Below are positions 1 through 32,090 of a stretch of 32,090 nucleotides of DNA, piece after piece. Each line of letters starts with the position of its first letter. Positions within the stretch are counted from its first letter, which is position 1. This stretch comes from Klenkia terrae (GTDB lineage Bacteria; Actinomycetota; Actinomycetes; Mycobacteriales; Geodermatophilaceae). The position numbers were made by a program, and so were the translations under genes. The notes beneath the pieces were generated by a model that did not search any database, was not told the DNA's origin, and saw only the letters and a program-made list of their open reading frames with translations. Where the stretch lies: assembly GCF_900491935.1 (NCBI RefSeq), contig NZ_UEXK01000004.1, forward strand, positions 127,247 through 159,336, read 5' to 3'.

Positions 1-188
1 AATGGAACGTGCAGCGCATAGTGAGACAACTACGCGATGTTAGGTACAGGGGCGTTTATGGATATGTTATGTAGGAACGCCACCGGACACGAGAGCTGCA
101 TTATTTTTTTTTTTTAAATGACACGGCGCCCCCCGAGATCTCCACAAGGAGTATCGTCGGCAGCGTCAGATGTGTATATGTTTCTTGG
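1..188. other. Sequencing adapter and low-quality artefact at contig end
   Basis: Positions 117-145 match the 29-nt Illumina P5 adapter with a few substitutions (start AATGACACGGCG, end CGAGATCTCCAC). Positions 146-153 read AAGGAGTA, a Nextera i5 index. Positions 154-178 match the Nextera read-1 transposase adapter (TCGTCGGCAGCGTC then AGATGTGTATA), with the last eight mosaic-end bases replaced. Positions 1-116 are lower-GC sequence ending in a poly-T run, unlike anything else in the window. I treat 1 to about 188 as untrimmed library sequence, not genome. ORFs crossing it on either strand are false there. Confidence 0.93.
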
Positions 189-793
189 CCGGCCCGGGCG
201 CCGAGCGGGCCGGCCAGACCACCACCGCCGGGGCGTGCACCTACACCTACGACGCGCAGGGCAGCTCCGGCACCTTCGCCGTCGACGCGCCCACCGGTGA
301 CCTGCCCACCGGCACCCAGGCCGAGACGATCTCGACCAGCGCCGGCGACATCGGCATCACGCTGGACTACACCGGCCCCGGCGCCTGCGCCGCGGACAGC
401 TTCGCCACGCTGGCCTCGCAGAGCTTCTTCGACTCGACGCTGTGCCACCGGCTGACCACCTCCGACGGCCTGAAGGTGCTGCAGTGCGGCGACCCGTCGG
501 CGACCGGCTCCGGTGGCCCCGGGTACTCGTTCCCGACCGCCGTGGCCGGCTCGGAGACCTACGGCCGCGGCGTGCTGGCGATGGCCAACGCCGGTGACGG
601 CACCGACGGCAGCCAGTTCTTCCTGGTCTACGGCGACAGCCAGCTCGACCCGGCCTACACCGTCTTCGGCACCATCGACGAGGCCGGCCTCGGCGTCCTC
701 GACCAGGTCGCCGCGCTCGGCACCGCCGACGGCAGCCAGGACGGCCAGCCCGCCACCGCGGTGACGATCGCCGGAGTGACCCCCGCCGGCTGA
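188..793 (+). CDS. Cyclophilin-type peptidyl-prolyl cis-trans isomerase, 5' end missing
   Basis: The frame encodes the C-terminal 200 or so residues of a cyclophilin. It shows a FFDSTLCHRL strand, LKVLQCGDPSATGSGGPGY (core of the substrate and peptidyl-prolyl binding region), GRGVLAMANAGDGTDGSQFF and a VFGTIDEAG strand. In this family the enzyme catalyses proline isomerisation during protein folding. Actinobacterial homologues at this locus next to rel are often exported or membrane-anchored; here the N-terminus is cut off by the adapter junction, so anchoring cannot be judged. The apparent ATG at 170 lies in adapter sequence and is not the start. The gene converges on rel. The family is clear; the first residues are lost. 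Confidence 0.88.
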   Translation, partial: AGPGAERAGQTTTAGACTYTYDAQGSSGTFAVDAPTGDLPTGTQAETISTSAGDIGITLDYTGPGACAADSFATLASQSFFDSTLCHRLTTSDGLKVLQCGDPSATGSGGPGYSFPTAVAGSETYGRGVLAMANAGDGTDGSQFFLVYGDSQLDPAYTVFGTIDEAGLGVLDQVAALGTADGSQDGQPATAVTIAGVTPAG

Positions 794-800
794 GCTCATC

Positions 801-1001
801 GCGATCCTCCGGATCGCACCGCGGCCGTCCCGACGACGGGAGGGCGCCGAGGAACGAGGCGTCCTCCCCGAGGAGGGACTCGTCCCCGTCCCGCCGACGG
901 TCAGGGGCCGAGGCACGAGCGCCCCTGACCCGAGGCGGGAGCAGCGTCGCTCGTCGCCCCCGGGGCACGGCTCCTGGCCGCGGTGCGATCCGGAGGATCG
1001 C
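801..1001. repeat. 201-bp element with 26-bp perfect terminal inverted repeats (MITE/REP-like)
   Basis: Positions 801-826 are the exact reverse complement of 976-1001. Each arm begins with its own small palindrome, GCGATCCTCCGGATCGC. The interior has further short inverted repeats (for example AGGGGC..GCCCCT near 902-929) and no credible ORF. The element occupies nearly the whole space between the convergent cyclophilin stop (791-793) and rel stop (1005-1007), so it probably also acts as a bidirectional terminator. The flanks give no obvious target duplication. It could be a non-autonomous transposon relic or a chromosomal REP/BIME-like repeat; no second copy is seen in this window. Confidence 0.75.
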
Positions 1002-1004
1002 AAT

Positions 1005-3434
<2,430 letters not shown>

Positions 3435-3521
3435 GGCCACTCCTGGGTCCTGGGGGGACTGGACCCACACCATGCTAGCCACGCCCTCCCGGCGGCGGAC
3501 CGCTCGGGAGGGTGACCTGCG

Positions 3522-4094
3522 TCAGGTGGTCCAGAGGGCGTGCACGGTGTGCGGCGCCACCCGCTGCCGGCCGCCGAGCGCCGGGAGCTCGATCACCACC
3601 GAGACGGAGGTGACCACCCCGCCGACCCGCTCGACCAGCCCGATGGCGGCCTCCAGCGTGCCGCCGGTGGCCAGCACGTCGTCGACGACCAGCACCCGCT
3701 GGCCCGGGGTGATCGAGTCGGTGTGCAGCTCGAGGGTCGCCGTCCCGTACTCGAGCGTGTAGTCCGCCGAGACCGTGGACCGCGGGAGCTTGCCGGCCTT
3801 GCGGACCGGCACGACGCCGGTGCCGGCGACCACCGCGACGGCGGCCGCGAGCAGGAAGCCGCGGGCCTCCACCCCGACCACGACGTCGAACCCCGGGTCG
3901 TCCGGCCCGGTCCGCAGCGCCGCGCCCCGCGGGTCCTCCAGCACCGACCCGGCCAGAGCCTCGGCGACCTGCCGGAACGCCGAGGCGTCGGCGAACACCG
4001 GCGTCAGGTCGCGGAACACCACCCCGGGCTCCGGGAAGTCCGGGATGTCGACCGCGATGGAGGCGATCAGCTCCGCGAGCGGGGTGGTGCTCAC
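3522..4094 (-). CDS. apt: Adenine phosphoribosyltransferase
   Basis: This 190-aa cytosolic enzyme converts adenine and PRPP to AMP in purine salvage. The PRPP-binding loop VLVVDDVLATGGT lies at residues 134-146, preceded by the type I phosphoribosyltransferase core VVVGVEARGF (71-80) and the PEPGVVFRDLTP motif near residue 22. Length fits the family (170-190 aa). The GTG start at 4094 overlaps the secF stop (GTGA), giving translational coupling in the yajC-secD-secF-apt unit. The secF-apt-rel order is standard in actinobacteria. Confidence 0.95.
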   Translation of the reverse strand: MSTTPLAELIASIAVDIPDFPEPGVVFRDLTPVFADASAFRQVAEALAGSVLEDPRGAALRTGPDDPGFDVVVGVEARGFLLAAAVAVVAGTGVVPVRKAGKLPRSTVSADYTLEYGTATLELHTDSITPGQRVLVVDDVLATGGTLEAAIGLVERVGGVVTSVSVVIELPALGGRQRVAPHTVHALWTT

Positions 4095-5494
4095 CGACGC
4101 TTCTTGCCGCCGCCGGGCCGCTGCGGCCGGGCGCCCGGCTTGGGGGCCGTCGCCGTCCGGGTCACCGAGGCCGGCGACTCGACCTGCTCGAAGGACTCCG
4201 GGCGCTCGGGCAGCTCGTCCCGGTCGACCAGGGCGGTCGCCGAGCGGGCCGGCCGGGCCCGCCGGGCGCTGGCCACCGGGCCGGCCGCGGTCGCCCCGCC
4301 GGCCGCGCGGGCGTCGGCCGCGCGGCGGGCCAGCACCCGCTTGCGCAGCGCCTGCACGCCGGGCTCCCGGGCCTTGAGGTCGGCCAGCACCGGGGTGGCC
4401 AGGAAGATCGAGCTGTAGGTGCCGGCGGCCAGGCCGACGGTGAGCACCAGGGCCAGGTCCTGCAGGGTGCCGACGCCGAGGACGACGACCCCGACGACCA
4501 GCAGCCCCAGCACCGGCAGCAGCGCGATGACCGAGGTGTTGATCGAGCGCATCAGGGTCTGGTTGACCGCGAGGTTGGCCGCCTCGCCCCAGGTCATGCG
4601 GGCGCCCTTCTCCAGGTCCTTGACGTTCTCGTCGACCTTGTCGAAGACCACCACGGTGTCGTAGAGGCTGAACCCGAGGATGGTCAGGAAGCCGATGACG
4701 GTGGACGGCGTGACCTCGAAACCGACGATGGAGTACACGCCGGCGGTCAGGATGATGTCGTGCGCCAGGGCGACGATCGCGCCCACGGCCATCTTGGGCT
4801 GGAAGCGGATGGCCAGGAACACGACCACCGCGGCCAGGAAGACCAGCAGGGCGATCAGGGCCTGGTCGGTGATGTCCCGGCCCCAGTCGGCGCTGACCGA
4901 CTCCGGGCTCACCTGGGCGTCGGTGACGCCGGCGGCATCGGCGATGGCCGACACCACGGTCGCCTCGGCGGCGTTGTCCAGCGTGCCGGTGCGCAGCAGC
5001 ACGGTGTTGCCGCCGACGATCTGCGCGGTGGAGACCTGCGCGCCGGCCTCCTCGGCCGCCTCGCGGATGTCGGCCAGCTGGGACGTCGAGGCCGGCACCC
5101 GGAAGCTGTTGCCGCCCTCGAAGTCGATGCCGAAGTTGAACCCGCGGAAGATCATCGACGCGACGCAGACCAGCACCACGACGGCGGTGACCTTGTACCA
5201 GAACCGGCTGCGCCCCACGACGTCCAGCCCGGCCTCGCCGTTGTAGAGCCGGTGGGCCAGCGACGCCTTCCGCGGCGCCGTCCGCACCGCGGCGGAGTCG
5301 GCCGGGGTGTCCCCCTCGGTGGGCAGCCCGGCGTCCGCCAGGGCGCCGTCGTCGGCGTCCCGCGCGGCGTCCTCCCGGATGTCGGCGTCGGACTCGTCCG
5401 GCGTCTCGTCGGCGTCGGTCCCGACCGGGACGTCGGGCCCGTCGACGGGCTCCTCGGCGGGGTCGCTGCCGCCGTCGCGGGGGGTGCCGGTCAT
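4091..5494 (-). CDS. secF: Protein translocase subunit SecF
   Basis: This 467-aa inner-membrane subunit of the SecDF complex uses the proton gradient to help pull proteins through SecYEG. A long acidic, low-complexity cytoplasmic extension (about residues 1-75, rich in Asp/Glu/Ala) precedes the first TM segment (YKVTAVVVLVCVASMIF) and the family signature FNFGIDFEGG. The SecD/SecF membrane domain follows (VGAIVALAHDIILTAGVYS, TVIGFLTILGFSLYDTVVV), then a basic Ala/Arg-rich tail. Its ATG overlaps the secD stop (ATGA), and its own stop overlaps the apt start. Confidence 0.95.
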   Translation of the reverse strand: MTGTPRDGGSDPAEEPVDGPDVPVGTDADETPDESDADIREDAARDADDGALADAGLPTEGDTPADSAAVRTAPRKASLAHRLYNGEAGLDVVGRSRFWYKVTAVVVLVCVASMIFRGFNFGIDFEGGNSFRVPASTSQLADIREAAEEAGAQVSTAQIVGGNTVLLRTGTLDNAAEATVVSAIADAAGVTDAQVSPESVSADWGRDITDQALIALLVFLAAVVVFLAIRFQPKMAVGAIVALAHDIILTAGVYSIVGFEVTPSTVIGFLTILGFSLYDTVVVFDKVDENVKDLEKGARMTWGEAANLAVNQTLMRSINTSVIALLPVLGLLVVGVVVLGVGTLQDLALVLTVGLAAGTYSSIFLATPVLADLKAREPGVQALRKRVLARRAADARAAGGATAAGPVASARRARPARSATALVDRDELPERPESFEQVESPASVTRTATAPKPGARPQRPGGGKKRR

Positions 5495-7248
5495 CGGTCG
5501 CTCCTGTCGCTGGCCGTGCTGGCCGTGCTGGCCGTGGGCCGCTGACCCGGCCGCGGCGCGGTCGTCGCGCGGCGGGTGACGTCGACGGCACCGAGGCCGG
5601 AGAACCGGCTCGAGCCGAACGAGCGGAACCGGCTGAGCACCGCCATCAGCGGGTGGGTGAAGAGGAAGACCACGAGCAGGTCGAGCACCGTGGACAGGCC
5701 GAGGGTGAACGCGAAGCCCTTCACGTCGCCGATCGCGAGCAGGTAGAGGATCGCGGCGGCCAGGAAGCTGACCGAGTCGGCGCTCAGGATCGTGCGCCGG
5801 GCGCGGACCCAGGCCCGCGGGACGGCGCTGCGCAGCGTCCGTCCCTCGCGGATCTCGTCCTTGAGTCTCTCGAAGTAGACGACGAAGGAGTCCGCGGTGA
5901 TGCCGATGCTCACGATGAACCCGGCGATGCCGGCCAGGCTCAGCGTGAAGCCGATCTCCCGGCCCAGCAGGACCAGGCTGGCGTAGACCACGACCGCGGA
6001 CAGCAGCAGGCTGGCGATCATGACCAGGCCGAGCGCGCGGTAGTAGAGCAGGGCGTAGAGGAACACCAGGGCGATGCCCACGGCCCCGGCGATCAGGCCG
6101 GCGCGCAGCTGCTCGCCGCCCAGCTCGGTGGTGATCGTCTGCGCGGTGGCCTGGGTGAAGGTCAGCGGCAGCGCGCCGTACTCCAGCTGGTTGGCCAGCG
6201 TCTGCGCCTCGGTCTGGCTGAACGAGCCGGTGATCTGGGTGGTGCCGCCGGTGATCGCGCTGTTGATGGTCGGGGCGGACACGACCCGGCCGTCGAGCAC
6301 GATGCCGACCGCGCTGCCGACGCTGGCGGTGGTGTAGGCCGCCCAGGTTGAGGAGCCCTGCGAGGAGAAGTCGACGTTCACGACCCACTCGCCGGTCTGC
6401 GCCGTGGTGCCGGCGCTGGCCGAGGAGACCTCGGTGCCCTCGACGACGGCCGGGCCCAGCAGGTACTTGGCGGTGCCGTCCTCCGAGCAGGCGGCGAGGT
6501 AGGACTCGGCCAGGTCGACGTCGCCGGTGGAGGTGTCGTCGGCCGAGCAGATCAGGGTGGCGTACTCGGCGGCGGCCTGCTCCTGGGTCAGCGGGGTCGC
6601 GGCCGCGCCGTCCGTGGTCCCGTCGGTCGACCCGTCCGTCGCGGCGGGGGCAGTGGTCGCCGCGGCCGGGTCGGTGGTCGGCGTCGCGTCCGTGGCCGGG
6701 GCGGTGGTGTCCTCCGCGGCCAGCGAGTCCGGGGCGACCGAGCTGGTCGCGGCCGGGTCCGTCGTCGGCGCTGCGGGGTCCGTCGTCGGCGCTGCCGGGT
6801 CGGTCGTGGGCGCTGCCGGGTCGGTCGTGGGTGCGGCCGGGTCCGTTGCCGCCGGATCGGTGGCCGTGGTGGCCGCCTCGGGTCCGCCGACGACCGGCCG
6901 GAAGCGCAGCTGGGCGGTCTGGCCCAGCTCGCGGGCCTGGTCGCCGTCCTCGCCGGGCACCGAGATGATGATGTTGGAGTCACCCTCGGTGACCACCTCG
7001 GCCTCGGCGACGCCGAGACCGTTGACGCGCTGCTCGATGATCTGGCGCGCCAGCTCCAGGTCCTCGCGGCTGGGGGTGCCGCCACCGGGGACCGCGGCGG
7101 TGAGCGTCACCGTGGTGCCGCCCTGCAGGTCCAGACCCAGCTGCGGGGTCCGCTGCGAACCGGTGAGGAAGATCAGGCCGTACATGAGGGCCACGATCAG
7201 GATGAACGCCCCGAAGTACCGGGACGCCGGGAGCTGGCGGGAGGCCAT
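5491..7248 (-). CDS. secD: Protein translocase subunit SecD
   Basis: This 585-aa partner of SecF has an N-terminal TM segment (residues 10-28), the LGLDLQGGTTVTL signature just after it, a periplasmic-type domain, then a C-terminal TM bundle (from AGLIAGAVGIALVFLYALLY) with GITADSFVVYFERLKDE. Between residues 130 and 220 is a long Ala/Pro/Thr/Asp insertion with near-perfect heptapeptide repeats, probably an extracytoplasmic linker. The ATG lies 1 nt after the yajC stop with AAGGAC upstream. The protein is encoded in the order yajC-secD-secF, the usual bacterial arrangement. Confidence 0.95.
   Translation of the reverse strand: MASRQLPASRYFGAFILIVALMYGLIFLTGSQRTPQLGLDLQGGTTVTLTAAVPGGGTPSREDLELARQIIEQRVNGLGVAEAEVVTEGDSNIIISVPGEDGDQARELGQTAQLRFRPVVGGPEAATTATDPAATDPAAPTTDPAAPTTDPAAPTTDPAAPTTDPAATSSVAPDSLAAEDTTAPATDATPTTDPAAATTAPAATDGSTDGTTDGAAATPLTQEQAAAEYATLICSADDTSTGDVDLAESYLAACSEDGTAKYLLGPAVVEGTEVSSASAGTTAQTGEWVVNVDFSSQGSSTWAAYTTASVGSAVGIVLDGRVVSAPTINSAITGGTTQITGSFSQTEAQTLANQLEYGALPLTFTQATAQTITTELGGEQLRAGLIAGAVGIALVFLYALLYYRALGLVMIASLLLSAVVVYASLVLLGREIGFTLSLAGIAGFIVSIGITADSFVVYFERLKDEIREGRTLRSAVPRAWVRARRTILSADSVSFLAAAILYLLAIGDVKGFAFTLGLSTVLDLLVVFLFTHPLMAVLSRFRSFGSSRFSGLGAVDVTRRATTAPRPGQRPTASTASTASDRSDR
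6751..6845 (-). repeat. 21-bp tandem repeats inside secD
   Basis: About four to five 21-bp units encode TTDPAAP heptapeptides in the SecD extracytoplasmic loop. Units differ only at a few third positions, which suggests recent slippage. Copy number here may vary between strains and may be miscounted by short-read assembly. Confidence 0.8.
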
Positions 7249-7249
7249 G

Positions 7250-7618
7250 TCAGTCCTTGCGGTCGGTGGTCGAGCCCGGGTCGCCGTCGCCGTCCACGTA
7301 CCCGGTGCGCTCGGCCGTCGGCGGGACGACCTCGCCGGCCTGCGCGTCGAGGACGGCGCCGTCCTTCGTGCGCACCTCCATCACGGCCGGGCGGGCGAAG
7401 GTGGCGACGACGCCGGGGGCGATCTCGATGTCGACGGTGCCCTCGCCGATCGCGGCGACCGTGCCGTGCAGGCCGCTGGTCAGCATGACCGGCGTGCCGA
7501 CGGTCAGGGACTCCTGCAGCGCCTGGGCGTTGGCGGCCATCTTCTTGCGCTGCCGGGCAGGCAGGACGATCAGCAGTGCGAAGGCGAGCACCAGCAGGAT
7601 CAGCGGGAAGAACTCCAC
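7250..7618 (-). CDS. yajC: Preprotein translocase subunit YajC
   Basis: This 122-aa single-pass membrane protein is the accessory partner of SecDF. It starts with the TM helix EFFPLILLVLAFALLIVLP and then shows the YajC signature RQRKKMAANAQALQESL..VGTPVMLTSGLHGTV. I prefer the GTG at 7618, directly before the TM helix, with GGAGAGG about 10 nt upstream; longer versions add a non-conserved leader. Its stop is 1 nt from the secD start. The 152-bp gap to ruvB suggests the sec genes have their own promoter. Confidence 0.92.
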   Translation of the reverse strand: MEFFPLILLVLAFALLIVLPARQRKKMAANAQALQESLTVGTPVMLTSGLHGTVAAIGEGTVDIEIAPGVVATFARPAVMEVRTKDGAVLDAQAGEVVPPTAERTGYVDGDGDPGSTTDRKD

Positions 7619-7770
7619 GGTTGTCGTGCCTCTCCACCGCGCAGGGTTCGCGCGGTCGTTGTGGCCACCGGGGGGCGGCCACGTCGGGGACGTCGGCTGC
7701 GGTACGCCCGCAGGCGTGACCGGGCCAGGGCGCACCTCACCCAGGGGCGGGCGCTCCGGCGCCGAGGAGT

Positions 7771-8850
7771 CTAGGCGTCGAACAAGGTGGGCGACGCAGG
7801 CTGGTCACCCGGCGTGCCCCCGCGCAGCCACACGCCGTCGGGCACGGGCAGCCCCAGGTGGGTCCAGGCGGCCTCCGTGGCGACCCGCCCGCGGGGGGTC
7901 CGGGCCAGCAGCCCGGCCCGTACCAGGAACGGTTCGCACACCTCCTCGACGGTGTGCGGCTCCTCCCCCACGGCCACCGCCAGGGTGGCCACGCCGACCG
8001 GCCCGCCGTTGAACTTGGCGACCAGGGCATGCAGCACCTCGCGGTCCAGCCGGTCCAGGCCCAGCTCGTCGACGTCGTAGAGCGCCAGCGCGGCCCGGGC
8101 CACCGCCCGGGTCACCCGGCCGTCGGCGCGCACCTCGGCGTAGTCGCGCACCCGGCGCAGCAGCCGGTTGGCGATCCGCGGGGTGCCGCGGGAGCGGCCG
8201 GCGATCTCGGCAGCGCCCTCGGCGTCGATGGCCACCCCCAGCAGGTCAGCGCTGCGGCGCAGCACCAGCTGCAGGTCCTCGGTCGAGTAGAACTCCATCT
8301 GGCCCACGAAGCCGAACCGGTCGCGCAGCGGACCGGTCAGCAGGCCGGCGCGGGTGGTGGCCCCGACCAGCGTGAACGGCGAGATCTCCAGCGGGATCGC
8401 GGTGGCACCGGGCCCCTTGCCGACCACGACGTCGACCCGGAAGTCCTCCATCGCCATGTAGAGCAGTTCCTCGGCGGGCCGGGCGATCCGGTGGATCTCG
8501 TCGATGAAGAGCACGTCGCCCTCGCCGAGGTTGGACAGCATCGCGGCGAGGTCCCCGGACCGCTCGATCGCCGGGCCCGAGGTGATCTTCACGGTGGTGC
8601 CGAGCTCGGCCCCGATGATCAGCGCCAGCGACGTCTTGCCCAGGCCGGGCGGTCCGGACAGCAGCACGTGGTCCGGCGGCCGACCGCGGCGCTTGGCGCC
8701 CTCGAGCACCAGGTCCAGCTGCCGGGCGACCTTCGGCTGGCCGACGAACTCCCCCAGCGAGTGCGGGCGCAGCGCGGACTCCACGACGCGCTCCTCGTCA
8801 CCGGCCCACGGGCTCGCCGCGGAGCCGGGCTCGGACTCGGGCGAGGTCAT
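7771..8850 (-). CDS. ruvB: Holliday junction branch migration ATPase RuvB
   Basis: This 359-aa AAA+ motor forms hexamers on RuvA-bound Holliday junctions and drives branch migration. Walker A GPPGLGKT is at residues 66-73, Walker B FIDEIH at 115-120, sensor-type GATTRAG near 165, and a C-terminal winged helix ([32 protein letters not shown]). Its ATG overlaps the ruvA stop (ATGA). The gene is last in ruvC-ruvA-ruvB, under the SOS box upstream of ruvC. Confidence 0.97.
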
Positions 8851-9494
8851 GCGCGGCCCAGCAGCCGCAGCGCCTGCCGGAGCAGGACGGCGACGTCGAC
8901 GCTGCCGTTCTCCGCGATCTGCTCGTCGACGACCGGGGCGAGCTGGGCCAGCGCGCCCTCGGCCTCGCGCACGCTCCAGCCCAGCCCGACCAGGGCGGTG
9001 GTGAGCTGGTCGCGCCAGGGGGCGACCGGGGCGACCTGGCGACCGGTGGCACCGGCCGCGGCGCTGGCGGCGTCCAGGCTGGTGTCCCCGGTGGGCGAGC
9101 CCAACCGGTCGCGCAGCTCCAGGACCAGCCGCTCGGCGCCCTTCTTGCCGATGCCGGGCACCTGCATGAGCGCCTTGAGGTCGGCGGTGGCCACCGCCCG
9201 GCGCACGTCGCGCGGCGGGTGGATCGCCAGCACCGCCTGGGCCAGCCGGGGGCCGACGCCGTTGGCGGTCTGCAGCAGCTCGAACAGCTGGCGCTCGTCG
9301 TCGTCGGCGAAGCCGTAGAGGGTCAGCGAGTCCTCGCGCACCACCAGGCTGGTCGCCAGCCGGGCGTCCTCGCCGACCTGCAGGCGGGCGATCGTGCCCG
9401 GGGTGCACTGCACGGACAGGCCGATGCCGCCGACCTCGACGACGGCGCCGTCCGGGGAGACCGCGGCCACCCGTCCCGCGACGCTGGCGATCAC
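8847..9494 (-). CDS. ruvA: Holliday junction DNA-binding protein RuvA
   Basis: This 215-aa protein recognises four-way junctions as a tetramer and loads RuvB. The N-terminal OB fold begins [12 protein letters not shown], followed by helix-hairpin-helix segments ([17 protein letters not shown] and [19 protein letters not shown]). A C-terminal three-helix domain ([16 protein letters not shown]) contacts RuvB. The start is the GTG at 9494, 7 nt after the ruvC stop; the stop overlaps ruvB. A 30-residue Ala/Gly-rich linker separates the last two domains. Confidence 0.97.
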
Positions 9495-9501
9495 GAGGCC
9501 A

Positions 9502-10098
9502 TCACGACACGCTCCCGATGCCCTGCCAGCGGCTGGCCCGCACGGCCGGCCGCGGTGCGGTGGTCAGCGGGCCCTGCGCGATGCCGGCGCCGGTGGCCAG
9601 CGCGGCGACCCGCAGCCGGTCCTGGGTGGGGCCGCGCCAGACGTGGCAGACCGCCAGCGCCAGCGCGTCGGCGGCGTCGGCGGGCCGGGGTGGGGTGTCC
9701 AGCCCGAGGATCCGGGTGACCATCAGCGTGACCTGCTCCTTGCCGGCGCGGCCGCTGCCGGAGATGGCGGCCTTGACCTCGCTCGGGGTGTGCCAGTGCA
9801 CCGGCCGGCTGGCCTGGGCGGCGGCGAGGGCGGCGACCCCGGCGGCCTGCGCGGTGCCGATCGCCGTCCCCTTGTTGTTCTGCTGGAAGACCCGCTCGAT
9901 GGCCACCACGTCGGGCTGGTGCTCGCGGACCAGCGCGGTGACCGCGGTGTGCAGCTCGAGCAGGCGCAGCTCCAGGGCCAGGGTGTGGTCGCTGCGGACC
10001 ACCCCGACCCCGACGGCCGCCGGACGGGCCCCGGGCCGACCGTCGACGACGCCCCACCCGCACCGGGTCAACCCCGGGTCGATCCCCAGCACGCGCAC
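9502..10098 (-). CDS. ruvC: Holliday junction resolvase RuvC
   Basis: This 198-aa endonuclease cuts Holliday junctions symmetrically. The acidic active-site residues are visible: D7 in VLGIDPGLTRCGWGVV, E68 in VVAIERVFQQNNKGTA, and D141/D144 in PADAADALALAVCH. I choose the GTG at 10098, which places the first catalytic strand at the N-terminus as in the family and has GGGGGAG 3 nt upstream. An upstream in-frame ATG at 10119 would fall inside the LexA box and is rejected. First gene of the ruvCAB operon. Confidence 0.96.
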   Translation of the reverse strand: MRVLGIDPGLTRCGWGVVDGRPGARPAAVGVGVVRSDHTLALELRLLELHTAVTALVREHQPDVVAIERVFQQNNKGTAIGTAQAAGVAALAAAQASRPVHWHTPSEVKAAISGSGRAGKEQVTLMVTRILGLDTPPRPADAADALALAVCHVWRGPTQDRLRVAALATGAGIAQGPLTTAPRPAVRASRWQGIGSVS

Positions 10099-10111
10099 GG
10101 CTCCCCCTCGG

Positions 10112-10127
10112 ACGAACAAGTGTTCGA
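10112..10127. promoter_or_regulatory. LexA (SOS) box upstream of ruvCAB
   Basis: On the minus strand the site reads TCGAACACTTGTTCGT, matching the actinobacterial LexA palindrome TCGAAC-N4-GTTCGA at 11 of its 12 fixed positions. It ends 13 bp before the ruvC GTG, so bound LexA would block transcription or initiation of ruvCAB, giving DNA-damage induction. Confidence 0.85.
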
Positions 10128-10167
10128 CAGGGTACGGGCCACCGAGGCCCGACCCGGGCGCGACACG

Positions 10168-10926
10168 TCAGGCGTCAGCGGCGATCTTCTCCATGACGTC
10201 GTCGGACACGTCGTAGTTGGCGTACACGTTCTGCACGTCGTCGCAGTCCTCGAGGGCGTCGATCAGCCGGAAGACCTTGCCCGCGGCGTCCTCGTCCAGC
10301 TCGACCTGCACGCTGGGCACGAAGGCGGCCTCGGCGGAGTCGTAGTCGATCCCGGCGTCCTGCAGCGCGGTGCGGACGGCGACCAGGTCGGTGGGCTCGC
10401 TGACCACCTCGAAGGTGTCGCCGAGGTCGCGCACCTCCTCGGCGCCGGCGTCCAGCACGGCCTCCATGACGGCGTCCTCGCTGGTGCCGGTCGAGGGCAC
10501 GACCACGACGCCCTTGCGGCTGAACATGTAGGACACCGAGCCGGGATCGGCCATCGAACCGCCGTTGCGGGTCATGGCGGTGCGGACCTCCATGGCCGAG
10601 CGGTTCTTGTTGTCGGTGAGGCACTCGATGAGCACCGCGACACCGCCGGCGGCGTAGCCCTCGTAGGTGATGCCCTGGTACTCGACACCGCCGGCCTCCA
10701 GGCCCGCACCGCGCTTGACCGCGCGGTTGATGTTGTCGATCGGCACCGAGGACTTCTTGGCGCGCTGGACGGCGTCGAACAGCGTCGGGTTGCCCTGCAC
10801 GTCACCGCCGCCGGTGCGCGCCGCGACCTCGATGTTCTTGATCAGCTTCGCGAAGAGCTTGCTCCGCTTGGCGTCGATGCCAGCCTTCTTGTGCTTGGTC
10901 GTCGCCCACTTGGAATGGCCGCTCAT
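10168..10926 (-). CDS. YebC/PmpR family protein
   Basis: This 252-aa protein begins [14 protein letters not shown], the hallmark of the YebC family, and keeps the [17 protein letters not shown] and FSRKGVVVV blocks. Members act as transcriptional regulators or, in recent work on the family, as translation factors for proline-rich stretches; the sequence cannot tell which. GAGGAG lies 5 nt before the ATG. It follows pdxS-pdxT on the same strand after 55 bp, as in mycobacteria, and precedes ruvC. Confidence 0.94.
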
Positions 10927-10981
10927 CGCTGCTCCTCACCTGGTGGCGCCGTCGTCGGCGCCGTCCGCACGTCTCCTCCGC

Positions 10982-11587
10982 TCAGGCGGCGGCGCGCACC
11001 AACTCGACGAAGAGCCGGTGCAGCCGGGTGTCGCCGGTGAGCTCCGGGTGGAAGCTGGTGGCGACGACGCTGCCCTGGCGGACCGCGACGATCCTACCGT
11101 CGGCCGGTCCGCCGGAGACCCGGCCGAGGACCTGCACCTGCTCGCCGGCCTCCTCGACCCACGGCGCGCGGATGAAGACCGCGTGCACCGGGCCACCCGG
11201 GACCCCGGCTACGTCGACCTCGGACTCGAAGCTGTCGACCTGCCGGCCGAAGGCGTTGCGCCGCACGGTGACGTCCAGCCCGCCGATGGTCTGCTGGTCG
11301 GCCGGGGCGTCCAGCAGCCGGTCGGCCAGCAGGATCATCCCGGCGCAGGACCCGTAGGCGGGCAGCCCGCCGCGGACGGCAGCGCGCAGCGGCTCCAGCA
11401 GCCCCCAGCGGTGGGCGAGCTTGGCGATGGTCGTGGACTCCCCGCCCGGGAGCACGAGGCCGTCGAGGCCGTCGAGCTCCTCGGGCCGCCGGACGGCCGA
11501 CGTACGGGCGCCCTGCGCCTCGAGCACGGCGCGGTGCTCCCGGACGTCGCCCTGCAGCGCGAGCACCCCGATGCGGGGCGCGCTCAC
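10982..11587 (-). CDS. pdxT: Pyridoxal 5'-phosphate synthase glutaminase subunit PdxT
   Basis: This 201-aa class I glutaminase supplies ammonia to PdxS for vitamin B6 synthesis. The oxyanion segment LPGGESTT is at 46-53, the nucleophile C81 lies in GSCAGMI, and the His-Glu pair is in SFHPEL near the C-terminus. The GTG start overlaps the pdxS stop (GTGA), coupling expression of the two subunits, which assemble into one complex. Confidence 0.96.
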
Positions 11588-12483
11588 CAGCCGCGGTTCG
11601 CGTACCGCTGCTCGGCCGGGATCTGGTCGATGTTGATCCCGACCATGGCCTCGCCGAGACCGCGGCTGACCTTGGCGATCACCGACGGGTCGTCGTGGAA
11701 GGTGGTGGCCTGCACGATGGCGGCCGCGCGCTGCGCCGGGTCGCCGGACTTGAAGATGCCCGAGCCGACGAAGACGCCGTCGGCGCCCAGCTGCATCATC
11801 ATCGCCGCGTCCGCGGGGGTGGCGATGCCGCCGGCGGTGAACAGCACGGTCGGGAGCTTCCCGGTGCGGGCGACCTCGAGGACCAGGTCGTAGGGCGCGC
11901 GCAGCTCCTTGGCCGCCACGTAGAGCTCGGTCTCGTCCAGGGTCGACAGCCGGCGGATGCCCGCACGGATCGAGCGCATGTGCCGGGTGGCCTCCACGAC
12001 GTTGCCGGTGCCGGCCTCGCCCTTGGAGCGGATCATCGCCGCGCCCTCGGAGATCCGCCGCAGCGCCTCGCCCAGGTCGGTGGCACCGCAGACGAAGGGC
12101 ACGGTGAAGTCGGTCTTGACGATGTGGTGCGCCTCGTCGGCCGGGGTCAGCACCTCGGACTCGTCGATGTAGTCCACGCCCAGGCTCTGCAGCACGCGGG
12201 CCTCGACGAAGTGCCCGATCCGGGCCTTGGCCATCACCGGGATGGAGACCGCGGCGATGATGCCGTCGATCATGTCCGGGTCGCTCATGCGGGCGATGCC
12301 GCCCTGGGCGCGGATGTCGGCGGGGACCCGCTCGAGGGCCATCACGGCGACGGCGCCGGCGTCCTCGGCGATCCGGGCCTGCGCGGCGTCGACGACGTCC
12401 ATGATCACGCCGCCCTTGAGCTGCTCGGCCATGCCGCGCTTGACGCGGTCGGTGCCGGTGGTGCTCGGGGTGGTCTCGGACAT
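11584..12483 (-). CDS. pdxS: Pyridoxal 5'-phosphate synthase lyase subunit PdxS
   Basis: This 299-aa (beta-alpha)8 barrel condenses ribose 5-phosphate, glyceraldehyde 3-phosphate and ammonia to PLP. The Schiff-base lysine is K86 in [11 protein letters not shown], and the second lysine sits in [28 protein letters not shown] and [12 protein letters not shown] are also typical. ATG 12483 gives the conserved [17 protein letters not shown] block about 15 residues in, and AGGCAGG lies upstream. It starts the pdxS-pdxT-yebC unit. Confidence 0.97.
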
Positions 12484-12538
12484 GGTGGTGCCTGCCTCGG
12501 AGTCGGGTCGGTTGCGGACGACCCATCCTAGGTCCGTG

Positions 12539-13063
12539 TCAGCGGCCCTCCGACCGCCCGGCACCGACCACCGCGTCCAGGCCGTCGTCGATGTCGAAGA
12601 ACCGGGGCAGCGGACGACGGCCGGGCAGCCGCAGCACCCGCGCCAGCGGCCGGCGGCGCAGGGCCCGGGTGTCCCGGACCGCGTCGTTGTAGAACCGGCG
12701 GGCCAGCCCGACGCGCCAGCCGGCGTCGTCCAGCTCGGGTCCGCGCAAGGACCCGGGCAGCTCCCGCAGCACGCGGCCCAGCGCGTTCTCCGCGGCCTCC
12801 CGGTCCCCGCCCGGGGGACGGCGGGACACCTCGACGGCGCCGGTGAGCGCGGCGCCCCGGTCGGGGCCCAGCTCGGCCGAACGCTCCCGGCCCACCGCGG
12901 CCAGCAGGTCGGCCCGCCGGGCCAGCGCGACGTCCAGCACGTCCCAGGCGCGGGTCACCCGGCTCTCCAGCCGGCGCAGGCGGGTGAGGGTGAACGTGAC
13001 CCAGACCAGCAGCAGGACGAGCAGCACCCCGGCGACGAGGAGGGTCCAGCTGGTCGGTGCCAC
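12539..13063 (-). CDS. LemA-like single-pass membrane protein
   Basis: This 174-aa protein has one TM helix at its N-terminus ([19 protein letters not shown]), then a helical region resembling LemA family proteins: [23 protein letters not shown] near residue 30 and [14 protein letters not shown] in the C-terminal half. The function of the family is not settled. I take the GTG at 13063 because it places the TM at the very N-terminus; no strong RBS is seen. It follows pimA by 23 bp and is probably last in the thrS-HIT-pgsA-patA-pimA operon. Homology is moderate, so the LemA label is tentative. Confidence 0.7.
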
Positions 13064-13086
13064 GCCGGAGGACGCTACCGCCGTCC

Positions 13087-14310
13087 TCAGGCCCCCGGTC
13101 CGCGGCGCAGCCAGCGGGGCAGGAACCGGTCGGCGGCCGGGGTCTCCGCGGGCTCGACGTCGGGCGGGTCGTCGTCGGCCGCGGTGACCTCGCCGCCGCC
13201 CGGCGGCGCGACGGTCTCGTAGACGGCGAGCACCTGCTGGGCCAGCGTGGCCCAGTCGAAGTCCGCGGCCCGGCGGTGCCCGGCGGCGGTCAGCTCCGCC
13301 CGCCGCGCCGGGGAGGCCAGCAGGTCGACCAGCACCCGGGCCAGGGCGCTGGCGTCGCCGCGGCGGACCAGCACGCCGGCGTCGCCGTCCTCGAGCACGC
13401 GGGCGAACGCGTCGAGGTCGGCGGCGACCACGGGGGCACCGGCGGCCATGGCCTCGACCAGCACGATGCCGAAGCTCTCCCCCATCAGGTTGGGGGCGCA
13501 GTACACGTCGACCGACCGCAGGAAGGCGGCCTTGTCCGGCTCGGACAGCTCGCCGAGCAACGTCACGGCCGGTTCCAGGTCCGGCCCCAGCAGGGCGCGC
13601 AGCTCGTCGGGGTCGCCGCGGCCGGCGACCAGCAACCGGGCACCGGGGCACTCCCGGACGACGGTGCGCATCGCCTCCAGCAGCACCGGCAGGCCCTTGC
13701 GCGGCTCGTCGTAGCGGCCCAGGAAGCCCACCGTCGGCGTGCTGCTCCCCCGCTGGTACCCGGGCAGCACCGGGCCCTCGGCGAAGGCGTGCACGTGCAC
13801 GCCGTTGGGGATGACGACGGCGTCCCCGCCCAGGTGCTCGACCTGCAGCCGGCGGGCGAAGTCCGACACCGCGATCCGGCCGGCGATCCGCTCCAGCCAC
13901 GGGCGCACGACCGGGCCCCAGGCGGAGAGGAACAGCGAGCGGATGGCGGCGGCGTGGAAGGTGGCCACGATCGGCCCGCGGGCCAGCATGCAGACCAGCA
14001 GCGACACCGACGGCGGCGCCGGCTCGTGCACGTGGACGACGTCGAAGTGCCCGTCGCGCAGCCAGCGGCGGACCCGGGTGGCCGACACGGGGCCGAACTG
14101 CCAGCTGGCCATGGACCCGTTGTAGGGCACCGCGTTGGCCCGGCCGGCCCAGGTGACGTGCTCGGCGGGCAGGTTCTCCTCGTGCAGGGCCGGGGTGAGG
14201 ATCTCGACGTGGTGGCCCAGCCCGCGCAGCGTGTCGGCGAGGTCGCGCACGTGGTACTGCACCCCGCCGGGCACGTCCCACTGGTACGGGCAGACCAGGC
14301 CGATCCTCAC
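13087..14310 (-). CDS. pimA: Phosphatidylinositol alpha-mannosyltransferase PimA
   Basis: This 407-aa GT4 glycosyltransferase transfers the first mannose from GDP-Man to phosphatidylinositol at the cytoplasmic face. It opens with the GT-B motif VCPYQWDVPGGVQYHV, has VVHVHEP and TFHAAAI in the acceptor domain, IPNGV and FLGRYDEPRKGL at the domain junction, and the donor-binding motif ESFGIVLVEAMAAGAPVV near residue 280. The last 35 residues form an acidic, Pro-rich tail. The GTG start overlaps the patA stop. The pgsA-patA-pimA context supports PimA specifically. Confidence 0.94.
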   Translation of the reverse strand: MRIGLVCPYQWDVPGGVQYHVRDLADTLRGLGHHVEILTPALHEENLPAEHVTWAGRANAVPYNGSMASWQFGPVSATRVRRWLRDGHFDVVHVHEPAPPSVSLLVCMLARGPIVATFHAAAIRSLFLSAWGPVVRPWLERIAGRIAVSDFARRLQVEHLGGDAVVIPNGVHVHAFAEGPVLPGYQRGSSTPTVGFLGRYDEPRKGLPVLLEAMRTVVRECPGARLLVAGRGDPDELRALLGPDLEPAVTLLGELSEPDKAAFLRSVDVYCAPNLMGESFGIVLVEAMAAGAPVVAADLDAFARVLEDGDAGVLVRRGDASALARVLVDLLASPARRAELTAAGHRRAADFDWATLAQQVLAVYETVAPPGGGEVTAADDDPPDVEPAETPAADRFLPRWLRRGPGA

Positions 14311-15221
14311 CGGGCCGGGTCCGGGGTGACGTCGGCCCAGATCCGGCCGAGCTGGTGCCAGTCCACGGGCCGCTGGGCGATGCTGACCGCGAAGGCGTCG
14401 GCCACCCCCTGCATGCCGGCGTGCACCCGCTCGCGCAGCCGGCCCGCGCCGTGCACGTCGACCTCGGCGTGGACGGTGTGCCGCCAGCCCGTGCCGTCGA
14501 AGTGCGAGACCACCGGCATCAGCGCGGCACCGGTCTGCGCGGCCAGCAGGGCCGGGCCGCCGGGCATCGTGGTGGGCCGGTCGAAGAAGGTGACCGGGAT
14601 GCCGGCCGCGGTCAGGTCGCGGTCCACCAGCAGGCACGCCGACCGGCCCGCGCCCAGCCACTCCTTGAGCAGCGCGGAACTCGGCCGGGCTCCCCCGGTG
14701 AGCGGCACGACGCGGAAGCCCAGGGACTCCCGGTAGGCCAGGAAGCGCTCGTACAGCGCCTCGGGCCGCAGCCGCTCGGCGACGGTCATGAACGGCCCGC
14801 CGAGCCAGTCGACGAGCCAGACCCCGGCGGCGTCCCAGTTGCCGCTGTGCGGCAGCGCGAGGACGACGGGCCGGCCGGCGGCGCGGGCGGCGTCCAGGTG
14901 CTCGGTGCCGACGACGGTGGTGCCGGCCAGCAGCCGGGGCACCCCCAGCGTGGGCAGCCGGAAGGCCTCCATCCAGTACCGGGCGTAGGAGCGCAGCGCG
15001 TCGGCGGTCAGGGCGTCGAGGTCGTCCCCGGTCAGCCCGGTGACGACGGCGAGGTTGGCCCGCAGCTGGCGGACGCCCTTCCCCTGCCGGCCGGCGGCCC
15101 AGCCGCCGGCCCGGTCGAACGCCGCGCGGGCCACCGGCTCGGGCAGCGCCTTGACCGCGCCCCAGCCAGCGGCGTACCCGGCGTCGACCAGGCGGTCCCG
15201 CAGGGCCTCGACCCGGCTCAC
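14307..15221 (-). CDS. Phosphatidylinositol mannoside acyltransferase PatA-like
   Basis: This 304-aa member of the HtrB/lauroyl acyltransferase family probably acylates the mannose of PIM1/PIM2 using acyl-CoA at the inner membrane leaflet. The HX4D catalytic motif is HSGNWD at 125-130; other blocks are SYARYWMEAFRLP (79-91), SACLLVDRDL and MPGGPALLA. Its GTG start overlaps the PIP synthase stop, and its stop overlaps pimA. The gene order matches mycobacterial Rv2611c, so the assignment rests on both motif and context. Confidence 0.92.
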   Translation of the reverse strand: MSRVEALRDRLVDAGYAAGWGAVKALPEPVARAAFDRAGGWAAGRQGKGVRQLRANLAVVTGLTGDDLDALTADALRSYARYWMEAFRLPTLGVPRLLAGTTVVGTEHLDAARAAGRPVVLALPHSGNWDAAGVWLVDWLGGPFMTVAERLRPEALYERFLAYRESLGFRVVPLTGGARPSSALLKEWLGAGRSACLLVDRDLTAAGIPVTFFDRPTTMPGGPALLAAQTGAALMPVVSHFDGTGWRHTVHAEVDVHGAGRLRERVHAGMQGVADAFAVSIAQRPVDWHQLGRIWADVTPDPAR

Positions 15222-15850
15222 GGGGTCGGGGGCGTCACCGGCAGCGCCTGCCCGCGGGACTGCTGGTAGACCGTGGCGAACCGCTGCCCGACCGTGATCG
15301 TGGAGCCCACCAGCAGCAGCCAGAGGCAGACCTGCAGCGCGTACGGGATGCCCAGGCCGGTGAAGCCGGTGCCGACCAGGATCAGGATCAGCCGCTCGGT
15401 GCGCTCGACCAGGCCGACGTCGCAGGTCAGGCCCATTCCCTCGGCGCGGGCCTTGACGTAGGAGGTCAGCACGCCCAGCACCAGGCAGGTCAGCGACAGC
15501 CACACGACCATGCGGTTGTCGCCCTCGCCGGAGAACCACCAGACCAGCCCGGCGAAGATCGCCGCGTCGGCGGCCCGGTCGCCGGTGGAGTCCAGCACCG
15601 CGCCGAAGACCGAGCCGCCGCCGCGGGCCCGGGCCAGCGCGCCGTCGAGCATGTCCAGCAGCACGAACACGGTGACCGCGAAGGCGCCCCAGAACAGCAC
15701 GCCGTTGCCGATGACGAACACCGCGGAGACCACCGCCCCGACCGTGCCGAGGAGGGTGATCGCGTCGGCGGTGACCCCGAGCCGCAGCAGGGTGCGGACG
15801 ACGGGCGCCCACACCTTGGCCACGGCCGGCCGCAGGTTGACCCCGAGCAT
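15218..15850 (-). CDS. pgsA: Phosphatidylinositol phosphate synthase (CDP-alcohol phosphatidyltransferase)
   Basis: This 210-aa multi-pass membrane enzyme likely joins CDP-diacylglycerol and inositol phosphate. The metal and nucleotide motif D-x2-D-G-x2-A-R-x8-G-x3-D-x3-D is intact from D66 (DMLDGALARARGG) to D91. About six TM helices are predicted by eye. Its ATG shares 1 nt with the HIT gene stop (TGATG). Position between HIT/thrS and patA/pimA supports the PI-phosphate branch rather than PG-phosphate synthase. Confidence 0.92.
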   Translation of the reverse strand: MLGVNLRPAVAKVWAPVVRTLLRLGVTADAITLLGTVGAVVSAVFVIGNGVLFWGAFAVTVFVLLDMLDGALARARGGGSVFGAVLDSTGDRAADAAIFAGLVWWFSGEGDNRMVVWLSLTCLVLGVLTSYVKARAEGMGLTCDVGLVERTERLILILVGTGFTGLGIPYALQVCLWLLLVGSTITVGQRFATVYQQSRGQALPVTPPTP

Positions 15851-16383
15851 CAGCCGGCCTCGGGGGCGGGCCAGGCGTCGGCGAGCAGCTGCCGGGTGTC
15901 GGTGAGCACCTGCGGCAGCACCCGGGTCAGCCCGAGCACCGGCATGAAGTTGGTGTCCCCGCCCCAGCGCGGGACGGCGTGCTGGTGCAGGTGGTCGGCG
16001 ATGCCGGCCCCGGCCACCGAGCCCTGGTTCATCCCGATGTTGAACCCGTGCGCGCCGCTGACCTCGCGCACCACGGCCATCGCGGTCTGGGTGCAGGCCC
16101 CGAGCTCGGCGACCTCGGCGACGGTGAGGTCGGTGTAGTCGGCGACGTGCCGGTACGGGACGACCATCAGGTGCCCGGGGTTGTACGGGAACTTGTTCAG
16201 CACGGCGTAGACGGTCTCGCCGCGGGCCACGACCAACCCGTCGACGTCGCTCATCGCCGGGATCAGGCAGAACGGGCAGTCGTGGGCGTCGGTCGGCTTG
16301 CCCTCGCCCTGGATGTAGGCCATCCGGTACGGGGTCCAGAGCCGCTCGAAGACCGTCGTCGGCCCTCCGTCGTCCGGGTTCAC
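15850..16383 (-). CDS. HIT-family nucleotide phosphorylase/hydrolase
   Basis: This 177-aa HIT protein has the catalytic triad [10 protein letters not shown] at 131-140 (H131, H133, H135) and an N-terminal CPFC zinc-type motif at 36-39. [16 protein letters not shown] is the typical HIT core strand. The nearest described group is actinobacterial AP4A phosphorylase-like proteins at the Rv2613c position. Its GTG start overlaps the thrS stop, which suggests a link with aminoacyl-tRNA side products such as Ap4A; that link is inference. Confidence 0.93.
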
Positions 16384-18446
16384 GCGGTGGTCTCGGCGGC
16401 GGCGACCTCGGCCGGGGCCGTCGGGTCGTCGTTGCGGCGCTGGGCGACCCAGTCGGCGACCGCCTCGACGGCCTCGGCGACGGGCACCCCGTTGCGCTGG
16501 CTGCCGTCCCGGTAGCGGAAGGACACCGCGCCGGCCTCGGCGTCGGTGGCCCCGGCGATGAGCACGAAGGGCACCTTCTGCTTGGAGGCGTTGCGGATCT
16601 TCTTCTGCATCCGGTCGTCGGAGTCGTCGACCTCGACCCGCAGGCCGCGGGCCCGCAGCTGCCGGGCGACGTCCTCCAGGTACGGGATCTGGTCGTCGGT
16701 GATCGGGATGCCGACCACCTGCACCGGGGCCAGCCACGCCGGGAAGGCGCCGGCGTAGTGCTCGGTGAGCACGCCGAAGAACCGCTCGATGGAGCCGAAC
16801 AGCGCCCGGTGCAGCATCACCGGCCGCTGCCGGGACCCGTCGGCGGCGGTGTACTCCAGACCGAAGCGCTCGGGCAGGTTGAAGTCGACCTGGATGGTCG
16901 ACATCTGCCAGGTGCGCCCGATGGCGTCCTTGGCCTGCACGGAGATCTTCGGGCCGTAGAACGCCGCGCCGCCCGGGTCCGGGAAGAGCTCGAGGCCGGA
17001 GTCGACGGCGGCCTGGCGCAGCGCCTCGGTGGCCCGCTCCCAGCTCTCGTCGGTGCCCACGGACTTCTCCGGGTTGCGGGTGGACAGCTCCAGGTAGAAG
17101 TCGCTGAGGCCGTAGTCGGCCAGCAGGCCCAGCACGAAGTCCAGCAGGGCCTTGAGCTCGCCGGCCATCTGCTCGGGGGTGCAGTAGATGTGCGCGTCGT
17201 CCTGGGTGAACCCGCGGGCCCGGGTCAGGCCGTGCACCACACCGGACTTCTCGTACCGGTAGACGGTGCCGAACTCGAACAGCCGCAGCGGCAGCTCGCG
17301 GTAGGACCGGCCGCGGGAGTCGAAGACCAGGTTGTGCATCGGGCAGTTCATCGGCTTGAGGTAGTAGTCCTGCCCCTGCCGGCGGACGACGCCCTCGCTG
17401 TCGCGCTCCTCGTCGAGCTGCATCGCCGGGTACATGCCCTCGGCGTACCAGTCCAGGTGGCCCGAGGTCTCGAACAGCTGGCCCTTGGTGATGTGCGGGG
17501 TGTTGACGAAGGAGTAGCCGGCCTCCTCGTGCCGCCGCTGGCTGTACTTCTCCAGCTCGCGCCGGATGATCCCGCCCTTGGGGTGGAAGACCGCCAGCCC
17601 GGACCCGACCTGGTCGGGGAAGCTGAAGAGGTCCAGCTCGGCGCCCAGCTTGCGGTGGTCGCGGCGCTCGGCCTCGGCCTGCTGCTCCTGGTGGGCCTTC
17701 AGGGCGTCCTTGGACTCCCACGCGGTGCCGTACACCCGCTGCAGCTGCGGGTTCTTCTCGCTGCCGCGCCAGTAGGCGGCGGCCGCCCGGGTCAGCGCGA
17801 ACGCCGGGATGGTCGAGGTGCGCGGCAGGTGCGGGCCGCGGCACAGGTCGGTCCAGACCCGTTCCTTCGACCTCGGGTCGAGGTTGTCGTACATGGTCAG
17901 CTGCGCGCCGCCCACCTCGACGTCGGCACCCTCGGCTGCCTCACCGGCCCCGCCCTTGAGGCCGATCAGCTCGAGCTTGTACGGCTCGTGCGCCAGCTCG
18001 GCCCGGGCGTCGTCGTCGCTGATCTCGCGGCGGGCGAAGAACTGGCCCTCCTTGACGATGGCCTGCATGCGCTTCTCGATCGCCTGCAGGTCCTCGGGGG
18101 TGAAGGGCCGCTCGGGGTCGACGTCGTAGTAGAAGCCGTTCTCCACCGGCGGGCCGATGCCCAGCCGGGTGCCGGGAAACAGGTCCTGCACGGCCTGGGC
18201 GAGCACGTGGGCGGTGGAGTGCCGGATCACCGCGCGGCCGTCCGGGCTCGCGGCCGGGACGGGCTCGACCTCGGTGTCGGCGTCGGGGACCCAGGCGAGG
18301 TCCTTGAGCTCACCGGCGACCCGCACGACGACCGCGCCGTCGGGACCCTTGAGCGGGACCCCGGCGTCCTTGAGCGCCTGGGTGGCCGTGGTCCCGGCCG
18401 GCACCAGGACGGTGACGACGGCGGATTCGGCGGGCGCGGCAGACAC
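16380..18446 (-). CDS. thrS: Threonyl-tRNA synthetase
   Basis: This 688-aa class II synthetase charges tRNA-Thr. An N-terminal TGS-type domain (about 1-75) precedes the editing domain with [16 protein letters not shown] near residue 80. Catalytic motifs are [11 protein letters not shown] (zinc Cys), [15 protein letters not shown] (motif 2), [18 protein letters not shown], and [16 protein letters not shown] (motif 3). A C-terminal anticodon domain follows ([26 protein letters not shown]). The start is GTG 18446 with AGGAG about 7 nt upstream. The short 88-bp gap to the upstream gene shows no T-box. Confidence 0.97.
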
Positions 18447-18534
18447 AGGGGGCTCCTGACGATCGGGGTGTTCGGGCTCCTGCGAGCGTAGTGGCCGGGC
18501 GCCAGCACCCCGACCGGCGCGACGGTGCCCCGGC

Positions 18535-18915
18535 CTACCCGGCCCGCAGCCGGCGGAGCTGGGCGTCCAGGTGCGGGCGGGCCCGGCGCTGACCGCCCCG
18601 CTCGGCGACCGCCGCGGCCAGGGCATCCAGCGCCCGGGCCACCCGCTCGGCGTCGGGCTGCCAGCCCCGGGCCCGGCACTCGGTCAGCCACTCGACGGCC
18701 CCGCGGTGGCCGCGCTCGGCGTTGCAGCGGCTGCACGCGGCGACCTCGTTCTCGGCCCACGACGGACCGCCCCGCACCCGCGGCACCAGGTGCTCGGTGG
18801 TCGGGTGCACCCAGCGGTCGAACGTGCGCCCGCACCACACGCAGGTCGGGCCGTCCCGGTCCAGCGCCGCGGACAGGCGCGCGGCGCGGTCGGGCTGGGC
18901 GGACACGGGGTCCAT
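18535..18915 (-). CDS. Small HNH endonuclease domain protein
   Basis: This 126-aa protein has the HNH fold with paired zinc cysteines: CVWC, then [12 protein letters not shown] (catalytic His), and [14 protein letters not shown]. The C-terminal 45 residues are Ala/Arg-rich. I choose ATG 18915 because a GGGGGGAG ribosome binding site sits just upstream. Homologues occur as free-standing genes beside thrS in related genomes as far as I recall; the substrate is unknown. It is transcribed toward thrS but separated by 88 bp. Confidence 0.85.
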
Positions 18916-19015
18916 GCTCCCCCCGGACGCGGCCGCGTGCCGGGGACGATGAGTCCTGGGGCCCGTGCCGGTCCTGACGACGACGAACCACCCACCGACC
19001 CCGGGAGCGCACGCC

Positions 19016-19555
19016 ATGGGCAGCATCAAGGTCCACCTGTTCACCACCGTCGACGGGGTGGTCGACGCCCCGATGTGGACGATGCCCTACGGGTTCCCCG
19101 AGGACCTGGCCGCCGCGGTCGGCGGCCTCACCGCCGGCGCGACGGGCATCCTGCTGGGCCGCACGACCTACGAGATGTTCGGCCCGGCCTGGTCCACCCG
19201 CACGGCCGCCGATGACCCCGGCGCGCCGTTCTTCAACGACACCGAGAAGTTCGTCGTCTCCGGGACCCTGACCGACCCGTCCTGGGGCCCGGCGACGGTC
19301 CTGGGCGGCTACGACGCCGACCGCATCCGGGCACTGCGCGCCGAGCACGACCTGTACGTCAGCGGCAGCGCCACGCTGGTGCGGGCCCTGGTCGCCGACG
19401 GCCTGGTCGACGAGCTGCACCTCTTCGTCTACCCGGTCGCCGTCGGCACCGGGATCACGCTCTTCCCGCCGGGCACGCCGCAGACCGCGCTGTCGCTGCT
19501 GTCGGCCGACCGGCTCAGCAACGGCGTCGCGCACCTGGTCTACGGACCGGCCTGA
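19016..19555 (+). CDS. Dihydrofolate reductase/RibD C-terminal family protein
   Basis: This 179-aa protein has the NADPH-binding reductase fold: KVHLFTTVDGVVDAP at the N-terminus, LTAGATGILLGRTTYEMF near 35-55, LYVSGSATLVRALVADGLVDELHLFVYPV, and a final GVAHLVYGP strand. Members are often annotated as deaminase-reductases related to riboflavin synthesis, but most stand-alone ones have no known substrate. GGGAG lies upstream of the chosen ATG. It is the last core gene before the island and ends in a strong hairpin. Confidence 0.88.
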   Translation: MGSIKVHLFTTVDGVVDAPMWTMPYGFPEDLAAAVGGLTAGATGILLGRTTYEMFGPAWSTRTAADDPGAPFFNDTEKFVVSGTLTDPSWGPATVLGGYDADRIRALRAEHDLYVSGSATLVRALVADGLVDELHLFVYPVAVGTGITLFPPGTPQTALSLLSADRLSNGVAHLVYGPA

Positions 19556-19562
19556 GACGACG

Positions 19563-19593
19563 ACGGCCCCCTCCCGGCGCGGGAGGGGGCCGT
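19563..19593. terminator. Strong bidirectional hairpin terminator
   Basis: A 13-bp perfect stem (19563-19575 with 19581-19593) closes a 5-nt loop directly after the reductase gene. Before island insertion it would also have lain just beyond the 3' end of tRNA-Val(CAC), on the opposite strand, so it could have served both transcripts. Confidence 0.85.
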
Positions 19594-19598
19594 GTGCG

Positions 19599-19643
19599 GT
19601 GGGCGATACTGGGATCGAACCAGTGACCTCTTCGGTGTGAACG
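19599..19643 (-). repeat. attL-like 45-bp direct repeat: displaced 3' fragment of tRNA-Val(CAC)
   Basis: These 45 bp are identical to 25526-25570. They cover the tRNA from the anticodon loop through the T arm, the acceptor 3' strand and the discriminator, then diverge on the island side. The 5' half of the tRNA is absent here, so this copy is a remnant of the original attachment site displaced by insertion. Confidence 0.92.
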
Positions 19644-19659
19644 CTGGTGGACCTCCGCG

Positions 19660-19754
19660 CTGACCTGGGCGAGAGCTGCTGACCTGGCGGTTCAGGTGTC
19701 GAGGGTGTCAGGGATGCAGGCGCTGTCCGTCGTCCTGGCGCACCAGCGGTGCAC
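19660..19754 (+). repeat. Arm-type-like repeats at left end of island
   Basis: CTGACCTGG occurs at 19660-19668 and 19679-19687, the second copy within CTGACCTGGCGGTTC. A 21-nt sequence at 19734-19754 (CCTGGCGCACCAGCGGTGCA plus C) recurs at the right end with one mismatch. Positions just inside the attachment core and the same orientation on both sides suggest former integrase arm-binding sites. Confidence 0.5.
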
Positions 19755-19762
19755 GGGCCGGG

Positions 19763-20228
19763 TCAGCCGAGCGAGACGTCGAAGCTCCAGCCATCCGCCT
19801 CGAGCTCGGCGGCGCTCTTGCTGATCTGGCCTTGGTCGCCGACCTCGACGGAGTAGAAGGCCGCGTCACCGAGGTCAGAGACCGTCACCGACCGAAGGCA
19901 GCCGCCGCCGATGTACGCGCCGTCCCCGAGGCTGGCCGCTCCGAGCAGAGCGCCGTCCCCATCGGTCACCCGGACCGGCGTCCCGGAGCCAATGTCGCTG
20001 TACCCGCCGGTGCCGTTGCAGCTCTTTCCCAGGTCGGAGTCGGTGAGCGAGAACGACACGTCGACGTCCTGGCCGCCGCGGAACGCGCCGGTGCTGATCA
20101 GTACGGAGACGACGAGCCCGATGGCCAGCAGCCCAGCGACGCCGGCAGCAACGCCAACGCCGACACCCGCTGGGACAACGCTAATCTCACGCTGCTGGCG
20201 ACCTGGGGTGCTCTCCGCTCAGTCCCAT
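19763..20228 (-). CDS. Membrane-anchored extracytoplasmic protein with apparent frameshift near its start
   Basis: The frame ending at 19763 encodes a Gly/Val-rich TM helix (AAGVAGLLAIGLVVSVLIST, about 20110-20155) and then an extracytoplasmic domain of about 105 residues with two cysteines (SLTDSDLGKSCNGTGGY and GGGCLRSVTV), ending FYSVEVGDQGQISKSAAEL. This pattern resembles a family of small actinobacterial exported proteins of unknown function. The frame stays open up to 20218, but no ATG/GTG/TTG precedes the TM; the first in-frame GTG (20059) falls after it. An ATG at 20228 in the adjacent frame would join by a 1-nt shift, possibly in the CCCC run near 20205. So the gene is either frameshifted or carries a sequencing error. 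Function unknown. Confidence 0.55.
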
Positions 20229-20232
20229 AGCC

Positions 20233-20907
20233 TCAGCCGGCGCTTGGTGTCGAGCGCGACCGTGGCTGGGTCTCCGCCACATAAGGCGTCACCGCTTCGC
20301 TGTCTGTCCTCAATCCAAACGGGCCGGGCCGCTCGGCCAACATGACCGCGGCCGCCAGTGGCTCAAGACCGCGATAGATGATCCGGCCAGCCGCCAGCAC
20401 AGTCAGCCGTAGCGCGCTCTCGGACTCCGCCCGCAGGTGCGCCAGCAGCTCCTTCTCAGGTGGTGCTGCGTCGTAGTGCACGCCGCCTTCTCGGTTGGCG
20501 TAGTGCTTGATCAACTCCCGGATGGTGACCTTCTCGTCACCCCGAACAAGGGTGTCGTGGCTCAGGAACTGCTGGAGCGTCCCCTCCCAGGGTGGGGAGT
20601 CGGCATTGACGCGACGAAGTTCTTCCGACTGCATCTCCGGGTGCAGATCCAGGAGAATTGGGTCAAGCCAGCTACCCGGCACCCACGCGACTCCCCCTTC
20701 GGCTCCGGTCGCTACACGCAGGCGCCCCCACCTAAAGCTGAGACGAAGACAAAACTGCCTGTTGACTTCGGCGTACAGCGGCCGACCATCCATCACCAGG
20801 CGGCGGATGAGCCCGGAGGCCTGGACCATGTCGTACTCGGACGCCCGCAGATCAGTCCTTCGACGGAGATCTTCGAGGGTGTCGATGAACAGGTCATCAG
20901 CATCCAT
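20233..20907 (-). CDS. Conserved protein of unknown function
   Basis: I do not recognise a named domain. The 224-aa protein is soluble-looking, with an N-terminal helical segment (ADDLFIDTLEDLRRR), a block LIRRLVMDGRPLYAEVNRQF, then TIRELIKHYANREGGVHYDA followed by PPEKELLAHL. The pattern of a hydrophobic helix followed by GGVH resembles hypothetical proteins I recall from scattered bacterial genomes. ATG 20907 is chosen because it begins the compact domain; the longer ATG at 20970 adds non-conserved residues and overlaps the divergent gene. No clear RBS is visible. It lies head-to-head, 36 bp from the small membrane protein at 20944. Confidence 0.7.
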   Translation of the reverse strand: MDADDLFIDTLEDLRRRTDLRASEYDMVQASGLIRRLVMDGRPLYAEVNRQFCLRLSFRWGRLRVATGAEGGVAWVPGSWLDPILLDLHPEMQSEELRRVNADSPPWEGTLQQFLSHDTLVRGDEKVTIRELIKHYANREGGVHYDAAPPEKELLAHLRAESESALRLTVLAAGRIIYRGLEPLAAAVMLAERPGPFGLRTDSEAVTPYVAETQPRSRSTPSAG

Positions 20908-20943
20908 GGTGCAACCGTAGGACGGTCCGAGAGGATGGGTTGC

Positions 20944-21186
20944 GTGACCAGTACAGACCAGCAGCGTCACCGGGCGCTGACGGCCGCGGCGCTCACTGCT
21001 GCGCTGTCGCTCGTGGGTTTGGTCTACACCGACAGGTGGCCGGGCTTGTGGGTCATCCTGCTCGCGGTCACGCTGGTCCAGGTGGCGTACTGGGCATGGA
21101 TCGGACGACCGGGGACCCGTGGCAGTGCTTCCACTTCAGCCCGCTCCAGCACGGGCAAGTCTGGTTGCGTCCCGGGCTCGCGGTAG
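20944..21186 (+). CDS. Small two-TM membrane protein, unknown function
   Basis: This 80-aa ORF has a short polar start (TSTDQQRHR) and two hydrophobic helices (ALTAAALTAALSLVGLVY and WPGLWVILLAVTLVQVAYWA), then a polar Ser/Gly tail. GAGAGG lies 9 nt before the GTG; an in-frame ATG at 20935 is an alternative. Its last 119 bp overlap the 3' end of the convergent SEC-C gene, where the tail is low in complexity, so the true end or the reality of the tail is uncertain. It may be co-regulated with the divergent gene at 20907. Confidence 0.5.
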   Translation: MTSTDQQRHRALTAAALTAALSLVGLVYTDRWPGLWVILLAVTLVQVAYWAWIGRPGTRGSASTSARSSTGKSGCVPGSR

Positions 21187-21733
21187 ATCCGGTGGTCTGC
21201 TCGACCACCGACCGAACCATCTGCTCGATTTGCCTCTCCGAGATGGGTGCCGGCGATCGTGCGGCGATGATCAGCGCAATCAGCGCAATGACCGCGCTGA
21301 TCCACATGCCGACCTCCATCCGGTTGTTCTGGTTGGACAGCCACATGGCCACCGGGGCGAGAGCCGGGTCGGTAGTCGTCAACCGGTTGGCAAGCTCCGC
21401 CTGACTCACCCCGGTCCCCCGCATGGATCGCAGCTCCGACTGCAGACCCTCCAGCTGAGACCGATCGAGGCCCCGCAGGGTCTTCGCGGCGAACTGGGTC
21501 ATCTTCAGGTAGCCGTCGGAGACGACGCCATCTCCGCCGCAGCGAGGACAGGGTCCGATCGTCATCTCGGAGAACGATCCGTCGCCGTCCACGGCGAACT
21601 GAGTCTCCCAGGGCAGCCCACACTTGGTGCACCACGCCGGCAGCCAGTCGGTGCGCTCTCCCTCGGGGATGGGCTTGACCGTGATCATCGGCTGATCCTC
21701 TGGCGGCACGCCCTCAGAGCTAAGCTTGCCCAT
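21068..21733 (-). CDS. Zinc-ribbon/TM/SEC-C domain protein
   Basis: This 221-aa protein has three parts. An N-terminal zinc ribbon is formed by C35-x2-C38 (WCTKCG) and C62-x2-C65 (PCPRCG). A middle helix region leads to a single TM helix at about 143-158 (MWISAVIALIALIIAA). A C-terminal SEC-C motif, RNQTCPCWSGLKWKHCHG, supplies C193, C195, C204 and H205. SEC-C zinc motifs occur in SecA and in many accessory and defence-linked proteins as interaction modules. GGGGGA lies 5 nt before the ATG. The role is unknown; a membrane-tethered sensor or adaptor is inference. Confidence 0.75.
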   Translation of the reverse strand: MGKLSSEGVPPEDQPMITVKPIPEGERTDWLPAWCTKCGLPWETQFAVDGDGSFSEMTIGPCPRCGGDGVVSDGYLKMTQFAAKTLRGLDRSQLEGLQSELRSMRGTGVSQAELANRLTTTDPALAPVAMWLSNQNNRMEVGMWISAVIALIALIIAARSPAPISERQIEQMVRSVVEQTTGSTASPGRNQTCPCWSGLKWKHCHGSPVVRSMPSTPPGPA

Positions 21734-21851
21734 GTCGATCCCCCAGATCGGCCACGCCCCGGGTCGATGCCAGTCGACGCCGGGGCCCTTGCTGTCGGGC
21801 GGACGCTACCTGCACGGAGGTTTCTGGGCCGTCCAGTATTGCCCATTAGGA

Positions 21852-21883
21852 CGGGGTGGGAACCTCGTAGCACTCCCACCCCG
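21852..21883 (-). terminator. Hairpin terminator after the 19-aa peptide ORF
   Basis: A 10-bp perfect stem (21852-21861 with 21874-21883, arm CGGGGTGGGA) and a 12-nt loop lie 16 bp downstream of the micro-ORF stop, in the intergenic space before the SEC-C gene. Confidence 0.7.
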
Positions 21884-21898
21884 CCCGCGCCGTCTGCC

Positions 21899-21958
21899 CT
21901 ACTTCGTCTCGCGAAGCAGAAACCGCAGAATGATCAAGCAGAGCACTATGAGCTCCAC
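21899..21958 (-). CDS. Candidate 19-aa hydrophobic peptide
   Basis: A GTG at 21958 opens a 19-codon frame, MELIVLCLIILRFLLRETK, consisting of one short hydrophobic helix with a basic end. It is preceded by an unusually strong purine-rich ribosome binding site (GGGGGAGGT, 5 nt before the start) and followed by a hairpin terminator. The layout of a short transcript with strong RBS, membrane peptide and terminator is like type I toxin or small regulatory membrane peptide genes. No antisense RNA is demonstrated. It could also be chance; no homologue is known to me. Confidence 0.45.
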   Translation of the reverse strand: MELIVLCLIILRFLLRETK

Positions 21959-22175
21959 CCTCCACCTCCCCCTACTGGCCTTTCTGGTTGAGAGGACCGG
22001 GAGTTAGCCGCAGGGGGGAGCGGTCGCGGAACCATCTTGCTGCGCTGACGCTTTGTCGTCTATCTCCGGCATCCTGCGCCCGACCGTTGGTGCCCAGTTC
22101 CGGTCGGCTGTGCCCGACACGACGCGCCCGTCGCGGGTTGCACACCCATAGGGGTCCGGGGGTAGGACTGCGGCC

Positions 22176-22319
22176 ATGACTGAGACCGCACGCCACGCCA
22201 TTAAGCCCAACACCACCTACGACCCGCAGAAAGCAACGGAGAGCGTCGACTGCATTTGCGGCGACCGGGTGCCTTCCGCGCAGATCGAACAGCACGTCCG
22301 CGACGGCAACGGGGAATAG
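22176..22319 (+). CDS. Candidate 47-aa cysteine-containing protein
   Basis: The ATG at 22176 opens a 47-aa ORF with VDCICGDRVPSAQIEQHV near the C-terminus, a C-x-C...H pattern that suggests a miniature zinc-binding fold like those of small phage or plasmid proteins. The RBS is weak (GGTAGGAC about 8 nt upstream). A hairpin follows 10 bp after the stop. Unknown function; moderately convincing because the ORF, motif and terminator agree. Confidence 0.5.
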   Translation: MTETARHAIKPNTTYDPQKATESVDCICGDRVPSAQIEQHVRDGNGE

Positions 22320-22329
22320 ACCAGGCAGT

Positions 22330-22360
22330 GCTGCCGCCAGACCCTCGGGCCGGCGGCAGC
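22330..22360 (+). terminator. Hairpin after the 47-aa ORF
   Basis: A 9-bp perfect stem (GCTGCCGCC at 22330-22338 with 22352-22360) closes a 13-nt loop, 10 bp after the small ORF stop. Confidence 0.65.
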
Positions 22361-22414
22361 CCGCCCGCCGCCGGCAGACCAGCGCCACTACCGGCCACAA
22401 CAGAAGTGAGGACA

Positions 22415-22460
22415 ACGCCAGCGCCCCCACTCGGCTACGGCCGGGCGGGGGCGCTGGCGT
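22415..22460. terminator. Strong terminator between convergent genes
   Basis: A 14-bp perfect stem (22415-22428 with 22447-22460, arm ACGCCAGCGCCCCC) closes an 18-nt loop. It lies 25 bp beyond the stop of the XRE/ImmA gene and downstream of the 47-aa ORF, so it can end transcription from both sides. Confidence 0.8.
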
Positions 22461-22485
22461 CGTGGTGGTGGCGCACGGTCGACAC

Positions 22486-23550
22486 CTAACGGACCGTGTT
22501 GCCGCCGATCACACGCAGGCCGTGGTGCTGCGTTCCTGTGTAAGGGCCGAGGTCGTCCCCCGTCGCGTAGCCGACCATCACCGCGATGTCCTGCGTGGTC
22601 AGCCCACTCGCGCGCATCGCGTCGCCGATGCTGGCGGCCAGCGTCGGGTGCTCAACAGCAACCTCCTCGCTGCCTGGCTCGCTGGTCTTCCACCCCAGAG
22701 CTGAGATCTGCCGGTAGAGAGCCGAACGCCTCTGCCCTGTGATCGTGCCCAGACTCGCCGCCCTCTCGATTAATGCCTGCACGGACACCCCCCACTCACG
22801 CTTTAGGTGGAGCAGTCGGCCCAGTTCGGGGTTCCGAAGCTGTGACTTGATGGCCTGCGAGGGCATCAGGAACTCGGCTGCGAACGCGAACGCGTCGCGC
22901 TCGATGTCGTCGGTGGGTTCGTTGCGGTGCAGGCACAGATGCCCCAGCTCGTGCGCCAGGGTGAGTCGCTTCCGGTCGGTCGGCGCGGTGCTGTTGATCA
23001 GCGCAACAGGGTGCCCGGCGATCCACTGCGACAAGCCCTCGACCCGACGGGTGCCGAAGTCCTCCTCGACCACAACGCAGCCAGCTGACTCCATCCACCC
23101 CATCAGCTGCCGGACCGGTCCAGCAGGCATCCGCCACTGCATCCGCACCATGCGCGCCGCGTCGTCAGGCGCAGTCTCGAACGGATCGAAGGTCGGCACG
23201 GTATTTCGCGCCTGCATCTGCACCTGCTCGAGCAGCTTGCCCGCGCGGAGCCGGTGAAGGTTCAGGCGCGCCTCTAGCATCCGCCATTTGGTAGGTGGGG
23301 CGGTCTTCGACTTGCGCATATGCACGTCGACGCCCAGCGCGCCCTCAATGTCTCGACCGCGAAGAAGGATGTCGGGGGTCACGCCCACCGCCGCCGCGAT
23401 TGACCGAAGGTCTTCGTCGCTCGGAGTGCGGAGGTCGTGCTCCCACCGAGACAACGTCGCCTGAGTCACGCCAGCGCGCTCTGCGATCTCGCCCTGTGTC
23501 CATCCTCCGGCCCGGCGGGCCATCTCGATGGCCGCTCCGAGCGTGCTCAT
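22486..23550 (-). CDS. XRE-HTH / ImmA-IrrE metallopeptidase fusion regulator
   Basis: This 354-aa protein starts with an XRE helix-turn-helix (residues 3-58; WTQGEIAERAGVTQATLSRW). A linker leads to an ImmA/IrrE-type zinc peptidase with the HELGH motif at 200-204 (TLAHELGHLCLH) and the downstream glutamate-containing helix ERDAFAFAAEFLMP. The C-terminal 80 residues extend beyond the peptidase and end in a segment with TTQDIAVMVGYA. In integrative elements such as ICEBs1, the separate ImmA protease cleaves the ImmR repressor; here both functions are in one chain. The ATG overlaps the stop of the 203-aa gene (ATGA), so the two are translated together. Likely a self-contained switch or a toxin-antitoxin-like partner. 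Confidence 0.9.
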   Translation of the reverse strand: MSTLGAAIEMARRAGGWTQGEIAERAGVTQATLSRWEHDLRTPSDEDLRSIAAAVGVTPDILLRGRDIEGALGVDVHMRKSKTAPPTKWRMLEARLNLHRLRAGKLLEQVQMQARNTVPTFDPFETAPDDAARMVRMQWRMPAGPVRQLMGWMESAGCVVVEEDFGTRRVEGLSQWIAGHPVALINSTAPTDRKRLTLAHELGHLCLHRNEPTDDIERDAFAFAAEFLMPSQAIKSQLRNPELGRLLHLKREWGVSVQALIERAASLGTITGQRRSALYRQISALGWKTSEPGSEEVAVEHPTLAASIGDAMRASGLTTQDIAVMVGYATGDDLGPYTGTQHHGLRVIGGNTVR

Positions 23551-24158
23551 CCTCGGCCAATCTCCCGCGCGGGTGCGCTCGGCATCACGATGGTGGGCAG
23601 CTGCGGCCCGTCGACCGGGCCCTGGATCACCGAAATGTCGCCGCTGCCCTCGCCGCCGATCCTGGGCAGCTCGATCACCCACAGCGGCTTGTCCATGCTG
23701 ACGTGCAAGCTCATAACGGCCCGGCCCATACTGCCCAGGTTCTTGTCCCACTCGTAGCCGACCGCGAGGTTGACGCATTCCATCGACGGCAGGGTGGCTG
23801 GCGGCTCGGCCCAGAAGTCGAGCGCGGTCTGGGTCGGGTAGCTGACCACCCCTCCGGCGCTGTCGTGCAGCTTGAACCGCACCTGGAACTGGCTGCCGAT
23901 GTGCAGATTTCGCGTGGTGCCCTTCTCCACAGCGTGCAGACCGTCGAGGTCCTCACTCAGGTCGACGACCCGGTGCCAGATGCGCTCGTGGATCAGGTTG
24001 AACGTCATCCGTCCGCAGTCCTGCGCTGCCCAGACGGGGAAGGCGCCGACGTACCGGTTGTAGTCCTCGCGTGCTCCGTCCACCGCCGTCCGGAAGAGCT
24101 CCATCGACTTATCGCCGAGGAGCATCACCACGTTGTCGGGCGAGGCCGTGTAGATCAT
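23547..24158 (-). CDS. Unknown 203-aa partner of the XRE/ImmA protein
   Basis: I recognise no named domain. The protein looks soluble and globular, with blocks GRMTFNLIHERIWHRVVDL (about 49-67), GSQFQVRFKLHD and VSYPTQTALDFW, then VNLAVGYEWDKNLGSMGRAVMSL and PLWVIELP. I recall similar unnamed proteins directly upstream of XRE/ImmA genes in other actinobacteria, but cannot verify this here. The stop overlaps the downstream ATG by 4 bp. The ATG at 24158 lies inside a promoter-like AT-rich repeat and lacks an RBS, so the mRNA may be leaderless or start at a later Met (24125 or 24104). The operon fits a regulator-plus-effector pair; which is effector is unknown. Confidence 0.8.
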   Translation of the reverse strand: MIYTASPDNVVMLLGDKSMELFRTAVDGAREDYNRYVGAFPVWAAQDCGRMTFNLIHERIWHRVVDLSEDLDGLHAVEKGTTRNLHIGSQFQVRFKLHDSAGGVVSYPTQTALDFWAEPPATLPSMECVNLAVGYEWDKNLGSMGRAVMSLHVSMDKPLWVIELPRIGGEGSGDISVIQGPVDGPQLPTIVMPSAPAREIGRG

Positions 24159-24173
24159 ACCGCGAAATATACC
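24157..24173 (-). promoter_or_regulatory. AT-rich promoter/operator candidate for the XRE/ImmA operon
   Basis: On the minus strand the sequence GTGGTATATTTCGCGGTATGAT holds two GGTAT copies 12 bp apart (24157-24161 and 24169-24173) and two -10-like hexamers, TATATT and TATGAT. It is a rare AT-rich patch in this GC-rich DNA. It overlaps the first ATG of the operon. The direct repeat, about one helical turn apart, is a plausible site for the XRE domain. Confidence 0.4.
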
Positions 24174-24212
24174 ACTCTTCCCGGTCGACCGCGCCCACCA
24201 CGTCGGCAGCCG

Positions 24213-24447
24213 TCAGGCCTGCGGCAGGAGGCCAACCGTCGCTGACCACCGCCACCAAGTGCGCCCGTGGTCGTCGACGTCGTCGTCCAGGTCGGTGACG
24301 ACCATGACGTCCAATCGGGGTGCGCGCCGGCGTCGGCGGCGGCCAGGCGCAGCCGGCCCCGAAGCGCGGCCTCGGCTCGGGCCCGGCCCGGGGACGGGAA
24401 GGACACCGTCGCCTCGAGCTGCTGCACGACCACCTCGCATATGGCTC
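24213..24447 (-). pseudogene. Small gene with apparent internal frameshift
   Basis: Two overlapping minus-strand frames each carry half of a plausible protein. One frame gives CEVVVQQLEATVSFPSP followed by RARAEAALRGRLRLAAADAG (about 24325-24440). The next frame continues with LDVMVVTDLDDDVDDHGR and TWWRWSATVGLLPQA to the stop at 24213. The switch lies near 24315-24325 around ACCCCGATTGG. An uninterrupted frame from ATG 24447 exists but its first half is Arg/Gly-rich shadow sequence. The combined product would be about 77 aa and of unknown function. It is either a decayed gene or a base-call error. Confidence 0.45.
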
Positions 24448-24477
24448 CCGCCGGCCACGGGGGTAACCGGCGGGAGC
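24444..24477 (-). terminator. Hairpin upstream of the frameshifted gene
   Basis: An 11-bp perfect stem (GCTCCCGCCGG at 24444-24454 with 24467-24477) closes a 12-nt loop. On the minus strand its 3' arm contains GGCGGGAG just before an ATG, so besides ending upstream transcription it might mask a ribosome binding site. Confidence 0.55.
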
Positions 24478-24511
24478 AGCTTCCACGGTATGCCCGGTCA
24501 CCGACAGAACG

Positions 24512-24551
24512 AAGCCCCACTGACCACCCGCATGGGTGGTCGGTAGGGCTT
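24512..24551 (-). terminator. Terminator of the 63-aa membrane protein gene
   Basis: An 18-bp arm (24512-24529) pairs with 24534-24551 with one mismatch and one G-U pair around a 4-nt loop. On the minus strand it is followed by TTCGTTCTGT, giving a near-classic intrinsic terminator 16 bp after the gene. Confidence 0.8.
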
Positions 24552-24567
24552 ACTCATCGTCCGGGTA

Positions 24568-24759
24568 CTACCGGTTGGCGTCGGCGATCTGGATCAATAC
24601 CAGCAGCACGCCGACGACGGTCACCCAGAAGAAGACCTGCAGGATCAACTTGATCGTCGACACGTCCCGGGCCTGGGCCTCGATGGCCCTCGTCTGCCGC
24701 TCCAGGTGGCTAGCCTGGTACTGCTCGAACGTCTGGGGCATCCCAGCTGGGTTGGTCAT
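24568..24759 (-). CDS. Small single-TM protein, unknown function
   Basis: This 63-aa protein has a polar, helical N-terminal half likely to form a short coiled coil (FEQYQASHLERQTRAIEAQ) and a C-terminal TM helix (LILQVFFWVTVVGVLLVLIQI), ending in the cytoplasmic-type tail ADANR. GGGGGA lies 3 nt before the ATG. A -10-like TAGCGT is seen about 30 nt further upstream. It is followed by a clear intrinsic terminator. Its leader shares 17 nt (one mismatch) with that of the lipoprotein gene at 25331. Function unknown; small tail-anchored proteins like this are common in actinobacterial mobile elements. Confidence 0.7.
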   Translation of the reverse strand: MTNPAGMPQTFEQYQASHLERQTRAIEAQARDVSTIKLILQVFFWVTVVGVLLVLIQIADANR

Positions 24760-24911
24760 GGTTCCCCCGTGGTCATGGTCGTTCCGAGACGCTAGCGCGC
24801 GGCTCGGCCGCGCATCCGGCTGCCGCGCAGCCGTCGCACGAGCAGCGGCTGAGCGGCCAGCGCATCAGGTCGACCGCATCGCCATGTTCCTGTCCGGGGG
24901 TGGCCGGGTGA

Positions 24912-25331
24912 TCACGCAGGAGGGACCACGACTCCGAGCGCGGCCTGAGTGCCCGCGTCGTAGACCACTCGAGCGTCCGGGCAGTAGGCGTCAATGAAAT
25001 AGGCCCGGTCCACCAACACCTCAGCCAGCTCGCTCTCGGTGTAGAGCGACTGCATCCCGGTCACCAGGCCAGACATGTCCGCGACGGTGTTGTCGCAGGT
25101 GTTGCCTGCGACGCTGACGGCCTCCTGCTCGGTGATGCCCGGGGAGATGCCGCGAGCCGAGACGGCGTCGGTGTAGGCCTCATAGGGCTCAACCGGCTCC
25201 GGAGCCGCGCTGGTGGTGGCCGACGAGCTGCTGGACGTAACCGTTGGGCCAGTGCTGGAGGAATCGTTGTCGGTCCCCCCGCACGCTGCGAGGAGAAGAG
25301 CTGGCAGGCAGAGCAGGGCAGCGCGGCGCAT
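24912..25331 (-). CDS. Lipoprotein with DUF732-like domain
   Basis: This 139-aa protein has a lipoprotein signal peptide, MRRAALLCLPALLLAACGG, with lipobox LLAAC, then a Ser/Thr linker and a C-terminal helical domain with two cysteines (AGNTCDN and DAYCPD). The block AYTDAVSARGISPG resembles the DUF732 pattern of small actinobacterial exported proteins. I choose ATG 25331 because GGGGGA precedes it by 4 nt and the signal peptide starts there; an upstream ATG at 25361 is less likely. It is the rightmost island gene, reading away from the tRNA. Function unknown; surface exclusion or a cargo role is only a guess. Confidence 0.75.
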   Translation of the reverse strand: MRRAALLCLPALLLAACGGTDNDSSSTGPTVTSSSSSATTSAAPEPVEPYEAYTDAVSARGISPGITEQEAVSVAGNTCDNTVADMSGLVTGMQSLYTESELAEVLVDRAYFIDAYCPDARVVYDAGTQAALGVVVPPA

Positions 25332-25441
25332 CGAGTCCCCCGTGGTCGTGGTGTCCCGCACGGTACCGACACTGCCTCGTCCACAAGGTCGACTCGCCGC
25401 GTGCGACCTGGAACGCCATCCGCCAGCACGACGCTAATGAG

Positions 25442-25520
25442 CCTGGCGCACCAGCGGCGCACGCCCAGGAACGCAGCAGGGGCCGCACCCTAGTGGATGC
25501 GGCCCCTGACCTGGGGGTTC
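25442..25520 (+). repeat. Arm-type-like repeats at right end of island
   Basis: Positions 25442-25462 match 19734-19754 in 20 of 21 bases. Positions 25506-25520 (CTGACCTGGGGGTTC) match 19679-19693 in 14 of 15. Both are in the same orientation as at the left end. In a circularised element they would flank the attachment core as R2-R1-core-R1-R1-R2. Confidence 0.5.
25477..25508. terminator. Hairpin terminator downstream of tRNA-Val(CAC)
   Basis: An 11-bp perfect stem (CAGGGGCCGCA at 25477-25487 with 25498-25508) closes a 10-nt loop, 18 bp beyond the tRNA 3' end on the minus strand. It appears to be carried by the island and replaces the terminator displaced to 19563. Confidence 0.75.
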
Positions 25521-25525
25521 TTGCT

Positions 25526-25570
25526 GTGGGCGATACTGGGATCGAACCAGTGACCTCTTCGGTGTGAACG
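25526..25570 (-). repeat. attR-like 45-bp direct repeat within tRNA-Val(CAC)
   Basis: Identical to 19599-19643. It begins 1 bp beyond the tRNA 3' end and runs to the anticodon loop, so the integrated element supplies the 3' part and keeps the tRNA functional. Confidence 0.92.
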
Positions 25571-25598
25571 AAGCGCTCTACCGCTGAGCCAATCGCCC
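25527..25598 (-). tRNA. tRNA-Val (anticodon CAC)
   Basis: A complete 72-nt cloverleaf: acceptor GGGCGAT/ATCGCCC, D arm GCTC..GAGC, anticodon stem CTTCG/CGAAG with loop TTCACAC (anticodon CAC), T arm ACTGG/CCAGT with TTCGATC, discriminator A, and no encoded CCA. It is the integration target of the adjacent island. Confidence 0.95.
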
Positions 25599-25630
25599 GG
25601 CTGCGGTGCTCGCAACAGTGTGCCAGACGG

Positions 25631-26125
25631 CTACCGCCAGAGCGGCACCCACCCCGGGACCCAGGACGGGACGCCGAGCAGGTGCAGCACGACCACGATG
25701 ACGCCGTACACGAACGCCGCCGTCACCAGCGCGACCAGCCCGCGCACCCAGATCGGCTGCCGGCCGAGCCAGTCGGTCCAGACCTTCACGTTGCGCTTGG
25801 TGAACTCCAGCAGCCGCTCGGCCCAGGTGAACTCCGTGGCCAGCACGAACAGCGCGGCGATGACCGTCAGCCAGCCCGGGCCGGGCAGCGGGATGGTGAC
25901 CAGGCCGAAGGCCAGCAGCAGCCCGCCGACGACGCCCACCCCGGCGCGGTAGGCGGTGTCCGAGGTCCGGTTGGCGGCCAACCGCTTCCGCCACGGCCGG
26001 CGGCCGATCCGCTCGCGCAGGCTGACCGTGTCGTCGCCGTCGTAGCGCGCCCGGCGCTCGTCGGCGGACTCCCGGGGACGACGTCCCCCGGGTGCGGTCG
26101 CCGTGTCCGACCCGCTGCTGCTCAA
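25631..26125 (-). CDS. PGPGW-motif transmembrane protein (TIGR02611-like)
   Basis: This 164-aa membrane protein has the diagnostic IPLPGPGWLTVI motif between TM helices (AYRAGVGVVGGLLLAFGLV and LTVIAALFVLATEF) and a C-terminal pair of hydrophobic segments (GLVALVTAAFVYGVIVVVL). It begins with a polar Ser/Arg-rich cytoplasmic stretch. The likely start is TTG 26125, which overlaps the anti-sigma stop (TTGA); a GTG near residue 36 (VSLRERIG) is an alternative. Function is unknown. Tight coupling with the sigma/anti-sigma pair suggests a shared envelope-related role. Confidence 0.83.
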   Translation of the reverse strand: MSSSGSDTATAPGGRRPRESADERRARYDGDDTVSLRERIGRRPWRKRLAANRTSDTAYRAGVGVVGGLLLAFGLVTIPLPGPGWLTVIAALFVLATEFTWAERLLEFTKRNVKVWTDWLGRQPIWVRGLVALVTAAFVYGVIVVVLHLLGVPSWVPGWVPLWR

Positions 26126-26988
26126 CTGGTCACCTGCCCGTTCGCGACGATCTCCGACGGGGACGCCGGAGCGGTGCGACCGGGCTCGATGCTGATGCCG
26201 TAGGCGGTGTAGTCGTCCAACCCGGTCGCGTCGGACCCTACGGTCCGCAGGTCGACCCCGTCGGCCACCACGTCGAACGTGCCCAGCGCCACCGGGGTGC
26301 CCTGGGTCATCCCCCACAGCACGTAGGTGCTGTCGGTCCGGTCGTTGGCGGTCATGCCGTCCACCACGACCTGGGCCTGCCCGTCGCGGGCGAGGACGGT
26401 GGCCACGGTGCGGCCGTCGTGCTGCATCGGGGCGACCGTGACCTCACCGGGCGAGAGCAGCGAGGACATCACCGAGGCCTGGGAGTCAGCGGTGGCCTGC
26501 GCGGAGTCGCGGTCCTGGGTCAGGACGACGTTCCACGCACCCAGGGCGAGGATCGCCGCCACCCCGGCGGCCACCAGGGCGTTGGGCAGCGCGTGCCGCC
26601 ACCCGGTGCGGGAAGGGCGGTGCCGGGCCGCGCGGGCGGCCGGGCCGGGGAACGCCACGACGGTCGCGGGCACCTCGGGTGCGAACCCGCGGTCGACCAC
26701 GGCGTCCCGGTCGTCCTCGGGGCGGTGCACCTGCTCCGTCTCGGCCACCGCGGCGCGCAGACGGTCGCGCAGGCCCGGCGAGGGCTCGGCGGCCGGCAGG
26801 TCGGACGCCATCGCGGCCATGGCCTCGGTGGTGTCGGCGACGGTCGCGGTGCAGCGGGCGCAGCCGGCGAGGTGGGCCTCGAAGCCGGCCTCGTCCTCGG
26901 GCTCGAGCGCGTGGAGGGCCCAGCCCACGGCCAGCTCGTCGAACAGCTGGTGGTCGGCGTCCTCGCGACGTGCCTGCCGCCCGCTCAT
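26122..26988 (-). CDS. RskA-like anti-sigma factor
   Basis: This 288-aa membrane protein holds its ECF sigma factor inactive. The cytoplasmic N-terminus carries the zinc anti-sigma pattern H39-x3-C43-x2-C46 (EAHLAGCARC). One TM helix follows (about 136-156, NALVAAGVAAILALGAWNVVL), and the extracytoplasmic part is the RskA C-terminal type (ATVLARDGQAQVVVDGM, STYVLWGMTQGTPVALG). Release probably needs regulated proteolysis, as for RskA. Its ATG overlaps the sigma stop (ATGA), and its stop overlaps the PGPGW gene. Confidence 0.93.
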   Translation of the reverse strand: MSGRQARREDADHQLFDELAVGWALHALEPEDEAGFEAHLAGCARCTATVADTTEAMAAMASDLPAAEPSPGLRDRLRAAVAETEQVHRPEDDRDAVVDRGFAPEVPATVVAFPGPAARAARHRPSRTGWRHALPNALVAAGVAAILALGAWNVVLTQDRDSAQATADSQASVMSSLLSPGEVTVAPMQHDGRTVATVLARDGQAQVVVDGMTANDRTDSTYVLWGMTQGTPVALGTFDVVADGVDLRTVGSDATGLDDYTAYGISIEPGRTAPASPSEIVANGQVTS

Positions 26989-27620
26989 CGGGTACCCCCC
27001 TCGATCGCAGCCGCGCCGAGCGCCCCGCCCAGCGAGCTGCCCATGTTCTCCTTCAGCCGGCGCATGCCGGCCAGCATCCTGGTCTTCACCGTGCCCAGCG
27101 GGGTGTCGGTCAGCGCCGCGACCTCGCGCTGGGTGTAGCCGCCGTAGTAGGCCAGCGTCAGCGCCTCGCGCTGGGCGGCGGGCAGCCCCTGCAGCGCCTT
27201 CCGCACGCGCTCGGCGACCACCCGGTCGGCGGCCTCGTCCTCGACGTCGCCGTGCGCGGTGGGCTCGGTCAGCCGCAGGTCGTCCTCGGCCCGGGTCTGC
27301 CGCCGCCGGTGGGACTCCTCGCGCCGGACGGCGTCGACGGCCTTGTGGTGGACCATCGCCAACAACCAGGACGCGAAGCTGCCCCGCGCACCGTCGAAGG
27401 CACCCGGGTCCTTCCACACCGCGAGGAACACGTCCTGCAGCACGTCCTCGGCCAGGGTGTCGTCGGCGAGCACGCGGCGGGCCAGCGCGAAGGCCGGACG
27501 GCGGAACCGGTCGTAGAGGTCGTCGATCGCACCGCGGTCCCCCGCCTGCACGCGGCGCACCAGCTCTGCATCGGCGGCCGCGTCCTCCGCACGCCTCGGG
27601 GGTCGGGTCACGAGTCCCAT
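26985..27620 (-). CDS. ECF RNA polymerase sigma factor (SigK-like)
   Basis: This 211-aa protein has sigma region 2 (LVRRVQAGDRGAIDDLYDRF, then AEDVLQDVFLAVWKDP and SFASWLLAMVHHKAVDAVRR) and region 4 (LQGLPAAQREALTLAYYGG, then YTQREVAALTDTPLGTVKTR). Pairing with an RskA-like anti-sigma suggests the SigK/SigL group. I take ATG 27620; in-frame ATG 27635 is possible, and no good RBS is seen for either, so the message may be leaderless. The gene is divergent from the SsgA-like gene, with 127 bp between them that hold a 16-bp palindrome at 27676-27691 (CCACCCGTGCGGGTGG). Confidence 0.93.
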   Translation of the reverse strand: MGLVTRPPRRAEDAAADAELVRRVQAGDRGAIDDLYDRFRRPAFALARRVLADDTLAEDVLQDVFLAVWKDPGAFDGARGSFASWLLAMVHHKAVDAVRREESHRRRQTRAEDDLRLTEPTAHGDVEDEAADRVVAERVRKALQGLPAAQREALTLAYYGGYTQREVAALTDTPLGTVKTRMLAGMRRLKENMGSSLGGALGAAAIEGGTR

Positions 27621-27747
27621 GGTCACACGTCGCATTCGCCACGGGGGCGCTTTCCGGTTCAGCGCGCGGCCCGGGCCACCCGTGCGGGTGGTCGCCGGAC
27701 ACGCCGCCCGATCCGTCACCTCCCCGCCGCCCGGTCGTTGTGCGGGC

Positions 27748-28212
27748 ATGGCGAGTCCTGTGATGCCGGGTTGCTCGACCCGCACGACGCTGCAGCTGGT
27801 CGGCCCCACCTCGTGGACGGAGGTGTCGGCGGCCCTGCGCTACGACTCCGGTGACCCCTTCGCCGTCCGGATCCGCTTCGGCGGCCGCGCCGAGGCCGTC
27901 GACGGCGACGACGCAGGCAGCGGCGTGGAGTGGCTGGTCGCCCGCGACCTGCTGCACGCCGGGCTGAGCCGGCCCTCGGGCGACGGGGACATCCGGCTGT
28001 GGCCGGCCCGCACCCCCGGCGACGTGCTCTTCCTGGAGCTGCGCGCCCCCTCCGGGCACGCGCTGTTCGAGCTGTCCCGCGCCGTGCTGGCCGGGTTCGT
28101 GGCCGACACCGAGCGGCTGGTCCCCCGCGGTCAGGAGTCCGAGGTCGTCGACGTCGAGCCCGAGCTCGTCGCGCTGCTGCGCTGCGAACGGCCCGACGCG
28201 GACGGCCGCTGA
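27748..28212 (+). CDS. SsgA-like sporulation/cell division regulator
   Basis: This 154-aa protein fits the SsgA-like family of septation regulators: AALRYDSGDPFAVRIRF, GVEWLVARDLLHAGL, GDGDIRLWPAR and LRAPSGHALFELSRAVLAGF appear in family order. In streptomycetes such proteins (for example SsgB) direct FtsZ positioning; in genera without aerial hyphae the role is less clear. The ATG at 27748 has no strong RBS. The gene reads away from the sigma operon and toward the tRNA cluster. Confidence 0.88.
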   Translation: MASPVMPGCSTRTTLQLVGPTSWTEVSAALRYDSGDPFAVRIRFGGRAEAVDGDDAGSGVEWLVARDLLHAGLSRPSGDGDIRLWPARTPGDVLFLELRAPSGHALFELSRAVLAGFVADTERLVPRGQESEVVDVEPELVALLRCERPDADGR

Positions 28213-28303
28213 CCGCTGACCTGCGGGTTCACCCGGCGGACACCCCCCGGTGACCCCCCTGTGCAGAGGCGTCTGAGGGGTCGTCTAGAGTTGTCGATGC
28301 ACT

Positions 28304-28375
28304 GCGGATGTGGCTCAGTGGTAGAGCATCACCTTGCCAAGGTGAGGGTCGCGGGTTCGAATCCCGTCATCCGCT
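28304..28375 (+). tRNA. tRNA-Gly (anticodon GCC)
   Basis: A 72-nt cloverleaf: acceptor GCGGATG/CATCCGC, anticodon stem TCACC/GGTGA with loop TTGCCAA (GCC), T loop TTCGAAT, discriminator T. A -10-like TAGAGT lies at 28286-28291. Confidence 0.96.
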
Positions 28376-28384
28376 CGGAACCGG

Positions 28385-28406
28385 GCCCCGATCTCACGAT
28401 CGGGGC
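28385..28406 (+). terminator. Hairpin between tRNA-Gly and tRNA-Cys
   Basis: An 8-bp perfect stem (GCCCCGAT/ATCGGGGC) with a 6-nt loop lies in the tRNA spacer. It could attenuate transcription or mark an RNA processing site. Confidence 0.55.
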
Positions 28407-28414
28407 TCGTGTGC

Positions 28415-28485
28415 GGTGGAGTGGCCGAGAGGCGAGGCAACGGCCTGCAAAGCCGTCTACACGGGTTCAAATCCCGTCTCCACCT
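28415..28485 (+). tRNA. tRNA-Cys (anticodon GCA)
   Basis: A 71-nt cloverleaf: acceptor GGTGGAG/CTCCACC, anticodon stem ACGGC/GCCGT with loop CTGCAAA (GCA), T loop TTCAAAT, discriminator T. Confidence 0.95.
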
Positions 28486-28529
28486 CGACGGCCCCCGGGC
28501 GTGATCGAGGCGGGGGTCGGGAACAGCAC

Positions 28530-28601
28530 GGGCGATTGGCGCAGCGGTAGCGCGCTTCCCTGACACGGAAGAGGTCACTGGTTCGATCCCAGTATCGCCC
28601 A
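28530..28601 (+). tRNA. tRNA-Val (anticodon GAC)
   Basis: A 72-nt cloverleaf: acceptor GGGCGAT/ATCGCCC, anticodon loop CTGACAC (GAC), T arm identical to that of tRNA-Val(CAC). Its last 34 nt are identical to the 3' end of the island's target tRNA. Confidence 0.96.
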
Positions 28602-28609
28602 CAGAACGC

Positions 28610-28639
28610 AAGGCCCCGGAGCAGCTGCTCCGGGGCCTT
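28610..28639. terminator. Bidirectional terminator between tRNA cluster and coaE
   Basis: A perfect 30-bp palindrome (arm AAGGCCCCGGAGCAG) with T-rich edges on both sides lies 8 nt after tRNA-Val(GAC) and 8 nt beyond the coaE stop, ending both transcripts. Confidence 0.9.
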
Positions 28640-28647
28640 CGTCGTCC

Positions 28648-29241
28648 TCAGACCCGGCCGGCGACCCGCTGCGCCCAGAAGGCGGCCACCTGGTCGGCGA
28701 GCTCGTCCCTGGTGCCGTCGTTGACCAGCACCACGTCGGCGACCGCGGCCCGCTGCTCGTCGGTCGCCTGGCCGCGGATCCGCGCCTGGGCGTCCTCCCG
28801 GGTCATCCCGCGCTCCACCAGCCGGGTCAGCCGGACCTCCAGGTCGGCCTGCACGACCAGGACGACGTCGAAGGAGCCGGCCTGGCCGGTCTCGACCAGC
28901 AGCGGCACGTCCTGCACCACCACGGCGCCCTCGGGCGCGGCGGCGACCAGCTCGGCGGCCCGGGCCCGGACCAGCGGGTGCACGACGGCGTCCAACCGGG
29001 CGCGCTGCTCGGGGTCGGCGAAGACCACCGCCGCCAGGGCAGGACGGTCCAGGCCGCCGTCCGGGCCCAGCACGCCGTCCCCGAACGCCTCGACGACCGC
29101 GGCCAACCCCGGGGTGCCCGGTGCCACCACCTCGCGGGCTAAGCGGTCGGCGTCGACCAACCGGGCCCCGCGCTCCACGAGCAACGCGGCCACGGTGCTC
29201 TTGCCCGACCCGATGCCCCCGGTCAACCCGATCCTCAGCAT
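28648..29241 (-). CDS. coaE: Dephospho-CoA kinase
   Basis: This 197-aa P-loop kinase phosphorylates dephospho-CoA in the last step of coenzyme A synthesis. The Walker [10 protein letters not shown] is at residues 8-16. [31 protein letters not shown] and [12 protein letters not shown] are CoaE blocks, and [11 protein letters not shown] forms the lid. ATG 29241 is chosen because the family begins directly with MLRIGLTGG. Actinobacterial coaE near rpsA is standard; here it lacks the C-terminal GrpB-like domain found in mycobacteria. Confidence 0.96.
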
Positions 29242-29432
29242 GCCGCGACCCTCGCACACCCCGGCCCGGACCTCACCCGCACGCCGTCGAGGTCACGATC
29301 CGATGACGACGGGCCCTGCAGCCCCAGGAGTCCGGCGCGTCGCACCAGTCCCACGCGTCACACGACCTACGTTCCTCCCTGACGCCTTCCCTCCCCCGAC
29401 CGAGGGCGCCGCCGAGAGAGGTAGGCACGACC

Positions 29433-29705
29433 ATGTCCCGTTCCACGACGCTGGAGTCCCCGTCGGCCGTCGCCGACCGCCGCGCTCCGGGTCGGCACCG
29501 GCTCGACGTCGCCGGCGGCGTCCGCTGCTCGGAGCTGCCCGCCGTGGCCGCCCGCCTGGAGCGCTCCGCGACGCCGCGCACGGGCCTGGTGGCCTGGCTG
29601 CGTGCCCTGCTGCCGTCGGTGCCCACCGGGCGCCACACGTGGGACTTCCTGAGCAACGCCGGTGGCCGACCGCGCTCGGCGTTCGCGATCATCCTCAGCC
29701 TCTGA
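29433..29705 (+). CDS. Small protein of unknown function
   Basis: This 90-aa ORF shows codon use like its neighbours, with a GAGAGGTAGG element about 8 nt before the ATG. It has an Arg/Ser-rich N-terminus and a C-terminal half with GLVAWLRALLPSVPTGRHTW and a hydrophobic end, AFAIILSL. No domain is recognised. It is the only plus-strand gene between coaE and rpsA, transcribed toward the convergent lipoprotein gene. The opposite frame has weak coding features, so this ORF is the better choice. Confidence 0.6.
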   Translation: MSRSTTLESPSAVADRRAPGRHRLDVAGGVRCSELPAVAARLERSATPRTGLVAWLRALLPSVPTGRHTWDFLSNAGGRPRSAFAIILSL

Positions 29706-29721
29706 CCGCGACGGCCGGCGC

Positions 29722-30450
29722 TCAGCCGGTCGGTGCGCTCGTCGACGTCCCCGCTGGCCGCCCGGTCGGCGGGGACGTCGTCGTCCCCGCAGCGGGTTCG
29801 GCAGCGGGCCCGGCAGCGGCGACGGCGAGGGCCGTCAGGGCCGTCCGGGTCCCGGGCGCGTCGAGCAGGCCCGGCACGAGGGTGACCACGTAGGTCCGGG
29901 CGGCCACCACGGCGACCAGGGTGGTGTCGGCCGGACCGGCGACCAGGACGGCGTCGGTACCCGGCACGACGGCGTCCTCGACCACCGCTCCGGCAGCCCG
30001 CCCCGACTCGGCGGCCAGCTCGAGCCGGGCCGCCGCCGACGCGGTGTCGGTGTAGGTCGCCACGGTGACCTGCAGCAGCGGGTCACTGGCCCCGGCAGTG
30101 CCGGTGGCCGGGGTGACGCCGTACCCGCAGGTGACCCGACCGGTGCGGCCGACCCCGGGCTCGGCCTGCCCGAGCAGGTAGGTCGACGTGCCCGGCAGCC
30201 GCACCCCGAGCGCCTCGTTCACCTCGCTGACGGTGAGCAGGTCGGCGCAGGTGGCAGGCAGCTGGAAGGCCGGGGCCGCCGCCGTGGTCGCCACGGGGGC
30301 GGCCGAGGTGGTGGGGGCGGTGCTGGTCGTCGGCGCGGGGTCCGGTGCCGCCCCGGCGAACCCGGCGCACCCCGCCGTCCCCAGCAGGCCCACCAGCCCC
30401 AGGGACGACAGTGCGCCGCCCACCCGGTGGGGTGGACGGCGCACGGTCAT
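29722..30450 (-). CDS. Predicted lipoprotein, DUF3558-like
   Basis: This 242-aa protein has an export signal with a lipobox (LLGTAGCAG, Cys about residue 28), an Ala/Thr/Pro linker (about 35-60), then a domain starting PATCADLLTVSEVNEALG with a second Cys in RVTCGYGV. This layout resembles actinobacterial DUF3558-type cell-envelope lipoproteins. The C-terminus is again Pro/Thr-rich. The gene lies 12 bp after the rpsA stop but its own start has no clear RBS. Function unknown. Confidence 0.75.
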   Translation of the reverse strand: MTVRRPPHRVGGALSSLGLVGLLGTAGCAGFAGAAPDPAPTTSTAPTTSAAPVATTAAAPAFQLPATCADLLTVSEVNEALGVRLPGTSTYLLGQAEPGVGRTGRVTCGYGVTPATGTAGASDPLLQVTVATYTDTASAAARLELAAESGRAAGAVVEDAVVPGTDAVLVAGPADTTLVAVVAARTYVVTLVPGLLDAPGTRTALTALAVAAAGPAAEPAAGTTTSPPTGRPAGTSTSAPTG

Positions 30451-30462
30451 GCGATCAGCGGG

Positions 30463-31959
30463 TCACTCGCCGCCGGCGAGCTTGGCCCGCAGCGCGGCCA
30501 GCGCCTCGTCGGAGGCCAGGGTGCCGCCGCCCGAGGACGGAGCACCGGTGCTCGCGGCCGGACCGGAGTCCGACTCGGGAGCGTCGCTGGAGTAGCTGCC
30601 ACCGGCCGCAGCCTCGGCGTCGGCCTCGCGGGCCGCGACGATCTGCTTCTGGTGCGCCTCGAAGCGGGCCTGGGCCTCGGCGTACTGCCGCTCCCACTCC
30701 TCGCGCTGGGTGTCGAAGCCCTCGCGCCACTCGCCGGTGTCGGAGTCGAAGCCCTCGGGGTACACGTAGTTCCCCTGCTCGTCGTACGACGCGGCCATGC
30801 CGTAGGCGGCCGGGTCGAACTGGTCGTCCTCGGCGATGACGCCCTCGTTGGCCTGCTTCAGCGACAGCGAGATGCGACGACGGTCGAGGTCGATGTCGAT
30901 GACCTTGACCAGGATCTCGTCGCCGACCTGCGCGACCTGCTCCGGGATCTCGACGTGGCGCTCGGCCAGCTCGGAGATGTGCACCAGGCCCTCGATGCCC
31001 TCGTCGACGCGCACGAACGCACCGAAGGGGACGAGCTTGGTGACCTTGCCGGGCACGACCTGCCCGATCTGGTGGGTCCGGGCGAACTGACGCCACGGGT
31101 CCTCCTGGGTCGCCTTCAGCGACAGGGAGACGCGCTCGCGGTCCAGGTCGACGTCGAGGACCTCGACGGTGACCTCCTGGCCGACCTCGACGACCTCGGA
31201 CGGGTGGTCGATGTGCTTCCAGGACAGCTCGGAGACGTGCACCAGGCCGTCGACGCCGCCCAGGTCCACGAAGGCACCGAAGTTGACGATCGAGGAGACC
31301 TGACCGGTGCGGACCTGGCCCTTGGCGAGCTTGTTGAGGAACTCGCTGCGCACCTCGGACTGGGTCTGCTCCAGCCACTGGCGGCGGGACAGGACCACGT
31401 TGTTGCGGTTCTTGTCGAGCTCGATGATCTTGGCCTCGAGCTCGCGGCCCACGTAGGGCTGCAGGTCGCGGACGCGACGCATCTCGACCAGCGAGGCGGG
31501 GAGGAACCCGCGCAGGCCGATGTCGAGGATCAGGCCGCCCTTGACGACCTCGATGACGGTGCCGGTGACGACCTCGTCGGCTTCCTTCTTCGCCTCGATC
31601 GTGCCCCAGGCGCGCTCGTACTGCGCGCGCTTCTTGGAGAGGATCAGCCGGCCTTCCTTGTCCTCCTTCTGGAGGACGAGGGCTTCCACCTCGTCGCCGA
31701 CCTTGACGACCTCGTTGGGGTCGACGTCGTGCTTGATGGAGAGCTCGCGCGAGGGGATGACGCCCTCGGTCTTGTAGCCGATGTCCAGCAGCACCTCGTC
31801 GCGGTCGACCTTGACGATGACTCCCTCGACGATGTCTCCGTCGTTGAAGTACTTGATCGTCAGGTCGATGGCTGCGAGGAAGTCCGCCTCGGAGCCGATG
31901 TCGTTGATGGCGACCTGCGGGGTGGTGGTGCTGTCGGGACGGACCTGGGTGGAGGTCAT
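30463..31959 (-). CDS. rpsA: 30S ribosomal protein S1
   Basis: This 498-aa protein has four S1 RNA-binding repeats (about 36-104, 121-186, 207-275 and 292-361; for example GQVSSIVNFGAFVDLGGVDG and GKVTKLVPFGAFVRVDEGIE), as usual in actinobacteria, against six in E. coli. It helps mRNA bind the 30S subunit. A C-terminal extension of over 110 residues is acidic, then Ser/Gly-rich, and ends LASDEALAALRAKLAG, a conserved actinobacterial tail. The ATG at 31959 has GGAG only at a distance of 12 nt, so initiation may rely on S1 autoregulation or leader structure. Confidence 0.97.
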   Translation of the reverse strand: MTSTQVRPDSTTTPQVAINDIGSEADFLAAIDLTIKYFNDGDIVEGVIVKVDRDEVLLDIGYKTEGVIPSRELSIKHDVDPNEVVKVGDEVEALVLQKEDKEGRLILSKKRAQYERAWGTIEAKKEADEVVTGTVIEVVKGGLILDIGLRGFLPASLVEMRRVRDLQPYVGRELEAKIIELDKNRNNVVLSRRQWLEQTQSEVRSEFLNKLAKGQVRTGQVSSIVNFGAFVDLGGVDGLVHVSELSWKHIDHPSEVVEVGQEVTVEVLDVDLDRERVSLSLKATQEDPWRQFARTHQIGQVVPGKVTKLVPFGAFVRVDEGIEGLVHISELAERHVEIPEQVAQVGDEILVKVIDIDLDRRRISLSLKQANEGVIAEDDQFDPAAYGMAASYDEQGNYVYPEGFDSDTGEWREGFDTQREEWERQYAEAQARFEAHQKQIVAAREADAEAAAGGSYSSDAPESDSGPAASTGAPSSGGGTLASDEALAALRAKLAGGE

Positions 31960-32090
31960 GTGGTCGAGTGCTCCGGACGGGGGGTGTGGAGGGACAGGGA
32001 CGTGCCCCGGCCGCGATGACCGGGGTGGGGTTCACGGGAGAGGTGGGAGGGCGACCCGGGGGCCGCCGGCACCACAGACCTCTGGCGCAC
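31960..32090 (-). other. rpsA leader region
   Basis: These 131 bp upstream of rpsA hold no convincing gene. A short inverted repeat (CCCCGGCCGCGATGACCGGGG, 32002-32022) could fold in the leader. The weak RBS fits known autoregulation of rpsA by S1, but nothing here proves it. The window ends inside this region. Confidence 0.4.

Follow-up and report, generated by a model that had tools for sequence, protein, structure and literature searches.

Several described systems join an XRE-type DNA-binding domain and an ImmA-type peptidase to a second gene. In the part of the RosmerTA report available to us, different toxins pair with one kind of antitoxin, RmrA, the toxin-first order accounts for 58% of the ImmA node, and the RosmerTA of Gordonia phage Kita is both toxic and antiphage, with a toxin that depolarises membranes (PMC10440598). 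Xre-COG2856 operons, as described in the accessible part of Makarova 2009, have XRE fused to a Zn peptidase together with a second gene, mostly RelE or PIN (PMC2701414). PD-lambda-2 resembles the pair described here in its Xre-peptidase with a partner gene and differs from it in that this partner is HigB-like and accompanied by a third gene, according to the portion of the source at hand (PMC9519451). Two more papers, each available in part, served as context (PMC12421847) and as the source of an accession (PMC4982280).

We have analyzed a stretch of 32,090 nucleotides of the actinomycete Klenkia terrae (hereafter the window), in which two genes of this type adjoin (Table 1). An earlier note made from the letters of the sequence had described a 203-aa protein coupled to an XRE-peptidase fusion, and its coordinates, the lengths of both genes and their 4-nt ATGA overlap were all borne out. 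In our judgement the locus is probably a toxin-antitoxin module of two genes that resembles RosmerTA and has a toxin of a new family; it is located on a small integrated island, and the pair would most likely act as an anti-phage toxin-antitoxin unit.

Table 1. Features of the gene pair and of its insertion site in the window
Feature	Position	Strand	Evidence
203-aa protein, probable toxin, new family	23547..24158	-	ORF, relatives next to XRE-M78 genes
354-aa fusion of XRE HTH and M78 (ImmA/IrrE) zinc peptidase	22486..23550	-	Pfam, PADLOC RmrA, HELGH
ATGA overlap of the 203-aa and XRE-M78 genes, 4 nt	23547..23550	-	sequence
Conserved element GGTATATTTCGCGGTATG spanning the toxin start codon	24156..24173	-	conservation, pattern searches
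45-nt direct repeat copy, 3' part of tRNA-Val (att site)	25526..25570		repeat search, tRNA call
Identical 45-nt copy (att site at the other end)	19599..19643		repeat comparison, same-genus genome G003
tRNA-Val(CAC), integration target	25526..25598	-	tRNA prediction

The downstream gene product matched HTH_3 (E 2.3e-14) and Peptidase_M78 (E 1.2e-20) in Pfam, and its HELGH, which begins at residue 200, is kept in 16/16 aligned XRE-M78 copies. Over residues 8-327 it matched the PADLOC profile of RmrA, the RosmerTA antitoxin (E 9.5e-54); the nearest NCBIfam model, the spr1629 repressor/antitoxin, gave a score of 97 for a cut-off of 335. This protein is probably an RmrA-like antitoxin that also represses its own operon. 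The 203-aa protein gave zero matches at E ≤ 1 in Pfam, NCBIfam and PADLOC (RmrT included), so that the housekeeping domain that would have spoken against the earlier note is absent there, as is any other domain; its best PHROGs match was at E 0.24. No further relative of either gene was found in the own genome.

Like in RosmerTA, an antitoxin with XRE and ImmA peptidase adjoins the toxin gene, the toxin comes first and there is carriage by phages; the antitoxin is of the RmrA type, and the two genes adjoin, are conserved together and lie on mobile DNA. Unlike in RosmerTA as modelled, none of the 8 aligned toxins, the 203-aa protein among them, matched PADLOC RmrT at E ≤ 1. As RmrA pairs with different toxins in the available text of PMC10440598, this miss lowers the case for RosmerTA as modelled, not for a module that works like it. 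Kita, whose toxin has predicted membrane segments (PMC10440598, available part), was not among the 31 phage records matched by the XRE-M78 protein of the window at E ≤ 1e-5. The gp34/gp33 genes of Gordonia phage Opie (RmrT of the PDLC03939 type) have the same arrangement of upstream toxin, downstream XRE-ImmA and overlap, but the Opie XRE-ImmA protein is only 27.9% identical to that of the window. As a control, Opie gp34 matched PADLOC RmrT with E 2.6e-12. Kinship to the Opie RmrT family, the one RmrT family compared, had been suggested by a PTQ.AL.F stretch seen by eye and found no support in profile comparison (0.1% probability, 46/100 shuffles as good); a viral scan with Opie gp34 returned no locus. 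The proteins of PHROG 15813 (gp30 of Acinetobacter phage ABMM1 and its kin) are homologous toxin candidates that also stand upstream of an XRE-ImmA gene, although they belong to Pseudomonadota and the kinship is visible by profiles only. In contrast to the Xre-COG2856 operons with RelE or PIN, the partner in the window has no RelE or PIN Pfam match at E ≤ 1, and in contrast to ImmA/ImmR and IrrE/DdrO, where protease and repressor are separate, both are here one fused protein.

The two genes are conserved together, contrary to the outcome that the earlier note had named as fatal to its claim. The 203-aa protein was found in 3/97 relatives, own genome counted, and within the own family (57 genomes) in the own genome only. 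Of the 397 genomes searched across the order, 10 have it at E ≤ 0.001 (nine even at E ≤ 5e-11) and 19 have the peptidase at E ≤ 1e-35. Nearly full-length peptidases of at least 51% identity occur in nine of the 397, exactly the nine genomes with clear relatives of the 203-aa protein (9/9), and the next peptidases of comparable length have at most 42% identity. There were two exceptions. In G157 the XRE-ImmA gene is a remnant (55% identity over 149 residues, HDLGH instead of HELGH); the frame read lacks an HTH, and the toxin gave no match. In G168 a toxin fragment matched weakly (E 7.9e-4, internal stop), and no XRE-ImmA reached E ≤ 1e-35. Class-wide, the toxin profile matched 8 of 394 genomes at E ≤ 1e-5, own genome counted, and six of the matches were new; in 4/4 of the new loci read (of the six) an XRE-ImmA gene of 49-55% identity lies directly downstream; the overlap is ATGA in three and, provided that the gene begins with GTG, GTGA in the fourth. 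The carriers with a name are Actinokineospora, Amycolatopsis and a Pseudonocardiales MAG.

We have aligned 16 pairs, of which 13 overlap by 4 nt (ATGA or GTGA), two, both in phages, by 1 nt, and one, in a prophage, has a 3-nt gap. The pairwise identities of toxins and antitoxins correlated with r 0.96 (0/2000 permutations as high), several of the loci being closely related, and mean pairwise identity was 45% for the 203-aa protein and 59% for XRE-M78. These counts leave out L005 (internal stop), L009 and L011 (split gene) and L017 (shifted C-terminus), as well as copies of kept loci (L002, L003, L006-L008, L031, L036, L039-L042 and L043-L045). The kept rows do not count as independent, since L014, L015 and L020 all come from Amycolatopsis and have genes that are much alike, and L022 and L023 are similar phages.

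The putative toxin family extends to a second phylum. Searched against a set of 210 sequences, the profile of 16 toxins picked up proteins that accompany remoter XRE-ImmA genes, in Rhizobium pRLG203 (E 6.3e-8), Acinetobacter phage ABMM1 (gp30, 2e-7) and the actinobacterial locus L077 (7.1e-7), the best shuffled control being at 0.019. The frame upstream in L071 had given 8.1e-4 with the first profile but 0.019 with the 16-row one, and it is not counted as a relative because that is the level of the best shuffled control. In Pseudomonadota the homologues precede XRE-ImmA genes in the Acinetobacter phage and on Rhizobium, Roseicitreum and Polaromonas plasmids, and a profile comparison between actinobacterial and proteobacterial toxins gave a 97.3% probability, with a score of 76.6, the highest of 100 shuffles being 21.6. 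PHROG 15813, annotated as of unknown function, includes the proteobacterial branch. Viral scans gave no locus with the first toxin alignment, three with the second and 27 with ABMM1 gp30, 25 of these at 100% identity. The partners of XRE-ImmA genes on one Streptomyces and one Microbacterium plasmid were unrelated by profile.

Four residues of the toxin, R94, K96, T109 and W160, never vary over 22 rows, and Y135 and R50 hold in 21/22; the R94-x-K96 motif is located at the third predicted strand. Structure models reached pLDDT 69 and 73, and Foldseek against PDB and BFVD gave nothing at E ≤ 0.001; compared by sequence with solved structures, the partner had none related (best E 1.2). We have not relied on the top of the second Foldseek list (Rep15 chain 8a4c, E 0.065; tRNA-splicing endonuclease 5x89, E 0.11), nor on weak matches of single members of the 8-toxin alignment (YxiG_2 0.033, DUF7531 0.11, Rv0078B 0.16), nor on phrog_34934, a tail protein, at E 9.4e-4 in one of the 8 toxins. 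That the partner is undescribed, as the earlier note supposed, holds within the limit that relatives are deposited as hypothetical proteins and that a remote branch is PHROG 15813. Among the matches listed, no published title or abstract opening dealt with the toxin family or the element described below, though the family could be one of those in the NetFlax data sets.

The start of the toxin gene is covered by a conserved element. GGTAT appears twice in GGTATATTTCGCGGTATG, 12 nt from start to start, and the second copy extends into the start codon; a relaxed pattern of the element (at most 3 mismatches) matched the window once vs 0.02 expected in shuffles. The consensus GGTATATTTTCTGGT directly precedes the ATG in the upstream DNA of 17 loci (the 16 pairs and L017, whose start could still be used), and the element is conserved in 16/17 even though the other 15 toxins are only 25-35% identical to that of the window. 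The MAG locus L016 lacks its upstream half. At positions -15 to -5 the number of loci in agreement is 15 to 17 of the 17, and at -4 and -1 it is 12; the flanks are near random, no position from -16 to -60 exceeding 1.0 bit. Conservation reaches into the toxin gene, since codon 2, where it codes for Phe, is TTT in 10/10 (vs 13/90 Phe codons from codon 5 on), and codon 3, where Ser, is TCA in 11/13 (vs 12/209), the rows being related.

In the 397 genomes of the order, the exact pattern GGTATATTTYNYGGYATG is found in five, once each and always at the toxin gene start, with 0 for the reversed control. The element is thus usable as a DNA handle, an exact search of 18 nt in these genomes having found the module and nothing else. 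The remaining four of the nine carriers lack an exact copy: G223 has one base different, G295 has lost one 12-nt unit and its toxin gene has an internal stop, G133 has a split toxin gene and no element seen, and in G069 the upstream DNA differs. The four later class loci all have some form of the element, exact in two, partial in one (L124) and degenerate in one (GGCATAATTACTGGCATG). In L124, GGTATATTTTCC is in place with ACC instead of GGT before the ATG, and a further GGTATAAAATCC stands 12 nt upstream of GGTATATTTTCC, an extra unit that fits a 12-nt repeat operator. Locus L005 (1414-2067) has lost one 12-nt unit between the GGTAT repeats and has a stop in the toxin gene, which looks like decay. 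Among viral contigs a narrower pattern had ten exact matches, four of them the module (L031 and L036 being the same sequence) and six not (four at GC 0.32-0.37, one at 0.49 and one at 0.63), so that, away from GC-rich bacterial genomes, finding the element is not enough to identify the module.

The earlier note had spoken of a GGTAT repeat promoter. The repeat is beyond chance and kept in relatives. A general promoter scan gave no two-hexamer sigma-70-like site within 22300..24600, so the promoter label depends on that conservation and on TATATT, a hexamer that stands 7 nt ahead of the A in ATG. The element is probably a leaderless -10 region (TATATT) combined with an operator of 12-nt-spaced GGTAT repeats that the XRE domain would bind.

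Eight phage records contain the toxin, seven of Gordonia and the M. abscessus prophage prophiGD44-1; five of the seven Gordonia records, two of them of phage Howe, share 2.7 kb without a difference. The pair is also carried by five Rhodococcus plasmids. With the integrase and pair of Howe as query, 93 phage records matched some part and 6 held at least 80%, and in 33 of the 40 listed the integrase part alone matched, for which reason the pair looks like variable cargo in these phages. Carriage by temperate phages and plasmids, together with the RmrA match, strengthens the toxin-antitoxin or phage-responsive reading of the earlier note, short of proof.

In the window, the pair belongs to 5.9 kb inserted at tRNA-Val (19599-25570), since in the same-genus G003 the two flanks are contiguous, overlap by exactly the 45 nt of the repeat and lack the intervening DNA. 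G006 fits an empty site at this tRNA, with other differences further left, and G004 has there ~0.4 kb of other DNA. Besides the pair, the island encodes a protein of 224/245 aa that had no match, a SEC-C protein, one of 63 aa that includes a hydrophobic stretch, and a small lipoprotein-like one. The SEC-C protein (221 aa, 21068-21733) has its SEC-C motif at the C-terminus (Pfam E 2.5e-6), together with two CxxC pairs and a hydrophobic stretch, and it gave a weak PADLOC match to PDC-S12 (3.3e-4).

Put together, these data suggest how the module might work. The upstream gene would code for a toxin of a new family, neutralised by the RmrA-like antitoxin, which would also repress its own leaderless operon by binding the GGTAT repeats that lie across the -10 region and the start codon. 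Upon phage infection RmrA would lose its activity, perhaps because its peptidase cleaves its own HTH in the way that ImmA cleaves ImmR and IrrE cleaves DdrO; this loss would leave the toxin both freed and derepressed, and growth would stop as a defence. The toxin probably acts on nucleic acid, although its target is the weakest part of the proposal.

The same architecture could instead serve lysogeny or element maintenance, the XRE-M78 protein being a repressor with its own protease and the 203-aa protein an anti-repressor or sensor, so that element genes would be regulated with no killing. ImmA/ImmR and IrrE/DdrO are such protease-repressor switches. The available part of PMC2701414 supports this background, and the pair does adjoin an integrase gene in phages Howe and BBQValindra, as does the remote relative on the Polaromonas plasmid. 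We nevertheless regard this function as unlikely: in the exact genome matches the element precedes the toxin gene only, never another gene of the mobile DNA, the island ORFs tested included no integrase, and 33 of the 40 listed records match the integrase part of the Howe query alone.

Reversed roles appear just as unlikely. Toxicity or effector function would then lie with the XRE-peptidase, which the 203-aa protein would inhibit, as in PD-lambda-2, whose Xre-peptidase component is toxic alone and is rescued by component A in the accessible part of PMC9519451. The closest profiles of the XRE-M78 protein in the window are however those of RmrA, the antitoxin family in RosmerTA, and PD-Lambda-2_B is absent from the 22 PADLOC families that match this protein at E ≤ 1; pneumococcal COG2856 genes tried as putative toxins had no effect, as given in the available text of PMC4257102. 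The faster divergence of the 203-aa protein (45% vs 59%, see above) would suit reversal and fits either role. Very improbable is a third alternative, in which the toxin would belong to the canonical, metal-dependent PD-(D/E)XK nucleases; their D ... (D/E)-x-K motif is not there, 22/22 rows having R94-x-K96.

Within the RosmerTA-like module, a bolder version can be offered tentatively, as a proposal that we rather doubt in its full form. The 203-aa protein would found an undescribed toxin superfamily present in two phyla, with R-x-K, T and W at its core. It might be a nuclease that needs no metal, has a restriction-enzyme-like frame and is both restrained and set free by a self-contained HTH-protease. 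As the promoter-operator of the 203-aa gene would lie over the start codon and extend to codons 2-3, a single protein bound at a single site could silence a leaderless operon. The locus adds to the RosmerTA type a partner family that the libraries searched had missed or left without function, spread over Actinomycetota and Pseudomonadota including their phages and plasmids, and since four residues are invariant and the place of the proposed operator is known, the mechanism is open to direct test.

Both reading frames of the window's pair are open. Its toxin has H at position 152, where 15/15 other rows and 5/5 proteobacterial rows have R (and L077 has P), and L at position 97, where 15/15 other rows have R; its XRE-M78 protein has F at position 221 instead of the N of 15/15 other rows. 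With these replacements at R152, R97 and N221, this copy may be weakened or retuned.

Some other XRE-ImmA loci were seen on the way. L071 and L077, in two genomes of one genus (f8/g19), have distant XRE-ImmA genes less than ~1 kb upstream of a gene that we take to be rpsJ from its looks, perhaps an insertion spot. In L070, L073, L076 and L079 the XRE-ImmA gene is followed by frames of ~380-440 aa that look alike by eye, with no toxin relative upstream, perhaps a different unit. On a Microbacterium plasmid (L086) and an Acinetobacter plasmid (L080) XRE-ImmA is found near ThiF-type genes, in one case also with multiubiquitin and E2. Finally, on Glutamicibacter and Arthrobacter plasmids (L116, L117) pairs of the RmrT/RmrA type are followed by an Abi family gene.
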